Of a DNA stretch of 64,000 bases, positions 1 to 64,000 are shown piece after piece (within the stretch, counting starts at the first letter, position 1; each line of letters opens with the position of its first letter). The notes under the pieces are model-generated. The model was not told the DNA's origin. It was given only the letters and a program-made list of their open reading frames with translations, and did not search any database. The position numbers and the translations under genes are program-made. The stretch is from Olivibacter sitiensis DSM 17696 (GTDB lineage Bacteria; Bacteroidota; Bacteroidia; Sphingobacteriales; Sphingobacteriaceae), in assembly GCF_000427965.1 (NCBI RefSeq), contig NZ_ATZA01000001.1, positions 124,001-188,000 on the forward strand. The letters run 5' to 3'.

Positions 1-1407
1 CATCAGCTCGTCGTCAAATTCCATTTTGCGGGCCCGCTCGTCATTTGGCGAAGCTTGTACGAAATACCAGTTGCGCAGTAGTAACATTACGTTATGGTAC
101 CAATTGATATGGCTTTCGATGATCTCGCCACTGCGGGGATCGTTTACATTTGGTCCGCTCGCGTTGGGAATATCCGATGGTTTGTAGACAATAGCCGCAT
201 AGCGAGCGTCTTCCAAGGACCATTCGGGGTCTTCTTCTGGCGTGGGGGCCCTTTTGGCTACGATGGCATTCTTGAATCCAGCTTGCTCAAAAGCTTTTTG
301 CCAATCGTTGACACCTGCAATGAGGTACGGCACCCATTTTTCCGGTGTGGCAGGGTCAATATAGTAAACAATTTGTTTCTTTGGTTCTACCAATTCGCCA
401 CGAAGGTATTTTTCCATATCCTCTGCCTTGGGTTCCAAGCGCCATCTGGTAATGAGCGATTGCCGTTTTACGCCCTGTGGGTTGGCATCAAAATCAGTAT
501 AGCCTACAGCAAAAAAACCTACCCTGTTGTCAAAGTAGCGGCCCTGCATGGGTACCTTGGGTAGCAATACCATGGAAGTGTTCAACTCAACGGTAGCCTC
601 ACCGCCAGACATTCCGGCGCCTCTCGCGGCAGGGGCACCACCCGCCCCGCCAGCACCTCCTTGGGGAGGGGTCTTTGCATAAGTTTTTACTGTCTTGATT
701 TCCGTGTTCTGCGGATAGGAACTGACGCCACCGATATAGGAACGGTCTTTTTGTAACTGACCCAATCTCAAAGAGGTCTTGGACGACGAGCTGAAAAAGA
801 ACACGTCATTGTCGCCGTCAATGAAGGCAGTCATGTCAATAATGACGCTTTTGTTTCCCTTGCCGAAAGCTGTAACGTCAAAACTGCCCACAATAGGCTG
901 TATGTTGGAGTTCATCACGGCTCGGTACATGGCCTGCGTGCTGTCTGAGCGTTCGGAGAAAGATATTTTCCTCAAAAAGACCTTGTTGTTCGGTCCCTTG
1001 TCAAAACGGATAACATTGCGGTTGATCTGGTCGCCCGCATAGCCACTCATGCCCGAACGAAGGTCTGCCGCCGATTTTGAAAGACGGTTTACCACCAGAA
1101 TGTCCCGGTTCAGTAAAGAATCGGGTAGTTCAAAATAGTATTTGTCTTCCTGAAAGTAGACGTTGAACATCCCGCTATCAATCTTGGCGTCCTTTTTTAT
1201 AAAGGCATCGAATTTCTTGGGTTCCACCTTGCGGGGGCCTTGTTGGCCAGCAGGTCTTGCAGAAGTATCCCGCACTGTGCCAGGACCAGTCGCTGCTGCG
1301 GCCGAGGCAACAGACTTTTGCTGGGTTTTTTTCTTGGAAGAGCAGGCAGGGACAGATAATAGTATTGCTGCGCTAATGCCGGTGATAAATAGAGTTTTCT
1401 TCAACAT
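1..1407 (-). CDS. Zinc-dependent metalloprotease of the DUF5117/DUF5118/DUF4953 type, lipoprotein, C-terminus outside window
   Basis: The reading frame opens at an ATG at 1405-1407 and stays open through 469 codons to the left edge, so it is 3'-truncated by the window. The first 22 residues form a hydrophobic signal ending in SVPAC, a plausible lipobox with Cys22 lipidated, so the product is probably anchored in an envelope membrane. Residues about 55-110 and 110-300 resemble the DUF5118 and DUF5117 segments of a Bacteroidota metalloprotease family; a Gly/Ala-rich linker lies at about 252-269. The HExxH zinc site expected in the following domain would lie beyond position 1 and cannot be verified. 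It is divergent from tpx. The family assignment is by recollection of sequence style; substrate is unknown. Confidence 0.75.
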   Translation of the reverse strand, partial: MLKKTLFITGISAAILLSVPACSSKKKTQQKSVASAAAATGPGTVRDTSARPAGQQGPRKVEPKKFDAFIKKDAKIDSGMFNVYFQEDKYYFELPDSLLNRDILVVNRLSKSAADLRSGMSGYAGDQINRNVIRFDKGPNNKVFLRKISFSERSDSTQAMYRAVMNSNIQPIVGSFDVTAFGKGNKSVIIDMTAFIDGDNDVFFFSSSSKTSLRLGQLQKDRSYIGGVSSYPQNTEIKTVKTYAKTPPQGGAGGAGGAPAARGAGMSGGEATVELNTSMVLLPKVPMQGRYFDNRVGFFAVGYTDFDANPQGVKRQSLITRWRLEPKAEDMEKYLRGELVEPKKQIVYYIDPATPEKWVPYLIAGVNDWQKAFEQAGFKNAIVAKRAPTPEEDPEWSLEDARYAAIVYKPSDIPNASGPNVNDPRSGEIIESHINWYHNVMLLLRNWYFVQASPNDERARKMEFDDELM

Positions 1408-1565
1408 TTAGTGTATAAGTTTGTATAATATTTTAGATGTACTAAGTTTAGGAGGTAAAAGTACTTTTTCGCCGGAGGATTGCGTCCATTTGTTGTCAGG
1501 ATTTCTGTAAAAATGATGTTGCAGACGGGAATGTATAATCCAATAGAAATCGGGTATTTTTTGTT

Positions 1566-1573
1566 TATGTTTG
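1566..1573 (+). promoter_or_regulatory. Possible -7 box upstream of tpx
   Basis: TATGTTTG fits the Bacteroidota -7 consensus TAnnTTTG and lies 36 nt before the chosen tpx start. No TTG is found at the usual 19-22 nt upstream spacing, so support is only partial. Confidence 0.35.
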
Positions 1574-1609
1574 ACAAGGTTTAAAATAGAATTTCATAAA
1601 AAAGAGAAT

Positions 1610-2107
1610 ATGGCAAAAGTAACATTAAAGGGAAATGAGATAAGCACGATAGGTGACTTGCCCCAAGTTGGAACAGTAGCACCTGATTTTATCTTGGTAG
1701 CGGTAGATCTTTCTGAAAAGAAATTGTCGGATTTTGCAGGCAAAAAGATTATCTTGAATATTTTCCCTAGCATCAACACTGGTGTCTGCGCAGCATCTGT
1801 GAGGGAGTTCAATAAAGATGCAGCAGCCCTGGACAATACCGCGGTATTATGCATATCGAAGGATTTGCCTTTTGCTCAGGCTCAATTTTGTGGAGCGGAA
1901 GGAATAGAGAATGTGGTTATGTTGTCCGACTTTCGTTCCGACTTTGGCAAGCAATATGGTGTCGAGTTTGTTGATGGACCACTGAAGGGATTATTAAGTC
2001 GGTCTGTGGTGGCACTTGATACAAACGGCAAAGTATTGTATGCCGAACAGGTTCCTGAAACGACGAATGAACCTAATTATGAGGCGGCATTGGCTGCGGT
2101 TAAATAA
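1610..2107 (+). CDS. tpx: Thiol peroxidase (atypical 2-Cys peroxiredoxin)
   Basis: Reduces hydrogen and organic peroxides using thioredoxin, normally in the periplasm or cytosol depending on species; here no signal peptide is visible. The 165-residue product has the Tpx length. The peroxidatic cysteine is C60 in [14 protein letters not shown] and the resolving cysteine is C94 in QFCGAEG, the spacing known for the Escherichia coli enzyme. A longer frame runs from a TTG at 1571, but the ATG at 1610 gives the family's normal N-terminus ([10 protein letters not shown]) and leaves room for a promoter box. The stop lies 5 nt before the next gene, so the two are probably cotranscribed, pairing peroxide defence with cell-wall maintenance. 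Confidence 0.95.
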
Positions 2108-2112
2108 GGAAC

Positions 2113-3537
2113 ATGCGTTTTAGGTATCGTTGTTGTGCCTGTTTATTGATACTTGTGTATAGCTTATCTAGCTACGCTCAAACACTATCCACAAAAATAA
2201 ACAAGGCCTATACTGCCTTTGAGCAAAATGCACAACTTAAGTATGGAACGCTGGCGTTCACTGTCTTGAACGGCAATACCGGCGGAGTGATTTTTGAAAA
2301 TCGAGGGCGGCAGGGTATGGCTACGGCATCTACTTTGAAGACTATTACTTCGGCAATGGCCTTTCAGGTGCTCGGCAATGACTATAGGTACGCGACGAGG
2401 CTTCATTATTCGGGCACTGTAGACGCACAGGGGGTACTTCATGGCCACGTGGTTCTTGTGGGAAGTGGCGACCCAACACTCGGAAGCGATCGATATGCGA
2501 TGGCAAAATCGAATGTGTTGCTAGACCGATGGGTTGCTGCCATAAAAAAGACAGGAATTCGGTCTGTTGAAGGATCGGTACTGGCGGATGACGGGCTTTT
2601 TGGGAAGCAAGAGGGGCCACCGCGTTGGGTCTGGCAGGATATGGGAAGCTACTATGGGGCAGGTATTTCAGCACTGAACTGGATGGAAAATAAGGCTGCA
2701 CTCACGTTTACTGTCGGAAGTCAAGTGGGTGATGCCGCGCGCTTACAGTCCGTGACGCCGGATCTTTCCTATTTGCAGTTCGTCAATCATGTTCGCACGG
2801 GAGGCAAAGGTACTGGAGATAAGGTGTATCCATATATTGCACCTTATGGTTCCGTTGTGCAGTTGGAAGGAACTTATGGGATAGATTTAAAGAAGACCAT
2901 AGAAATGGCTGTGCCAGACGCAGCCTACGACGTGGCTTTTCGACTGCATGATGCCTTAGAAAAAGCGGGGATAAGGGTCTCTGACGCGCCTGCGACGGCT
3001 TTTGGTTGGAAACAAAGTGGCAAGCCATTCCCGCAGGTAAATAAACTGTTGGACGAATATCATTCGCCTGCCTTAAAGGATATCGTCTACTGGTTCAATC
3101 AAAAGAGCATTAACCTATATGGGGAGGCATTGCTCAAGACCGTGGCACATGTGAGAGGGGAAGATACCGAGACAATGACAGCGGCCCAGTGGATGGCTTC
3201 TTATTGGAGTGATCAACTGGGATTTCCGAAAGAGGAGCTCCGAATATATGATGGTAGTGGCCTCTCGCCCGAAAACCGGGTGACAGCCAATGCTATGGCC
3301 CACATATTGCTGGCGGTAAAAAAGGAAAAATGGTACAAGGAATATCTGGAAAGTTTTCCTGTTTATAATGACATGCGCATGAAAAGCGGCACCATTGACG
3401 GCGTTATGGGCTACGCAGGCTACCATACACATTCATCTGGGGTACCTTTGGTCTTTGTCGTTTTGGTGAACAATTATACTGGGAGCGGCGCAACTATGCG
3501 GCAACAAATCTTCAAGTTGCTGGATGTGTTGAAGTAA
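2113..3537 (+). CDS. dacB: D-alanyl-D-alanine carboxypeptidase/endopeptidase, PBP4 (DacB) family
   Basis: A periplasmic low-molecular-weight penicillin-binding protein that trims stem peptides or cleaves cross-links in peptidoglycan. The 474-residue product begins with a signal peptide ending near SSYAQ. The three active-site signatures of the serine DD-peptidase family are present: SxxK as STLK at 73-76, SxN as SIN in the stretch FNQKSINLYGE, and KSGT near the C-terminus in MRMKSGTIDG. Length and the large insert between the first two motifs match the S13/PBP4 class. It starts 5 nt after tpx and has no evident promoter of its own. Confidence 0.92.
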   Translation: MRFRYRCCACLLILVYSLSSYAQTLSTKINKAYTAFEQNAQLKYGTLAFTVLNGNTGGVIFENRGRQGMATASTLKTITSAMAFQVLGNDYRYATRLHYSGTVDAQGVLHGHVVLVGSGDPTLGSDRYAMAKSNVLLDRWVAAIKKTGIRSVEGSVLADDGLFGKQEGPPRWVWQDMGSYYGAGISALNWMENKAALTFTVGSQVGDAARLQSVTPDLSYLQFVNHVRTGGKGTGDKVYPYIAPYGSVVQLEGTYGIDLKKTIEMAVPDAAYDVAFRLHDALEKAGIRVSDAPATAFGWKQSGKPFPQVNKLLDEYHSPALKDIVYWFNQKSINLYGEALLKTVAHVRGEDTETMTAAQWMASYWSDQLGFPKEELRIYDGSGLSPENRVTANAMAHILLAVKKEKWYKEYLESFPVYNDMRMKSGTIDGVMGYAGYHTHSSGVPLVFVVLVNNYTGSGATMRQQIFKLLDVLK

Positions 3538-3613
3538 ACGGAATGTAGGAGAAGCTGTCTATCTACTTGCTGCTTGAGCTTCTTTATTTTTTACTTTTGA
3601 ATTTTTACTTTAC

Positions 3614-3621
3614 TATCTTTG
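3614..3621 (+). promoter_or_regulatory. -7 box 4 nt before the ispH start
   Basis: TATCTTTG matches TAnnTTTG. Only four bases (TCAT) separate it from the ATG at 3626, which would place transcription initiation at or next to the start codon. No TTG lies 18-22 nt upstream; a TTTG at 3596-3599 is spaced only 14 nt away. Confidence 0.5.
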
Positions 3622-3625
3622 TCAT

Positions 3626-4474
3626 ATGAGTATGAATTTGCAGGTCACTATTGATAAGGATTCGGGCTTCTGCTTTGGCGTGGTGTACGCGATAGATATG
3701 GCCGAGGAGATTTTGGAAGAGGAGGGCTATCTCTATTGCCTGGGCGATATCGTTCACAACGATGAGGAGGTTGCACGCTTGCGAAAAAAGGGGCTGCGTA
3801 TCATAGGCCACTCCGACCTTCCGTCCTTGAAAAATGAAAAGGTACTCATCAGGGCCCATGGAGAGTCTCCAGAAACTTATCGCATAGCAATGGACAACGG
3901 CATAACGCTGATAGATGCTTCATGCCCTGTCGTTCTCAAGCTGCAGAATCGAATCAAGACTTCTTATGATGAGAAGGAGAAAATACTCATCTTCGGCAAG
4001 CATGGGCATGCAGAGGTGGTGGGACTGCAAGGGCAAACTCATGGTGAGGCCTTGGTTTTTCAAGATATTGCCGAATTGGATGACGTGGAATTGCCGAGTA
4101 AATTTACACTTTATAGCCAAACGACGAAGAGCACGGATAAGTTCTATAGCATTAAAGAAGAACTGTCACGTAGGGGTTATGAAGTAAAGGCAAATGACAC
4201 AATATGCAGGCAGGTATCCAATCGTTATGAAGACTTGGCGACTTTTGCCAAACAGTTCGACTGCATCGTTTTTGTCTCTGGAAAAAAATCCTCCAACGGA
4301 AAAGTATTATTCGACGTTTGCAAAAGCAATAATGAGAGAAGCTGCTTTATATCCGGACCCGAGGAATTGGAACTCGGGTTTTTCCATGACGGCGAAAAAA
4401 TAGGCATCTGCGGAGCCACGTCTACACCCATGTGGCTTATGGAGGATGTTAAGCAAGCCTTAGAAGCAATGTAA
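3626..4474 (+). CDS. ispH: 4-hydroxy-3-methylbut-2-enyl diphosphate reductase
   Basis: Last enzyme of the MEP isoprenoid pathway: a [4Fe-4S] protein converting HMBPP to IPP and DMAPP. The 282-residue length is normal. The three cluster-ligand cysteines are visible as C16 in GFCFGV, C100 in DASCPVV and C194 in NDTICRQ. The HGE-type motif (RAHGE) also fits. The ATG at 3626 is favoured because the adjacent TAnnTTTG box ends 4 nt before it; a second ATG two codons later is possible. The gene is monocistronic by appearance: 151 nt upstream and 142 nt downstream are noncoding. Confidence 0.95.
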   Translation: MSMNLQVTIDKDSGFCFGVVYAIDMAEEILEEEGYLYCLGDIVHNDEEVARLRKKGLRIIGHSDLPSLKNEKVLIRAHGESPETYRIAMDNGITLIDASCPVVLKLQNRIKTSYDEKEKILIFGKHGHAEVVGLQGQTHGEALVFQDIAELDDVELPSKFTLYSQTTKSTDKFYSIKEELSRRGYEVKANDTICRQVSNRYEDLATFAKQFDCIVFVSGKKSSNGKVLFDVCKSNNERSCFISGPEELELGFFHDGEKIGICGATSTPMWLMEDVKQALEAM

Positions 4475-4576
4475 TAAAGGATTGCTTTTTCAAAAAGCTT
4501 CATCTTATTAAAGTAAAAAAATGACTGGACACAGGTGATTTGCGATCGGCCAAACAACTTTCACCTATCTGCCTTA

Positions 4577-4606
4577 TTGTTTTAGCTTTAATAGTTGCTA
4601 TTTTTG
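4577..4606 (+). promoter_or_regulatory. hemH promoter, TTG-N19-TATTTTTG
   Basis: TTG at 4577-4579 and TATTTTTG at 4599-4606 are separated by exactly 19 nt, a textbook Bacteroidota -33/-7 arrangement. The box ends 10 nt before the hemH ATG. Confidence 0.7.
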
Positions 4607-4616
4607 CGGAAAGGAT

Positions 4617-5663
4617 ATGAAAGCAAAAAAGGGAGTTCTACTTATCAATTTGGGCACACCCGATAGTCCAAAGGTGTCTGACGTAAAAAAATACCTCGAC
4701 GAGTTTCTAATGGATGGGCGCGTCATCGATATAGGCCAGTTTCAGCGCAACCTGTTGGTCAGGGGCATTATCGTGCCGTTTCGTAGTCCCAAGACTGCCA
4801 AGTTGTACGAGGCTATTTGGGATAAGGAGCATGGTTCTCCATTGCTTTATTACAGTCTGCGACAATTAGAACTTCTACGTAAAGAGCTTGGACCAGATTA
4901 CCAAGTTGAGTTGGCCATGCGCTATCAACAACCGTCTATAGAGGAAGCACTGGAGAAATTTAAAGCAAACCTCATAGAGAGCATCGTAATATTTCCTTTG
5001 TTTCCCCAGTATGCTTCGGCCACCACCGGTTCTGTCATGGAAAAGGTGATGCGGTTAATGAGCAAGTGGAACACCTTTCCCCAGCTTTCGTTCGTCAATC
5101 AATTTTACGACAATGAGCAAATGATAGAGGCCTTTGCCGAAAACGGGAAGCGGAAAGATCCGACGAAGTTTGATCATTTTCTGTTCAGCTTTCATGGATT
5201 GCCTATGAGGCAATTGAAGAATGTAGACAATTCTGGCAATCATGGTTGCGCTGCGACTGATTGTTGCCAGAAAATCACAGAGAGCAATAAGTTTTGCTAT
5301 TCGGCACAGTGTCATGCTACCGCGAGATTGATCGCCGAGCGATTGAATATACCTAAGGAAGACTATACAGTTTGCTTCCAATCGCGTTTGGGCAAAGAAC
5401 CCTGGATACAGCCCTATACCAGTGAGGTCCTGAAGGATGTCGCTGCCAGAGGAAAGAAGAGCTTGCTTGTGTTCAGCCCCGCTTTTGTGGCAGATTGCTT
5501 AGAAACCCTTTACGAGATAACGGAAGAATATGGTACGGAGTTCCGCGCATTGGGTGGCGAGTCCGTTGAACTGGTACCCAGCTTGAATGAAAATCCAAAA
5601 TGGATATCCGCTATGCGCGACCTTGTGCACGCACATGAGCCCCATACTGACGTTTTGGTTTAA
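4617..5663 (+). CDS. hemH: Ferrochelatase
   Basis: Inserts Fe2+ into protoporphyrin IX (or coproporphyrin, depending on the organism's route) in the last steps of heme synthesis; soluble or peripheral to the membrane. The 348-residue protein starts with the family opening KKGVLLINLGTPDSP. The catalytic histidine is H193 in FSFHGLP and the conserved glutamate is E296 in DCLETLYE. A Cys-rich insert (NHGCAATDCCQ, then FCYSAQC) is present, as in many Bacteroidota versions; whether it binds a metal or cluster cannot be told here. A strong promoter precedes it, and the next gene follows after 14 nt in the same direction. Confidence 0.96.
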   Translation: MKAKKGVLLINLGTPDSPKVSDVKKYLDEFLMDGRVIDIGQFQRNLLVRGIIVPFRSPKTAKLYEAIWDKEHGSPLLYYSLRQLELLRKELGPDYQVELAMRYQQPSIEEALEKFKANLIESIVIFPLFPQYASATTGSVMEKVMRLMSKWNTFPQLSFVNQFYDNEQMIEAFAENGKRKDPTKFDHFLFSFHGLPMRQLKNVDNSGNHGCAATDCCQKITESNKFCYSAQCHATARLIAERLNIPKEDYTVCFQSRLGKEPWIQPYTSEVLKDVAARGKKSLLVFSPAFVADCLETLYEITEEYGTEFRALGGESVELVPSLNENPKWISAMRDLVHAHEPHTDVLV

Positions 5664-5677
5664 GATTAGATTTTGCC

Positions 5678-6928
5678 ATGTCTGTGTTTTTTGTCGGTTT
5701 GTTTATGCTGCTTATGGATGCCTACATTCTTGGGGCTCTGAAGTCTTCGTCCCAAAAATGGGTGCAAACAAAAACATTTTCTAGGTTTTGGTGGCTTTAT
5801 AGCCTATTGTTGCTTTTGGGAATATATGTCAGTATAAAAGCCAGCATTCCCCTTTCCCTGCGGGCAGTGATATTGGTTGCATTTTTTTTCACCTTTGTGT
5901 GCAAAGCCTGCTACATGCTCGTACTGGTCATAGACGATATCCGACGAGGGGGAGTGTGGCTGAAGCGTAGGATAGCGCCCTCGCGTAAGGAAATGGACAA
6001 GCCTCCCGTCTACGAGGGGGAGGCCATCTCCAGAGCTCAATTTATCAACAGGGCAGGAATAATTGTGGCAGCAGTGCCTTTTGCCACCCTGAGCTACGGG
6101 GTAGCTTTGGGAGGATATAATTATGAGGTGCGTAGGCAGAAGCTGTACCTGCCCAATTTGCCAAAGGCTTTCCACGGCCTGCACATTGGGCAGATATCGG
6201 ATGTGCATTCGGGAAGTTTTTTCAACAAGAAAGCCGTAGAGGGGGGAGTAGACCTCCTGCTTGCAGAAAAGCCTGACGTTATTTTCTTTACCGGAGACCT
6301 AGTGAATAGCCTCGCAACGGAAATGAGGAATTACCAAGACCTTTTCGCTAGGGTAAAGGCTCCCCTGGGTACTTTTAGCATATTGGGAAATCATGATTAC
6401 GGGGATTATTACTTCGGTCGTGAAGACAGTCCCGAAAAGAGGAAGAACTTGGCCGACCTGAAAGATGTGCACCGAATATTGGGTTGGGATCTTTTGCTTA
6501 ACGAAAGCCGTAAATTGACAGTTGACAATGAGTCAATAGGCATATTGGGATCGGAAAATTGGGGCACCGGCCGCTTCCCGAAATATGGTGATTTAGAACA
6601 AACACTCAAGGGCACGGAAGAACTTCCAGTAAAATTGCTCCTCTCGCATGATCCCTCGCATTGGAGAGCGCAAGTGCTACAGTATCCCGATATAGATGTG
6701 ATGTTTGCCGGTCACACACATGGCATGCAATTTGGGGTTAGGGCAGAACATTATCAATGGAGCCCCATCCAGTACGTGTATCACGAATGGGCTGGGCTCT
6801 ATACCCAGCTGCATCAGCAGCTTTATGTGAATGTAGGTTATGGTTTCCTTGGTTATCCAGGTCGCGTGGGCGTTACTCCAGAAATCACCATTTTTGAACT
6901 GATCAGGGGAGAGGCTCCCAAAGGATAA
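5678..6928 (+). CDS. Membrane-anchored metallophosphoesterase (YaeI/YkuE-like)
   Basis: A 416-residue protein with about four hydrophobic segments in the first 145 residues followed by a calcineurin-like phosphoesterase domain. All metal-binding motifs are visible in order: DVH in QISDVHSG (about 175), GD in FTGDLVN (about 206), GNHD in ILGNHDYG (about 237), and GHTHG in FAGHTHG (about 345). Relatives include enzymes acting on phospholipid or lipid-linked substrates; the substrate here is unknown. It follows hemH by 14 nt and is probably in the same transcript, but no functional link to heme synthesis is evident. Confidence 0.88.
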   Translation: MSVFFVGLFMLLMDAYILGALKSSSQKWVQTKTFSRFWWLYSLLLLLGIYVSIKASIPLSLRAVILVAFFFTFVCKACYMLVLVIDDIRRGGVWLKRRIAPSRKEMDKPPVYEGEAISRAQFINRAGIIVAAVPFATLSYGVALGGYNYEVRRQKLYLPNLPKAFHGLHIGQISDVHSGSFFNKKAVEGGVDLLLAEKPDVIFFTGDLVNSLATEMRNYQDLFARVKAPLGTFSILGNHDYGDYYFGREDSPEKRKNLADLKDVHRILGWDLLLNESRKLTVDNESIGILGSENWGTGRFPKYGDLEQTLKGTEELPVKLLLSHDPSHWRAQVLQYPDIDVMFAGHTHGMQFGVRAEHYQWSPIQYVYHEWAGLYTQLHQQLYVNVGYGFLGYPGRVGVTPEITIFELIRGEAPKG

Positions 6929-6984
6929 TCCATTTTTGTAACAATCCGTCGCGATTGTGGTCTTAGTAATATATACGAATTGCC

Positions 6985-8229
6985 ATGTCCTTACAGATGT
7001 CCAACTTAGAGAACTTGAGATTGTCATTGGAATCCATCAGTGCCAATAAGTTGCGTACCTTTCTGACTGCATTGATCATCGCAATAGGTATCACGGCGCT
7101 GGTAGGGATATTGACGTCCATTGATGCCATACAGAATTCGCTTACGGATTCCTTCTCTGCCATGGGTGCCAATTCGTTCAATATACGCAATCGCGGGATT
7201 AACGTGCAAATAGGGGGAAGTGGAAAGAGGCCCAAGGTGTTCAAAAAAATTAGCTATCAAGAGGCTCTGCGCTTCAAAAATGGGTTTTCTTATCCAGCCA
7301 CCGTCTCTGTAAGTGCCTATGTTTCCAATGGTGCTATCGTTCGTTTCGGGAGCAATGAGACAAATCCGAATATATCGGTCTTGGCAGGCGATGAGAACTA
7401 CTTGCCTACTGCAGGATATAAGCTTAGCCTAGGAAGAAATATAACTAAGCCAGAGGCAGAATCAGGAAGCAGTCTGGTTATTATCGGCTCGGATATCAAA
7501 GACAAACTATTCAAGCAACAAGATCCCATCAATCAGTACATCACCATAGGCCATACCCGATTTAAGGTGATAGGCTGCCTGGAATCGAAGGGGTCAAGCG
7601 CGGGAATGGGAGCAGATCGTATGTGCATCGTTCCTTTGGAGCGTGGCCGGGCAATGGTGCAGGGAAACACCCCATCTTATACCATTACGGTGAGCAGTTC
7701 GAGTCCCGACCGTATGGAAGGGGCCATTGGTGAAGCTAAGGCCGCTTTTCGAAATATCCGCAAGCTGGGCGTGCAAGAAGAAAGCAATTTTGAAATCACA
7801 AAGAGCGATGCCGTGGCGCAGGTGCTTATGAGCAGTTTGACATATGTGACCTTAGGTGCAGTTGTTATTGGACTCATTACCCTTGTGGGAGCTTCGGTGG
7901 GTTTAATGAACATCATGCTTGTGTCTGTCACTGAGCGTACGCGAGAGATAGGTGTGCGTAAGGCTATTGGTGCTACCCCAAAAATTATCAGGACCCAATT
8001 TTTGACAGAATCCATTGTCATTTGCTTGCTCGGGGGATTGGGGGGCATTCTTTTGGGAATGCTCCTGGGGAACATCGTTGCTTTGGCATTGGGAACAAAA
8101 TTCATAGTACCTTGGGCCTGGATTTTCCTGGGGATCGCCGTGTGCGTAGGAGTGGGAATGATTTCGGGTTTCTATCCGGCATCCAAGGCAGCAAAGCTCG
8201 ATCCCATAGAGTCACTGAGATACGAGTAA
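6985..8229 (+). CDS. ABC transporter permease, MacB/FtsX type
   Basis: A 414-residue permease with the MacB layout: TM segment at about 22-42, a large periplasmic core (about 45-270), then three TM segments with the FtsX-family signature in the loop SVTERTREIGVRKAIGATP. Such permeases usually couple to a LolD/MacB ATPase and act as mechanotransmission exporters or lipoprotein extractors. No ATPase gene is adjacent, so the partner must be encoded elsewhere. The gene lies 56 nt downstream of the phosphoesterase and 19 nt upstream of tadA, suggesting a run-on transcript. Confidence 0.9.
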   Translation: MSLQMSNLENLRLSLESISANKLRTFLTALIIAIGITALVGILTSIDAIQNSLTDSFSAMGANSFNIRNRGINVQIGGSGKRPKVFKKISYQEALRFKNGFSYPATVSVSAYVSNGAIVRFGSNETNPNISVLAGDENYLPTAGYKLSLGRNITKPEAESGSSLVIIGSDIKDKLFKQQDPINQYITIGHTRFKVIGCLESKGSSAGMGADRMCIVPLERGRAMVQGNTPSYTITVSSSSPDRMEGAIGEAKAAFRNIRKLGVQEESNFEITKSDAVAQVLMSSLTYVTLGAVVIGLITLVGASVGLMNIMLVSVTERTREIGVRKAIGATPKIIRTQFLTESIVICLLGGLGGILLGMLLGNIVALALGTKFIVPWAWIFLGIAVCVGVGMISGFYPASKAAKLDPIESLRYE

Positions 8230-8248
8230 AGCGCGAAGGAAAGAGAAC

Positions 8249-8716
8249 ATGCAGTATATAAATTTTGAAGAGAACAGTGAGGGGTTCTCCGATGAGCTCT
8301 TCATGAAGCAAGCACTCAAAGAGGCCAAGAAAGCACTGGAAAAAGATGAAGTGCCCATTGGTGCGGTGGTAGTACACAATGGGCAGGTTATAGGCAAAGG
8401 GCACAACTTGACAGAGACCCTCAATGATGTGACGGCACATGCCGAAATGCAGGCACTTACCGCTGCGGCCAATTATATTGGGGGCAAATACCTAAAGGAG
8501 TGTACGCTCTACGTCACGATAGAGCCATGTGTCATGTGCGCTGGGGCCGCCTATTGGGCGCAAGTCAAACGAATTGTTTACGGAGCACGAGATGAAAAGC
8601 GAGGTTACTCTACCGTTTCAGAATCGATTATCCATCCCAAAACGATAATCAGCTCTGGGATAATGGAGATTTCATGCAGGCAATTGATGCAAGATTTTTT
8701 TAGGTCCAAACGATAA
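8249..8716 (+). CDS. tadA: tRNA adenosine(34) deaminase / nucleoside deaminase
   Basis: Zinc-dependent deaminase expected to convert A34 to inosine in tRNA-Arg(ACG). The 155-residue product has the zinc and proton-shuttle motif HAE at 64-66 and PCVMC at 93-97 (C94, C97 as ligands), with the TadA-type context AHAEMQAL and EPCVMCAGA. An N-terminal extension of about 15 residues precedes the usual start (FMKQALKEAKKAL). A guanine deaminase or other CDA-fold nucleoside deaminase is less likely given the length and motif context. Confidence 0.9.
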   Translation: MQYINFEENSEGFSDELFMKQALKEAKKALEKDEVPIGAVVVHNGQVIGKGHNLTETLNDVTAHAEMQALTAAANYIGGKYLKECTLYVTIEPCVMCAGAAYWAQVKRIVYGARDEKRGYSTVSESIIHPKTIISSGIMEISCRQLMQDFFRSKR

Positions 8717-8836
8717 GACCTAGGTCTTGTCATATTATTATCAGGAAATTATCTGGCTAAAGATAGCACAAACAAATCCAAGCAGCTTTTGTTAGTATTC
8801 TACAGGTTTGAACAGCGAAAGGATGTGGAAGCTCCA

Positions 8837-8867
8837 TTTGATTTCATGTCTTTTTTAATTATGTTTG
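8837..8867 (+). promoter_or_regulatory. sodA promoter, TTTG-N19-TATGTTTG
   Basis: TTTG at 8837-8840 and TATGTTTG at 8860-8867 are spaced by 19 nt, an exact fit to the Bacteroidota consensus. It implies a 5' leader of roughly 75 nt and supports starting sodA at the ATG at 8949 rather than upstream. Confidence 0.7.
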
Positions 8868-8948
8868 AACACGTTTGTCGATACTGAGAATGTTCTTTCT
8901 ATCGACAGAAAAAACAATAATTACCAAAAACAATTAATATTAAGTATT

Positions 8949-9560
8949 ATGGCTTTTACACTTCCAGCGTTACCATACGCATTTGATGCACTTGAACCTT
9001 ATATTGACAAAGCAACTATGGAAATTCACCACGATAAGCACCACCAGGCTTATGTAGATGGTTTGAACAAGGCTTTGGATGGAAAAGAAGATGCAAATCT
9101 GCCTTTGGAAGAAATTTTGGCAAAAGTGTCTACTTATCCCGTTGCGGTACGTAACAACGGTGGAGGGCATTACAATCACTCCCTTTTCTGGACTATTTTA
9201 TCGCCAAAGGCACAAACTACTCCGGATGGAGATTTGGCAGCGGCTATCGATGAAACTTTTGGCTCGTTCGATGAGTTGAAGAAAAAATTGAAAGAAGCTG
9301 GAGCAACTCGCTTTGGTTCGGGTTGGTCATGGCTTTTGGTGGACGAAGCTGGCAAATTAGTTGTGACTTCAACACCCAATCAAGACAATCCTTTGATGGA
9401 TGTTGCTGAAGTAAAAGGTACTCCAATACTGGGAATTGACGTGTGGGAACATGCCTACTACCTGAAATACCAGAATAAAAGACCCGCTTACCTGGATGAG
9501 ATTTTTAATGTTATCTGTTGGGGAGCCGTGGGCAAGAGATATGCCGAAGCAAAAAAATAG
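8949..9560 (+). CDS. sodA: Superoxide dismutase, Mn/Fe family, Mn-like signatures
   Basis: Dismutates superoxide to peroxide and oxygen in the cytoplasm. The 203-residue product has all four metal ligands: H27, H77 (in [11 protein letters not shown]), D164 and H168 (in GIDVWEHAY). The GGGH-x-NH stretch and the Gln in STPNQDNPL are features of the Mn type, although Bacteroidota enzymes are often cambialistic. The frame extends upstream to 8865, but that part overlaps the promoter and lacks family similarity; the ATG at 8949 gives the standard start ([15 protein letters not shown]). A strong terminator follows. Confidence 0.96.
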
Positions 9561-9587
9561 TGAGTGCTATTAAGTGATTTTATTGCA

Positions 9588-9611
9588 GGGTGGACTTTTC
9601 CACCCTTTTTT
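9588..9611 (+). terminator. Rho-independent terminator after sodA
   Basis: Stem GGGTGGA (9588-9594) with TCCACCC (9599-9605), 4-nt loop, followed by a run of six T. Confidence 0.88.
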
Positions 9612-9738
9612 ATTCGGCCTTATCGGTAGCCAGGTAGGCATAAAGCATTGTAAAGATGATCAAGATAAGGGCCGGTAAGAAAGAGAACTAGTAATAAAGA
9701 AACCTTGGAGTTGTATGTAAATAGTGAAACCTAGAAAG

Positions 9739-10749
9739 ATGAAAGCAATTGTTTTACATGATAAGCACCAGCCACTGTCTTTTGAAGAAAAAGTGGATAT
9801 ACCTGTTATAGGGCAGGGGGAAGCATTGGTGAAATTGAAAGCTGCTGCGCTGAATAGAAGAGATTTTTGGATTCAAAAGGGACTGTATGCCGGCTTGAAA
9901 TTCCCGATCATACTCGGTTCCGATGGGAGCGGTACCGTGGAATTGGTGGGCGATGAGTGGAACGATGCGTGGATAGGGAAGGAAGTGATCATAAACCCAA
10001 GCTTCTCATGGGGCGAGCATGAGGCATATCAAGGGAAGGATTTTAATATTCTGGGACTGCCACAGGATGGTACTTTTGCGGAATATGTAAAGGTCCCCCT
10101 TACGCAGCTATACGAAAAACCTGCACACCTTAGTTTTCAGGAAGCCGCAGCTTTGCCTTTGGCTGGTCTGACTTCCTGGAGAGCTTTGTTTGTTAAAGGG
10201 AAATTGCAAAAGGGCGAACGCGTGCTTGTCGTAGGCATTGGTAGCGGAGTAGCCTCTTTTGCGTTGCTTTGGGCCGTGAAGTCAGGTGCAGAGGTATATG
10301 TGACCTCTAGTAAGAAAGAAAAGATAGATAAGGCAATAGAGATGGGAGCCTTGGGAGGGGTTTTGTATACAGATGACGACTGGGCTGATCAGTTGCGCAA
10401 TATGGCCGAGGGAGGCTTTGATGTTATTATTGACGGCGCATTGGGTAACGGCTTTGCCAAGCATATAGATCTTGCCAATCCGGGATGCCGGATCGTTTTT
10501 TTCGGGGGAACTGCTTCGGGCGACCTGCCCGTGTTGAATGCCAGAAAGATTTTTTGGAAGCAGATAAGCATTCTGGGTACAACCATGGGCTCACCGGCGG
10601 ATTTTGAAGCCATGCTTTCCTTTGTGAATCGATATCAGGTGAGACCTGTCATAGATAGCGTTTATCCGTTGAAAGACGCTGAACTGGCCGTGCGCTTGAT
10701 GGATTCGGGCAATCAATTTGGTAAAATCATCTTGAAGATCGCGGAATGA
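9739..10749 (+). CDS. Zinc-binding-type MDR dehydrogenase / quinone oxidoreductase-like
   Basis: A 336-residue medium-chain dehydrogenase/reductase: GroES-like N-domain (about 25-130) and Rossmann NAD(P)-binding domain with the glycine motif VVGIGSGVAS (about 163-172). The catalytic zinc cysteine cluster of alcohol dehydrogenases is not apparent, so a zinc-independent reductase of quinones or enones is more likely; substrate unknown. A GTG at 9724 is in frame, but the ATG at 9739 gives the family start MKAIVLHD. The stop codon overlaps the msrA start (ATGA), indicating translational coupling with methionine sulfoxide repair. Confidence 0.85.
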   Translation: MKAIVLHDKHQPLSFEEKVDIPVIGQGEALVKLKAAALNRRDFWIQKGLYAGLKFPIILGSDGSGTVELVGDEWNDAWIGKEVIINPSFSWGEHEAYQGKDFNILGLPQDGTFAEYVKVPLTQLYEKPAHLSFQEAAALPLAGLTSWRALFVKGKLQKGERVLVVGIGSGVASFALLWAVKSGAEVYVTSSKKEKIDKAIEMGALGGVLYTDDDWADQLRNMAEGGFDVIIDGALGNGFAKHIDLANPGCRIVFFGGTASGDLPVLNARKIFWKQISILGTTMGSPADFEAMLSFVNRYQVRPVIDSVYPLKDAELAVRLMDSGNQFGKIILKIAE

Positions 10750-11420
10750 GAATCAGCAATGTAAAATGGCTTTTCGTAAGTTTCTCCTTATTTATGGTGT
10801 CTTCCCTCATGTTTCATGCTTGCGCCAAGGGAAATAAAAAAAAGGATATATCAGAACAGGGAGCGTCGAGAGAAAACGTGACAGCCTCGGGTAACGACAC
10901 TGCATACTTTGCGGCGGGGTGTTTCTGGTGTGTCGAGGCGCAACTGAAAGAATTGCTAGGGGTCGTTACAGTTATCTCCGGCTATACGGGTGGACATGTC
11001 AAAAACCCAACATATGAAGCTGTGTGTGCGGGTACTACTGGGCATGCAGAAACCGTGCAGGTGATTTACGATCCGAGGACGATAAGTTACGATGAACTTC
11101 TGGAAGCCTTTTTTCTGGCACATGATCCCACGCAGTTGAATCGGCAGGGAAATGACGTAGGAACACAGTACAGGTCAGCGATCTTTTTTCGTAATGCGAA
11201 ACAGAAGGAAAAAGCCCTGGAATATATTAAGCGATTGAACGAGGAGAAAGTGTATCCGTCTCCTATAGTTACAGAGGTAAGTCCTCTGGGAGTATTTTAT
11301 AGGGCAGAAAATTATCACCAGAACTACTATGCCTTGAATCCAGATGCTGCGTATTGCCAATATGTTATCAAGCCCAAGATGGAGAAATTTAAAAAGGTGT
11401 TTCAGGAAAAGCTTAAGTGA
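10746..11420 (+). CDS. msrA: Peptide-methionine (S)-S-oxide reductase, lipoprotein form
   Basis: Reduces methionine-S-sulfoxide in proteins. The 224-residue product carries an N-terminal lipoprotein signal ending at C26 (FHAC), so repair is predicted at the cell envelope rather than in the cytoplasm. The catalytic motif AAGCFWC is at 56-62 (C59 nucleophile), followed by the conserved YTGG and GH-x-E elements. Overlap of 4 nt with the upstream dehydrogenase indicates an operon. No MsrB domain is fused. Confidence 0.94.
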   Translation: MRISNVKWLFVSFSLFMVSSLMFHACAKGNKKKDISEQGASRENVTASGNDTAYFAAGCFWCVEAQLKELLGVVTVISGYTGGHVKNPTYEAVCAGTTGHAETVQVIYDPRTISYDELLEAFFLAHDPTQLNRQGNDVGTQYRSAIFFRNAKQKEKALEYIKRLNEEKVYPSPIVTEVSPLGVFYRAENYHQNYYALNPDAAYCQYVIKPKMEKFKKVFQEKLK

Positions 11421-11496
11421 AAGAATAATAGCTAGCACCACTAAACTTTGTGCCTCAATTGGCGTCAAACACAATTAAAGAAGTTTAAAAACAGGG

Positions 11497-11904
11497 ATGA
11501 AAAAATTGATATTAGGTATGGCGCTGGTTCTGGGAATCTACGCTACCGGATTTGCCCAACAACAAGGGGGAAATAGAGGAGGAATGCAAATGGCGACGCC
11601 AGAAGAACGCGCCAAGCGTAGTGTGGAAGAAATTGACAAGGCCGTTAAATTGGAAGGTAGCCAAAAAGATTCCATTTATTCTTATGAGCTTGCCAATGCC
11701 CAAGTGCAACAAACACTCTTTGAAAAAGCCCGTGCAGATGGAAATATGGACAGGCAGAAGATGATGGCGCAAATGCAGGTTTTGCAAGAGGAGATAGACA
11801 AGAAGATAAAGGGAGTACTCAAAGGAGAGCAGGTAGAGAAGTACGAAGTATACGTAAAAGAAAGGCAATCCCGTATGCGGCAGGGCCCGAGGGGCAACAA
11901 TTAG
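11497..11904 (+). CDS. Small periplasmic Spy/CpxP-like protein
   Basis: A 135-residue protein with a clear signal peptide (cleavage likely after TGFAQ) and a highly charged, helical body rich in Gln, Lys and Glu (TPEERAKRSVEE ... QVEKYEVYVKERQ). This composition and the repeated two-helix pattern resemble LTxxQ/Spy-type periplasmic chaperone-like proteins common in Bacteroidota, but the LTxxQ motif itself is degenerate. Function is not established. It lies 76 nt after msrA and is followed by a terminator. Confidence 0.65.
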   Translation: MKKLILGMALVLGIYATGFAQQQGGNRGGMQMATPEERAKRSVEEIDKAVKLEGSQKDSIYSYELANAQVQQTLFEKARADGNMDRQKMMAQMQVLQEEIDKKIKGVLKGEQVEKYEVYVKERQSRMRQGPRGNN

Positions 11905-11917
11905 TTGGAAAAGTAAA

Positions 11918-11946
11918 GGGCGTATCTAGCGATAGCGCCCTTTTTT
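11918..11946 (+). terminator. Terminator between the Spy-like gene and pfkA
   Basis: GGGCG-TATC (from 11918) pairs with GATA-G-CGCCC (to 11940), one bulged G, followed by TTTTTT. It serves the plus-strand gene; pfkA converges from the other side with its stop at 11951. Confidence 0.8.
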
Positions 11947-11950
11947 CTTG

Positions 11951-12928
11951 TTACGATAATATGTCTACGATCTTTAATAGGCTAGGAGTAATGGAACCAA
12001 TATGTTTAATGGCATCCTTAAAAGGAGTATGATGGATATGATCGTGAATCAGTCCTACCATTTCTCCTCTTCTTCCCTGGAGCAGGCCCTCTACGGCTGC
12101 AACTCCCAAACGGCTTGCCAGTACCCTATCCATGCAGGTAGGTGTTCCTCCACGTTGTATGTGGCCTAATACGGAGACCCTTACGTCGTAATGGGGGAAT
12201 TTTTCCTTGACGCGTTCGCCGATAACGAATGCCCCCCCTTCTTCTTCTCCCTCGGCCACCAGCACTATTTTGGAAGATTTATCTTTTCTGCCATGCTCCA
12301 GTTTATCCATCATGGCCGCATAGTCCGTGATGCTTTCTGGGATGAGGATGGCCTCCGCGCCGGTTCCTATGCCGCTTCTCAGGGCAATAAGACCCGAGTC
12401 TCTTCCCATTACTTCAATTATGAATAGCCTATCGTGCGATTCGGCCGTATCACGAATCTTGTCTACGGCGTTTACAACGGTATTGATGGCTGTGTCATAG
12501 CCAATGGTAAAATCCGTTCCTTGCAGGTCGTTGTCAATGGTACCGGGCAGCCCCATGACGGGAATGTCGAACTCTTCGATAAATTTTGATGCACCTGTAA
12601 ATGTTCCATCGCCACCAATGGCTACAAGCCCTTGTATGCCGTGTCTCTGTAACTGTTCAAAAGCCTTTTTTCTGCCTTCGTACGTTCTAAATTCTTCGCT
12701 CCGCGCCGTTTTCAAGATCGTTCCGCCCCTTTGAATGATATTGGCCACAGATTTGGCGTCCATTGGGAAGATGTCTCCATTTACCATGCCATCATATCCT
12801 CTATTGATCCCATATACGTTCAAGTTATGGAAAATCCCGGTTCTCACTACCGCCCTAATTGCGGCATTCATTCCTGGAGAGTCTCCCCCAGAGGTAAATA
12901 CGGCTATGTTCTCTATTTTCGTGCTCAT
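11951..12928 (-). CDS. pfkA: ATP-dependent 6-phosphofructokinase
   Basis: Phosphorylates fructose 6-phosphate in glycolysis. The 325-residue length and motifs are those of the bacterial allosteric PfkA: ATP site TSGGDSPGMNAA at 12-23, IGGDGTFTGA around 103-112, and the catalytic GTIDND motif (PGTIDND) just after. The GGDG with Gly after Asp favours ATP rather than pyrophosphate as donor. Monocistronic: it has a good promoter upstream and a shared intergenic terminator downstream. Confidence 0.96.
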   Translation of the reverse strand: MSTKIENIAVFTSGGDSPGMNAAIRAVVRTGIFHNLNVYGINRGYDGMVNGDIFPMDAKSVANIIQRGGTILKTARSEEFRTYEGRKKAFEQLQRHGIQGLVAIGGDGTFTGASKFIEEFDIPVMGLPGTIDNDLQGTDFTIGYDTAINTVVNAVDKIRDTAESHDRLFIIEVMGRDSGLIALRSGIGTGAEAILIPESITDYAAMMDKLEHGRKDKSSKIVLVAEGEEEGGAFVIGERVKEKFPHYDVRVSVLGHIQRGGTPTCMDRVLASRLGVAAVEGLLQGRRGEMVGLIHDHIHHTPFKDAIKHIGSITPSLLKIVDILS

Positions 12929-12963
12929 TGGTCCATTAAATTCTCATACGGTTCAAATCGTCC

Positions 12964-12994
12964 CAAACTTAGGTATTTTTGGCAGTAAATACAA
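12964..12994 (-). promoter_or_regulatory. pfkA promoter, TTG-N20-TAAGTTTG
   Basis: Reading the minus strand, TTG (12994-12992) and TAAGTTTG (12971-12964) are 20 nt apart; the box ends 35 nt before the pfkA ATG. Confidence 0.65.
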
Positions 12995-13015
12995 TTAATG
13001 ATATCAGGCCATGCC

Positions 13016-14701
13016 TTACTCTGCCTCTTTGGTATTAAAAGCCTCAATGCCGCTTTTGAGAAAGTCAATGTAGTTTTGAACATTATAATTGGCACCTTGA
13101 GGTGGTACCAATACCTTGCCATCCGTATCTACTATCACATATAGCGGTTGGGAATTGTTGTTAAAGGTAGAAGCCTGAAAATCACTGAACTTATTGCCAA
13201 TGGTCTTGATTTTCTTTCCACTGTATTCGGACGTGTATTGCTCCTCTTGAGATAATTCGGTCTTGTCGTCTACGAAGAGTTCCGCCATGATAAACTCATT
13301 TTGAAGCAAACTTCTTACTTGGGGATCTGTCCACACGTTGGCTTCCATTTTCCTGCAGTTGACACAATTCCAGCCCGTAAAATCTATCAATACAGGTTTG
13401 TTTTCCTTCTTGGAAGCTTCCAGGGCCTGGTTATAATCATAATAGGGATCGAATCCTTTTGGAGTGCCGCGTTCGTGGAAAATTTCGGCATATTTTTTAG
13501 GCTCTGCCCCATGTGAGCTACCTCCGTTAGGAGCAGCTATGCCCGTGCTAAGGTCGAAGTCTTGAGTGGCACTTGGAGGGAGAAATGCGCTGACGGATTT
13601 CAATGGTGCACCCCACATGCCCGGTATCAAATACATAACGAATGCAAAAACAACAATAGCCAAGAACGTGCGGGTGACTGAAAGGTAAGCAACTTCGCTG
13701 TCATGGGCAAACTTGATCTTTCCGAGGAGATAAAGTCCCATGAGCGTGAAAATCACTATCCACAGTGCTAGAAATACCTCCCTGTCCATCCAGTTCCAAT
13801 GATAGGCCAAATCTACATTGGAAAGGAATTTGAGCGCAAAGGCCAATTCTATAAAGCCGAGAACTACTTTGACACTATTGAGCCATCCGCCCGATTTGGG
13901 GAGCGATTTTAGCCAAGAGGGGAACATGGCGAACAAAGCAAAGGGAATGGCCAGTGCTAGGGAAAAGCCGAACATACCTACGGCGGGGCCTAGCCTTTCT
14001 CCTCTGGAAGCGGCATCTACCAATAAGGTGCCGATGAGGGGGCCAGTACATGAGAACGAGACTAATGCCAGGCTGAACGCCATGAAAAAAATGCCCAGAA
14101 GGCCTCCCTGGTCCGATTTAGCATCTATTTTGTTAACGAAAGCACTAGGAAGTGTAATCTCAAAGGCACCTAAAAAAGAGGCTGCAAAAAACACAAGCAG
14201 CAGGAAAAAAAAGAAGTTGAAAATGCCATTGGTAGACAAACTGTTGAGCGCATCCGAACCAAACAATATGGTGACCAGCATTCCAAGAGCAACATATATG
14301 ACAATAATGCTAAGACCATAGATAGAGGCCTGTCCAATAGCTTTTGACCTGCTGCCGGCTCTCTTGGTAAAAAAGCTGACCGTGAGTGGAAGCATTGGGA
14401 ATATACATGGCATGAGGATGGCCGCAAAGCCAAATAAAAAACCGTTGAGGAATGTTTGCCACAAGGTACTTTCCCCTTCTTGAGCATTAGCTGGACTTGT
14501 CACGATACTTTTATCTTCCACTGTGTCTACAGGCGTTGTGGCAGTTTGATCTGGTTCGTCTGTTAGCTCTTCAAAATCCAAGCCTTCGAAAGAATAGGCT
14601 GAATCTGCTGGTATGGTGTCTTGTGCCATTACACTTGAAAAGCCAATGCAAGTGGTCATTAACATAATAGCAACGAGAAAAAAGACAATATTTCTGGGCA
14701 T
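13016..14701 (-). CDS. DsbD/ScsB-type thiol:disulfide interchange protein without the alpha domain
   Basis: Moves reducing equivalents from cytoplasmic thioredoxin to periplasmic thiols. The 561-residue protein has a signal peptide (to about VMAQ, 27), a short acidic linker, a DsbD transmembrane domain with the redox cysteines in PCIFPMLP and SFSCTGP, and a C-terminal thioredoxin-like gamma domain with C446-V-N-C449 in GWNCVNCRKME. The N-terminal immunoglobulin-like alpha domain of classical DsbD is missing; a separate gene just upstream (14895-15347) encodes it. A terminator and a paired AT-rich motif separate the two genes, so they are probably transcribed separately. Confidence 0.9.
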   Translation of the reverse strand: MPRNIVFFLVAIMLMTTCIGFSSVMAQDTIPADSAYSFEGLDFEELTDEPDQTATTPVDTVEDKSIVTSPANAQEGESTLWQTFLNGFLFGFAAILMPCIFPMLPLTVSFFTKRAGSRSKAIGQASIYGLSIIVIYVALGMLVTILFGSDALNSLSTNGIFNFFFFLLLVFFAASFLGAFEITLPSAFVNKIDAKSDQGGLLGIFFMAFSLALVSFSCTGPLIGTLLVDAASRGERLGPAVGMFGFSLALAIPFALFAMFPSWLKSLPKSGGWLNSVKVVLGFIELAFALKFLSNVDLAYHWNWMDREVFLALWIVIFTLMGLYLLGKIKFAHDSEVAYLSVTRTFLAIVVFAFVMYLIPGMWGAPLKSVSAFLPPSATQDFDLSTGIAAPNGGSSHGAEPKKYAEIFHERGTPKGFDPYYDYNQALEASKKENKPVLIDFTGWNCVNCRKMEANVWTDPQVRSLLQNEFIMAELFVDDKTELSQEEQYTSEYSGKKIKTIGNKFSDFQASTFNNNSQPLYVIVDTDGKVLVPPQGANYNVQNYIDFLKSGIEAFNTKEAE

Positions 14702-14741
14702 AAAGCGTGTTTTTTTACTGCGTGAAATTAGAATTTATTGC

Positions 14742-14776
14742 TTTTGTAAAAAAATCTGGTAGATGTTTTTACAAAA
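14742..14776. repeat. AT-rich inverted repeat upstream of the dsbD-like gene
   Basis: TTTTGTAAAAA (14742-14752) and its exact reverse complement TTTTTACAAAA (14766-14776) flank a 13-nt spacer, 40-75 nt upstream of the dsbD-like start. Each arm is itself nearly palindromic (TTTT-N-N-AAAA), so two regulator half-sites or a weak hairpin are both possible. Confidence 0.5.
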
Positions 14777-14832
14777 AAACAACCATTATGTGAATAGATA
14801 GAGATTGGTTGTTGTTATTAGGTATTTAACAC

Positions 14833-14853
14833 AAAAAGGCGGCTATTGCCGCC
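14833..14853 (-). terminator. Terminator after the DsbD alpha-domain gene
   Basis: GGCGGC (14838-14843) pairs with GCCGCC (14848-14853), 4-nt loop; on the minus strand the stem is followed by TTTTT. The plus strand also has a T-run, so it can work in both directions. Confidence 0.82.
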
Positions 14854-14894
14854 TTTTTTGTTTTTCAATTCCCTGCTTTTGAACAGCTTCAAAG

Positions 14895-15347
14895 CTATTT
14901 GATGGCTACGCTGAAATTGATTTCGTCAGGAGGTAGACATTTCGAGTCATTGCAGACCATGAATTCCAATGTGCCCTTTACCGTGGCAGCACCTTTTGGA
15001 ATAGAGACTTTTTGCTGGAAAACCACTTCATTTTCGAAGTAGGTGACATCCATATCGAAGACTTCCTCATATTTTGTAATTCCTTTTGGTTCAATGGTTT
15101 TTCCGACTAGCGTATAATCTGCCGACTTTGCAAATGTAAATGTGGTTGGTTGAGGACCGCCCTCCTTTACATTTTGGGAGTATATATGCCAGCCCTTGTC
15201 AACGGTGGCCTTTAGGAATACAACAGCTTCTTTGTTATTTATTTTTTTTGCGACATAAGACCATTTTACCGGTTCCTCAATTTGGGCAGAGGCCATCGTT
15301 GCAGAGAACAGAATAAGCGCAATAACAATGTGAAAGGCTTTTTTCAT
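14895..15347 (-). CDS. Stand-alone DsbD alpha (N-terminal) domain protein
   Basis: A 150-residue exported protein: signal peptide to about ASAQ (22), then a single beta-rich domain ending with the redox pair C132 and C137 in MVCNDSKCLPP, the signature of the DsbD N-terminal domain. In DsbD this domain receives electrons from the membrane domain and passes them to periplasmic partners. Here it should work in trans with the adjacent truncated DsbD. The frame extends 15 codons upstream, but the ATG at 15347 begins the signal peptide (MKKAFHIVIALILF). A TAccTTTG box lies 56 nt upstream and a terminator downstream. Confidence 0.88.
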   Translation of the reverse strand: MKKAFHIVIALILFSATMASAQIEEPVKWSYVAKKINNKEAVVFLKATVDKGWHIYSQNVKEGGPQPTTFTFAKSADYTLVGKTIEPKGITKYEEVFDMDVTYFENEVVFQQKVSIPKGAATVKGTLEFMVCNDSKCLPPDEINFSVAIK

Positions 15348-15403
15348 GATTTTATTTTTGTTTTTGTACATAGACACGGGTATATCACTCAAAGTTTAAT
15401 AAG

Positions 15404-15411
15404 CAAAGGTA
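15404..15411 (-). promoter_or_regulatory. -7 box upstream of the DsbD alpha-domain gene
   Basis: On the minus strand TACCTTTG (15411-15404) fits TAnnTTTG; it is 56 nt before the start. No matching TTG was found at the standard distance. Confidence 0.4.
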
Positions 15412-15425
15412 AAAAATGTTTTCCA

Positions 15426-16196
15426 TTAAGTGACATAGGCTATTTCCTTTAGATCAAAGTCGGCGATATGTCCGTTGAAGTCCATGAGCAGTTTCCCTTC
15501 TTCGTTTACGCCGGCTATTTTCCCTTCTACCCTCACGCCGTTTATTTCAAACGGGTGTAGCTCGCCAAGTCGGTATAGCGATTTTATATATGCTGCTTTT
15601 TGTTTGGTGTGGCCTCCTGTTTTCAATCCTAGGTACGAGGCTTCAATTTCTTTTAAAAGGAGAGGCAATTCCACGTTTATGTCATACGACCTTGATGTTT
15701 CATTGGACAATGATGTGGCATTTGGCAGCGTCTTATCAAAAGAAGCTTGGTTGATGTTGATGCCAATTCCGATGATGCTATAGGACCATTTTGATCCATA
15801 CAAAATGTTTTCAATGAGAATACCCGCTATCTTTCTACCCTTGATATAGATGTCGTTTGGCCACTTGATCTCTACCCTTTCACTCAGAAAATTGCTCAAA
15901 TAGTTGCGAATAGCAAGACTAATTGCGATATTTAATCGAAATTGGTGATTAGGATTCAGGAAAATAGGGCAGAGGACGATGCTGAAGGTGAGGTTTTCTC
16001 CGGGTTTGGCGGACCATGTAGAGCCATGTTGGCCTTTGCCAGCATACTGGTCGTCTGCCATAATTACAGTCCCTTCTTCAATTGGCTTGACTTTTGACAG
16101 TACCAGTGTTTTAGCGTAATCGTTGGTTGAAGATAATCGTTCGAAGCGAATTATTTTTTCTTCAGTGATAAGGTCTTTAAAAGTGTTATTTTGCAA
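15426..16196 (-). CDS. birA: Biotin--[acetyl-CoA-carboxylase] ligase
   Basis: Activates biotin to biotinyl-AMP and attaches it to carboxylase carrier proteins. The 256-residue product is the monofunctional class: it lacks the DNA-binding HTH domain of E. coli BirA and begins with the catalytic domain. Motifs seen: GKGQHGSTWSA (the biotinyl-AMP loop, normally GRGRxGR-like), KWPNDIY and KIAGILIEN. The start is a TTG at 16196-16194: the frame upstream has no ATG or GTG, and the next internal ATG would remove conserved sequence. It is divergent from rsfS. Confidence 0.93.
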   Translation of the reverse strand: MQNNTFKDLITEEKIIRFERLSSTNDYAKTLVLSKVKPIEEGTVIMADDQYAGKGQHGSTWSAKPGENLTFSIVLCPIFLNPNHQFRLNIAISLAIRNYLSNFLSERVEIKWPNDIYIKGRKIAGILIENILYGSKWSYSIIGIGININQASFDKTLPNATSLSNETSRSYDINVELPLLLKEIEASYLGLKTGGHTKQKAAYIKSLYRLGELHPFEINGVRVEGKIAGVNEEGKLLMDFNGHIADFDLKEIAYVT

Positions 16197-16291
16197 GGCA
16201 ATATGAAAAAAATACGTTATATGTGATTATGAATGGTCAAAATTATGATTTTTAAGCCGTATATTAGGCCAATAGAATTTAAATATATTTA

Positions 16292-16663
16292 ATGAAAGAA
16301 AAGCAAGTAGGGAAATCCGCTTATCTCTCCGAAAAGGTTATCCATGGCATGCAGGAGAAAAAAGGTAATGAAATTGTTAGGTTGGATATGCAAAACATCC
16401 ACAGTTCGGTGTCCGATTATTTCGTTATTTGTCATGCCGAGTCATCCACACAAGTTCGTGCTTTGGCAGATAGTGTAGAGGCCGAGGTGTTCAAGGCCAT
16501 GCAGCAAGAGCCTTGGAGGAAGGAAGGGTTTGAGCATGGAGAGTGGATATTGCTGGATTATGTGGATGTAGTAGTTCATATTTTTAAAACAGATAAGAGA
16601 AAGTTTTATGGAATAGAGGAACTGTGGGGCGATGCAGATATGGAAAACTATCGCAGTGCTTAG
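16292..16663 (+). CDS. rsfS: Ribosome silencing factor
   Basis: RsfS/Iojap family protein that binds ribosomal protein uL14 and blocks subunit joining during starvation. The 123-residue length is typical, and the conserved core is present: VSDYFVICHAESSTQVRALADS and the C-terminal signature GEWILLDYVDVVVHIF followed by FYGIEELW. It precedes ftsH by 141 nt in the same direction, an order common in Bacteroidota. Confidence 0.94.
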   Translation: MKEKQVGKSAYLSEKVIHGMQEKKGNEIVRLDMQNIHSSVSDYFVICHAESSTQVRALADSVEAEVFKAMQQEPWRKEGFEHGEWILLDYVDVVVHIFKTDKRKFYGIEELWGDADMENYRSA

Positions 16664-16711
16664 CAAGCTCTAGCAAAATATGAATATAGGTGAATGGCCG
16701 AGCCATTTTAC

Positions 16712-16765
16712 CGGCCTCGCAGCTTGCCTGTAGTGCAAGACCAATGAGTGATGGTGCCGAGGCCG
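16712..16765 (+). ncRNA. Possible structured leader between rsfS and ftsH
   Basis: CGGCCTCG (16712-16719) pairs perfectly with CGAGGCCG (16758-16765). Inside it, CTTGC pairs with GCAAG around a 7-nt loop. There is no T-run after the outer stem, so it does not look like a terminator. It ends about 40 nt before the ftsH ATG. A role in ftsH expression or mRNA processing is inference. Confidence 0.35.
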
Positions 16766-16804
16766 TAGGAAAGTATGTGAATATAGTTTTAATGAAAGAA
16801 AGAG

Positions 16805-18910
16805 ATGCCGAATCAACCAGGTAGAATGAAGAAAGTTCCAGGAAAGAAAATAGCGCCAAAACCCCCTAAGTTCAATATAATGTGGCTATGGGTGGCCATG
16901 ATTTTAGGTTTCTTCGCCCTCAATTATTTGTTTTCGGGCGATAATACCAAACAGATTACGTTTCAAGAGTTTGAGAATAAAATGCTCAAGCCTGGAGATG
17001 TAGACAAACTCGTAGCGTACAAAAGGAATGAATTAATAGCGGTAGATGTATATATCAAAAAAGATCAGCTATTAAATGAGGACAAATATAAGGATGTTAG
17101 GCCGGGGCGTAATAGTTTGAACCTGATAGGCAGCGATGCTGTAGGTCCGCAATATGTATTTACGGATGGTTCCTTTGATGCCTTGGAGCGGAAGTTAAAT
17201 GCCGCGCAAGCGGATTTGCCAGAGGATCAACGAGTGCAAATAACCTTGGAAGAACGCAACAGCCAATGGACGGGCATGATTTTGTCCATCGTGCTACCTT
17301 TGGCGATTTTCCTCTTGTTTTGGTTGTTCATCATGCGCCGTATGGGCGGTGGTGGTGCCGGCGGCGGCGGACAGATATTTAATATTGGCAAGTCAAAGGC
17401 GCAGCTTTTTGACAAGGAATCTCAGGTCAATATCACGTTTAACGACGTGGCTGGCCTGGAAGAAGCTAAACAGGAAGTGATGGAAATTGTCGACTTCTTG
17501 CGCAATCCAAAGAAATATACGAATCTCGGAGGCAAGATCCCGAAGGGGGCCCTTCTAGTCGGGTCGCCAGGTACGGGGAAAACCTTGTTGGCCAAGGCAG
17601 TAGCAGGTGAAGCGCAAGTGCCCTTCTTTTCGCTGTCGGGTTCGGATTTTGTGGAGATGTTTGTAGGGGTAGGAGCATCGCGTGTGCGTGATTTATTCAA
17701 ACAGGCGAAGGACAAAGCTCCATGTATCATATTTATTGACGAAATCGATGCCATAGGTAGGGCACGCGGAAAAAACAATATCGTAGGCGGTAATGATGAA
17801 CGCGAAAATACGCTAAATCAGCTTTTGGTGGAAATGGACGGTTTTGGTACCGACTCGGGGATTATTATCCTTGCGGCGACCAACCGCCCGGATGTGTTGG
17901 ATTCTGCCTTGCTGCGTCCCGGACGTTTTGACAGGCAGATATCGATCGACAAGCCAGATTTGGTAGGAAGAGAACAGATCTTCAAGGTGCATTTGCGACC
18001 TATAAAATTGGCTGCTGACGTTGATGCCAAGAAGCTCTCTGCCCAGACTCCAGGTTTTGCAGGTGCAGAAATAGCCAATGTTTGTAATGAGGCCGCCTTG
18101 ATTGCTGCGCGTCGTAACAAAGAATCTGTGGATATGCAAGATTTTCAAGATGCTATAGACCGCGTAATTGGCGGACTGGAGAAGAAGAATAAGATTATTT
18201 CTCCCGAAGAAAAGCGCATCGTGGCCTATCATGAAGCAGGGCATGCTATTGCCGGATGGTTTTTGGAACATGCAGATCCTTTGGTGAAAGTGTCCATCGT
18301 ACCTCGTGGTGTAGCCGCATTAGGTTATGCACAGTATTTGCCCAAAGAACAATTTCTATATACAACCGAGCAGTTGCTGGACGGGATGTGTATGACCATG
18401 GGTGGGCGCGTAGCTGAAGATATCACCTTTGGGAAGATCTCTACAGGCGCGCAAAATGACCTTGAGCGAATTACCAAATTGGCCTACGCAATGGTGACCG
18501 TATATGGCATGAACAACAAGGTTGGCAATATATCGTTCAACGATAGCCAGGAAAGCCAGTTTCACAAACCCTATTCGGAGAAAACAGCCGAACTGATCGA
18601 CGGAGAAGTACGCGGCCTGATTGAGGACGTATATGCCAAAACCAAGGCATTGCTGACGGATAAGCAGGAAGGGCTGAAAGCACTTGCCGAAAAACTGCTT
18701 GAGAAAGAGATTCTCTTTCAATCGGATTTGGAACAAATCCTTGGAAAGAGACCCTTCGACCACCGCACAACCTATGACGAGTTCGTTAACGGAAATGACG
18801 ATGCTGCCGACCAAAAGCCGGCAGCTGAGGGACTCATCCATGATGGGGTAGGAGACAATTCGGGAACCTTTGATCCCAAGGCTTCTCCCGACCAAAGTAA
18901 TTCTCAATAG
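16805..18910 (+). CDS. ftsH: ATP-dependent zinc metalloprotease FtsH
   Basis: Membrane-bound AAA+ protease for quality control of membrane and regulatory proteins. The 701-residue chain contains TM1 (about 24-43), a periplasmic domain, TM2 (about 152-175), a Gly-rich linker after MRRMGGGG, then the AAA module: Walker A GSPGTGKT (about 252-259), Walker B IIFIDEID, second-region-of-homology [20 protein letters not shown], and the protease motif HEAGH (about 476-480). The acidic C-terminal tail (NDDAADQ and onward) is low-complexity. An out-of-frame ATG at 16792 opens a 10-codon frame overlapping the start and may be meaningless. A perfect terminator follows. Confidence 0.97.
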
Positions 18911-18932
18911 AAACCGTTATTTTCTTAGCACG

Positions 18933-18968
18933 AAAAGGCATTACTGCATGCGCAGTAATGCCTTTTTT
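18933..18968 (+). terminator. Rho-independent terminator after ftsH
   Basis: GGCATTACTGC (18937-18947) pairs with GCAGTAATGCC (18952-18962) around ATGC, extended by AAAA/TTTT and followed by a T-run. Confidence 0.92.
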
Positions 18969-19031
18969 GTTTTTGGTACAAAAGGTCATCGGAAAGAGAT
19001 TGCTATAATTTTAAATTACTATATTTTTTAG

Positions 19032-19039
19032 TAATTTTG
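19032..19039 (+). promoter_or_regulatory. -7 box 4 nt before the radical SAM gene
   Basis: TAATTTTG fits TAnnTTTG and ends 4 nt before the ATG at 19044, predicting a leaderless or nearly leaderless transcript. Confidence 0.45.
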
Positions 19040-19043
19040 TATT

Positions 19044-20114
19044 ATGGCAGATGAGCAAAATCCAACGTACTTCAAAGGCAGGGGATCGCAGATCAATACA
19101 CAGAACAAGTTCTTTGCGCTGAAATATGCAGAGGAACATATCGAAGGCTTGGACGAGCCTATGCTGGTTGATGAGAAAACGCAATTTATCCCTACCCATC
19201 CCAAGACAATCATTAGCGAAAGCGATAGTCCCGACCTTCGGTTTATGCGATCCATCAATCCCTATCAGGGGTGTGAGCACGGATGCATCTATTGCTATGC
19301 GCGCAATGCCCACGAATATTGGGGCTTTAGTGCAGGGTTGGACTTTGAACGTAAGATCATTGTGAAGCACAATTGCGCGGAATTGCTTGAGGCAACTTTT
19401 AATAGGAAGGGCTATGAACCGAGTACCATCATGTTGTCGGGCAATACAGACTGCTATCAGCCGATTGAGCGGAAACTAGGACTTACCAGAAGCTTGCTTC
19501 AGCTATTCTTGAAGTACCGACATCCTGTATCCATCATCAGCAAAAACAATTTGATCTTGCGCGATCTGGATATCTTGAAACCATTGGCCGCGCAGGGTCT
19601 GGTGCATGTTGCGATCACATTAAATTCGCTTAGGGAAGAAGTGAGGCAGAAAATGGAGCCACGTACCGTGACGGCACAGGCACGATTGAAAGTCATGGAG
19701 CGTCTCGCGGAGGCTGGCGTGCCCGTGATGCTGATGTGCGCCCCTATAGTACCGCATGTGAACAGTGACGAACTTCCCACCCTCATAGAGGAAGCTGCCA
19801 GTCGAGGTGTCAGGTCAGCTTCGTTCACCATTGTGCGGCTGAACGGGGCTATTGCCGAGATTTTTTCCGACTGGGTACATAAAGCCTTTCCGGATCGTGC
19901 GGAAAAAATACTGCATGGAATAGCCGAATGCCATGGAGGCAAACTGAACGACAGTACATACGGAAGAAGGATAAAAGGCGAGGGATTGCTGGCGGAAAGC
20001 ATTCACCAATTGTTTGGTATAGCTGTAAGGAAATTCATGGGCAGCAATAAGCTTCCGCCACTAAACCACGATCTTTTTACTCCGAAGGGCGGAAAGCAAC
20101 TCGATTTGTTTTAA
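19044..20114 (+). CDS. PA0069-family radical SAM protein (SplB-like)
   Basis: A 356-residue radical SAM enzyme. The cluster-binding motif is C77-x3-C81-x2-C84 (CEHGCIYC), and the N-terminal lead (FKGRGSQINTQNKF) and the SINPYQGCEHGC context match the PA0069 family related to spore photoproduct lyase. The reaction is not established for this family; DNA or RNA repair has been suggested only by homology. It is followed 48 nt later by the rhomboid gene. Confidence 0.88.
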   Translation: MADEQNPTYFKGRGSQINTQNKFFALKYAEEHIEGLDEPMLVDEKTQFIPTHPKTIISESDSPDLRFMRSINPYQGCEHGCIYCYARNAHEYWGFSAGLDFERKIIVKHNCAELLEATFNRKGYEPSTIMLSGNTDCYQPIERKLGLTRSLLQLFLKYRHPVSIISKNNLILRDLDILKPLAAQGLVHVAITLNSLREEVRQKMEPRTVTAQARLKVMERLAEAGVPVMLMCAPIVPHVNSDELPTLIEEAASRGVRSASFTIVRLNGAIAEIFSDWVHKAFPDRAEKILHGIAECHGGKLNDSTYGRRIKGEGLLAESIHQLFGIAVRKFMGSNKLPPLNHDLFTPKGGKQLDLF

Positions 20115-20162
20115 TAATTCGGATATTCTGTTTATTTTAGAAGCTAATTCAATTTTTCGTTT

Positions 20163-20801
20163 ATGGAGTCTTTTCTTGTGGGTACACCTGTTGCCTCTCT
20201 CATTTTTTTGTTTACCATCGTCACAAGCATCTATGCCTTTTCCAATCCAAGTTTGTACGGCAAGTTCATGCTGCATCCGTACAGCGTATATAGAGGTGCC
20301 AATATCTATACCTTGATTACAAGTGGGCTGATTCATAGAGACTGGATGCACCTCCTGTTCAACATGATGACATTTTATTTCTTCGGCTTTCCCCTGGAGC
20401 GAATACTGGCACAGGTAAGCAGTTGGGGGCATATACAATTCGCCCTTATTTACCTGCTGGGCTTGGTGTTGAGCGATATCGGCACCGTGTTCAAGCAAAA
20501 GAACAACTATCATTATCACAGCCTTGGCGCATCGGGAGCGATATGTGCGGTGCTGTTCAGCTTCATTCTTTTTCAACCGGAGACATCGCTATATATGTTT
20601 TTCATCCCTATTCCCATTCCGGCAGTTGTATTTGGGCCTTTGTTCTTGCTCTATTGTGCCTGGGCCGCCAAGGCGGGCGGTGATAGCATCAACCATGATG
20701 CGCATTTCTATGGCGCCATTATCGGCGTGGTGGTTACCATTATCTTTTATCCGGGAGTTGTTGCCCATTTCCTGAACGCCGTGGTAACGATGATAAATTA
20801 A
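20163..20801 (+). CDS. Rhomboid family intramembrane serine protease
   Basis: A 212-residue multi-span membrane protein with about six hydrophobic helices. The catalytic serine is S124 in LGASGAI (GxSG motif) and the histidine is H181, or H178, in NHDAHFYGA. The conserved loop HRDWMHLLFNM is also present. It cleaves substrates within the membrane; the targets are unknown. The stop lies only 7 nt from the stop of the convergent unknown gene at 20809, with no terminator between. Confidence 0.9.
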   Translation: MESFLVGTPVASLIFLFTIVTSIYAFSNPSLYGKFMLHPYSVYRGANIYTLITSGLIHRDWMHLLFNMMTFYFFGFPLERILAQVSSWGHIQFALIYLLGLVLSDIGTVFKQKNNYHYHSLGASGAICAVLFSFILFQPETSLYMFFIPIPIPAVVFGPLFLLYCAWAAKAGGDSINHDAHFYGAIIGVVVTIIFYPGVVAHFLNAVVTMIN

Positions 20802-20808
20802 ACCCCCT

Positions 20809-21813
20809 CTATTGATGACCTGCCAACGGTAAGTCGACCTCTTCGCATGGGATAAACTTTCCATCTTGATCGAATAGGAAGCTTTTTGGATTGTCTGGAT
20901 CTTTGATGATTTCAAATAATGTATATCCCCAGGGTTTCCAGAAGTTCTCGAGAACCTGGCCATATGTTTTTGCCTGGAAATGATCAAAGATAGGTCGGCT
21001 ATCGATGCCCGATAGGGGCATGGGCTCTATATAGATGCTGTCAGGCGTAGGCAGGATGGTATATTCGGGCAATCTGTTGAACAAATAGGCAGAATAGAAG
21101 AAGCAACCACATATTTCCTCAAACTGAATAGGATGGAGTTTATTGTGGCCTATTTTTTCAAGTTTTTCACTATTGTAGCGGCTATTGGTGCCATTGTCCT
21201 GTAGGCAAGCGATGAGGCCAAAATCTTTCATGCGAAGGGAAAAAACCAGGGTATTTATCTCATCGCGATAGCTAAAGGTCTCCTTCTCATTTTCTACGGG
21301 AAATACCTCGATGCTGAAAGGCATGGTGCCATCAAATACTACGGGTGCGATAAGCGACTGCAACATGTAGTGTAGGTTGGTGAACTTTCTGGCCAGCACT
21401 TGTGAGAAATTCATCGGCTCGCCAGTCATCATCTGCTGACGCAAGCCAAGCTGTATTTCGTTGAATATAACGCCGTACATGATTTTTCCAATCCATTGGA
21501 AAAGCAACATCTTGGGTAGTTTCTCCAAGGAGGCATATCCACCGTCGAAGGCTTCTTTGACTTGTTTTTCCAGTAGGTGCAGCTTTTCGGCAGAGGAGGT
21601 AGAGCAAGGGAGTTTGAGACTTTTATAAGTGCTGATGCTTTCATCCAGCAGTTTGAAGGGTTGGTCTTCCAAATGGTATTGCTGCATCAGCCAGATGGGA
21701 AATACTTGTATCTGCTCATCTTCAGATGAAAGTTTTTCGCCAGATAAAAAACAAGTGTTGTTGTCGAAGCGAAATGCTTTGAAAGGATTGTATAGAGGTG
21801 CGCCAGTTTGCAT
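20809..21813 (-). CDS. Unknown protein, third gene of the galE cluster
   Basis: A 334-residue protein I do not recognise. No signal peptide or membrane helix is visible, so it is probably cytoplasmic. Near the N-terminus it has DNNTCFLSGEKL followed by a VFPIWLM stretch, a layout that recalls a degenerate Cys-containing HNH-like lead, but no second CxxC or catalytic His motif was found. The body is mixed alpha/beta and Phe/Tyr-rich. It lies 35 nt downstream of the unknown gene at 21849 and, through it, of galE. Confidence 0.7.
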   Translation of the reverse strand: MQTGAPLYNPFKAFRFDNNTCFLSGEKLSSEDEQIQVFPIWLMQQYHLEDQPFKLLDESISTYKSLKLPCSTSSAEKLHLLEKQVKEAFDGGYASLEKLPKMLLFQWIGKIMYGVIFNEIQLGLRQQMMTGEPMNFSQVLARKFTNLHYMLQSLIAPVVFDGTMPFSIEVFPVENEKETFSYRDEINTLVFSLRMKDFGLIACLQDNGTNSRYNSEKLEKIGHNKLHPIQFEEICGCFFYSAYLFNRLPEYTILPTPDSIYIEPMPLSGIDSRPIFDHFQAKTYGQVLENFWKPWGYTLFEIIKDPDNPKSFLFDQDGKFIPCEEVDLPLAGHQ

Positions 21814-21848
21814 GAGGGCAAAGATAATGCATACTGCCTTAGGATGGG

Positions 21849-22406
21849 TTAATCTTTTGTCAAAGATAGTGCGCTGTTGCCTATGTGATTTTCCATTGCT
21901 TCCATGCCCTCAGCAAGATCAAATTGCAAGTCGGGGTGGAGCTTTTCAAATTTTGCCTGCAGGAGCTTTATCCTGCCTGCCTGGTATTTGAGGAGTTTTT
22001 GGTTCCTACCTTGAGGGTCGTACCGGAACAAATCTGGAAACAGCTCAAAGCTTTTGTTGATAAGCAAGAGACGCAGCTGTGCTTCATTGAATACGTTTTT
22101 GGTGATATAGGCATACTCGTTTATGAACCCGCTATAGGCACGCAGTTCGGTGTGTAGCCTTTTTATATTTCGTGTGTGCAGCTGGTTGTTTATATAGCCG
22201 ACTGCTTGCTCCATGTGCTGGAGAAACTGTCGGCGCAGGGATTCCGTTCTCTCTTCGAGGTCCTGCTCATCTTCCAGCAACTGAAAATGCAGTTGCTTGA
22301 TTAAGAGTTTATCTTTGTTGATCAGCCGAATGAGCAGCTTGTCCTTCTCCTTTTGAGGGAGTAGTAGGACAGCTTTTTTCAAATCGGGATCTTTGGATAG
22401 GGACAT
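21849..22406 (-). CDS. Unknown helical cytoplasmic protein downstream of galE
   Basis: A 185-residue protein rich in Leu, Lys and Glu with long predicted helices (LLPQKEKDKLLIRLINKDK; LLEDEQDLEERTESLRRQF), probably forming coiled coils. No signal peptide, TM segment or catalytic motif was seen, and I do not recognise the family. It starts 9 nt after the galE stop and is followed by the unknown 334-residue gene, so the three are likely one operon. The charged, helical character suggests a binding or scaffold role (inference). Confidence 0.7.
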   Translation of the reverse strand: MSLSKDPDLKKAVLLLPQKEKDKLLIRLINKDKLLIKQLHFQLLEDEQDLEERTESLRRQFLQHMEQAVGYINNQLHTRNIKRLHTELRAYSGFINEYAYITKNVFNEAQLRLLLINKSFELFPDLFRYDPQGRNQKLLKYQAGRIKLLQAKFEKLHPDLQFDLAEGMEAMENHIGNSALSLTKD

Positions 22407-22415
22407 TGGAACACG

Positions 22416-23447
22416 TTAAAGATTGAAAGGATTCTTTTCTTTTAAGTAGACTTCCCATGCCCAGGCAGACTTCATCATATCCGCTATATCCAGAGTGCTT
22501 TTCCATCCGAGAATTTTTTCAGCCTTGCTCACGTCTCCCCATACCTGCTCCACATCACCTGACCTTCTAGGGCCAATGGTATAGTCGAGCTTTACTCCGG
22601 TCGTGTCTTCAAAGGCCTTGATCACTTCCAGCACGCTGCTGCCTTTGCCCGTGCCTAAATTAAACACATCGTAGTTGGATTCAGTACCTTTTTTCAGTAG
22701 CTTGATGGCGGCGACATGGGCCTTTGCAAGGTCTACCACATGGATGTAATCTCTGATGGCCGATCCATCGGGAGTATTATAGTCGTCGCCATAAACCGTG
22801 ATAGGCCCCCGTTTGCCAATGGCCGATTGGGTGATGAAAGGCACCAGATTTTGGGGAATGCCTAAAGGAAGTTCTCCTATAAGAGCACTTTCATGCGCTC
22901 CCACCGGATTGAAATAGCGGAGGGAGATGATGTTGTAGTTTTTGAAAGCATGTGCAGTATCCGTAAGGATTTCCTCGGCTACTTGTTTGGTGTTGCCATA
23001 GGGTGATTCGGCCTTTTGAACTGGGCTAGATTCCGTTACGGGAAGTTGTTCTGGTTGCCCATATACTGTGCAGCTAGAGGAAAAAACGAAATTAACGGGC
23101 TTGCCTTTATAGGCATTCAGCAAGTTGATGAGCGAGAAGAAATTGTTGTGGTAGTACTTGACCGGTTCCGCTACCGACTCGCCGACGGCCTTGCTGGCCG
23201 CAAAATGGATAACGCCTTCTATATCTGTATGTTCTTCGATGAACTTTTTTACCTTTTCCTCGTCGCAAAGATCAAAATTGTGGAATTCTGGGAGTTTTCC
23301 CGTTATCTTCTCCAGCTGCTTCAATACGCCAATGTTGGAATTCGAAAGATTGTCGACGATAATGGGAGTATAACCTGCGTTGATAAGTTCTACTACAGTG
23401 TGTGAACCGATGTATCCGGTTCCGCCTGTTACAAGGATTTTGCTCAT
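22416..23447 (-). CDS. galE: UDP-glucose 4-epimerase
   Basis: Interconverts UDP-glucose and UDP-galactose for polysaccharide synthesis or galactose use. The 343-residue extended SDR has the NAD motif GGTGYIGSH at 8-16 and the catalytic Y150-x3-K154 (YGNTK), preceded by FSSSCTVYG. The C-terminal RSGDVEQVWGD region is typical of GalE. It heads a minus-strand cluster with two unknown genes and is divergent from waaA, which fits a role in surface-polysaccharide supply. Confidence 0.95.
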   Translation of the reverse strand: MSKILVTGGTGYIGSHTVVELINAGYTPIIVDNLSNSNIGVLKQLEKITGKLPEFHNFDLCDEEKVKKFIEEHTDIEGVIHFAASKAVGESVAEPVKYYHNNFFSLINLLNAYKGKPVNFVFSSSCTVYGQPEQLPVTESSPVQKAESPYGNTKQVAEEILTDTAHAFKNYNIISLRYFNPVGAHESALIGELPLGIPQNLVPFITQSAIGKRGPITVYGDDYNTPDGSAIRDYIHVVDLAKAHVAAIKLLKKGTESNYDVFNLGTGKGSSVLEVIKAFEDTTGVKLDYTIGPRRSGDVEQVWGDVSKAEKILGWKSTLDIADMMKSAWAWEVYLKEKNPFNL

Positions 23448-23499
23448 GTTTTTTGAAAATGAAATTGCTGTTTAAGCTTTCGAATATATGGAAAATAGA

Positions 23500-23507
23500 C
23501 AAAATTA
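23500..23507 (-). promoter_or_regulatory. Possible galE -7 box
   Basis: Minus-strand TAATTTTG (23507-23500) fits TAnnTTTG; a TTG lies 16 nt further upstream, shorter than usual. It sits 53 nt before the galE ATG and close to the opposing waaA box. Confidence 0.4.
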
Positions 23508-23529
23508 CAGGTCTAATGCCAAACAATTT

Positions 23530-23537
23530 TAACTTTG
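23530..23537 (+). promoter_or_regulatory. Possible waaA -7 box
   Basis: TAACTTTG fits TAnnTTTG and lies 45 nt before the preferred waaA ATG, which argues against the upstream TTG start at 23535. Confidence 0.45.
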
Positions 23538-23582
23538 CCGCTGTACTGCATAGAAGTATTACGCATCTATAGTAATAAAAGT

Positions 23583-24938
23583 ATGTTATATAATGTTATC
23601 GTTTATTTGGGGCAGCTGTTTCTTTGGCTTGTCAAACCTTTTAATAAGAGGGTGCGTGTATGGAAAAATGGCCGTGACGGCCTTTTGAACTTGGTGGAGA
23701 AAGAGGTAGATAGTTCGAAAAAGCATGTTTGGTTCCACTTTGCCTCATTAGGTGAGTTTGAGCAAGGGCGTCCTGTTCTTGAGGCCTTCAAGAAAAGATG
23801 TCCGGATAAACCTTTGGTGGCGACTTTTTTTTCGCCATCTGGCTATGAGATACGTAAGAACTACAGCGAGGTGAATCATGTGTTTTACTTGCCGGCAGAT
23901 ACGCCCGGAAATGCAAGACGTTTTGTAAAGGCAATAAACCCAGAGATGGTTTTCTTCGTGAAATACGAGCTTTGGTACAATCACTTTAAGCAGATAAAAA
24001 GTCATGGAGCCAAGCTCTACTTGATATCGGCGATCTTCAGGCCTAGTCAGTTTTTCTTTAAATGGTACGGAAAGCCATTTAGGGATGTTTTATTTTTTGT
24101 GGACCATTATTTTGTTCAAAATCAAGAAAGCGCCCAGTTGCTGCAGCGGATAGGGATACGGCAAATTTCGCTGACGGGCGATACGCGTTTCGATCGGGTA
24201 GCTGGCCTCTCCTCTAGGGAGCGGAGCTTGCCTGTTATAGAACAGTTTGTGTCGGGTAGCAAAGTGCTGGTGGCCGGGAGTACATGGCTGCCAGATGAAG
24301 AGCTGCTGCTCTCGCTCCATCAGGTTTATCCCGAATGGAAGTTGATTATTGCGCCGCATATGGTTACTCCTCAGCATATCAAGGAGATTGCCATGCGATT
24401 TACCGATAACGTGCTGTATTCCGTCTTGAATGGGTATGTGCGCAGCGTGGGAGCGATTGGGAAGGTGTACGATATGAGAGGTCAAGACGAAGAGAATTCC
24501 GTAAGAAGCGAAAAGTACGACGAGTCTAGTTTTGAAGTGAGCGGTAATGATTGGGAAAAACAGCTGAATGCTAGAAAACCGAATGTCCTTATTATAGATA
24601 ATATCGGCATGCTCAGTGCAATATATGCTTACGCGGATATCGCCTATATCGGTGGCGGTTTTGGAGAGGGGATACACAATACACTTGAGGCTGCGGCTTA
24701 TGGTGTTCCAATCCTGTTTGGGCCAAGATACGAGAAGTTTCAGGAAGCTAAGGACCTCATTCAGGCAAAGGCCGCCTTTTGTGTAGAAAATATTCACGAT
24801 GTCGTCAATGTGCTTGACCATTTGCAAAAAGACGACGAAAGAAACGAAATAGGCAAACGGGCGTATGGCTATGTACAGCAGCAAGCTGGAGCTACGGAAA
24901 AGATATTGTCTTACGTGCTTGGGCGTGAAGAGGTCTGA
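23583..24938 (+). CDS. waaA: 3-deoxy-D-manno-octulosonic acid (Kdo) transferase
   Basis: Adds Kdo to lipid A precursor at the inner membrane, a core step of LPS synthesis. The 451-residue protein starts with a hydrophobic anchor (LGQLFLWLVKPF), followed by the GT-B N-domain with the conserved WFHFASLGEFEQGRPV region (acceptor side Glu in GEFEQ) and a C-domain with DTRFDR and the donor-site stretch GGGFGEGIHNTLEAAAYG. The frame runs further upstream to 23535, but the ATG at 23583 is preferred because the promoter box overlaps the longer start. Its stop is 9 nt from the convergent hemW stop. Confidence 0.93.
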   Translation: MLYNVIVYLGQLFLWLVKPFNKRVRVWKNGRDGLLNLVEKEVDSSKKHVWFHFASLGEFEQGRPVLEAFKKRCPDKPLVATFFSPSGYEIRKNYSEVNHVFYLPADTPGNARRFVKAINPEMVFFVKYELWYNHFKQIKSHGAKLYLISAIFRPSQFFFKWYGKPFRDVLFFVDHYFVQNQESAQLLQRIGIRQISLTGDTRFDRVAGLSSRERSLPVIEQFVSGSKVLVAGSTWLPDEELLLSLHQVYPEWKLIIAPHMVTPQHIKEIAMRFTDNVLYSVLNGYVRSVGAIGKVYDMRGQDEENSVRSEKYDESSFEVSGNDWEKQLNARKPNVLIIDNIGMLSAIYAYADIAYIGGGFGEGIHNTLEAAAYGVPILFGPRYEKFQEAKDLIQAKAAFCVENIHDVVNVLDHLQKDDERNEIGKRAYGYVQQQAGATEKILSYVLGREEV

Positions 24939-24947
24939 GAATAGCTG

Positions 24948-26072
24948 CTAAAAGAACAGGTCGGCCGCTATGCGGTCTGCAAGGAGCTTCCCTTTTTGGG
25001 AAAGGAATAGCTTATCTTCATGTAAATAAAGATGTCCGCTTTTGAGGTGTTGTTGTGCGTTTGACTGTAACTGATGCAAGTGCTCGGCACCGAAGGTGCC
25101 CAATATATAAGTGAAATCGATTCCCCAAATAGTGCGTAGGCTTGTCATGATATATTCGTTTAGCCTATTGGTCGATGTTAAGGTCTCCTGCTCTTGTGGT
25201 AATTTTTTCTCCTTGATAGATGCGATGTATTTGCTGTTGTTGGCAATGTTCCAGGACCTATGCGTCCCATTATAGGAATGCGCCGACGGGCCTATGCCCA
25301 AGTATGGGATGCCTTTCCAATAATTGCTGTTATGCCGGGCATACCGTTTGTCCTTGGCAAAATTGGAGATCTCGTAATGCTCGTATCCGTTGGCAGAAAG
25401 CGTCTCCATTAAAAAAATAAACTGCCTTTCGCTCTGCTCCTCATCCATTGGAGCACTTTGCCCTTTGGTTATCTGATGATTAAGGGCCGTGCGGGCTTCT
25501 ACGGTCATGCTGTAGGCCGATATGTGCGGGATGCCCAAGTCGATTACCTTTTGCAGGTTCTTGTTCCATTTTTCGTGGCTTAGCAGGGGATAGCCATATA
25601 TTAAGTCGACGGTCAGGTTCTCAAAGCCATGATGGAGGGCATTCATTAGTGCCGACTGTGCTTCCTCGGCACGATGGGCCCTGTTCATCCAGTTGAGGTC
25701 TTCGTCATAAAATGACTGGATGCCTATGCTGAGTCGGTTGATAGGGCTACCTTTTAGTTCGGTGATTTTCTTCAGGTCAAGATCGTCCGGATTTGCTTCC
25801 AAGGTAATCTCTGCGTCACCTTGCAGGGAATGGTGCTTATGGATGATATCCATAATCGAGTTTAGTTCGGCTACCGTAAGAAGCGATGGTGTACCGCCGC
25901 CAAAGTAGACGGTTTCTAGGCTTTGACCTTTCAAATATTCCTTTTGCAAGTATAGCTCCATTTTAATGGAGGCCAAAAGATCTTCTCTGTTCTTTAAGGA
26001 GGTGCTGAAATGGAAATCGCAATAGTGGCACGCTTGTTTACAGAAGGGAATGTGGATGTAGATGCCTGCCAT
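24948..26072 (-). CDS. hemW: Radical SAM heme chaperone HemW (HemN-like)
   Basis: HemW proteins resemble coproporphyrinogen dehydrogenase but act in heme delivery. The 374-residue length and the N-terminal cluster motif C11-x3-C15-x2-C18 (CKQACHYCDF) fit HemW; true HemN is about 80 residues longer and carries a CxxxCxxCxC motif, whereas the residue after CDF here is His. GGGTPSLL (S-adenosylmethionine site) is present. The gene is monocistronic with a promoter box 5 nt before its ATG. Confidence 0.9.
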   Translation of the reverse strand: MAGIYIHIPFCKQACHYCDFHFSTSLKNREDLLASIKMELYLQKEYLKGQSLETVYFGGGTPSLLTVAELNSIMDIIHKHHSLQGDAEITLEANPDDLDLKKITELKGSPINRLSIGIQSFYDEDLNWMNRAHRAEEAQSALMNALHHGFENLTVDLIYGYPLLSHEKWNKNLQKVIDLGIPHISAYSMTVEARTALNHQITKGQSAPMDEEQSERQFIFLMETLSANGYEHYEISNFAKDKRYARHNSNYWKGIPYLGIGPSAHSYNGTHRSWNIANNSKYIASIKEKKLPQEQETLTSTNRLNEYIMTSLRTIWGIDFTYILGTFGAEHLHQLQSNAQQHLKSGHLYLHEDKLFLSQKGKLLADRIAADLFF

Positions 26073-26077
26073 GGCTG

Positions 26078-26110
26078 CAAAAATAGGTATTCCCAGCGCG
26101 CTTTCCCAAA
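26078..26110 (-). promoter_or_regulatory. hemW promoter, TTTG-N21-TATTTTTG
   Basis: Minus-strand TTTG (26110-26107) and TATTTTTG (26085-26078) are 21 nt apart; the box ends 5 nt before the hemW ATG, predicting a leaderless mRNA. Confidence 0.6.
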
Positions 26111-26260
26111 TGCTGCTCTAAAATGTGGCCTTTAGTTCGTTATATCTTATCTCGGGTTGCGTTATTATGCACAGTTGTTTAATTAAAATGCATTCTTTTG
26201 CAAAGATGTGATTGTTTTTGCTTTTCTTTTTAAAAAAGTTTAAAAAGATTTTGTTTTTTT

Positions 26261-26279
26261 AATAAATGAATTGTTTATT
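26261..26279. promoter_or_regulatory. Possible ROK operator
   Basis: AATAAA (26261-26266) and TTTATT (26274-26279) form an inverted repeat with a 7-nt spacer, 20 nt before the ROK start. NagC/Mlc-type ROK repressors bind AT-rich dyads of this sort, so autoregulation is possible. In an AT-rich stretch the match may be chance. Confidence 0.25.
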
Positions 26280-26298
26280 TGCTTTATAACCTGAAACA

Positions 26299-27498
26299 AT
26301 GAGTGAGCAAGTACTTGGTAAGAAAAGATCTTCGCAATTATTTAAGAACGAAATAGTAAAGTTGCTTTACTATGAGGGGGAGATGTCTTGTGCCGATCTT
26401 GGTAAGGCCTTGGAAAGAAGCATTCCTACGGTGAACACCGCCTTATTGGAGCTGATTGCTGATGGGATCGTCGTAGAATTTGGTTTTGCGCCCTCAAAAG
26501 GAGGGCGTAGGCCTGTGTTGTATGCGTTAAAAGCCCAGGGGAAGTATATCCTTTCCGTCGCTATGGATCAGTTGGTGACCAAAGTGGCTATCATAGACTT
26601 AAAGAACAATTTTGTTGGCGATATATCGGTTTTTGATCTGCCTTTGCTGCATAATGAACAGGCTTTGTCTATTTTGATAGAGCGGGTAAATGCCCATTTA
26701 GATGCTTCTGGAATAAGCAGGACTGAATTTATAGGGGCAGGCATTGGTGTCCCGGGTTTTGTGGATATGGTAGATGGGCTAAACTATACCTACCTGAGCG
26801 ACGGTAATATCAACCTGAGGGAATATATCAGTAAAGCAATAGAGATCCCCACCTTTATAGATAACGACTCCAGTCTGATCGCTCTTGCCGAGCTGCGCTT
26901 TGGAATAGCGAAGGAAAAGGAGGACGTGATGGTGATCAATATCGGTTGGGGCATCGGGCTTGGCATGATCGTGAATGGCAAAATATTCCGTGGGCACAAT
27001 GGATTGGCTGGTGAGTTTAGCCATATTCCCCTATATGAGGACGGCAAATTGTGCTCCTGCGGCAAGCAAGGCTGTCTGGAGGCGGAAGCTTCTCTCCTGG
27101 TAGTGGCAAATAAAGTGGCCGAAGGTATTAAGGAACAGAAAGTTACCAGCTTGAGCAGCATTTCGCCGGATAATATCACGAAGGTGGGCGAAGCATTGAT
27201 GGAAGAGGCAAATAAAGGGGATCAATTTGCCGTTCAGCTGCTTTCTGATGCGGCGTATCAAATTGGCAAGGCCATTTCCATTCTCATTCACATTATGAAT
27301 CCCGAAGCCATCGTACTGAGTGGAAGGGGAGCAAAGGTAGGTAAGATATTATTGGCACCCATTCAGCAGGCGCTCAATAAATTCTGCATACCACGCCTGG
27401 CTGCGAATATGGATTTGTCCGTTTCAAATATAGGGTACAATGCCGAACTGTACGGCGCAGCGGCCCTGGTGATGGACCATTATAACAATGAACAGTAA
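26299..27498 (+). CDS. ROK family transcriptional regulator (NagC/XylR-like)
   Basis: A 399-residue protein with an N-terminal winged-helix segment (about 15-75; SCADLGKALERSIPTVNTALLELIADG) and a sugar-kinase-like ROK domain. The structural zinc site is intact: H242 with C252, C254 and C259 in CSCGKQGC. The kinase-type catalytic Asp region (TFIDNDSSLIALAE) is present, so some sugar-binding ability is likely. It sits 99 nt upstream of susC on the same strand and is the obvious candidate regulator of that pair, responding to a sugar or sugar phosphate (inference). Confidence 0.9.
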   Translation: MSEQVLGKKRSSQLFKNEIVKLLYYEGEMSCADLGKALERSIPTVNTALLELIADGIVVEFGFAPSKGGRRPVLYALKAQGKYILSVAMDQLVTKVAIIDLKNNFVGDISVFDLPLLHNEQALSILIERVNAHLDASGISRTEFIGAGIGVPGFVDMVDGLNYTYLSDGNINLREYISKAIEIPTFIDNDSSLIALAELRFGIAKEKEDVMVINIGWGIGLGMIVNGKIFRGHNGLAGEFSHIPLYEDGKLCSCGKQGCLEAEASLLVVANKVAEGIKEQKVTSLSSISPDNITKVGEALMEEANKGDQFAVQLLSDAAYQIGKAISILIHIMNPEAIVLSGRGAKVGKILLAPIQQALNKFCIPRLAANMDLSVSNIGYNAELYGAAALVMDHYNNEQ

Positions 27499-27597
27499 TT
27501 TTTTATTTCACAATCGACTAACTAAAACTAAATGCTAATGAAGAAAAAAACCAACATCTAACAAAATCCTTAAAACAATCCTAAAACATTATTTAAC

Positions 27598-30500
27598 ATG
27601 AAGAAAACATTACTATTAGCTTTATTGATGGTATGGGCTATGTATGGAGCTATGGCCCAAAATAAAGTTACTGGTGTCGTACGCGACACACTAAACGCTC
27701 CGCTACCCGGTGTATCTATAAGGATAAAAGGTTCTGCTCAAGGAACCACCACCGATGTGAATGGCCAATTTACACTTACTGTAGACCCCAATGCCACACT
27801 TAGATTTACATATACAGGTTTTGTGGCTCAGGAAGTTCCCTTAAACGGTAGAACTACCTTAAATGTGATTTTACAAGAAGATACGAATGAGCTCAATGAA
27901 GTGGTCGTAACAGCCTTAGGTATCAAAAAGGAAAGAAAGGCTTTAGGCTACTCGGTAACTGAAGTACAAGGGGAGGGCCTCACTCAAGCAAGGGAAACCA
28001 ATGTGATGAATTCCTTAGCGGGAAAGGTTGCGGGCTTGAACATTACCGCAGGTGCTGGAGGCCCAGGTGCGTCCAACAATGTGCTAATCCGTGGGGTTTC
28101 TACCATTAGTTCAACCGCAAATTCACAGCCATTATATGTAATAAATGGTGTCCCCATGGAAAATACGAGGGGGGCGCAACCTGGTGGGCAGTGGGATAAC
28201 GCGCCAGATTTGGGCGATGCGGTCGGCAATATTAATCCAGATGATATCGAGTCCATCTCGGTATTAAAGGGAGCAGCGGCCTCTGCCCTATATGGCTATC
28301 GTGCTAAAGCGGGCGTGATCATGATAACTACTAAAAGCGGCAAAGGAAACGGGATTGAGTTCAATTCCAATTTCGTAGGAGAGCAGGTCATGGATTTGAC
28401 GGATTGGCAATATGTCTATGGACAGGGGTCGAACAATATAAAGCCCGTGTCGGCAACTGCGGCAGGACAATCTGGTGGTTCTAGCTGGGGAGGACTGTTG
28501 GACGGCTCTTTAGTGCCTCAGTTTGACGGGGTGGAACGACCTTATTCTGCTGTAACAGATAATTTGAGTAAATTCTATCGCACAGGAAATAACTGGACAA
28601 ACACAGTAACTCTGAATAGAAGTTTTACCGGTGGAGCTATTCGCTTGTCTGCTAGTAATATGGATAACCTTTCCGTGGTGCCAAACTCTTCTTTAGATAG
28701 AAATACCTTCAATTTAGCTGGAACATTCGATCCGATCAATAACCTTAAGATCGATGCGCGGGTGAATTATATTATAGAGAAAGCTAGAAACAGATCGATG
28801 CTTTCCGACGGTGCAGGTAACGCTAACTATCAAGTTATGTTTTTGCCAACCAGTTTGGATGTCAATACCTTGAAACCGGGATGGAACCCAGATGGAAGCG
28901 AATTGGCATTCAACACAGGAAACTCCTGGGCAACGAACCCTTGGTTTGCCGCGGAGAAGTTCGTCAACGATACCGACCGAGAAAGGTTAATATCTTCCAT
29001 CACGGCTAGATACGATTTTGCAGGAGCTTATTATATTCAGGGTAGGGTAGGTAGAGATCACTATAATGATACCTATACCAATGTAGTTCCAACGGGTACG
29101 GCTTATAGGCCCAATGGTTCGATGTCCCTTACCAACACGAGCTTTACGGATATGAATGCAGACGTTTTGCTGGGAGGGACATTCACTGCATCCGATTTTT
29201 CTTTTGCTCCAGCTATTGGCGCTGCCTATCGGAATACGCACACCATTGCCACCACAAATAATGGCAATGATTTCAACGTGCCTTTTGTCTATAATATTCC
29301 CAACCTGAGGAATAAGGGCTTTGCTTATACAGACACACAGTTCGAGGTGCAGTCTCTATATGGAAACGTTGAAGTGTCCTATAAAGACCTTATATACCTT
29401 ACTGGATCCATCCGAAGCGATTGGTTTTCTACCTTGGCAACTCCAGGGGTCAACAATAAACTGAATACGGTTTACCCAGGTGTAAACACATCCTTTGTTT
29501 TTTCTGAGCTATGGAAACCGTCTTTCTTGGATTTTGGAAAGCTGCGTCTAGGCTATGCCGAAGTAGGTCAGGCTACCGATCCTTATCAAACCCAATTGGC
29601 GTATAGCTTCCTAAGCGGAACGATTGGGGGGAATGCTTTGGGGTCTATAAGCAACTCGACTATTCCAAATGCGAGCCTCGTCGCTTCTTCTGCTTCTGAA
29701 TTTGAAATTGGTACGGAACTTACCCTATTTAACAACCTACTTTCCTTAGACGCTACTTGGTATAATAAGATATCTGACGGGGAAATTATTCCAGTGACAA
29801 CCTCTACTACAACTGGCTATACTGGAGCCGTCCTAAATAGTGGTTCTATGAGAAATAGGGGATTTGAGGCATTGGTGACCGCACGTATTGTTCGCGATGG
29901 AAAATTCAACTGGACTACTTCATTAAATGGGTCGGTCAACAGCAACGTGATACTCGAAATGGCGGAGGGCACTGACGCCTTGCCTATGGGAGTGTCTCGT
30001 ACAGGGGTTGGCTTTATTCAGCATCTCGAAGGGCTTCCTGCTTTTCAGATATTGGCATATGACTATAAATACGATGAAAATGGCAACATTCAGTATTTAG
30101 AGAGCGGTATTCCCGACAGGGGAGAATTAACGCCACAAGGATCCGCCATTCCTAAGTGGACCGCGGGTTGGAACAATGAATTCAGCTATAAAAAAGTGAA
30201 TCTTTCGTTTTTGCTGGAAGGAAAATGGGGAGCCAAAATCTATTCTGGAACGGATTATTATGGTTATTTTAACGGGCTTCATAAGGCTACCTTGGAAAAT
30301 AGAGAAGGAAATTTTGCGCCAGCAGGAAGCAATACGGTTACGGAGGCATCTTCCTATTATTCAAATTTGGTGCAGAACGTATCCAGCTTGAACGTTGAAA
30401 GTGCCGACTTCATAAAAGTACGTCAGATCATATTGGGCTATACCTTCGGTTCTCTGTTTGACTCTAAGATAAAGTCGGTAAATATCAGTGCAGTAGCCCG

Positions 30501-30636
30501 CAACCCGTTCATATTAATGCGTAAAACAGACAACATAGATCCTGAAGGTGGTTACTCTTCCGCTATTCCAGGAATCGAACTAGGAGGTATACCGCCTGTG
30601 CGTTCCTTTGGTGTCAATCTGAATGTTAAATTTTAA
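27598..30636 (+). CDS. SusC/RagA-family TonB-dependent outer-membrane receptor
   Basis: Outer-membrane transporter for oligomeric nutrients, powered by TonB. The 1012-residue product has a signal peptide (to about AMAQ, 21), a carboxypeptidase-regulatory-like beta domain (VTGVVRDTLNAPLPGVSI), a TonB box region (NELNEVVVTALG), a plug domain with the SusC signature around PLYVINGVPM, and a C-terminal barrel ending in an aromatic residue (NLNVKF). No N-terminal extension for an anti-sigma interaction is present, consistent with control by the adjacent ROK regulator instead. It is followed 14 nt later by susD. Confidence 0.95.
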   Translation: MKKTLLLALLMVWAMYGAMAQNKVTGVVRDTLNAPLPGVSIRIKGSAQGTTTDVNGQFTLTVDPNATLRFTYTGFVAQEVPLNGRTTLNVILQEDTNELNEVVVTALGIKKERKALGYSVTEVQGEGLTQARETNVMNSLAGKVAGLNITAGAGGPGASNNVLIRGVSTISSTANSQPLYVINGVPMENTRGAQPGGQWDNAPDLGDAVGNINPDDIESISVLKGAAASALYGYRAKAGVIMITTKSGKGNGIEFNSNFVGEQVMDLTDWQYVYGQGSNNIKPVSATAAGQSGGSSWGGLLDGSLVPQFDGVERPYSAVTDNLSKFYRTGNNWTNTVTLNRSFTGGAIRLSASNMDNLSVVPNSSLDRNTFNLAGTFDPINNLKIDARVNYIIEKARNRSMLSDGAGNANYQVMFLPTSLDVNTLKPGWNPDGSELAFNTGNSWATNPWFAAEKFVNDTDRERLISSITARYDFAGAYYIQGRVGRDHYNDTYTNVVPTGTAYRPNGSMSLTNTSFTDMNADVLLGGTFTASDFSFAPAIGAAYRNTHTIATTNNGNDFNVPFVYNIPNLRNKGFAYTDTQFEVQSLYGNVEVSYKDLIYLTGSIRSDWFSTLATPGVNNKLNTVYPGVNTSFVFSELWKPSFLDFGKLRLGYAEVGQATDPYQTQLAYSFLSGTIGGNALGSISNSTIPNASLVASSASEFEIGTELTLFNNLLSLDATWYNKISDGEIIPVTTSTTTGYTGAVLNSGSMRNRGFEALVTARIVRDGKFNWTTSLNGSVNSNVILEMAEGTDALPMGVSRTGVGFIQHLEGLPAFQILAYDYKYDENGNIQYLESGIPDRGELTPQGSAIPKWTAGWNNEFSYKKVNLSFLLEGKWGAKIYSGTDYYGYFNGLHKATLENREGNFAPAGSNTVTEASSYYSNLVQNVSSLNVESADFIKVRQIILGYTFGSLFDSKIKSVNISAVARNPFILMRKTDNIDPEGGYSSAIPGIELGGIPPVRSFGVNLNVKF

Positions 30637-30650
30637 GTAGAAGAAACATC

Positions 30651-32225
30651 ATGAAAAAAAATATAAAATCCATCTTGATGGCGGGAGTCTCAACATTGCT
30701 AATGACGACTTCTTGCACTAAGGATTTTGTGGAAATCAACACAAATCCAATAGCTTATTCATCCAATAACTTTAATCCGAATTTCGTGCTGACTACCGCG
30801 CAGCTGACCTATGCGGGAAGTACGGACTTTGCTTACGATACGTGGAGAGCGAATCTCATATATTCTTCTACCATGATTCAAGGGTTGGCCGCTTTGTCCT
30901 CCTACTGGGCGGGAGATAAATACATGTTGACCCCCTGGTATACCTCGGCTTATTGGGAAAGGGCTTACGACGAACAAATTAAGCGAATAGTGGACGTGGT
31001 TGAATCTACCAGAGGGAAAGAAGAATATAACAATGTTCACCAAGTGGCAAGAATATGGAAGGCCCTGGCATTTGAGCGTATTACGGACCTCTATGGTGAC
31101 GTGCCTTATTCGGAGGCGGGTATGGGTTACTATTCCAGCATTCTATATCCCAAGTTTGATAGCCAGCAATTTATTTATCAAGATATTCTGAAAGAACTGG
31201 ATGAGGCCGTGGTTGCCCTAGATGCTTCGGGCGATGCTTTGACAGGAGATTTAGTGTACGCGGGCGATATTAACAAATGGAAGAGATTTGGTTACACCCT
31301 GATGTTGCGAGCTGCCATGCGCTTGACAAAGGTCGATGAAACTACCGCTAGAACTTATGTAGAAAAAGCATTGAACAATACATTTCAAGGCAATGACGAC
31401 AACGCTAAAATTATTCATGATATTACTGGTGGTAGAGAAACACAAAATAGAAATAGTCAAACCTTTTTGGACGGTGGACAAGAACACTACTATGTAAGGT
31501 GGTCAAAGACCTTTATAGATTTCCTAAAGGCGACCAACGATCCAAGGTTAAAAGTAGCTGTGACTAATTTGTATCCCACTACCTCAACGGTGCAAAATGC
31601 CGCTTTCGTTACAAATGCCGCAGCGCAAAAAGGATTGCCAAACGGAAAAGACCTGAGCGGCGTTGCTGGACGCGACGTTTCTTCAGACCCTGATTATACC
31701 ACGATTGGCGATTATTCCCAGCCGCACCCTGCCATGATAGAACGAGATGCTCCTACCTTTGTGCTTACCTACGCCGAGTCCGAACTGTTGTTGGCTGAGG
31801 CAGCATTAAAATGGGGAATCGGAGGAAGTGCTGCCGAACATTATAAAAATGGTGTAAAGGCTTCCATCACTTACTTAAGCCAATGGGGAAGCGCCCTGAC
31901 GGTAAGCGAGACAGAGGCTGAAGCTTTTGCCAATGCACATCCTTTGGTTATAGCCAGCGGGCCGCAACAGATTGCGGAGCAGTATTGGGTACAAACCTGT
32001 ACGTCATTTAATTTTTATGAGGCTTGGTCCAATTGGCGAAGAACGGGATTTCCCGAATTGACGCCAGTGAACTACGTCAATAATGCAACTAACGGTACCA
32101 TACCGAGAAGGTTCCCTTATCCAACGGCAGAGGAATCTACCAATCCCGAAAACTACAGAGCAGCTTCTGCTGCGGTTTCTGGTGGCGACTTGCTCACGGG
32201 AAGAGTATGGTGGGATGCTCAATAA
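30651..32225 (+). CDS. SusD/RagB-family surface lipoprotein
   Basis: Glycan- or peptide-binding lid protein partnered with SusC. The 524-residue lipoprotein has a signal ending at C22 (MTTSC), and a mostly helical TPR-like fold with the SusD-like stretch AYDEQIKRIVDVVEST and a C-terminal YW/WRRTGFPEL region typical of the SusD-like_2 subfamily. It is directly downstream of susC and followed by a strong terminator. No glycoside hydrolase, sulfatase or peptidase lies in the cluster, so the ligand cannot be inferred from neighbours. Confidence 0.94.
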   Translation: MKKNIKSILMAGVSTLLMTTSCTKDFVEINTNPIAYSSNNFNPNFVLTTAQLTYAGSTDFAYDTWRANLIYSSTMIQGLAALSSYWAGDKYMLTPWYTSAYWERAYDEQIKRIVDVVESTRGKEEYNNVHQVARIWKALAFERITDLYGDVPYSEAGMGYYSSILYPKFDSQQFIYQDILKELDEAVVALDASGDALTGDLVYAGDINKWKRFGYTLMLRAAMRLTKVDETTARTYVEKALNNTFQGNDDNAKIIHDITGGRETQNRNSQTFLDGGQEHYYVRWSKTFIDFLKATNDPRLKVAVTNLYPTTSTVQNAAFVTNAAAQKGLPNGKDLSGVAGRDVSSDPDYTTIGDYSQPHPAMIERDAPTFVLTYAESELLLAEAALKWGIGGSAAEHYKNGVKASITYLSQWGSALTVSETEAEAFANAHPLVIASGPQQIAEQYWVQTCTSFNFYEAWSNWRRTGFPELTPVNYVNNATNGTIPRRFPYPTAEESTNPENYRAASAAVSGGDLLTGRVWWDAQ

Positions 32226-32251
32226 ATAGTAAACGCTAACAATGCTTCGAT

Positions 32252-32285
32252 AACGGGATAGGGCTGATGCCTTATCCCGTTTTTA
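32252..32285 (+). terminator. Terminator after susD
   Basis: A 13-bp stem: AACGGGATAGGGC pairs with GCCTTATCCCGTT (one G-U pair) around TGAT, followed by TTTT. Confidence 0.92.
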
Positions 32286-32356
32286 ATTGTGCGCTATTTT
32301 GATCGCATGTTTTTCGGCACACTTGTTGCCATTTGTTCATCCAAAGATAAAGAAAG

Positions 32357-32716
32357 ATGAAGAAAACCATGATCATAGGGGCTACGCCCAACCCTTCCCG
32401 TTATGCTTATCTGGCCGCTCATCGACTAAAATCATATGGACATGAAATTGTGAATATTGGGATTAAAATGGGCGAGCTTGCCGGTGTGCCTATAGAAAAA
32501 GCTGCCGATGCTCCCACCGATATCGATACCGTTACCTTATATATTGGGCCGCAGACCCAACCTGAATATTACGACTACATCATGGCCGTACATCCCAAGC
32601 GGATTATCTTTAATCCTGGCACGGAAAATCCGGAATTGGAACGTTTGGCACAACAAGCTGGTATTGAAACATTGGAGGCCTGTACCCTGGTGCTTTTGGG
32701 GACGGGGCAGTATTGA
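32357..32716 (+). CDS. CoA-binding domain protein (YccU-like)
   Basis: A 119-residue single-domain protein with a Rossmann-type CoA-binding fold: N-terminal nucleotide loop IGATPNPSRYAY and the C-terminal FNPGTENPELERLAQQAGIETLEACTLVLL segment conserved in the family. Members often bind CoA, but their biological role is not defined. It stands alone, with terminators or convergent genes on both sides. Confidence 0.85.
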   Translation: MKKTMIIGATPNPSRYAYLAAHRLKSYGHEIVNIGIKMGELAGVPIEKAADAPTDIDTVTLYIGPQTQPEYYDYIMAVHPKRIIFNPGTENPELERLAQQAGIETLEACTLVLLGTGQY

Positions 32717-32802
32717 CCGAGTTGCAAGTAATATGTTCTAAGTTATAATATTTCCAGCTGCTTTGGGCAGCTAATAAATGGGTTTACAACTTGTAACTTT
32801 TA

Positions 32803-33513
32803 TTAAAACCACTCTTTCAACTCTTTCAACTGTTGGATGCTGTAGGGTATGTCAGCTGGTTTTTCCAGGGCATTGGGATTGAAGAATATGGCGTCCATGC
32901 CGAAATTCATGGCGCCACGTACATCGGCTTCCAGGCTATCGCCTATCATGATGCTATCCGTTTTGCTGCCCTTTGCACCGGCCAGGGAATGGTCGTATAT
33001 CTTGGGATTGGGTTTGTGTACGCCTACTACCTCGCTGATGATGACCTGATGGAAGTAGGGCTTTAGATTACTCTTGGCCAGCTTGGTTTCCACTGCTTCC
33101 TTAAATCCGTTGGAGATGAGGTGAAGGGTGTATCTCTCTTGGAGATAGGCCAATGTTTCATAGGCCCCTGGAAATAGGTGCGTCTTATGAGGACATATAC
33201 GAAGGTAGTCTTCCTCAAAGGCTTGAGGAAAACTCGCAGGATCTATTCCCAATTCGGTAAAAGTATCGGCAAATCGCGCGCGGCGCAATTCTGTTTTGTC
33301 TATCAAACCATTGTGGTACATGGCCCATACGCGCTGGTTATTTCGGTTATATGTTTCTATAAACAGGTCGGAAGAAGCAATACCCAGTCTTTCGAATTGG
33401 TAATCGACGAAAAGCTCGGACAGGGTTTCTGCGGCGTTTCTGTCAAAATCCCAAATGGTGTGATCGAGATCGAAGAAAAGGTGTTTCTTTTTCTGGAAAC
33501 GTGTGGTATCCAT
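32803..33513 (-). CDS. YjjG-family HAD nucleotidase
   Basis: A 236-residue HAD-superfamily phosphatase. The nucleophile motif is D15-x-D17 in FFDLDHTIWDFDRN, whose W and the extended cap match the YjjG noncanonical pyrimidine nucleotidase family; SNGFKEA and the metal motif IGDSLEADVRGA complete the active site. It starts 20 nt after the upp stop, suggesting an operon in which uracil salvage is paired with removal of aberrant pyrimidine nucleotides. Confidence 0.88.
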   Translation of the reverse strand: MDTTRFQKKKHLFFDLDHTIWDFDRNAAETLSELFVDYQFERLGIASSDLFIETYNRNNQRVWAMYHNGLIDKTELRRARFADTFTELGIDPASFPQAFEEDYLRICPHKTHLFPGAYETLAYLQERYTLHLISNGFKEAVETKLAKSNLKPYFHQVIISEVVGVHKPNPKIYDHSLAGAKGSKTDSIMIGDSLEADVRGAMNFGMDAIFFNPNALEKPADIPYSIQQLKELKEWF

Positions 33514-33533
33514 TTATCTTACCTGTTTTGTTG

Positions 33534-34184
33534 CTAGTTGCTGAGTTTGCTGCCATAGGCCAAGTCGCCGGCATCTCCCAGACCCGGTACAATGTAGGAC
33601 TTGCTGGTCAGTTCACTATCAATGGCACCAATCCATAGCTTGGCGCGGGGAAGATATGCCTTTACATGCGCTATTCCCTCCTCGCTGGCTATGGCCGAGA
33701 CAATGTGTAGCTCTTTGAGGGCGTATTCGCCAAGTAGTTCCTTGCAGGTGAGTACAATGCTTCTTCCGGTGGCCAGCATAGGGTCGGCCATGATGACGAT
33801 ACGGTCATTTAAATCCGGACTGGTCATGTATTCCTTTTTTATCTCAAACTCACCACTTTTCTTGGTTTTGCGATAGGCGCCAATAAATCCGCAGTCTGCT
33901 TGGTCAAAAACGTTGAGCAGGCCTTGGTGTAGTGGCAAACCCGCCCGAATGATCGTCATTAAAACGGGTTGTTCAGCCAATAGAGCACATTCGGCAATAC
34001 CGAGGGGAGTTTCTATCTCCACATCCTCGTATGGCAGGTGTTTGCTGATTTCATAGGCGAAAAGCTCACCTAGACGTTCTAGGTTACGCCTGAACCGCAT
34101 ACGGTCTTGCTGAACTTCAACATTGCGCATTTCCGCAATGTAATGGTTAGCTATGCTGTCTGTTTGTGATAGGATGAATGGCAT
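33534..34184 (-). CDS. upp: Uracil phosphoribosyltransferase
   Basis: Converts uracil and PRPP to UMP. The 216-residue length fits, and the PRPP-binding motif is visible as VIMADPMLATGRS, with the uracil-site C-terminal stretch YIVPGLGDAGDLAYG. The ATG is preceded by CAATTTTG, a one-base variant of the -7 box, 4 nt away. The YjjG-like phosphatase follows in the same transcript. Confidence 0.95.
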   Translation of the reverse strand: MPFILSQTDSIANHYIAEMRNVEVQQDRMRFRRNLERLGELFAYEISKHLPYEDVEIETPLGIAECALLAEQPVLMTIIRAGLPLHQGLLNVFDQADCGFIGAYRKTKKSGEFEIKKEYMTSPDLNDRIVIMADPMLATGRSIVLTCKELLGEYALKELHIVSAIASEEGIAHVKAYLPRAKLWIGAIDSELTSKSYIVPGLGDAGDLAYGSKLSN

Positions 34185-34275
34185 ATGGCAAAATTGCTAA
34201 TTATTAAATGAATAATGAAATATCGGTGAATGAATATCCGTACATTGATGTGGCAAATGGAAAACAGGGAATGCG

Positions 34276-34283
34276 TATCTTTG
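34276..34283 (+). promoter_or_regulatory. Possible uvrB -7 box
   Basis: TATCTTTG fits TAnnTTTG and is 118 nt upstream of uvrB. A TTG is present only at 28 nt spacing. A hairpin capable of acting on the leader lies between it and the gene. Confidence 0.3.
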
Positions 34284-34307
34284 TTTTGTAACAGTTGAGC
34301 GTTATGT

Positions 34308-34400
34308 GTTGTGAGTTGTGCGCTGTTTCCGAGAATGCGCTATTGCAAATTGGGAAGTTATCTACTCGTAACAGGCAACTGACAACTGACAACTTTTTTT
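34308..34400 (+). repeat. Inverted repeat and T-run abutting the uvrB start
   Basis: GTTGTGAGTTGT (34308-34319) pairs with ACAACTGACAAC (34382-34393), one mismatch, with a 62-nt loop; the second arm is part of a CAACTGA tandem repeat starting at 34376. A T-run (34394-34400) then leads to the ATG at 34402. It looks terminator-like but is placed right before a gene. Confidence 0.4.
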
Positions 34401-34401
34401 T

Positions 34402-36435
34402 ATGAACTTCAAATTAACATCAGAGTATATTCCTACTGGCGATCAGCCGCAAGCTATCAAGGAATTGGTAGAGGGAGTGAAAGCCGGCGAACACTATCAA
34501 ACCTTACTTGGAGTGACGGGATCGGGCAAGACTTTCACTGTTGCGAATGTTATCGAGCAAACTCAAAAGCCCACATTGATTCTTAGCCACAATAAGACAT
34601 TGGCTGCACAGTTGTATGGCGAAATGAAACAGTTCTTTCCGGAAAACGCGGTGAATTACTTCGTGTCCTATTACGACTATTACCAGCCAGAGGCCTATAT
34701 CGCTACGTCAAACACCTATATCGAAAAGGATTTGCAGATCAATGATGAAATTGAAAAGTTGAGGTTGAAGACCACATCGGCACTGATGTCCGGTAGAAGG
34801 GACGTCATTGTGGTATCTTCTATTTCCTGTATTTACGGTATGGGGAACCCTGAGGATTTCTCGCGTTCCATATTCCGATTTTCCGTGGGTACGGTTATTA
34901 GTCGCAATGCTTTTTTGCACAGGTTGGTGGAGATATTGTATGCACGTACTACTGCCGAGTTCAAGAGGGGAACCTTTCGCGTAAAGGGGGATACGGTAGA
35001 CATTTTCCCGGCATATATGGATGAAGCTTACCGCGTCAGTTTTTTTGGCGATGAGATTGAGGAGCTGAGTGTGATCGACCCCGTTTCTGGCGCAACTCTT
35101 GAAAAGATGGAACATATGGCACTTTTTCCTGCCAATCTTTTTGTGACGCCGCGAGAAAAATTTCTCCAGTCCATATGGGGCATACAGGAAGAGCTGGAGC
35201 AGCGAAAGACCCAACTGGTAAATGAAGGAAAGATGCTGGAGGCAAAGCGCCTGGAGGAGCGGACTAACTTTGATCTGGAAATGATGCGTGAGCTGGGCTA
35301 TTGCAGCGGTATAGAAAACTACTCTCGCTTTTTTGACGGTAGAAAGCCTGGGATGCGTCCTTTCTGCCTCCTGGACTATTTCCCGGACGACTATCTAATG
35401 GTGATCGATGAAAGTCACGTGACGGTGCCCCAGATCAGGGCGATGTATGGTGGGGACCGATCTCGCAAAATCTCGTTGGTAGAATACGGCTTCCGATTGC
35501 CTGCAGCGCTTGACAACAGGCCGCTTAATTTTCCCGAGTTTGAATCTTTGGCGCCCCAGACTATTTATGTAAGTGCTACTCCTAGCGATTATGAGCTGCA
35601 AAAAACCGAGGGAGTTGTTGTGGAACAGGTGATACGTCCTACGGGCTTGCTGGATCCTGTCATTGAGATACGACCGGTCATCAATCAGGTGGATGACTTG
35701 CTGGATGAAGTGGATACCGTGACGAAACAGGGTGGCCGTGTCTTGGTGACTACGCTGACAAAACGCATGTCTGAGGAATTGACTAAGTATATGGCTCGTT
35801 TAGGGATTAAAGTACGATATATCCACTCCGAAATAAAGACGTTAGAGCGCGTGGAAATCTTGCGCGGGCTGCGCCTTGGAGAATTTGACGTATTGGTGGG
35901 CATCAACTTGTTGCGTGAAGGCTTAGATCTGCCGGAGGTAACCTTGGTGGCTATTCTAGATGCTGACAAGGAAGGTTTTTTGCGTTCCCAGACTTCGCTT
36001 ATACAGACTATTGGTAGGGCGGCCCGGAACGATAAGGGAAGGGTTATCATGTATGCAGATACCATAACCGATAGCATGCGGTTGACAATTGAAGAAACCA
36101 ACAGGCGTAGGGAAAAGCAGATCAAATACAACGAGGAACATGGTATAGTGCCACGTACGGTGGGCAAATCAAAGGAAGCTATTATGGAGCAGACCTCGGT
36201 GGCCGATTTCAAATCCAGACCAGCGAAGGCCTATGTGGATCCCGAGCCGGAGGCTACTGTAGCTGCCGACCCTGTGGTGCAATATATGACAAAGCCGCAA
36301 ATGCAGAAGGCGATAGATGCTGTGCGTAAGGAGATGGAAAAGGCTGCCAAAGAAATGGACTTCTTGCAGGCAGCGAGGCTGAGGGATCAGATGTTTGCTT
36401 TGGAGAAGACTATGCAAGAAAAATTTAAAAAATAA
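34402..36435 (+). CDS. uvrB: Excinuclease ABC subunit B
   Basis: DNA-damage verification helicase-like subunit of nucleotide excision repair. The 677-residue protein has Walker A GVTGSGKT (about 38-45), the damage-probing beta-hairpin [18 protein letters not shown], the Walker B region MVIDESHVT, helicase motif [11 protein letters not shown], and a C-terminal UVR motif ([15 protein letters not shown]) for UvrC contact. Length matches the family. A rho-independent terminator lies about 130 nt downstream. Confidence 0.97.
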
Positions 36436-36567
36436 AAATATTGATAGTCAGCTTCTTGTGTGTTTTTTCCTGTTTTTTTAATGTGAATTTTGTGCGATGC
36501 GTAATAATCTGCCTACATGAGGCGTTATTTATACAGATTTAGGTTGATTGAAAAACATAAGTTTTTG

Positions 36568-36595
36568 CCCAGCATCCCCAACGCTGGGTTTTTTT
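36568..36595 (+). terminator. Terminator downstream of uvrB
   Basis: CCCAGC (36568-36573) pairs with GCTGGG (36583-36588), followed by seven T. It separates uvrB from the convergent hisS. Confidence 0.85.
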
Positions 36596-36616
36596 ATGCC
36601 CAAAAAGTTGAAGTGT

Positions 36617-37990
36617 TTATCTCAGTCGTTCAACGATGGCACTCAACTCCAGTGATTGCTGATCTCCCGTAGCCATATCTTTTAAGGTCAATAAGCCACC
36701 TGTCATTTCTTGTTCCCCTATCAAGATAACGTAAGGGATACCTTTGGCATCGGCATAGCTCATCTGCTTTTTCAGTTTGGAAGCGTTGGGGTATAGCTCA
36801 CTGCTGATGCCCGCTTGACGCAGTTGCTGCACTATTGGCAGAGCATATTGCTGAGCAGTAGTGTCAAAATTGCTGATGAGCACTTTCGTTCCCTGTTGAG
36901 CGCTTTTGGGAAAAAGCTGCAATTCTTCCAGGACATCGTAAATGCGGTCTGCGCCAAAGGAGATACCAACCCCCGTGAGTCCCTTGAGGCCGAACATGCC
37001 GGTAAGGTCATCGTATCGGCCGCCTCCGCCTATGCTGCCCATTTGCACTTCGTTGGTCTTTACCTCAAATATACATCCTGTGTAATAATTCAGACCCCGT
37101 GCCAAGGTGATATCTAGTTCAACTAGGTGGCCTGCGCCTGAATCCATGGCTTGCACATATGCTAATACCTCTTCTATCTCGGCAATTCCCTGTAGTCCGA
37201 TTTCGGTTGGGGCCAAAGTTTTCTTCAGCGAGCTCACCTTTTCGGTGATGTTGCCACTTAAGGTAATAACTGGGTACAATTTCTCAAGATCTGCTGGTGT
37301 AAATCCTCTTTCCAGCAACTCTTTGTTGACTCCCTCCAGACCTATCTTGTCCAGTTTGTCTATGGCCACGGTCATTTCTATCAGCAATTCGGGCTTGCCG
37401 ATAAGAGCTGCAATGCCTGCTAATATCTTTCGGTTGTTTAGCTTTATGGTGAAGTCTTTCAATCCTAATTTACCTAAAGCCTCTTTATAAATAAGCACAA
37501 ATTCGGCCTCATTAAGCAGGCTTTCGGATCCTACAACATCCACATCGCACTGATAAAATTCACGGTAGCGGCCTTTTTGCGGTCTGTCTGCTCGCCATAC
37601 CGGCTGTACCTGAAAACGCTTGAAAGGAAGGGCGATATCGTTTTGATGCATTACGACGTAGCGGGCAAAGGGCACCGTGAGGTCATAGCGCAGCGCTTTT
37701 TCGCTGATTAGAGGAGTAAGCGCGTTTGAGTTTCTTTCCATCAGTTTATCTTCGGAAACCTTTGACAGAAAATCGCCGGAATTGAGGATCTTGAAAATTA
37801 GTTTATCTCCTTCTTCGCCATATTTTCCTGTAAGCGTCTGAAGGTTTTCAAAGGAAGGGGTCTGTATTTCCTGATAGCCGTAGCGACGAAATACGTCCTT
37901 GATGGTATCGAATATATAGTTTCTTTTCTCCATTTCGGCGGGCGAAAAATCGCGTGTGCCTTTTGCCAATGACGGTTTTATCTGTGCCAT
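36617..37990 (-). CDS. hisS: Histidyl-tRNA synthetase
   Basis: Class II aminoacyl-tRNA synthetase charging tRNA-His. The 457-residue protein has motif 1 region (YQEIQTPSFENLQ), motif 2 with FQVQPVWRADRPQKGRYREFYQCD, the histidine-A motif RGLNYYTG, and a motif 3 region with GGGGRYDDL and GVGISFGADRI. The anticodon-binding domain is at the C-terminus. The ATG is preceded, 4 nt away, by a TAccTTTG box. Confidence 0.96.
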   Translation of the reverse strand: MAQIKPSLAKGTRDFSPAEMEKRNYIFDTIKDVFRRYGYQEIQTPSFENLQTLTGKYGEEGDKLIFKILNSGDFLSKVSEDKLMERNSNALTPLISEKALRYDLTVPFARYVVMHQNDIALPFKRFQVQPVWRADRPQKGRYREFYQCDVDVVGSESLLNEAEFVLIYKEALGKLGLKDFTIKLNNRKILAGIAALIGKPELLIEMTVAIDKLDKIGLEGVNKELLERGFTPADLEKLYPVITLSGNITEKVSSLKKTLAPTEIGLQGIAEIEEVLAYVQAMDSGAGHLVELDITLARGLNYYTGCIFEVKTNEVQMGSIGGGGRYDDLTGMFGLKGLTGVGISFGADRIYDVLEELQLFPKSAQQGTKVLISNFDTTAQQYALPIVQQLRQAGISSELYPNASKLKKQMSYADAKGIPYVILIGEQEMTGGLLTLKDMATGDQQSLELSAIVERLR

Positions 37991-37994
37991 GGCG

Positions 37995-38002
37995 CAAAGG
38001 TA
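37995..38002 (-). promoter_or_regulatory. -7 box 4 nt before hisS
   Basis: Minus-strand TACCTTTG (38002-37995) fits TAnnTTTG; four bases separate it from the hisS ATG, so the message should be leaderless or nearly so. Confidence 0.45.
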
Positions 38003-38114
38003 ACAAATATGGGGATTGAGTAATAGGGGGATGAGAAGACAAGAATGAAAATTTTCTTGCTTTGATCAGGTGCTTTTTGCTATATTAGGCTGTTGAACCA
38101 TTAAATCCAGTTCT

Positions 38115-38627
38115 ATGAAAAAGTATCTATTGTTGTTTTGCCTCTGCACGGTTGGTAGTATGGTCTTTGCACAGGGCCAGCGTCAGCGCCAGAGTCCGCA
38201 TGATACCATTGCCACTACCTTGGCAGACAAGGCGGAATTGACCATTACCTATGGCCGGCCCTATATAAAAGGGCGTCAATTGGGGGTAGAAATTGCTCCT
38301 GTGGGAATAGTATGGCGTGTCGGTGCCGATGAAGCCACTACCTTTACCTTTAGCAAGGATGTGTTGGTAAATGATAAACCGTTGCCGGCGGGCGTCTATA
38401 GCCTGCACGCCATTCCAGGAGAGTATAACACTACGATTATATTCAACAAGGAATGGCAGAAATGGGGCCTGAAATACGATGAATCGCAGGATGCACTAAG
38501 AGTGGAAGCTCCCGTTCAATCCAGCGACAAGTTTTATGAACAATTTACGATTGAGGTGACCAACGATGGCACCGTGAAGCTCCTGTGGGGCGATTTTAGC
38601 ATTCCGTTTAAGATAAAAACACAGTAA
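38115..38627 (+). CDS. DUF2911 domain protein, exported
   Basis: A 170-residue protein with a signal peptide (to about VFAQ, 19) and one DUF2911 domain: ITYGRPYIKGRQLG, VWRVGADEATTFTFSKDV and LPAGVYSLHAIPG are the recognisable blocks. The family is widespread in Bacteroidota, predicted periplasmic, and of unknown function. It is convergent with the nucleotidase gene. Confidence 0.85.
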   Translation: MKKYLLLFCLCTVGSMVFAQGQRQRQSPHDTIATTLADKAELTITYGRPYIKGRQLGVEIAPVGIVWRVGADEATTFTFSKDVLVNDKPLPAGVYSLHAIPGEYNTTIIFNKEWQKWGLKYDESQDALRVEAPVQSSDKFYEQFTIEVTNDGTVKLLWGDFSIPFKIKTQ

Positions 38628-38633
38628 TAAGCG

Positions 38634-38695
38634 GTAAGTAGTAGGTTAATAAGTTGTACATGCCTCAGCTAGCACTATTAAAACTTACTACTTAC
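38634..38695. terminator. Long-loop hairpin between convergent DUF2911 and nucleotidase genes
   Basis: GTAAGTAGTAGGTT (38634-38647) pairs with AACTTACTACTTAC (38682-38695) with one G-U position and a 34-nt loop; the plus strand then reads TTCTTTTAAAG. It may be a bidirectional terminator or a copy of a dispersed intergenic repeat. Confidence 0.4.
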
Positions 38696-38700
38696 TTCTT

Positions 38701-39234
38701 TTAAAGTAGCTTTTCTCCTACTTCTTCCCAGCTATTTACTCTTTCATACTCCTCCAATAAAACATTGTGGGGAGAAGTAAATAATAATGGACGTTCTATA
38801 TGCTCAGAGAAATTTTTGGCTCTATCGTCAATCAATACGTCCGATACAATGATTTTTCTTCCCGTGAAAAGAATGTTGGTCCAGGGGATAAAAGGAAAAT
38901 GTTCTTCCAGCCAACTATACTTGTCCAGAAAAGAGTTTTTGAACTCCATAGCCGCCGATACGATGAAAAGATCATATTTCTTGTTTAGCTCTGGTACGAT
39001 GTTCAATGCACCCCTCATTACTGGTACATCGCGAAAGAAACCTGGCTCATTGACATATTTTTTCCAGTGATCGCCTATTTCTTTGGGCATGTTTTCAAAT
39101 ATTTCGGTGCCAGGTTTTTGCTTGAGATCTAGAGGGATTCCAAAATCTCTATTGAATAGGGTAAGAAATTTGGCGTGGGTGTCTGCAAGGACTTCGTCCA
39201 TGTCTATGGCAAGGCGTCTTTTTTTATCGTTCAT
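38701..39234 (-). CDS. 5'(3')-deoxyribonucleotidase, NT5C type
   Basis: A 177-residue HAD phosphatase that removes phosphate from deoxynucleoside monophosphates. D11-x-D13 in AIDMDEVLADTH is the catalytic motif, with SAAMEF and DVLIDDRAKN supplying the remaining HAD elements. The compact cap and length match the cytosolic NT5C family common in Bacteroidota. It has its own promoter, whose -7 box ends 4 nt before the ATG. Confidence 0.87.
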   Translation of the reverse strand: MNDKKRRLAIDMDEVLADTHAKFLTLFNRDFGIPLDLKQKPGTEIFENMPKEIGDHWKKYVNEPGFFRDVPVMRGALNIVPELNKKYDLFIVSAAMEFKNSFLDKYSWLEEHFPFIPWTNILFTGRKIIVSDVLIDDRAKNFSEHIERPLLFTSPHNVLLEEYERVNSWEEVGEKLL

Positions 39235-39238
39235 GTTT

Positions 39239-39269
39239 CAAACCTAGTATAAATAGCGAAAATATGCAA
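39239..39269 (-). promoter_or_regulatory. Promoter of the deoxyribonucleotidase gene, TTG-N20-TAGGTTTG
   Basis: Minus-strand TTG (39269-39267) and TAGGTTTG (39246-39239) are 20 nt apart; only 4 nt lie between the box and the ATG. Confidence 0.65.
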
Positions 39270-39337
39270 TCTCGATTACTAGGTATTGACATTTTATTGT
39301 ATAAAATTCAATTTTTTGACATGTTGCATGCCTATAA

Positions 39338-39370
39338 TTGATAAAATTATAAATCTTATTGTTAGTTTTG
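39338..39370 (+). promoter_or_regulatory. Promoter-like pair in the 39.2-39.7 kb intergenic region
   Basis: TTG (39338-39340) and TAGTTTTG (39363-39370) are 22 nt apart. The expected start, near 39377, would make a transcript through the hairpin and small ORF that follow, towards the AsnC-type regulator. Confidence 0.45.
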
Positions 39371-39417
39371 CGAAACAAGTAGGATTATTGTTTTTAGTAT
39401 AATCGTTTGGTCAAGAT

Positions 39418-39489
39418 ATGGTAAAAAGAAGAAGCTCCTTTGGGAGAGGAGCTTCAACGCTAACCAATTATAAACCTATATTAAACTGA
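39418..39489 (+). CDS. Putative 23-residue small ORF overlapping a strong hairpin
   Basis: ATG at 39418 opens 23 codons (MVKRRSSFGRGASTLTNYK followed by PILN) ending in TGA at 39487-39489. It lies about 40 nt downstream of a promoter-like pair. Codons 6-13 lie in a 9-bp hairpin: GAAGCTCCT (39431-39439) and AGGAGCTTC (39447-39455), with a 7-nt loop and no T-run. A second, weaker hairpin follows (AAACAAG 39503-39509 with CTTGTTT 39517-39523). It could be a leader peptide of the regulator at 39686, a small RNA, or noncoding. Coding status is unproven. Confidence 0.3.
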   Translation: MVKRRSSFGRGASTLTNYKPILN

Positions 39490-39685
39490 GGGGCGAATCT
39501 AGAAACAAGCTTTCTACTTGTTTGTATTTAAAAGAGGATAATTTTGTTTTTAATGTTTTATTCCCTTTTGTTTGATACAAAATTAAAAAAAAATTACATT
39601 ACTTGTTAAAATTGTGTAAATATTTTTTTATTTTTATCAAAAAAGGCTGAAAGTTATTTTGTAATTACTATTTATTAAAAAAAAT

Positions 39686-40159
39686 ATGGAAAAAAAGTCA
39701 CAATTTTTAGAACTTGATAACCTAGATATTCAGATATTATCTATTCTGATGGAAGATGCTTCCGTTCCTTATACTGAAATAGCAAAAAGACTTGTAGTTT
39801 CTGGGGGTACTATTCATGTAAGAATGAAGAAAATGGAAGAATTGGGTGTAATACGTGGTTCAAAGCTGTTAATTTATCCTCAATCCATCGGTTTTGACAT
39901 CTGTGCCTTCCTCGGAATCTATTTGGAGAAGGGATCGCAGTACAAAACAGCGGTAGAACAGCTCAAATTGGTGAAAGAAGTAGTCGAATTGCATTATTGT
40001 ACTGGACAATACAGCATGTTTGCGAAAATTATCTGTAGGGACACTAACCATCTTAGGCACGTGTTGAATGAGGAGATCCAAGCAATAAAGGGTATAGCTC
40101 GCACAGAGACCATTATTTCTCTGGAGGAAAGCATACAACGTCAAATCAGTTTGGTGTAA
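39686..40159 (+). CDS. Lrp/AsnC family transcriptional regulator
   Basis: A 157-residue regulator: N-terminal helix-turn-helix (about 10-55, LDNLDIQILSILMEDASVPY and onward to SGGTIHVRMKKMEELG) and a C-terminal RAM/AsnC ligand domain (about 70-150) ending in ETIISLEE. Such proteins usually sense an amino acid. The target is not shown by the context; the 250-bp upstream region with a small transcript candidate may be under its own control. A 21-bp perfect bidirectional terminator follows. Confidence 0.92.
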   Translation: MEKKSQFLELDNLDIQILSILMEDASVPYTEIAKRLVVSGGTIHVRMKKMEELGVIRGSKLLIYPQSIGFDICAFLGIYLEKGSQYKTAVEQLKLVKEVVELHYCTGQYSMFAKIICRDTNHLRHVLNEEIQAIKGIARTETIISLEESIQRQISLV

Positions 40160-40196
40160 TTATTCGTCATCTGTGGTTTATTCTGCAGCCTAATAG

Positions 40197-40243
40197 AAAC
40201 AAGAAAAGCCATTTGTATTAATTACAAATGGCTTTTCTTGTTT
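40197..40243. terminator. 21-bp bidirectional terminator
   Basis: A perfect 21-bp inverted repeat, arms 40197-40217 and 40223-40243, loop TTAAT. Both ends run into T on their own strand (TTGTTT). It separates the regulator from the convergent pdhB. Confidence 0.92.
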
Positions 40244-40263
40244 ATGTGGTGTTGTAACGTTCT

Positions 40264-41250
40264 TTACTTGGCGTAAGTTACTTGCTTCACCGCGTCTATT
40301 ACTTTCTTTTTGCTAGGCAGTGCCGCTTCTATCAATGTAGGCGCATAAGGAAGGGGCACGTCTGCAGACGTTACGCGGATAACGGGAGCGTCCAAATAGT
40401 CGAAGGCAATTTTCTGCACATGGAACGCAATTTCCGCAGAAATGGAGGCCAAAGGCCATGCTTCCTCTACTACCACTAGCCTGTTGGTTTTTTTGACAGA
40501 TTCTACTATTGCTGCATAGTCTATTGGGCGAACGGTGCGCAGGTCGATAAGTTCTACCGATAGACCATCCTTTTGCAATTCCTCTACGGCTGGAATCACC
40601 ACCCTAGGCAACATTTTGCCAAAGGAAACGATGGTCACATCCGTTCCTTCTTGGATGGTATGTGCCTTGCCCAGCTCTAGGTAATATTCTTCTTCCGGCA
40701 CTTCACCTTTGTCACCGTACATGACTTCAGATTCCATAAAGATAACCGGATCGGGATCTATTATAGATTGCTTCAAAAGACCCTTGGCATCATGGGGATT
40801 GGAAGGAACTACCACTTTGAGTCCAGGGGTATTGGCATACCAGTTTTCGAAATTTTGCGAGTGCTGAGCACCCAACTGGCCGGCGTTGCCCGTAGGCCCC
40901 CTAAAGACAATGGGAACGGAATATTGGCCACCGCTCATGCTTTTTATCTTGGCAGCGCCATTGATGATTTGGTCTATAGCAACCAGTGAGAAGTTGAAGG
41001 TCATAAATTCCACGATGGGGCGCAGCCCTTGCATGGCAGCTCCGATACCAATACCCGCAAAACCCAATTCTGCGATAGGTGTGTCGATGATGCGCTTGGC
41101 GCTGAATTCTTCCAACATTCCTTGGCTCACTTTATAAGCGCCGTTGTATTCAGCCACCTCTTCGCCCATCAGGAAAATATTCTCATCCTTGCGCATTTCC
41201 TCGCTCATGGCTTCGCGAAGCGCTTCTCTGAACTGTATTACTCTACTCAT
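40264..41250 (-). CDS. pdhB: Pyruvate dehydrogenase E1 component, beta subunit
   Basis: Forms the thiamine-diphosphate-dependent E1 of a 2-oxo acid dehydrogenase complex with an alpha subunit. The 328-residue length fits a stand-alone beta subunit. Signatures include FLMGEEVAEYNGAYKVSQGM, the ThDP/alpha-contact region EFMTFNFSLVAIDQIINGAAK and GPTGNAGQLGAQHSQ. The exact match to pyruvate rather than branched-chain acids is inferred from sequence style. pdhA is not in the window. A TAggTTTG box lies 35 nt upstream of the ATG. Confidence 0.93.
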   Translation of the reverse strand: MSRVIQFREALREAMSEEMRKDENIFLMGEEVAEYNGAYKVSQGMLEEFSAKRIIDTPIAELGFAGIGIGAAMQGLRPIVEFMTFNFSLVAIDQIINGAAKIKSMSGGQYSVPIVFRGPTGNAGQLGAQHSQNFENWYANTPGLKVVVPSNPHDAKGLLKQSIIDPDPVIFMESEVMYGDKGEVPEEEYYLELGKAHTIQEGTDVTIVSFGKMLPRVVIPAVEELQKDGLSVELIDLRTVRPIDYAAIVESVKKTNRLVVVEEAWPLASISAEIAFHVQKIAFDYLDAPVIRVTSADVPLPYAPTLIEAALPSKKKVIDAVKQVTYAK

Positions 41251-41285
41251 TATATATCAGTGATAATTGTCTTAAATTTTGTACG

Positions 41286-41293
41286 CAAACCTA
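41286..41293 (-). promoter_or_regulatory. pdhB -7 box
   Basis: Minus-strand TAGGTTTG (41293-41286) fits TAnnTTTG, 35 nt before pdhB. The -33 position reads TTTT rather than TTG. Confidence 0.4.
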
Positions 41294-41364
41294 AACAAAA
41301 AAGGTGAAAAGTTAAAACCTTCTGCACGCCACCATAGACCTAAGGAAAAAAATGACTTTTTTAT

Positions 41365-44256
41365 TTAATCTTCTTGCCGTAAAGCATGGTATGATAAGAA
41401 CTCGCTATAGGCATCGGCATACTTTAGATCTACTTCCGCCCTATGATAAAAGGGGACTTCCTTGTTGAATATCTCCTCTAGGGTAATACGTAGCCGCGCT
41501 AGGAAATCTACTTTGGTTTCGGACAGGAAGTCGCCCGCGAGCACTTGCTGCTGTCGCTGTCTTTTCGTATAGAAGAGCGACCCCTCTTTCCTCATCCTAC
41601 GCACGGCATAGAGATGTGGTTCCACCCCTTGTTTTGTTTTTGCCCGCTCATATATATAGGTGTAGTATAAGGTCTGCAAGAGGGCCTTGTTGCTTTTTCC
41701 ACTGCTATAGTCAAAAAGCTCTTCCATGCTGGTAAACTGCAATTCATCGGCGCCTGATTTATAGTCGACTATGCGCAATGTGCCATCTTTCTCGTCTATG
41801 CGGTCTATGATGCCGTATAGTTTCACATGGCGCAATTGCCCTGCCACGGTGATGGGAAACAGCACGGTATAGTCTTCCTTGTTCTCCAGTTCGACAATGC
41901 GAAATGGCGCTGTCTCTATGTCCTTTTCCAAGAAAATGGAAACATAGTCTTGTACGATGCGCAAGATGATCGTCTCCATGCTTTTCGTTCCCTGGGTGTC
42001 CAGCCTCCTGCGGTCCCCGTAAAAAACATGGGATAGAGCTTGTAGCGATAGTCGTGGCACATCGGCTTTTTTGGCGATGATGCGCTCTGCGCTAATGTAA
42101 GGGTCCTCGTTTTTCAAATCCTCATAAAACCATTGCATCACCTCGTGCAGCACGGAGCCTATTTTGTTCAGCTCAAACTCTTCCGACAGCTTCTCCGGTT
42201 CTTTCAGCTTGGCTATGTTTTTCAGGAAGAACAGCAAGGGCGACTGGATGTAGTTCGTGAAGGCCGTGGCGGAGAGCCCCGGTCTGGAGGGATTGGCATC
42301 ATCCAGATAGGTTGCCAAGGCATCCCATACACGTCCACTTTTGGCTATTTCCAGGGGATGGCTTTCCACAATGCCCTGTACCGGTTGTTGCTGCGTGAGG
42401 TATTGAAACTTAAAAGGGCTTTCAAAGGCCAGTTGTTGGATGAATCTGCTGGGTTCTCCCGTGCTTTGCTCGTCCACCTGGCTGTTGTAGACAATAGTAA
42501 TATGCTCTGCCCTTTGCAGCAATCGATAAAATAGGTAGGCCGAAAGTGCATCCTGATTTTCCAGGACAGGAAGGCCATGTGCTTTCCGGAGCGAATAAGG
42601 GATGAAAGAAGGTGATGCGCTGATGCGAGGCAATATCCCTTCATTGGCACCCAGGATATAGATATGCTGAAAATCCAGGTTACGGCTTTCCAGTAGCCCC
42701 ATGACCTGCACCCCCGAGAGCGGGTCTCCCTCGATGCCTGCGCGGATGCCCATCAGGCTGTTGCGGATCAATCGTAGTACGAATTGCATGTCCATCGTAC
42801 CATAGCGTTTGAGGTTGTCGGCCAGCTGGATTAACCTTTTTATGACTTCGGCAATAATGGCCGCTTCCGTGTGGGTCAGCAACGCTTGTTGCCTTCTATG
42901 GGAAAAAAGCTGTCGTAGCACGGCAACCAATTGGGCCATGGCCGTTTCCGCATCGGTCAATGGGGAGAAAAATTGAGCTATTTCTCCCCCAAGTGCCAGC
43001 AGTGCCTGCAAGGGAACCTGCAGCCATTTGTTCTCCACACATTTGCTTTTCAGGTTTTCCTCTTCGGCAAAAGGCCGGTGCATAGGATGGGACAGATAGA
43101 GGTGCAGGTGCTGATAAGGAACTTCATGCCTTTTGTTCCTTATGGCCTGCTCGTGATGGGTGATCCACAGGTCGACCAGACCGAATACGGGTGACTGCAT
43201 GACGGGAAAGCCCATGGTAATGTTGGGGTCGATTTCTTTGGGTAGGCTCTGCAGCACGGGCAATAGCAGTTTTTCATCCGCCAATAGAACGGCTGCATTT
43301 CCTCCCAACATGTCCCTTTCTTCCTGAATTAGGCCGGCAAGCGCCTTTGCCTGCGCGGAAAAACCGTTGGCCTTCACGATTTTTAGCGTATTACTCTTGT
43401 TGGAAATGAAATCCGTATTGCCGGTATGGGCATTGCGCAAGCCCAATCGGTCTATGTTGTGACGAAGAAAATAGCCCGCTTCTTGTTTTACGTCATTCAG
43501 GTAGTACACATCGCTATCGAAATAGAAAGAAGCCAATCCTTCCTTCTGCCAATGGCTGAATAGTGTAGCTTCCGATTTGTTCAAGGCGTTGAAGCCAATG
43601 AAAAGTACCTGGTGAAATTGCCCTAGAAACTCGTTTTGCTCCTTATTGCCTTCGGCCAGTGAACGGTACATTCCCGCCAGGGTACCTTTGTTCTGTGCTT
43701 GCAAGTTGGTTTTGAACCGCTCGTACAATTGGGGCAGTATCTGCCAAAGCTCCAAAAAACGTTCTTGGATATAATGCTGCCGCTCGCTGTTGAAAGAGGA
43801 CCAGAACTGCTGCATGACGGCCATTTGTTCTTCCGAGAAATGAGGGAACTGCTGTTGGAAGAGTGCTATGTCGTACAATTGGCTATAGACCTCGTCCACA
43901 TGGGCCATTTCATAATCTATCTGCGCAAAATCGCTCAATATGGTTTCTGCCAGCGGATAAAAACGGTCTGGGCTGCTCTCTTCACGGCCTAAGGAGGCCA
44001 TGATGCCATTGTACTCATGGAGTAAGGCAAAAAATTGGCTAAGATCATCGGCAGGCTCCGTAGGTGAAGCCGCAGCGATAAACTCCTGTATGGTGAAAAA
44101 AGAGGGGCTCCATATGGCCTTGCCAGCATCTTGAGCCAAGTATTTTCTGAGGTAGACTTCCGGTCGTTTATTGTTGAAGACAATGGCAACTCTGTCCAAT
44201 TGCCGTTCATAGCGTTTGATTATATCCTGTGAAACTTCTTTCAAAAATGGAAGCAT
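41365..44256 (-). CDS. AddB-like PD-(D/E)XK nuclease / inactivated helicase subunit
   Basis: Partner of the AddA-type protein in end resection of double-strand breaks. The 963-residue protein lacks a convincing Walker A near the N-terminus (VAIVFNNKRPEVYLRKYL), so its helicase part is probably structural, while the C-terminus has a RecB-like nuclease core: GIIDRIDEKDGTLRIVDYKSG, with the catalytic Asp and Lys near residue 830. It lies 35 nt downstream of the AddA-type gene in the same direction, which is the usual operon arrangement. Sequence divergence from Bacillus AddB is large, so the name is by analogy. Confidence 0.85.
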   Translation of the reverse strand: MLPFLKEVSQDIIKRYERQLDRVAIVFNNKRPEVYLRKYLAQDAGKAIWSPSFFTIQEFIAAASPTEPADDLSQFFALLHEYNGIMASLGREESSPDRFYPLAETILSDFAQIDYEMAHVDEVYSQLYDIALFQQQFPHFSEEQMAVMQQFWSSFNSERQHYIQERFLELWQILPQLYERFKTNLQAQNKGTLAGMYRSLAEGNKEQNEFLGQFHQVLFIGFNALNKSEATLFSHWQKEGLASFYFDSDVYYLNDVKQEAGYFLRHNIDRLGLRNAHTGNTDFISNKSNTLKIVKANGFSAQAKALAGLIQEERDMLGGNAAVLLADEKLLLPVLQSLPKEIDPNITMGFPVMQSPVFGLVDLWITHHEQAIRNKRHEVPYQHLHLYLSHPMHRPFAEEENLKSKCVENKWLQVPLQALLALGGEIAQFFSPLTDAETAMAQLVAVLRQLFSHRRQQALLTHTEAAIIAEVIKRLIQLADNLKRYGTMDMQFVLRLIRNSLMGIRAGIEGDPLSGVQVMGLLESRNLDFQHIYILGANEGILPRISASPSFIPYSLRKAHGLPVLENQDALSAYLFYRLLQRAEHITIVYNSQVDEQSTGEPSRFIQQLAFESPFKFQYLTQQQPVQGIVESHPLEIAKSGRVWDALATYLDDANPSRPGLSATAFTNYIQSPLLFFLKNIAKLKEPEKLSEEFELNKIGSVLHEVMQWFYEDLKNEDPYISAERIIAKKADVPRLSLQALSHVFYGDRRRLDTQGTKSMETIILRIVQDYVSIFLEKDIETAPFRIVELENKEDYTVLFPITVAGQLRHVKLYGIIDRIDEKDGTLRIVDYKSGADELQFTSMEELFDYSSGKSNKALLQTLYYTYIYERAKTKQGVEPHLYAVRRMRKEGSLFYTKRQRQQQVLAGDFLSETKVDFLARLRITLEEIFNKEVPFYHRAEVDLKYADAYSEFLSYHALRQED

Positions 44257-44291
44257 ATGTTTTGCTTTGAATTTTACGTTGGTTGGTTTTT

Positions 44292-47200
44292 TTAAACGAC
44301 CTCATTAAGCCCGTCTATGTAGGCATAGAACAAAAAGGCCTTTACATTGGGATAGCCCATGCTCGACAACATATGGCGGTATGCCCCTACCTGGGATTGG
44401 TGCTCTGGACTTTTCATGGCCGTAAATTTGAAATCGAGTACAATGGTTTCCGTTTCGCCGATGAACACCTTGTCCGGGCGAAGCACCTGGCCATCAGGAC
44501 TGATGATGCTTTGTTCGCTCAATGTTTTATAGGGGCCGTTCCATATTCGATCTAAGGCCGCATCTTGCAATAGCTTTTGCGCCTCCTGCACTAATTCTTC
44601 TGTGGCGGAACTATCGATGAGACCTTCGTATTGCATCGCGGATACCTGATGGGGCAAATCATCTATATGGGCCACCCGAGAGAGCAATTCGTGGAGCTGT
44701 AATCCCTTTCGAACATGCTCGTCCTGTTCCCCCAGAGCAAGCAGTTCGGGTTTTATGTTGCGGTTGCTAAGGGCCTCGTGCAGTATCTGCGAACTGGGAT
44801 AATCGTTGAAACGCCAGAGCCATTCATCGTCTCGGCCTTCAGGATGCGGCCAAGCGCGAATATGCCTTTCTTCCCGCTGGGTAGCGATTGGCAACGGCTT
44901 TTCCTCTTTGTTGGAGATTACTGATGGCTCATCAAAAGCGGGATAATACACATCGTCCTGCAAGGCAACGGGCAGCTCGTAGCCGTAGTCGCGCAGTACC
45001 TGGCGCAAGAGGTCGGCCACCAAGTGATCGCTATCTTTCCCCTCGGCCACATTGGGTGCGCTGATATAAAGTTCCTCGCGCGTACGCGTAGTGGCCACGT
45101 ACAGCAGGTTGAGGGCATCCATATAGTTGAAGAGCATTTCCTCGTAATAGTCTTGGTAGCGGCTGGATCGTCCAACGGTGCCATTGTATTTGACGGGTGC
45201 CCTATTCAGGAGCCCGTACGGCGTATCTTGGATATCGATCCAGAAATTGCCATTGAGCATACCGTCCAGCTCCCAAAAGCAGTAGGGAATCATTACTACG
45301 TCAAAGGCCAGGCCTTTGGATTTGTGGATGGTCATGATTTCGATGGCGTTGCCCCCTTCGTTGGCCGGCAGCGACTTGCGGATGCCATCTTCTTCCCAAA
45401 ATGAGAGAAAGGCGCTGATGCCCTTTTCCCCGAAATTGGAAAACTCGGCAATGAGATCTCGAAAGGCCAGCAGGTAGGGCACGTGTCGTTCTTCTGCATG
45501 CAGTCCAAAGACATGGATGAGCGATTCGGTCAATTCGGACAAAGGCAATTGTTGCCAGTCATCCCAATGCGCGATCAGTGCCGCAGGCAATGTCCTTGCC
45601 CATCGTGCGGTGTCACTTTTGGTCATGTCCATCCATATGTCTGGTGTTGGTATGGTGGTTTCAGCAAACAGTTGGTGATAGAGGTAAACCACATTGGCCC
45701 GATAGATAGCCGCCTCTTTGCTATCTGTGGTCATGGCATAAAAGACGTTCAGCAAAAGCCGGATGGCCTTGCTGTTTGCCAAGCTCAGCGCATCGCCCGA
45801 TATGACGTCAAAGCGCTCTTCGATAGGCAGGCTTTCCTGTAAAAGTAAAAGATAATCTATGATTTCCCGTGCTTCCTTGTTGTTGCGTACCAAGATGCCT
45901 ATTTGGCCGGGTCTATAGCGCCCAGACCTTAGCCAATCCCGGATGGTGCCGGAAAGTTTTTCCAATGCCAGTTGCTTGCAGCTGTTGGCCCGTGCCTTGG
46001 GATGATTGGATTGGGGTTCGAGAAAATGGACTTCCACTTTTCCTCCTTGTCGCTTTGCTGCAAGCTGTGGGGGCACCTGCTGCTCGCTGCCCGCATAAGA
46101 CTCGACGATGATGTGGTCATATCCCTTGGCTTGCCACCAGTGCCGGTATAGTTCTTCGGATAATTCCACCGCCACCTTGTCGTTTATCTTGCGTTGCAAC
46201 CAGGCAGGAGCATGGCGAAACAGGAAGTTGTTAAAAGCAATAATATGGGCCTTGCTTCGGTAGTTTTCCAAAAGATTGCTCTGTTGGATATAATGGTTTC
46301 CCAAGTCCGTGATGACCCCTTGTTTGAGGATGCGCCAGTCGCCATTGCGCCAGCGGTAGATGCTCTGCTTGATGTCGCCTACGATGAGGTGGCTTGCCAT
46401 GTGCTCCATGGGCTCCTGCTCTGCCAGTTCATTGGCCAATAAGGGGCTCAGGTTTGTCCATTGGGCGGCGGAGGTATCCTGAAATTCGTCGAACAGGAAA
46501 TACTTGAACCGGTTGCTCACTTTCTCCCATAAAAAAGAGGGGTTTGCCCCTTGTTTTTCGTTCAGCTCACTCAGCAAAGCTTGGGCATCGCTGATGAGCA
46601 GGGTGCTGTTCTCCGATCGGTAATCGGCCAGCAGGCCACTCATCTCCTTTAATAATCTCAGGTAGTAGATGTTGTCCGCAATAGCTTTTGCCAGAAAGTA
46701 ATCCGGAGATTCTTCTTGGTAATAGGCAACGATCTGCTTCAGGAGCGGGGTGATCCGCGCATAGGCACTTTCCATATGGGGCGGCAGTCCCTCTTTATGC
46801 CATTTTTCCGGCGTATCTACATATTCCGCTATCTTAGCCATGCGATCGGCATCTTCCGGATCGGAAAACCTGATTTTCGGGATCAGGTTTCGCGACTTGC
46901 CCAACAGGTCATCCGTTCTAAGTCCCGATAGGTCAACTGCTTCCCCGACTTGTGCAAACAACTCCCTCAAGTGCTGTTCGAACTGATCGAGCTTCTCGCT
47001 ACTGTATTTGTCCAAGGTTTCAAAAAGCTGCTTCTTGTCCTGTTCGGAAAGCAGATTAATGGCCTTATCGAAGGGCTGGAAACGTTCCTTGAACAGCTCA
47101 TTGGCCAGCTGGCGCAGTACGTTCGTGTAGTTCCAGTTATTATCGCGCTCTATTTGCTTTTGCGCATAATCGATGATCCATTGGAGCAGGTCTTCCCTTT

Positions 47201-47669
47201 CATCCAGCAGGGCATTGAGCCGTACTACGAGGTCGTTCTTCACCTTTTCGGTGTTCATCTCCAGGCGGTAGGAAGCGCTGAGACCAAGTTCGAAGCTGAA
47301 GCTACGGATGATGCGCTGCACAAAGCCATCGATGGTGCTTATAGCAAATCGGCCATAGTCGTGCAAGATATCTCTATACAGCTGGGATGCCCTTGGCGCT
47401 ATTTCTTCCGATGGGAGAGCAGGGTAACGTGTCTGTAGGATATCTTTATAGGCAGATGCCTTTTCATCGCCCATGGCCAGGAATTTCAGTATCTCGAGTA
47501 TGCGCGATTTCATCTCTGCCGTGGCCTTGTTGGTAAAGGTGACGGCCAGTATTTCGGAAAAGCGCACCCCCGGAGCAAACAAAAGGCATATGTAGTGAGC
47601 CGTAAGACTGAAGGTCTTGCCGGAACCGGCAGAAGCTTTGACAATGTTTACGGGTAGTGTTTTTGGCAT
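44292..47669 (-). CDS. AddA-like UvrD-family helicase/nuclease
   Basis: Motor and nuclease subunit of an AddAB-type recombination complex. The 1125-residue protein begins with Walker A ASAGSGKTFSL (12-22), has the DExx motif LFDEFQDTSAAQW (about 393), helicase motifs such as TIHKSKGLAFDVVMIPY and NLLYVATTRTREELY, and ends with a PD-(D/E)XK nuclease motif VLDFKFT (about 1080). It heads a minus-strand operon with the AddB-like gene and is divergent from the thioredoxin-like gene at 47762. Confidence 0.92.
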   Translation of the reverse strand: MPKTLPVNIVKASAGSGKTFSLTAHYICLLFAPGVRFSEILAVTFTNKATAEMKSRILEILKFLAMGDEKASAYKDILQTRYPALPSEEIAPRASQLYRDILHDYGRFAISTIDGFVQRIIRSFSFELGLSASYRLEMNTEKVKNDLVVRLNALLDEREDLLQWIIDYAQKQIERDNNWNYTNVLRQLANELFKERFQPFDKAINLLSEQDKKQLFETLDKYSSEKLDQFEQHLRELFAQVGEAVDLSGLRTDDLLGKSRNLIPKIRFSDPEDADRMAKIAEYVDTPEKWHKEGLPPHMESAYARITPLLKQIVAYYQEESPDYFLAKAIADNIYYLRLLKEMSGLLADYRSENSTLLISDAQALLSELNEKQGANPSFLWEKVSNRFKYFLFDEFQDTSAAQWTNLSPLLANELAEQEPMEHMASHLIVGDIKQSIYRWRNGDWRILKQGVITDLGNHYIQQSNLLENYRSKAHIIAFNNFLFRHAPAWLQRKINDKVAVELSEELYRHWWQAKGYDHIIVESYAGSEQQVPPQLAAKRQGGKVEVHFLEPQSNHPKARANSCKQLALEKLSGTIRDWLRSGRYRPGQIGILVRNNKEAREIIDYLLLLQESLPIEERFDVISGDALSLANSKAIRLLLNVFYAMTTDSKEAAIYRANVVYLYHQLFAETTIPTPDIWMDMTKSDTARWARTLPAALIAHWDDWQQLPLSELTESLIHVFGLHAEERHVPYLLAFRDLIAEFSNFGEKGISAFLSFWEEDGIRKSLPANEGGNAIEIMTIHKSKGLAFDVVMIPYCFWELDGMLNGNFWIDIQDTPYGLLNRAPVKYNGTVGRSSRYQDYYEEMLFNYMDALNLLYVATTRTREELYISAPNVAEGKDSDHLVADLLRQVLRDYGYELPVALQDDVYYPAFDEPSVISNKEEKPLPIATQREERHIRAWPHPEGRDDEWLWRFNDYPSSQILHEALSNRNIKPELLALGEQDEHVRKGLQLHELLSRVAHIDDLPHQVSAMQYEGLIDSSATEELVQEAQKLLQDAALDRIWNGPYKTLSEQSIISPDGQVLRPDKVFIGETETIVLDFKFTAMKSPEHQSQVGAYRHMLSSMGYPNVKAFLFYAYIDGLNEVV

Positions 47670-47761
47670 GGTAAAAGAAAAGCTACTGAAAATTTAGTAA
47701 ATTTCGCAAAATTTATTGGTTGGAGAAAATTTCCGACATATTGAAAGAATCGATTATGATT

Positions 47762-48250
47762 ATGAAACAAATTAGCATTATCTGCCTCTTCTTTTTGTTT
47801 TGTGCGGGAGCCTCTGCCCAGGAAACTAAGGCCGAACTGTACCATCCCGAAGCCGATGCCAAGGCCGATATCGAGAACGCCGTACAGAAAGCAGGGCGGG
47901 AGGGAAAGCACGTCTTTTTACAAATTGGGGGCAACTGGTGTTCTTGGTGCCTGGCCTTCAATGGGCTGGTGACATCGAACGATACCTTGCGCAATTATAT
48001 AGCGGAAAATTACGAAGTAGTGCACGTTAACTACAGCAAGGAAAACAAAAACGAAGCCGTATTGGCTAGCTTGGGGTATCCACAGCGTTTTGGTTTCCCT
48101 GTTTTTGTGATTCTGGATGGTCAGGGAAATAGGCTCCACACGCAAAACAGTGCCTACCTGGAAGAAGGAAAAGGACATAGCGCCAAGGAAGTGCTGTCAT
48201 TCCTGAAAGCGTGGTCGCCCAGTGCCTTGGATCCAAAGAGCTATCAGTAG
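47762..48250 (+). CDS. Exported thioredoxin-like protein
   Basis: A 162-residue protein with a signal peptide (ISIICLFFLFCAGASAQ) and a thioredoxin-fold domain with the active site CSWC in GGNWCSWC. The GNWCSWC pattern and surrounding KHVFLQIGG match the thioredoxin_7/DUF255-like periplasmic group, which acts in thiol maintenance. Two starts are possible (47756 or 47762); the second puts the Lys at residue 2 of the signal peptide and is preferred. The next gene begins 20 nt after its stop. Confidence 0.88.
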   Translation: MKQISIICLFFLFCAGASAQETKAELYHPEADAKADIENAVQKAGREGKHVFLQIGGNWCSWCLAFNGLVTSNDTLRNYIAENYEVVHVNYSKENKNEAVLASLGYPQRFGFPVFVILDGQGNRLHTQNSAYLEEGKGHSAKEVLSFLKAWSPSALDPKSYQ

Positions 48251-48269
48251 GTTTTTTACATTTCGAACC

Positions 48270-49013
48270 ATGCCTGCACTGTCCGAGATCATACTGCCAT
48301 CCGCACAGGCCGATGTTTACCCGTTCAACATAGCTAGCCTGAAGAATGGATTCCGACTGTCGCTAAAGAGCAATGTCACTTTTTTTGTAGGAGAAAACGG
48401 ATCGGGCAAATCGACGGTGCTGGAGGGCATTGCCGAACACTGCGGTTTCAACCTCCGGGGTGGCAACAGAAACCACAACCTGAATACGGGTTATCGTTTT
48501 GAGGGTTACGAATCGCCCTTAGCGGGGAGTCTTAAGCTGGTGTGGTCGCCCCGTCGCATCACGGAAGGTTTCTTTATGCGTGCGGAGAGTTTTTTCAATT
48601 TCGCCTCCTACATCGATGAGCTGGCGGAGGATGAAGACAACGAGCGAGAAAAAGTGCTAGCTCCTTATGGCGGAAAATCCCTTCACGAACAATCGCACGG
48701 CGAGTCTTTCCTCTCGCTTTTCACCAATCAGTTTGAATCGGGCATTTATATCCTCGATGAGCCGGAGGCTGCGTTGTCTCCAGCGCGTATATTGTCCTTT
48801 ATATCCATCATCCATGAGCTGGAACAAAGTGGCCGGGCACAGTTCCTGATAGCCACGCATTCCCCCCTATTGATCTGTTACCCCAATGCGAGCATTTTCC
48901 AATTTGACGAATCGGGTGTCCACCAAACCACCTACCAGGAGACCGAGCATTTCCAGCTGACTAAATCCTTTGTGAACAATCCCGATGCATATTTGAAGCA
49001 TCTGATGAGGTGA
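48270..49013 (+). CDS. COG3910-type predicted AAA ATPase
   Basis: A 247-residue soluble ABC-like ATPase: Walker A GENGSGKS at 41-48, an ABC-type signature in GKSLHEQSHGESFLSLF, Walker B YILDEPEAALS, and the His switch in LIATHSPLL. The arrangement is that of single-domain 'predicted ATPase' proteins (COG3910), whose function is unknown; they are distant from transporter ATPases and closer to OLD/RecF-like ATPases. A frame opens earlier at 48222, inside the previous gene; the ATG at 48270 is preferred. No nuclease partner is directly adjacent, so a defence role is not supported. Confidence 0.88.
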   Translation: MPALSEIILPSAQADVYPFNIASLKNGFRLSLKSNVTFFVGENGSGKSTVLEGIAEHCGFNLRGGNRNHNLNTGYRFEGYESPLAGSLKLVWSPRRITEGFFMRAESFFNFASYIDELAEDEDNEREKVLAPYGGKSLHEQSHGESFLSLFTNQFESGIYILDEPEAALSPARILSFISIIHELEQSGRAQFLIATHSPLLICYPNASIFQFDESGVHQTTYQETEHFQLTKSFVNNPDAYLKHLMR

Positions 49014-49100
49014 TCTGCTGGGCTATGCCTTCTAATCGTCATCGTCTTCCCGACCCACTTAAATAAGCATCTGATATTGGCATAAGACCTAAGTGCTTGT

Positions 49101-49283
49101 CTATTTCTCATCGCTCAGCACAAATACATCCACTTCACGTTCTTCCTCGATGATGTTCAGGGCGTAAGTGCTGATTTACTTTTCTTATGGAGCAAAATGA
49201 TGCACGGATTCGGGGAGCTCCATATCGATTTTGTCGGTATATCCGGTCTCGTCCACAAAGGGCTTCTCTTTGTCACCGACCTT
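49101..49283 (-). pseudogene. Decayed C-terminal remnant of a DUF3738-like gene
   Basis: Two fragments in order on the minus strand: 49283-49186 reads KVGDKEKPFVDETGYT... ESVHHFAP and stops at TAA; 49176-49101 reads STYALNIIEEEREVDVFVLS... and stops at TAG. Together they resemble the end of DUF3738 (TIGR03435-like) proteins, where VVDxTGxTGxxD is followed by GLKLxxxxxxVxVLVIDxxE. The linking part is missing or out of frame. The head overlaps the last codons of the PIN toxin gene. Confidence 0.55.
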
Positions 49284-49701
49284 CAGTCATCAGATCAAGA
49301 AAATCGGTTAAGGTTAATATTTTGGTGCGGCCAAATTTTTCGATGTCCAATAAATCCTTGTCGCCTGTCAGCAGATAGTCCGCCTTTCCATCCTTGGCTA
49401 GTGCCAAGAGAAAATTATCTTTAGGATCCCGACAGATGATCACATCACTTTTAACGGTAACGATATCTATAAAAGCATCAAAAGCCTCGAGCATGTCGGT
49501 CAGTGCGTCTCCCGTGAAATACTTGCGAAGTTTGGGTTTATTAATTGTCGCCTCAATTTCCTCGATAAGCTCGAAGCTGAACAGTATACGTACCATGTTG
49601 GTGTACAGTAATATATCCAACAGATGGTATTTCTTCGAGATGATAAAACTAATCCACAGATTGGTGTCTACGATAATATTGGCAGGTCTATTTTTCGCCA
49701 T
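49273..49701 (-). CDS. PIN-domain toxin of a type II toxin-antitoxin system
   Basis: A 142-residue PIN-fold ribonuclease of the 'putative toxin-antitoxin system toxin component, PIN family' group. The acidic active-site residues are present: D12 in IIVDTNLWIS, an early Glu in ELIEEIE (about 44-48), D95 in RDPKDNFLLA, and D114/D116 in LTGDKDLL. A longer frame from 49767 lies inside the antitoxin; the ATG at 49701 overlaps the antitoxin end by 14 bp, the usual coupling of TA pairs. No motif appears to be lost, so activity is likely. Confidence 0.85.
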   Translation of the reverse strand: MAKNRPANIIVDTNLWISFIISKKYHLLDILLYTNMVRILFSFELIEEIEATINKPKLRKYFTGDALTDMLEAFDAFIDIVTVKSDVIICRDPKDNFLLALAKDGKADYLLTGDKDLLDIEKFGRTKILTLTDFLDLMTEGR

Positions 49702-49903
49702 ATCTTTCTGCTCTGACTTCCTCAACGAGATCGGTGATTTCATCAAGACCAGGCGAAGAAATAGCATTCCTCCTCCTCTGCCTAAGATAAGTCTTTAGTT
49801 TGGATTCTGGCTCGTTAGTGACCTTGATGAGCTTCAAGTCCTGCATGCCTTCAATCAGCTTCAATGCATTGGGGTTCAATATTTCAATTCTGATAGTCGA
49901 CAT
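49688..49903 (-). CDS. Antitoxin of the PIN toxin pair
   Basis: A 71-residue protein (MSTIRIEILNPNALKLIEGM at the start) with a short N-terminal beta/helix unit and a charged, flexible C-terminal half (KLKTYLRQRRRNAISSPGLD ...), typical of small antitoxins that pair with PIN toxins. It overlaps the toxin start by 14 bp and has its own promoter with a -7 box 5 nt before its ATG, so the pair is an independent unit. Confidence 0.8.
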   Translation of the reverse strand: MSTIRIEILNPNALKLIEGMQDLKLIKVTNEPESKLKTYLRQRRRNAISSPGLDEITDLVEEVRAERYGEK

Positions 49904-49908
49904 AGTGT

Positions 49909-49939
49909 CAAATATAGTGTTTTTTTAATACAAAGTCAA
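49909..49939 (-). promoter_or_regulatory. TA operon promoter, TTG-N20-TATATTTG
   Basis: Minus-strand TTG (49939-49937) and TATATTTG (49916-49909) are 20 nt apart, with 5 nt before the antitoxin ATG. Confidence 0.68.
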
Positions 49940-49967
49940 TTTGAAAGATTTCTTAACCATCTTAAGC

Positions 49968-50190
49968 TTAAGCCACGCTGATTTTATGTTCTCTGTCAGC
50001 TGCAAATGCCAAGCACGCTCTAATCTGTTCTTTCGTCAGTTCTGGAAAATCGGTCAAGATATCCCCTTCCGACATGCCATTAGCAAACCAACCCGGCACA
50101 TCGTAAACCGAAATGCGCGTACCTTTAATAAAAAGGCTTTCCAAACCTGATTTGGGGTCCAATAATTATGTATTCTTTGTAATTGACCAT
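49968..50190 (-). pseudogene. DUF433 antitoxin-like gene broken by a one-base frameshift
   Basis: From ATG at 50190 the frame reads MVNYKEYIIIGPQIRFGKP, then breaks. The remainder is intact in the next frame: FIKGTRISVYDVPGWF and onward to REHKISVA at 49968. Removing one base from the five-T run (five A on the plus strand, 50130-50134) restores a 73-residue DUF433 protein. Either a real mutation, a sequencing error, or slippage; a promoter upstream is intact. DUF433 genes are usually paired with a DUF5615 toxin, but no such gene follows; the PIN toxin unit is next. Confidence 0.8.
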
Positions 50191-50209
50191 GTCCAAAACC
50201 TTTGATAAA

Positions 50210-50239
50210 CAAACTTATATAAAAATAGCGATTCACAAA
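50210..50239 (-). promoter_or_regulatory. DUF433 promoter, TTTG-N18-TAAGTTTG
   Basis: Minus-strand TTTG (50239-50236) and TAAGTTTG (50217-50210) are 18 nt apart, 19 nt before the DUF433 ATG. Confidence 0.6.
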
Positions 50240-50372
50240 TACAGAAAGACAAAGATCGTAAAAAGCAAATTTACACAATCCATCCTAATTCAAATCCTGG
50301 TAATGGCCGAGACCTAAGTGCTTTAAATCAATTGGCAAAAAGAACTTTGAACGCATTGAAACCAAAAAAGAG

Positions 50373-50503
50373 GCTGCCTAAAGGTACAAGTCGTCATCTC
50401 AGCTAGTCCCGTTTCACGGGAACCGAAGCGGAGAGACCAGTGTACAGGCACTGATTCATCGATTACGCTCGGAATGACGAAATCTCGTACTTTTTTAGAC
50501 AGC
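50373..50503. mobile_element. 131-bp MITE-like inverted-repeat element
   Basis: The ends are imperfect inverted repeats: GCTGCCTAAAGGTAC (50373 onward) against the reverse of GTACTTTTTTAGACAGC (to 50503), then TCGTCAT against ATGACGA. Inside are two more hairpins, CCCGT/ACGGG (50408-50420) and CAGTG/CACTG (50438-50453). There is no coding capacity. Size and structure fit a non-autonomous palindromic element. Target-site duplications are not clear. Confidence 0.55.
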
Positions 50504-50517
50504 GCCTAAGTACCTGT

Positions 50518-50649
50518 CTATTTTTCATCACTCAGCACGAATACATCCACTTTACGTTCTTCCTCAATGATTTCCAGGCCATAGCCAATGGAATTTGGAT
50601 TGTCAAATGGGGATAAGACACAGGTGTCTAATCTACTTCTAATATTGCC
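50518..50649 (-). pseudogene. Second decayed DUF3738-like C-terminal remnant
   Basis: A 43-codon minus-strand fragment beginning GNIRSRLDTCVLSPFDNP and ending GLEIIEEERKVDVFVLSDEK then TAG; an in-frame TAG precedes it. The last 17 residues match the remnant at 49101 at nearly every position, and similarity continues about 15 nt past the stop, so the two come from paralogous genes. Confidence 0.55.
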
Positions 50650-50692
50650 CTAAGTGTTATCTAATGGAGGCCCGATTACATTTGGCCTCATC

Positions 50693-51982
50693 ATGAAAAC
50701 AGCCATTGGAAAGCACTTCCTCTATTTCCCTTTATTATTGCTGTTATGCGCAGAAGCCGGGGCGCAAACTGCCGTAGATACCATAAGCATTAGCGAAGAC
50801 CGGGCCGAGGCGCTGTTCTTGGAAAGCAACCTGCAGCTCTTGGCCGAAAAACTGAACATACAGCAAGCCGATGCCCGGATATTGCAGGCAAAGGCATGGC
50901 CCAATCCGACCTTTACATTGGACGAGGTAAATCTGTGGAGCAATGCCACCGTAGAGCCTTCTCCAGCTATCGTCGGTGGTTTGGGGCGCAATCAACAGTT
51001 TGCCGCGCAGTTGGAACAGTTGTTACTGACGGCCCGAAAACGAAAGAAAAACATAGCCTATGAGGTGCAGGGGAAGGAGCTGTCCGAGCGTATGTTCACG
51101 GATTTGCTGCAATCGCTGAAGGCCGAGTTCAGGCAGGAGATGGCCGAGCTTGTCTATCGGCAAGCGATAAAAAACGACCTACAGCAGCAGTACGAACTTG
51201 TTAACGAGCTTGAGCGGGCGCAGTCGGTGCAGCAAGCTTTCGGAAACATATCGCAGGCAGAGCTCATGCGCATCAAGGCCTTACGGCTATCGCTCTTGCA
51301 GGCACTCCATGAGCTGGACAAGGAACTGGGTGAGAACCAGAAAAACCTAAAAACGCTCATGGCACTGCCCCCTAACAGTTACCTGGTTGTCCAGCCTTCA
51401 CAGCCTAAAATAGCCGAACTGCGCAAGCTTGACTTGGGACAATTGCTGTTATCGGCACAGGAGAACAACCTGCCTATCAAGGTAGCTGAAAGTGAAAAAG
51501 CGCTCCATGTGGCCGCTCTTTCCATCGAAAATGCCAAGAAGGTACCCGACATCACCGCCCACGTCAATTATGACCGCAACGGCAGCACGATGCTCAATTT
51601 TGTAGGCATCGGTCTTTCGATGGATCTGCCATTCTTTGATCGCAACAAGGGCAATATACGGGCCGCCCAGTTGGAAGTAAAGAAAAGCGAGTACCTGCTC
51701 ACAAACCGGCGCCTAGAGATGGGCCATGCCGTCACCAAGACTTGGCAAGATCTGCAGCAGTCCCTATTGCTGTACGAACAGATGGATACGGAGTACATAG
51801 ATAAGCTATCCAATATGTCTGCCGGCATGGCTAGGCAATTCCTGAACCGCAATATCAACCTGCTGGAGTTTTTGGACTTTTTCGAATCTTTCAGACAGAG
51901 CAAGGAACAATATTACGAATCCATCAAGAACATCAACATATACCGAGAAGAATTGAACTACTTAACAGGATTGTCACTATGA
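50693..51982 (+). CDS. CzcC-like TolC-family outer-membrane factor
   Basis: Outer-membrane channel of a tripartite metal efflux pump. The 429-residue protein has a signal peptide (to about EAGAQ, 25) and two long coiled-coil repeats of the OEP family (for example NLQLLAEKLNIQQADARILQ and AESEKALHVAALSIENAK), with AKAWPNPTF as the typical TolC repeat lead. The frame extends 13 codons upstream; the ATG at 50693 fits the signal peptide. Its stop overlaps the adaptor gene's start by 4 nt. Confidence 0.9.
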   Translation: MKTAIGKHFLYFPLLLLLCAEAGAQTAVDTISISEDRAEALFLESNLQLLAEKLNIQQADARILQAKAWPNPTFTLDEVNLWSNATVEPSPAIVGGLGRNQQFAAQLEQLLLTARKRKKNIAYEVQGKELSERMFTDLLQSLKAEFRQEMAELVYRQAIKNDLQQQYELVNELERAQSVQQAFGNISQAELMRIKALRLSLLQALHELDKELGENQKNLKTLMALPPNSYLVVQPSQPKIAELRKLDLGQLLLSAQENNLPIKVAESEKALHVAALSIENAKKVPDITAHVNYDRNGSTMLNFVGIGLSMDLPFFDRNKGNIRAAQLEVKKSEYLLTNRRLEMGHAVTKTWQDLQQSLLLYEQMDTEYIDKLSNMSAGMARQFLNRNINLLEFLDFFESFRQSKEQYYESIKNINIYREELNYLTGLSL

Positions 51983-53091
51983 GAAACAAATATGATCGAT
52001 CGGGGCGAGCGCTGTGTCTCTGCGCGATATGGTTGTGCTGCTTGGCCTTAGTTTCCAGTTGTAAGGGGCCTCAGGAAGAAGAAGAGGCTGCGAGTACCTG
52101 TCCCTACGAGGAGATAGAAAAAATGATTGACACAATAAACGTCCAAACTGCGCAGCAGTACCAGACGCTGCAGCTCACGGGAAGTGTGGATTACAACCCC
52201 GAGCAGGTGTACCGTTATGTGCCATTGCTTACGGGAGTGGTAACGACGAGCCATTTTGCCTTGGGCGACTATGTACGCAAGGGGCAGGTACTGCTGGAAA
52301 TCGGGAGCCCGGAAATCACCGAAATCAGTGCCTCTCTGGCAGAAGCGGAGACAAGGCTCTTGACGGCCAACAGAAACCTGCAATCGCAACAGGCATTGTA
52401 TAAGGATGGCGCTGCTTCCGACCGTGATGTGCTAGAAGCAACGGTGGAGGCCAATGCCGTACAGGCCGAGATAAGAAAACTAAAACAAAGCCTTCAAATA
52501 TACGGAGGTAGCCTGGTGCAGGGGCAGCTGGTCGTCAAGTCCGAGATAAGTGGCTATGTCGTGGAAAAAAACGTGGTGAAAGGGCAGCAGATTGCCCCTG
52601 GTGAACCCTTGTTCGTACTGGGCAATCTCGAAAAAGTATGGATATACGCCAATGTCTATGCCGGAAACCTGGGCCAGATCAAGGATGGACAGCTTGCGGA
52701 GATCAGCACCACGGCATGGCCCGGACAGGTGTTCAAGGGCAAGATAAACCGGATGTCCAATGTCTTCGATCCCGAAGAGCGCGTACTGAAAGGGGTCATT
52801 GAGCTGGATAACCGACAAGGGCAGTTGAAGCCGGGCATGATGGCTACTGTCAGCGTGCGTTTGGACGATAAGGAAGAAGTAGTGGCCGTTCCCTTGAAAG
52901 GGGTCATATTTGACCTCGATAGGTATTATGTGGTAAAGATGCCATCTACCTGTCAGTACCTCATACAGGAAATTCACCCACTGTATCAGGATAGCCAGTT
53001 TTACTACATCGCCAAGGATGAGCTTCCCATCGAGGAAGCTTTGGTAGGCAAGAATAGCCTGCTTGTGTACAATAAATTAAGGGGGAGGTAA
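51979..53091 (+). CDS. CzcB-like periplasmic adaptor (membrane fusion protein)
   Basis: A 370-residue lipoprotein (lipobox VSSC, Cys at about 28) linking the RND pump to the outer-membrane channel. Visible parts: a beta-barrel/lipoyl half-motif (VVTTSHFALGDYVRKGQVLLEI), an alpha hairpin (ISASLAEAETRLLTANRN ...), the second lipoyl half (SEISGYVVEKNVVKGQQIAPGEPLF) and a C-terminal barrel. No His-rich metal-binding N-terminal extension as in Ralstonia CzcB is seen. It is translationally coupled to the upstream gene. Confidence 0.92.
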   Translation: MRNKYDRSGRALCLCAIWLCCLALVSSCKGPQEEEEAASTCPYEEIEKMIDTINVQTAQQYQTLQLTGSVDYNPEQVYRYVPLLTGVVTTSHFALGDYVRKGQVLLEIGSPEITEISASLAEAETRLLTANRNLQSQQALYKDGAASDRDVLEATVEANAVQAEIRKLKQSLQIYGGSLVQGQLVVKSEISGYVVEKNVVKGQQIAPGEPLFVLGNLEKVWIYANVYAGNLGQIKDGQLAEISTTAWPGQVFKGKINRMSNVFDPEERVLKGVIELDNRQGQLKPGMMATVSVRLDDKEEVVAVPLKGVIFDLDRYYVVKMPSTCQYLIQEIHPLYQDSQFYYIAKDELPIEEALVGKNSLLVYNKLRGR

Positions 53092-53096
53092 TCGGC

Positions 53097-56000
53097 ATGG
53101 TCAAATTTACCGAAAAGATAGTAGGCTTTGCCCTGAAGAACCATGTCATGGTCTTGTTCTTTGTGATACTCTTGGCCGCGGCAGGTGTTTATGCGTACAA
53201 GCATACGCCCATAGAGGCTTACCCAGACGTGACCAATACCCGCACGCGCATCATCACCCAATGGCCCGGGCGCAGTGCCGAAGAGGTAGAGAAGTTCGTG
53301 ACCTTACCCGTTAGCAAGGAAATGAACAGTATCCCCGGCAAGACGGAGGTACGTTCTATTTCGCTCTTTGGGCTATCGGTGGTCACTGTAAATTATAGGG
53401 ACGATATCGATGATTTCTATGCGCAGCAGTACACCGCCAATCGCATGCGGGCCGTAGACCTGCCCGAAGGGGCCGAGGCGGAAGTAGAACCTCCGTATGG
53501 CGCTACGGGCGAGATCTTGCGCTATGTCATCAAGGCACCCGCGACTATGCCTATCCGAGAAATATCGGCTTTGCAGGACTGGGTGGTAGAAAGGGAGTTG
53601 CTGGCTGTCCCCGGAGTGGCAGATGTGGTCAGTTTCGGGGGGGAGGAAAAGATGTACGAAATCCAGGTGAGTCCCACGGAGTTGGCCAATTTTGGCCTGA
53701 CGGCCCTGGATGTCTTTGAGGCCGTTTCCAAGAGCAATGTCAATGTAGGTGGCGATGTCATTCAGCGAGGTGCACAGGCCTATGTAGTACGTGGTATCGG
53801 TCTGCTCGACAAGCAGAGCGATATAGAGGACATCTTCATCAAGAACAATAACGGCGTGCCCGTACTGGTAAAGCATGTGGCCCAAGTGGCCGTGAGTGCC
53901 AAGCCGAGACTGGGGCAGGTGGGGCTGGACGGAGCGGATGATCTCGTGGAGGGCATTGTAGTGATGTTGCGTGGAGAAAATCCAAGTGAGGTCGTTGACT
54001 TGTTGAAAGCTAAAATTGCAGATATGAATGAGCACCTCTTGCCGCAAGATGTGCGCATAGAAGTATTTCACGACAGGAGCGGTCTAGTCGAAAAAACGAT
54101 AGGTACGGTGAGTAAGAATCTGTTGGAAGGCATATTCCTGGTGTCGGTCGTGGTCTTCGTCTTCCTCTTTAACTGGCGTACGACTATTATCGTAGCTTCC
54201 GTCATCCCGCTTGCCTTTCTGTTTGCCATCCTGATGCTACGCATACAGGGGCTATCGGCCAATCTGATTTCCATAGGTGCGGTAGATTTCGGTCTGCTGC
54301 TGGAGGGTACGATGGTCATCGTAGAGCATGTCTTTGTGAGCCTCAGCCAGAAGGCGGAGCAACTGGGCATGTCCCGTTTCAACCGCATTAGCAAGTCGGG
54401 CATCATCCGCAGAAATGCCAAGGGAGTAGCCAAGTCCATCCTCTTTGCCCAAGTGATATTGATAGTAGCCTTGCTGCCTATCTTTACCTTCCAGAAAGTA
54501 GAAGGCAAGATGTTCGCTCCTTTGGCCTTTACCCTGGGCTATGCCCTATTGGGTTCCCTCCTGCTCAGTCTCACCTATGTGCCGGCCATGTGCAAGCTTT
54601 TGCTCAACAAGAACGTGGTGGATAGGCACAATCCCATTACCGAGTTCATCCGAAAGGGCGTATTTGCGCTCTTCTCTGTGGCCAGCAGGTATAGAAAAGC
54701 CACCATTGGGCTTTTCCTACTATTACTGCTGCTTTGTGGCTATGGCTTCACCCGGATAGGGACTGAATTCATACCTCAGCTGAACGAGGGGGCCCTCTAC
54801 ATCCGGGCCACCCTGCCTAATAGTGTCAATCTGGACGAGTCTGTACGGCTGACACAGGAAATGAAGGATAAGCTGCGTCGATTTGATGAGGTGAAATTTG
54901 TACTGACGCAAACCGGTAGGCCCAATGATGGGACAGACCCTACCGGTTTTTTCAACATCGAGTTTCACGTGCAGCTCCAGGATGAAAAAGATTGGGCGCG
55001 GCCAATCGGCAAAGAGGTGCTGCTGCAGGAGATAGAAAACGAACTGCATGTCTATCCGGGTATCGTGTTTGGTTTTAGTCAACCCATCATGGACAACGTG
55101 GAGGAATATGTGGCCGGCGTGAAGAGCTCTTTGGTGGTGAAGGTCTTTGGCGATGACCTCTACCAACTGGAGGATGTAGCTGATAGTGTCGCCGTGCAAC
55201 TGGCCGCCATCAAGGGCATTGAGGACCTGAACATATACCGCAATATAGGTCTGCCCGAGCTGCGGATTCGCTTGAGCGAAGCACGGATGGCACGCTATGG
55301 CATCTCCGTGGCCGATGCCCAGGCAGTGGTAGAGATGGCCATAGGGGGCAAGGCCGCCTCCACCTATTACGAGGGAGAGCGCATGTTCGACATCCGGGTG
55401 CGCTATGAAAAGGCTTTTCGGGACAATGAAGAGCAGATCAGGAATATCTTGGTGCCCGGCATCAACAACACCAAGGTACCGCTGTATGAAATAGCCGAGA
55501 TCGGTTTTCACAATGGTCCCGCCTTCATCTACCGCGAGGGAAGCAGCCGCTATATCGCCGTGGGCTTTTCGGTGCGGGGGCGGGATCTGGGAGGTACCGT
55601 CGCAGAGGCACAGGAAAGGGTCGGCAAGTACGTGCAGCTGCCAGCCAACTATCGGATGGAATGGGCAGGGGAGTTCGAAAATCAAGAGCGCGCGCTTGCC
55701 CGCATGGAGGTCATTGTACCCATTTCCCTATTGCTCATCGGTTTTCTGCTGTACCTCAATTTTGGCAACTTGCGCGATACGTTCATTTCCCTCATCACCA
55801 TACCCTTTGCTTTCATCGGGGGCTTCATATCGCTCTGGCTCACGGGTACGGTATTCGGCATCTCGGCAGGTATCGGCTTCATCATCCTCTTTGGTGTGGG
55901 CACCATAGATGGCATCATCCTCCTAAGCGTGATGAAAGAACACCTGCAACAGGGAAAAAAATTGCGAGACGCCATTGCCGAGGGGGTGTATGAACGCATC

Positions 56001-56201
56001 CGTCCCGTATTTATGATTGCCGTTATGGGCTCTTTAGGACTCTTGCCGGCCGCCATGTCGCACGGCATGGGCTCCGAGATCCAGAAACCCCTGGCCATTA
56101 TGATCGTGGGGGGGCTGCTCGTCTGTATGTTCTTGAGCTTGGTGGTGCTGCCACAGGTTTTTTATTTTGCCTACAGGCGCAAGAAGGGTTTGCGTATTTG
56201 A
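53097..56201 (+). CDS. CzcA/CusA-family heavy-metal efflux RND transporter
   Basis: Proton-driven inner-membrane pump, 1034 residues, with the RND duplication and about 12 TM helices. The TM4 motif reads AVDFGLLLEGTMVIVEH: the DFG and VE of CzcA-type (divalent Zn/Co/Cd/Ni) pumps are kept, but the second acidic position is Glu instead of the usual Asp. It differs clearly from the CusA-type Cu/Ag motif. Metal specificity is thus probably divalent but not settled. It starts 5 nt after the adaptor gene. Confidence 0.93.
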   Translation: MVKFTEKIVGFALKNHVMVLFFVILLAAAGVYAYKHTPIEAYPDVTNTRTRIITQWPGRSAEEVEKFVTLPVSKEMNSIPGKTEVRSISLFGLSVVTVNYRDDIDDFYAQQYTANRMRAVDLPEGAEAEVEPPYGATGEILRYVIKAPATMPIREISALQDWVVERELLAVPGVADVVSFGGEEKMYEIQVSPTELANFGLTALDVFEAVSKSNVNVGGDVIQRGAQAYVVRGIGLLDKQSDIEDIFIKNNNGVPVLVKHVAQVAVSAKPRLGQVGLDGADDLVEGIVVMLRGENPSEVVDLLKAKIADMNEHLLPQDVRIEVFHDRSGLVEKTIGTVSKNLLEGIFLVSVVVFVFLFNWRTTIIVASVIPLAFLFAILMLRIQGLSANLISIGAVDFGLLLEGTMVIVEHVFVSLSQKAEQLGMSRFNRISKSGIIRRNAKGVAKSILFAQVILIVALLPIFTFQKVEGKMFAPLAFTLGYALLGSLLLSLTYVPAMCKLLLNKNVVDRHNPITEFIRKGVFALFSVASRYRKATIGLFLLLLLLCGYGFTRIGTEFIPQLNEGALYIRATLPNSVNLDESVRLTQEMKDKLRRFDEVKFVLTQTGRPNDGTDPTGFFNIEFHVQLQDEKDWARPIGKEVLLQEIENELHVYPGIVFGFSQPIMDNVEEYVAGVKSSLVVKVFGDDLYQLEDVADSVAVQLAAIKGIEDLNIYRNIGLPELRIRLSEARMARYGISVADAQAVVEMAIGGKAASTYYEGERMFDIRVRYEKAFRDNEEQIRNILVPGINNTKVPLYEIAEIGFHNGPAFIYREGSSRYIAVGFSVRGRDLGGTVAEAQERVGKYVQLPANYRMEWAGEFENQERALARMEVIVPISLLLIGFLLYLNFGNLRDTFISLITIPFAFIGGFISLWLTGTVFGISAGIGFIILFGVGTIDGIILLSVMKEHLQQGKKLRDAIAEGVYERIRPVFMIAVMGSLGLLPAAMSHGMGSEIQKPLAIMIVGGLLVCMFLSLVVLPQVFYFAYRRKKGLRI

Positions 56202-56252
56202 GGTTGAATGGTTAAATTTCGGGCAATTGCGTGGAGAAAAAGAATAGTGAAC

Positions 56253-56951
56253 ATGGCCAGGATACTGCTAGTAGAAGATGACGAACGCGTGGCGTCTTTC
56301 ATCCAGAAAGGATTGGAAGAGCATACGCACTCGGTGTTGCATGTAGGCAAGGGATATGAGGCCATTGGTACGACGGCTATCCATACATTTGATGCTATCA
56401 TACTGGATATTATGCTGCCGGATATAGATGGTATCAAGGTATGCCAGCTATTGCGGCAGAATGAACAGACCATTCCCATCCTCATGTTGAGTGCATTGGA
56501 TAGCACCGGAAACAAGGTGATGGGACTAGAGGCCGGGGCAGATGATTATTTGGCCAAGCCTTTCCATTTCGAGGAGTTGCTGGCCCGTATTCAGGCATTG
56601 CTGCGGCGTGTAGCCTTTCAACGTGGTATCTCGGATATGTACCGCTATGCCGATCTGGAATTGGACCGCAGTGAACTGGCCGCAACGCGCCACGGTAAAC
56701 GGTTGACCCTCTCGCCCAGGGAATTTAAGCTATTGGCTTTCCTGATGGAGAATAGGGAGAAGACACTTTCCCGTGTCCAAATTGCCGAGGCCGTGTGGGA
56801 CATGCATTTCGATAGCGGCACCAATGTGGTAGACGTGTATATCAATTACTTACGAAACAAAATAGATAAAGGCTTTGCTTTTCCATTGATCCATACCGTA
56901 AAAGGGAGAGGCTATCTGTTCAAAGACAAATCGCATGAGCTTGAAAGCTAG
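56253..56951 (+). CDS. OmpR-family response regulator
   Basis: A 232-residue two-domain regulator: receiver with acidic pocket VEDDE, phospho-acceptor D52 in ILDIMLPD, and Lys in DYLAKPF; C-terminal winged helix (SPREFKLLAFLMENREKTLSRVQ ... NVVDVYINYLRNKID ... GRGYLF). A frame begins at 56208, but the ATG at 56253 gives the normal MARILLVEDD start. The C-terminal end overlaps the kinase start by 17 nt. Position at the 3' end of the pump operon suggests a metal-responsive system like CzcR or CusR. Confidence 0.94.
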   Translation: MARILLVEDDERVASFIQKGLEEHTHSVLHVGKGYEAIGTTAIHTFDAIILDIMLPDIDGIKVCQLLRQNEQTIPILMLSALDSTGNKVMGLEAGADDYLAKPFHFEELLARIQALLRRVAFQRGISDMYRYADLELDRSELAATRHGKRLTLSPREFKLLAFLMENREKTLSRVQIAEAVWDMHFDSGTNVVDVYINYLRNKIDKGFAFPLIHTVKGRGYLFKDKSHELES

Positions 56952-58296
56952 ACTGGTAAGGAATGCTATTCTGGTAGTTGCCCTGGTGCTCGGCTTTGTA
57001 TTGGTAGGTACCTATTGGCTATTCAGCCGGCAGGTGCATCGGCTATTCTTTGAGAGCCTCAATCGGACGGCCACCACAGCTGCCATGTACCACCTGGAAA
57101 GGGATGAGTTTAGCGAGGGAAGGTTCCGTTCGGTGGAGCAAAGGTACCGACGCATCTATCAGGCATCCATTCGTTTCTTCGATGAGGAGAATCGCATGGT
57201 CTTTGAGTTCGATTCACTGAATTATGTCATCCCGCTCAAGGAGATCGAGCTTATCAGGTCCAAGGGCGAATCGTCTTTCTCCTTGGGCGAGCGTCAGTTT
57301 TCGGGATTGTACTATCGCGATAATCAAGGCGATTTCGTAGTAATTGCTTCCGATGTGGATAAAGAGGGAACGGATCAATTGGAACGCCTGAGGTGGATTT
57401 TTATCACCTTCTTTTTTCTAGGTTTAATAGGTACTTTTTTTCTCTCGCTGTTATTGGCAAAGGAGACATTCAATCCCTTTTACCGCGTCATGGAGGAGGT
57501 CAATGCCATTACGGACAGGAATCTGCACAAACGGATATCCCTGCCCAAGGGGAAGGAGAATGAACTGTATCAGCTCGTTCTCTCTCTCAACCGCTTCTTG
57601 GAACGCATAGAAATTGGTATAGATGCGCAGCGCCATTTCCTTAAGCATGCTTCGCATGAGCTCCGTACACCACTTACGGCGATTATAGGCAGCTTGGAAG
57701 TGACCCTGGCAAAAGAAAGAAATGTGAGCGAGTATGAACAAGAAATGCGCTCCATACGAAGCGATGCCGTACATATCATGGACGTATTACAGGCTTTGCT
57801 TACGATCTCTGGATTGCGTGACGACGGACACGAGCTGGATATGGAATGGCTTCGCCTGGACGAATTGGTGTGGGACATTCTTGACCGGAGAAAGTTATTG
57901 CAGAAAAGTACCGCCGTCAATATGGATTTATCTGCAATAGAAAAGCCGGAGGAGCAATTGACCATAAAAGGCAATCGCGATCTGTTGACCATTGCCATAG
58001 GCAACCTGATAGACAATGCCCTGAAGTTTTCGGACGAGAAACCTGTTGTCGCACAGTTTTTGATGAAAGATGGGCAATTGTGCCTCAGTATTCAGGATAA
58101 GGGAGTTGGTATTGCGGCGGAAGATAGCGCATATATCTTTGACCTGTTTTACCGAGGGAAGCGTACCATACATGTCGCCGGCACGGGCATAGGGCTTCAT
58201 CTGAGCCGTATCATCTTTCAGCGACATGGCATTGCATTTGAGGTTCTGACGGAACTGGATGTGGGAACGTCATTCCTTTTATACTTTGCAAAGTAA
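56935..58296 (+). CDS. Sensor histidine kinase
   Basis: A 453-residue membrane kinase with TM1 (about 11-31), a periplasmic sensor (about 32-150), TM2 (about 155-178), HAMP linker, HisKA with H241 in HASHELRTPLTAI, and an ATPase domain with the N box GNLIDNALKFS, G1 DKGVGIA and G2 GTGIGLHL. It overlaps the response regulator. It probably senses envelope metal levels and controls the upstream pump genes (inference from context). No Cys or His cluster stands out in the sensor domain. Confidence 0.93.
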   Translation: MSLKARLVRNAILVVALVLGFVLVGTYWLFSRQVHRLFFESLNRTATTAAMYHLERDEFSEGRFRSVEQRYRRIYQASIRFFDEENRMVFEFDSLNYVIPLKEIELIRSKGESSFSLGERQFSGLYYRDNQGDFVVIASDVDKEGTDQLERLRWIFITFFFLGLIGTFFLSLLLAKETFNPFYRVMEEVNAITDRNLHKRISLPKGKENELYQLVLSLNRFLERIEIGIDAQRHFLKHASHELRTPLTAIIGSLEVTLAKERNVSEYEQEMRSIRSDAVHIMDVLQALLTISGLRDDGHELDMEWLRLDELVWDILDRRKLLQKSTAVNMDLSAIEKPEEQLTIKGNRDLLTIAIGNLIDNALKFSDEKPVVAQFLMKDGQLCLSIQDKGVGIAAEDSAYIFDLFYRGKRTIHVAGTGIGLHLSRIIFQRHGIAFEVLTELDVGTSFLLYFAK

Positions 58297-58317
58297 AAAC
58301 TCAAAAATGTGAAAAAC

Positions 58318-59298
58318 ATGAAGGCTATAGTAATCAGTGCGCCGGGCGGGCCAGAAGTATTGCGATTGGAGGAACGCGACAAACCTTCATTCGCTGTAAA
58401 TGAAGTGTTGATAAAAGTAAAGGCGGCGGGGGTAAATAGGCCCGACGTCTTTCAGCGAAAGGGAAACTATCCAGCGCCGCCGGGTGTTCCTGCCGATATT
58501 CCCGGACTGGAGGTTGCCGGCACGATAGCCGCCTGCGGTGTCGATGTGGAGCAGTGGAAGGTGGGCGACAGGGTATGCGCTTTGGTGGCGGGCGGCGGCT
58601 ATGCCGAATATGTGGTGGTAGATGCGGCGCAATGCCTGCCTATTCCCCTTGGTTTCAATTTTACGGAAGCGGCAAGCTTGCCCGAAACGGTATATACCGT
58701 ATGGTCCAATGTCTTCCAGCGGGGCAGGCTATCACCCATGGAGACCTTGCTGGTGCATGGCGGTAGCAGTGGCATAGGTATTACGGCCATCCAGCTGGCA
58801 AAAGCCTTTGGCGCCAAGGTTTTCGTGACGGTGGGCAGTGATGAAAAGGGAGCGGCTTGCCTACAGTTGGGAGCGGACCGATATGTGAATTACAAGTTGG
58901 AAGACTTTGCCGAAGCATTTGCCGACGATGGGGTGGATGTCATCCTGGATATGATAGGAGCCGAGTATTTCGAGCGCAATATCCAGGTGCTGAAAACCGA
59001 GGGAAGATTGGTGTTTATCAATGCCATGAAAGGCAATGCCGCCACCTTGGATATCATGAAAGTCATGCGCAAACGCATTTCCATCAGTGGAAGCACATTG
59101 CGTAATAGGGAAACAGCGTTCAAAGCGGCACTTACCAAGGAAATAGGGGAAAAGGTATGGCCCATCATGGAAGCAGGGGAGTTCAAGCCCGTTATCTATA
59201 AGACCTTCCCGCTAGAAGAAGCCTACCAGGCGCACGCACTGATGGAGAGCAGCGCGCATATCGGCAAGATCGTCTTGGTGGTGGATGACGAAAAGTAG
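58318..59298 (+). CDS. NAD(P)H-quinone oxidoreductase (PIG3/QOR-like MDR)
   Basis: A 326-residue zinc-independent MDR enzyme: GroES-like domain with RPDVFQRKGNYPAPPGVPADIPGLEVAGTI split across the family signature, and the Rossmann loop VHGGSSGIGITAIQLAKAFGA. Such enzymes reduce quinones with NADPH. The GTG at 58309 is in frame, but the ATG at 58318 gives MKAIVISAPGGP. It is the last gene of the efflux operon, 21 nt after the kinase, perhaps linking metal stress to redox defence (inference). Confidence 0.9.
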   Translation: MKAIVISAPGGPEVLRLEERDKPSFAVNEVLIKVKAAGVNRPDVFQRKGNYPAPPGVPADIPGLEVAGTIAACGVDVEQWKVGDRVCALVAGGGYAEYVVVDAAQCLPIPLGFNFTEAASLPETVYTVWSNVFQRGRLSPMETLLVHGGSSGIGITAIQLAKAFGAKVFVTVGSDEKGAACLQLGADRYVNYKLEDFAEAFADDGVDVILDMIGAEYFERNIQVLKTEGRLVFINAMKGNAATLDIMKVMRKRISISGSTLRNRETAFKAALTKEIGEKVWPIMEAGEFKPVIYKTFPLEEAYQAHALMESSAHIGKIVLVVDDEK

Positions 59299-59314
59299 GC
59301 CCCAGCATTTAACC

Positions 59315-59541
59315 CACAGCGCGGTCCCTTGCCCCGAAACTGGAGCTAGTACAGTGAAGAAACTAATGCAACTGGCTCAAGTTTAAGGGCAGGTCAGGTG
59401 GGCAAAGCCTAACTTGGGCCAGAACAATACATCAAAGCTTGCAGCTTTATGTCCTCATGCCTCGAAGTTTCAAACTTCGGCTTATTGGCCAAGCACCAGT
59501 TGATCCGCAGCGCAATCCCTTGCCCCGAAACTGGCGCTAGT
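59315..59541 (+). repeat. 36-bp direct repeat, two copies
   Basis: Copies at 59315-59350 and 59506-59541 share 32 of 36 bases, including CCCTTGCCCCGAAACTGG followed by GCTAGT. They lie between two operons, 155 nt apart. The palindrome CGAAGTTT-C-AAACTTCG lies between them (59463-59479). Confidence 0.7.
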
Positions 59542-59566
59542 TAAAGAGGAAATGTAAAGAAATGTT

Positions 59567-59631
59567 AAATTTTGCATTTCTGCCTGCCATGCTCTTGCAA
59601 ATTTCTTGTCAAATATAAAATTTTGCATTTC
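59567..59631 (+). promoter_or_regulatory. Paired 14-bp motif upstream of the NEW3-ABC operon
   Basis: AAATTTTGCATTTC occurs exactly at 59567-59580 and 59618-59631, 51 nt apart start to start (about five helical turns), 138-202 nt before the operon. This spacing suits a regulator binding the same face of DNA. Each copy also contains a partial -7-like TTTTG. Confidence 0.4.
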
Positions 59632-59768
59632 AATTTTTGGTTATCAGCCTAGCGGTGTTGACCTGATTTATGAGTGGGTGATGTTCCTGAACTTGGATCC
59701 GCTACCGCCATGATAAACCTTATTAAGTTCTTTTTATTCATAATGTATTGTTAGTCATCTTAAAATCT

Positions 59769-60935
59769 ATGCTTGCATTTTTATCGTTGGCACGTGCAAA
59801 GAAGCTTAAATCGTGCTTGGTTTATTTGTTCTTTTTAGGGTTTATGGGTTCCCCTTCCCTTGGTTTGGCACAGGGTGTCACGCTTTATACGCCTTATACC
59901 AAGATTTCCGTACCACCCGGCCAATCCATTGACTATTCCATTGACATTATCAATAACGGCAGTGCTGTGCGCAATGCTTCACTTACCGTGGTAGGCCTCC
60001 CCAAAGACTGGCCATACGAGCTAAAGTCCGGTGGCTGGAGCGTGGGGCAGGTATCCGTGTTGCCCAAGGAGCGCAAAAATGTTTCCCTGCAGGTACAGGT
60101 GCCCTACAAGGTGAACAAGGGGAGCTATACCTTTCAGGTGGTGTCTCCCGGCATGGGGCAGTTGCCCCTGACGGTGGTGGTATCCGAGCAAGGTACCTTC
60201 AACACGGAATTCAACAGTACGCAGCCCAATATGGAGGGTGCGGCCAATTCCACGTTTACCTTCAACGCCACGCTGCGCAATAGTACGGCCGAAGATCAGG
60301 TCTATGCCTTGCAGGCACAGGCTCCTCCGGGATGGAACGTCTCCTTCAAGGCAGATTATAAGCAGGTGTCGTCCGTGAATATCGAATCGTATAAGACCAA
60401 GGACATCACCATCGAAATAAAGCCCACCGACGATACCAAGGCCGGCAAGTATAAAGTGCCCGTGATCGCTACTACCAATGGTACATCGGCCGATTTGGCC
60501 TTGGAGGTGGTAGTGACCGGTTCCTATGCCATGGAACTGACCACGCCCAGCGGACTGCTGAGCGGGGAAATCACGGCTGGAGATACCAAAAACATAGACC
60601 TCACGGTCAAGAATACCGGATCGGCCGAAATAAAGAACGTGCAGCTCCAATCGTCTGCTCCCTCCAAATGGGAGGTGACCTTCGAGCCGCAGAAGATAGA
60701 CAACCTCATCCCCGGAGGCTATGTCAACGTGAAGGCGTCCATCAAGGCGGACAGGAAGGCCATACCGGGCGATTACGTGGTCAATATCGATGCCAAGGCA
60801 GCGGAGACCTCCTCAAAAGTAAGCTTCAGGATGGCCGTCGAAACCTCGCTGTTGTGGGGCTGGCTGGGCATTTTGATCGTTATCCTGGCCTTGGGAGCAG
60901 TCTATTATCTGTTCAAGAAATACGGAAGGAGGTAA
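59769..60935 (+). CDS. NEW3-domain membrane-anchored extracytoplasmic protein (COG1470-like)
   Basis: A 388-residue protein with an N-terminal signal (FLGFMGSPSLGLAQ, about 35), then two or three tandem Ig-like NEW3 domains recognisable by repeats such as VSVPPGQSIDYSIDI-like leads, LPKDWPYEL, APPGWNVSFK and APSKWEVTF, and one C-terminal TM helix (about 358-382) with a basic tail KKYGRR. The topology is outside with a C-terminal anchor. The next gene, an ABC ATPase, begins 3 nt after the stop. It is probably the extracytoplasmic partner of that transporter; ligand unknown. The ATG at 59769 is preferred over an upstream TTG. Confidence 0.82.
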   Translation: MLAFLSLARAKKLKSCLVYLFFLGFMGSPSLGLAQGVTLYTPYTKISVPPGQSIDYSIDIINNGSAVRNASLTVVGLPKDWPYELKSGGWSVGQVSVLPKERKNVSLQVQVPYKVNKGSYTFQVVSPGMGQLPLTVVVSEQGTFNTEFNSTQPNMEGAANSTFTFNATLRNSTAEDQVYALQAQAPPGWNVSFKADYKQVSSVNIESYKTKDITIEIKPTDDTKAGKYKVPVIATTNGTSADLALEVVVTGSYAMELTTPSGLLSGEITAGDTKNIDLTVKNTGSAEIKNVQLQSSAPSKWEVTFEPQKIDNLIPGGYVNVKASIKADRKAIPGDYVVNIDAKAAETSSKVSFRMAVETSLLWGWLGILIVILALGAVYYLFKKYGRR

Positions 60936-60938
60936 GCC

Positions 60939-61898
60939 GTGTCTGACGTAATTGAAATCAATGGGCTTACCAAGCGATACGGCAGCCTGACGGCCGTAGA
61001 CCATTTGGATCTGACGATCAAGAAAGGAGAGGTCTTTGGCCTGCTGGGGCCGAATGGGGCAGGTAAGTCGACCACCATCCTGATGATGCTCGGCCTTACG
61101 GACCCGGATGCGGGCACGGTGCAGGTCTGCGGCATCAATGCCACGGTAAACCCCATAGAGGTTAAAAGAAGGGTAGGCTATCTGCCCGACGACGTAGGGT
61201 TTTACGAAAACTACAGCGGACTGGAAAACCTTTTGTACACTGCCCGCCTCAACAGGATCAGCGGGGAGGAAGCGGAGGCTAGGGCCGACAGGCTCCTGGA
61301 GCGTGTGGGGCTTAGCGATCATGCGGGCAAGAAAGCAGGGAAATACTCCAGGGGGATGCGCCAGCGGCTGGGCCTGGCCGATGTGCTTATCAAAAACCCC
61401 GAGGTCATTATCTTGGACGAGCCCACCTTGGGTATAGACCCCAAGGGGGTGCGGGAGTTTCTGGACCTCATCGTGCAGCTTAGCAAGGAAGAGGGCATCA
61501 CGGTGCTGCTTTCCTCCCACCACCTGCACCAGGTACAGCAGGTATGCGACAGGGTAGGGCTGTTTGTCGAGGGCAAATTGCTGGCCGAAGGCGATGTGCC
61601 CACGCTTTCCAGGAAGCTTTTTCCCGAGCAGGCCTTTGAGGTGGAACTAGGCGTATCTGGCGCGACCTTTGAGCAGGTGAGAACGGTCTTAGCGCCGCTG
61701 GAAGGCATTGCCTCTGTCACACAGGCACCACAGGAACTTTTTCACGTGGCCTGCCACCAAGACCTTACGGCACGGATAGCCCATAGGCTGGTGTCGTCCG
61801 GCTTGGAGCTGGTGCACCTGACCCATAGGGAATACGGCCTGGACGAGATCTATAATCGGTATTTTGAAGGAAAGGAGGCCTATGGCAAGCTTAGCTAA
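60939..61898 (+). CDS. ABC transporter ATP-binding protein (CcmA/NosF-like)
   Basis: A 319-residue ATPase with Walker A GPNGAGKS at 37-44, signature YSRGMRQRL, Walker B VIILDEPTLGIDP, and a C-terminal extension of about 90 residues typical of COG1131 ATPases. The start is a GTG at 60939, 3 nt after the NEW3 gene; no in-frame ATG is nearby. The stop overlaps the permease start by 17 nt. Relatives act in drug, lipid or cofactor export and in NosDFY-type maturation systems. Confidence 0.93.
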   Translation: MSDVIEINGLTKRYGSLTAVDHLDLTIKKGEVFGLLGPNGAGKSTTILMMLGLTDPDAGTVQVCGINATVNPIEVKRRVGYLPDDVGFYENYSGLENLLYTARLNRISGEEAEARADRLLERVGLSDHAGKKAGKYSRGMRQRLGLADVLIKNPEVIILDEPTLGIDPKGVREFLDLIVQLSKEEGITVLLSSHHLHQVQQVCDRVGLFVEGKLLAEGDVPTLSRKLFPEQAFEVELGVSGATFEQVRTVLAPLEGIASVTQAPQELFHVACHQDLTARIAHRLVSSGLELVHLTHREYGLDEIYNRYFEGKEAYGKLS

Positions 61899-62850
61899 TA
61901 AGCCATTGCACCCATTTTGGGTGATCGTGAACAAGGAAATAAGGGACTATGTGAGCAGTTGGCGTTTCGTCATCCTTTTGGTACTCATCCTGCTCACCTG
62001 CTTTGGTTCCCTGTACACTTCCATCACTAATCTGGGCAAGTCCATCAAGGCCGATGATCCGGACGGGGCTTTCTTTTTCCTGAAGCTCTTTACCGTCTCG
62101 GATGGCTCGTTGCCTCCTTTTCACGTGTTCATCGGTTTCTTGGGGCCTTTGCTGGGCATTGCCCTGGGCTTTGATGCCATCAATTCCGAGCAGCATGCCG
62201 GTACATTGAGCAGGGTAATGGCACAGCCCATCCATCGCGATTACCTCATCAATGCCAAGTTTGTGGCGGCTCTCATCGTCATCGGCACCCTGTTCTTCGC
62301 ATTGGGTTTCATGGTCATGGGGCTGGGGCTGTTCATCGTGGGTATTCCCCCTACGGCTGGCGAGTTTCTGCGCATCCTGTTCTTCTTGCTCCTGAGCGTG
62401 CTGTATGTGGCCTTCTGGCTCAACCTGTCCATCCTGTTTTCCATCAGGTTCAAGCAGGCCGCCACATCGGCCCTCACGGCGATAGCCATATGGTTGTTCT
62501 TTACCGTGTTCTATCAGATTATAGTCAATCTGATAGCCAGGGCTATCATACCGGACGGGGCTTCCTCGCCGCAGCAAATGATGGCCTATCAAAACTTGGT
62601 GATGAACATGCTGCGCATAGTGCCCAGCCAGCTGTATAGCGATGCGACGACGACCTTGCTCATGCCTTCGGTGAGGAGCCTGGGGCCGCTCACCATGGAG
62701 CAGGTGTACAGCGCCATTCCCAGTCCATTACCCTTGGGGCAAAGCCTGCTGCTGGTATGGCCGCAGCTCACGGGCCTCATAGCGGCTACCGTGCTTTGCT
62801 TTGCGATATCCTACTACCTGTTCATGCGCAAGGAAATACGGTCTAGGTAA
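61882..62850 (+). CDS. ABC-2 type permease (NosY-like, COG1277)
   Basis: A 322-residue membrane protein with about six TM helices and a short N-terminal cytoplasmic segment (NKPLHPFWVIVNKEIRDYVSSWRF), the typical ABC-2/NosY layout. The family motif region GFDAINSEQHAGTLSRVMAQPIHRDYLINAKF is conserved. The ATG at 61882 is preceded by AAAGGAGG at 61870-61878, an unusually strong Shine-Dalgarno-like sequence for this phylum. It overlaps the ATPase gene and is followed by a terminator, closing a three-gene operon. Confidence 0.9.
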   Translation: MASLANKPLHPFWVIVNKEIRDYVSSWRFVILLVLILLTCFGSLYTSITNLGKSIKADDPDGAFFFLKLFTVSDGSLPPFHVFIGFLGPLLGIALGFDAINSEQHAGTLSRVMAQPIHRDYLINAKFVAALIVIGTLFFALGFMVMGLGLFIVGIPPTAGEFLRILFFLLLSVLYVAFWLNLSILFSIRFKQAATSALTAIAIWLFFTVFYQIIVNLIARAIIPDGASSPQQMMAYQNLVMNMLRIVPSQLYSDATTTLLMPSVRSLGPLTMEQVYSAIPSPLPLGQSLLLVWPQLTGLIAATVLCFAISYYLFMRKEIRSR

Positions 62851-62890
62851 GAGGTTAGGTTATATATAGATTACTCTATTTGGCTATTTG

Positions 62891-62942
62891 GCGGCCGTCT
62901 CCTGCGTTTGTGCAACACAAATGCAGGAGACCGCTTTTTTTT
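62891..62942 (+). terminator. Terminator closing the NEW3-ABC operon
   Basis: GTCTCCTGC then TTTGTG pair with CACAAA then GCAGGAGAC, bounded by GCGG/CCGC, followed by eight T. Confidence 0.9.
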
Positions 62943-63009
62943 GCTGTATTTGCTTTGTCTAATTCCGGGTCGTTTTTTACCAAAATATAACTCGTCCATG
63001 CCGTATGGT

Positions 63010-63369
63010 TTATGATTGCTCATCAATTGTAGTTCTGTCGTTATTTGTTGTCGGTTGGGAGATTACAAGAAATTCAAGTTGTTCCGTGGTCTCATTCGCA
63101 ATAAAGTGTCTGGTTTTGGGTTGGATTAATAGCCCTTTTTGTTCGGTTACAATTATTTTATTCCCATCTAAATAAAAAGTTGCAGCACCTTTGAGTATGT
63201 AGAAAAATTGCTGAGCATTGACATGAAAATGTGATTTTTCCCTTGTTTCACTCGGCATACTTTCCTGTTTGACCGAAAGTCCAACAGTATCTGCTAAAAC
63301 CCAACTATCACAGTTGTTGCCCCACAAATAATGTTCTGCTGTTTGTTTGTCAATTATTTTTTCTGTCAT
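63010..63369 (-). CDS. Cupin-domain protein
   Basis: A 119-residue single-cupin protein: SHFHVNAQQFFYILKG is cupin motif 1 (His, His, Gln in place of Glu further on) and the GLLIQPKTRHFIANE stretch is motif 2. Such small cupins bind a metal and may act as isomerases, dioxygenases or sensors; no specific function can be assigned. It is isolated, on the opposite strand to the ABC operon. Confidence 0.8.
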   Translation of the reverse strand: MTEKIIDKQTAEHYLWGNNCDSWVLADTVGLSVKQESMPSETREKSHFHVNAQQFFYILKGAATFYLDGNKIIVTEQKGLLIQPKTRHFIANETTEQLEFLVISQPTTNNDRTTIDEQS

Positions 63370-63508
63370 AAGTGTTCCATCAAAATTTGCAAATAACGGG
63401 CCGCGTATTGGCGATGGGCGGGATTTTTACCACAAGACCTAAATGCGAAGCCGAAGGCTCAAACTTAGATAAATTGCTTTTATATCCAATTTAATTGCGT
63501 TGCATATT

Positions 63509-63763
63509 TTATTTCAGGTTTCGTTCTTTCAATATGACTTCCAATTCTTTAACTTTTTTGTTTTTAGGGTCTTTAACAAATTTATAGATTAGAAAGAGAG
63601 GTAGTAGAAGTGCAAGCCCATATGCGTTATAATATATGCTGACAAAAATAATTCCTAATAGAAAACCAATAAGAAAAGCATTTAATATAGAGAATGATTT
63701 CAGCTTTTTTTCTTCGTTTAATAGCTCTTGGTCTGTCAATTCTTTTAATTCTTTCTCTTCCAT
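63509..63763 (-). CDS. Small two-helix membrane protein A
   Basis: An 84-residue protein: charged N-terminus (ELKELTDQELLNEEKKLKS), two adjacent TM helices (about 25-45 and 47-62), and a charged tail ending KERNLK. It resembles small Bacteroidota proteins often loosely called 'redox-active disulfide protein 2', although it has no cysteine pair. It starts 3 nt after the next small gene on the same strand, to which its tail is similar. Confidence 0.6.
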   Translation of the reverse strand: MEEKELKELTDQELLNEEKKLKSFSILNAFLIGFLLGIIFVSIYYNAYGLALLLPLFLIYKFVKDPKNKKVKELEVILKERNLK

Positions 63764-63766
63764 TTT

Positions 63767-64000
63767 TTAGTTCAGGTTTCGTGATTTGATTTCTTTGTTT
63801 AACAAATTCAAGTTTATTAAAGTTGGCAGTAAGCTTATTGGAAAAATAAATATAGGAAGCCCTAAAGGCAGCGGAAATATTCTGGCTAATTTGTCACTAT
63901 CGCTTGTAACATAAATATAAATCACAACGGCAAGCATCAAGATCCCCATAATTCCAAAAGCCATCAGAATACTTTTTAGTAATCCCTTTTGTTTCAATAG
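63767..64000 (-). CDS. Small two-helix membrane protein B, 5' end at window edge
   Basis: An open frame of at least 77 codons with two TM helices and a tail ending EIKSRNLN, matching the layout and tail (ERNLK) of the neighbouring small protein. A TTG at 63997 could be the start, but the frame is still open at the right edge, so the true start may lie outside. Probable tandem paralogs; function unknown. Confidence 0.5.
   Translation of the reverse strand, partial: LLKQKGLLKSILMAFGIMGILMLAVVIYIYVTSDSDKLARIFPLPLGLPIFIFPISLLPTLINLNLLNKEIKSRNLN

Follow-up and report, generated by a model that had tools for sequence, protein, structure and literature searches.

The gap upstream of an Lrp/AsnC-type regulator in Olivibacter sitiensis DSM 17696 contains a 23-codon frame built into a hairpin, which raises the question of whether this DNA encodes a leader peptide or attenuator for the regulator, a new small protein, or a small RNA. 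The locus was analyzed within a stretch of 64,000 nucleotides (hereafter the window; contig NZ_ATZA01000001.1, positions 124,001 to 188,000). A sequence-only reading had pointed out three elements, all of which are present: the ATG frame at 39418-39489 (MVKRRSSFGRGASTLTNYKPILN, stop TGA), the 9-bp stem at 39431-39455, and a second hairpin at about 39503-39528. Its impression of a well-structured region was also borne out, since folding of 39372-39530 gave z values of -4.8 for the plus strand and -4.4 for the minus strand, and 0 of 200 shuffles was as good in either case. Because both strands fold better than their shuffles, folding alone is no guide to the strand. The promoter pair proposed on the plus strand near 39338 was absent among the 10 sites of a consensus scan. 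We found that the 23-codon frame and the 9-bp stem are the antisense of a small RNA gene that spans approximately 39572-39424 of the minus strand, in the order promoter box, variable 5' part, core, and terminator. The features are as follows.

39578-39585, minus strand: TAnnTTTG-type box TAATTTTG, fitting the Bacteroidota -7 box
About 39571-39573, minus strand: predicted transcription start, placed from the box TAATTTTG
39494-39572, minus strand: variable 5' part of the RNA, from the fold of a 150-nt RNA; aligns poorly among orthologs
About 39503-39528, minus strand: AAACAAG/CTTGTTT hairpin within the 5' part of the RNA, from sequence and fold
39461-39478, minus strand: core TAGGTTTATAATTGGTTA, the proposed pairing region for susC leaders
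To about 39493, minus strand: extension of the conserved block (CCCCTCAGTTTAATA)
39431-39455, minus strand: intrinsic terminator hairpin GAAGCTCCT-CTCCCAA-AGGAGCTTC, from the terminator scan and the covarying stems of the family
39424-39430, minus strand: T tract of the terminator and presumed 3' end of the RNA, from sequence and scan
39418-39489, plus strand: 23-codon ATG frame, an antisense coincidence with an unconserved start codon
39686-40159, plus strand: divergent Lrp/AsnC-type regulator (PF01037, PF13404), opposite the RNA in 15 of 16 orthologous loci

We take TAnnTTTG to be the consensus of the Bacteroidota -7 box and on this basis read TAATTTTG as a promoter. The minus-strand terminator found by the scan consists of the 9-bp stem followed by TTCTTTTTAC, and this G+C-rich stem with its U tract, together with the hairpins and T runs of the family, has the form of an intrinsic (Rho-independent) terminator. 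The earlier suggestion of a small RNA was therefore right about the RNA and wrong about its strand, since the minus strand carries the U tract of the terminator, the core that is mostly unpaired, and the conserved box of the promoter. The neighboring genes of the window copy encode the Lrp/AsnC protein (PF01037) and a 5' nucleotidase (PF06941), and the copy may be under the control of the adjacent regulator.

When 60 relatives were searched with a 221-nt region, matches within the same genus (93-100% identity) were confined to about 39422-39509, and one 24-nt piece matched repeatedly, at many places per genome. These places share one layout on the strand opposite the frame: a TAnnTTTG box and, after a spacer whose length varies, TAGGTTTATAATTGGTTAG, then a hairpin and a T run. 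At the 16 orthologous loci, the box is always present, 64-107 nt upstream of the core and in invariant alignment columns, and in 15 of them the gene with the Lrp signature lies opposite the RNA at a distance of 267-321 nt. The coding frame is not conserved: an in-frame ATG occurs anywhere in only 5 of the 16 loci and at the window position in the window's own locus alone. Eleven orthologs have no in-frame ATG, and three same-genus loci lack any in-frame start codon (ATG, GTG, or TTG). Moreover, the stem varies across copies by paired, compensatory substitutions, which speaks against a small protein. Conservation in relatives, the check suggested by the earlier reading, decided between RNA and coding sequence. 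The plus-strand readings, whether a new small protein or an attenuator or leader peptide acting on the Lrp/AsnC gene, can point to the frame being open in the window and to the recurring peptide piece LTNYKP, which recurs because the DNA is kept; we regard them as ruled out by the unconserved frame (ATG in place in 1 of 16) and give them practically no weight. The RNA is moreover directed away from the Lrp gene.

Most likely, the element belongs to a family of short noncoding RNAs that is present in multiple copies in the Sphingobacteriaceae. The window's genome contains 7 exact cores (reversed control, 0), all with the same TAnnTTTG box upstream and terminator downstream; the short copies were modelled at 69 nt. 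Of 151 genomes from the same family, 97 contain the exact core, with a maximum of 19 copies in one genome (reversed control, 0). A scan of named genomes gave at least 120 matching stretches; among the 80 matches listed, nearly all were from Sphingobacterium, Mucilaginibacter, Parapedobacter, Olivibacter, Pedobacter, Arcticibacter, or related records. In a class-wide draw allowing at most one mismatch, 10 of 10 family genomes matched, compared with 2 of 285 others, and the hairpin architecture was absent from these two outsiders. The match in the genome G024 (genus g21) likewise had no hairpin, and the true copies of this genome were later recovered by profile. The family, its architecture, and its lineage are in this sense computational observations.

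Of 219 distinct instances, 45 carry the TAnnTTTG box with a spacing of exactly 21 nt to the downstream core, and 51 are preceded by the 3' end of a tRNA. Downstream of the core, 174 of 178 cellular instances form a hairpin, as opposed to 36 in shuffled sequence, as do 38 of 41 viral instances, as opposed to 13; seven instances do not fold, two of which, in an archaeon and a Lachnospiraceae bin, are evidently chance matches. Covariation of the stem was counted by a script anchored on the loop motifs, as the covariance model of the alignment had no base pairs. In the two large loop classes, pairing was 92.5% (40 arm pairs) and 87.0% (27 arm pairs), against 53.7% and 49.5% for re-dealt arms, and the third class, of 7 arm pairs, showed no excess (0.768 observed, equal to 0.768 for the best shuffle). 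The core is mostly unpaired in the 44 promoter-driven copies (mean probability, 0.74), and it is predicted to be 0.55 unpaired in the long RNA of the window (150-nt fold). In family members, a mostly unpaired conserved block leads into an intrinsic terminator whose loop is usually C-rich. C-rich motifs pair with targets in some sibling sRNAs of the LhrC and Cia kind.

Several arrangements of the element deviate from a single copy. A tandem array at G073:C14:260109-261633 holds five exact cores on one strand at a spacing of about 370-400 nt, and three loci of G024 (L479, L486, and L494) carry two tandem seed-like pieces (e.g., TATTATTGGTTAG then AATTGGTTAG) followed by one terminator. Near-exact complements of the core, with 1 and 2 mismatches, occur at G000:C34:77928-77945 and G000:C41:26259-26276, shortly past a TAnnTTTG box on the opposite strand and ahead of a hairpin; judging from this sequence arrangement, they could be sponges or targets. 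Hfq was found in none of the 21 genomes searched for it.

The exact core also occurs on 45 viral contigs, where many copies sit after genes or tRNAs. In IMGVR_UViG_2791354870_000002, at L213:8080-8325 on the minus strand, the element is immediately preceded by a permuted tmRNA (RF04321, 61.6 bits) and a tRNA-Lys, and tRNA-like genes to which ARAGORN assigned anticodons of only two bases are found near three other viral elements (L231:695-767, L243:2744-2816, and L244:5238-5310). On five viral contigs (L218, L245, L298, L299, and L300), the element is located a few hundred bases past two consecutive ORFs of about 470 and 495 amino acids, with little coding DNA in between; from their length and sequence, this pair appears to be terminase and portal genes. 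Near matches in Tenacibaculum phage JQ, Flavobacterium FpV4, Bacteroides B124-14, and Nonlabens P12024L lack the hairpin and were dismissed as chance, and a plasmid collection gave weak matches only.

Because the FopS sRNAs of Bacteroides are reported to repress SusC mRNAs near the start codon (PMC11697453), we examined susC leaders here. The window's genome has 56 TIGR04056 matches, of which 55 leaders were used and one at a contig end was dropped; 180 genes preceded by 60 nt or more of free DNA served as background, and the start codon was set at the frame's first ATG, a choice that can be wrong. The first 30 leaders repeatedly contained TTAACCAATT-like strings directly before the ATG, which are the complement of the core. 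AACCAATT was present before the start codon in 10 of 55 susC leaders and in 1 of 180 background genes, and TTAACCA in 10 and 0, respectively. The shorter AACCA occurred in 25 of 55 susC leaders, being absent from the other 30, and in 9 of 180 background genes (25 versus 5 when limited to -45 to -1). In a position control that covered 30 of the 55 leaders, AACCA was found between -60 and -1 in 20 of 30 and in three neighboring 60-nt stretches in 2 to 4 of 30, so that the enrichment is confined to the 60 nt upstream of the start codon in this set. The complementarity extends over the start codon itself: the conserved 5' end of the block, UCAUAAUUU, is the complement of AAATT-ATG-A, and AAATTATGA, which spans the start codon, was found in 6 of 55 susC genes and in 0 of 180 others. 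The block UCAUAAUUUAGGUUUAUAAUUGGUUAG of most members is antisense to an idealized susC initiation region, CUAACCAAUUAUAAACCUAAAUU-AUG-A.

The mean energy of the predicted core-leader duplexes was -9.78 for susC and -7.33 for the background, and 0 of 200 shuffled cores was as good. The reversed core, however, reached -9.69 on susC leaders (for the longer block, -11.27 as against -12.59), and some background genes gave predicted duplexes that were equally strong. When the block was split into halves, the minima were -6.87 and -7.06 versus -6.37 and -6.61, not beyond all shuffles. Since the reversed core nearly equals the true core, energy alone is weak, and we place the weight on motif, position, and covariation.

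The covariation comes from genera in which the core has changed. In genus g14, the core is GGTTTATATTTGGTTAG (AATTGG to ATTTGG), found exactly in 8 of 8 genomes searched, and the copies read have the same hairpin layout except at one place in the genome G110. Of 35 leaders from the g14 genome G017, none contains AACCAATT and 12 contain AACCAAAT, whereas 16 and 2, respectively, of the 90 leaders from the standard-core genomes G000 and G031 do (Fisher 1e-6 for leaders carrying either motif). Genus g8 has a weakly scoring relative (E 0.06), CATAGGTTTAGGTTAGTTTAGG followed by a hairpin, in 2 of 2 genomes searched, and AACCTAAAC was noted as the expected g8 motif before its leaders were inspected. 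The predicted AACCTAAA was found in 3 of 30 g8 leaders, 0 of 90 standard leaders, and 3 of 35 g14 leaders; CCTAAA, chosen after inspection, was found in 9, 1, and 3, respectively. Over the three variants, leaders pair better with the sRNA of their own genus, and 0 of 20000 label permutations was as good, although the core variants represent few lineages and paralogous leaders are non-independent. Leaders of genus g21 showed no clear pattern in the motif comparison. The leaders were sampled with the best hits first plus next-ranked ones within easy reach, and amounted to 35 of 53 hits for G031, 35 of 54 for G017, 30 of 56 for G011, 15 of 52 for G024, and 15 of 53 for G067. The complementarity near susC starts and the matched changes between genera were thus directly computed.

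The SusC importers determine the diet of Bacteroidota, and their location at the cell surface may make them phage receptors. The reading we prefer, with a probability of about three in four, is that these multicopy sRNAs form a family repressing the translation of SusC in a FopS-like mode. The RNA would be transcribed from the minus strand, and its block would pair with the leaders and start codons of mRNAs for SusC/RagA-type outer-membrane importers. Such pairing would be expected to block translation initiation, the effect presumably being repressive, and many importers would be turned down together; the multiplicity of copies, including those in tRNA trailers, would increase the amount of the sRNA. 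A wider picture, which we hold tentatively and with rather less than even confidence, is a family-wide global antisense switch on importers, its block complementary to a generic susC start with the start codon itself, in which the sRNA and dozens of leaders change together with the divergence of genera, copies have their own promoters or use tRNA trailers, and phage copies reset the importer, and perhaps the receptor, repertoire of the host.

Two other explanations dispense with antisense pairing. The conserved block might mainly bind a protein, as a sponge or assembly RNA, and its likeness to susC would then reflect a shared protein-binding or translation motif; many copies with a single invariant block would suit this, and a Bacteroides RRM protein is reported to bind the conserved part of FopS (PMC11697453). 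We nevertheless consider it improbable, as susC leaders hold the complement of the block rather than its own sequence, and leaders and block change together from genus to genus. Slightly less probable still is a terminator cassette without regulatory role, preceded by a conserved sequence, that would mark the 3' end or processing site of tRNAs, phage transcripts, and transcripts from stray promoters. The 51 instances behind a tRNA 3' end and the phage copies behind genes or tRNAs fit such a cassette, but all 7 copies in the window's genome stand behind a TAnnTTTG box, which 45 of the 219 instances have at an identical distance, and a terminator leaves the complementarity to susC starts unexplained.

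No RNA already described in Rfam accounts for the element, a possibility ruled out because no family matched: at the gathering score, Rfam 15 gave 0 matches in the whole window and, at 18 loci of family members, only tRNAs and one tmRNA beside the elements. Within the literature text searched, a scope that excludes subscription papers and preprints, neither AGGTTTATAATTGG nor AACCAATTATAAAC was found, and the papers listed there for small RNAs of Sphingobacterium, Pedobacter, and Sphingobacteriaceae gave nothing on this family. The sRNA appears to have changed in step with many of its presumed targets, which opens one-to-many coevolution of sRNA and targets to direct testing; the copies borne by phages suggest exploitation of the importer circuit by viruses.

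FopS established that sRNAs can control SusC importers in Bacteroides, and the present family would apply the same logic in another bacterial family. FopS is a family of paralogous sRNAs of about 65-70 nt in Bacteroides thetaiotaomicron, reported as conserved in Bacteroidaceae, with one 3'-UTR-derived member and one phage-borne copy (PMC11697453); GibS of the same species serves as a further comparison (PMC7366714). Like these, the present RNAs are multicopy, short, and preceded by a Bacteroidota promoter, each of the 7 copies in the window's genome having both box and terminator, and they have a conserved single-stranded pairing region in the 5' part with predicted targets at susC start codons. 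A block complementary to susC start regions, as described for FopS, was found here computationally, by enrichment, position control, and covariation. Unlike FopS of the Bacteroidaceae, the present family belongs to the Sphingobacteriaceae; its core, at one mismatch, is absent from 283 of 285 other class genomes, the other two lacking the architecture, and it has copies after tRNAs and an Lrp-linked long member. Several near-redundant copies that share a pairing region are also a feature of sibling sRNA families in other phyla, which have other targets. Examples named in the FopS paper (PMC11697453) are LhrC from Listeria and the Cia-dependent sRNAs found in streptococci. Most likely, the present family works like FopS with a conserved sequence of its own.
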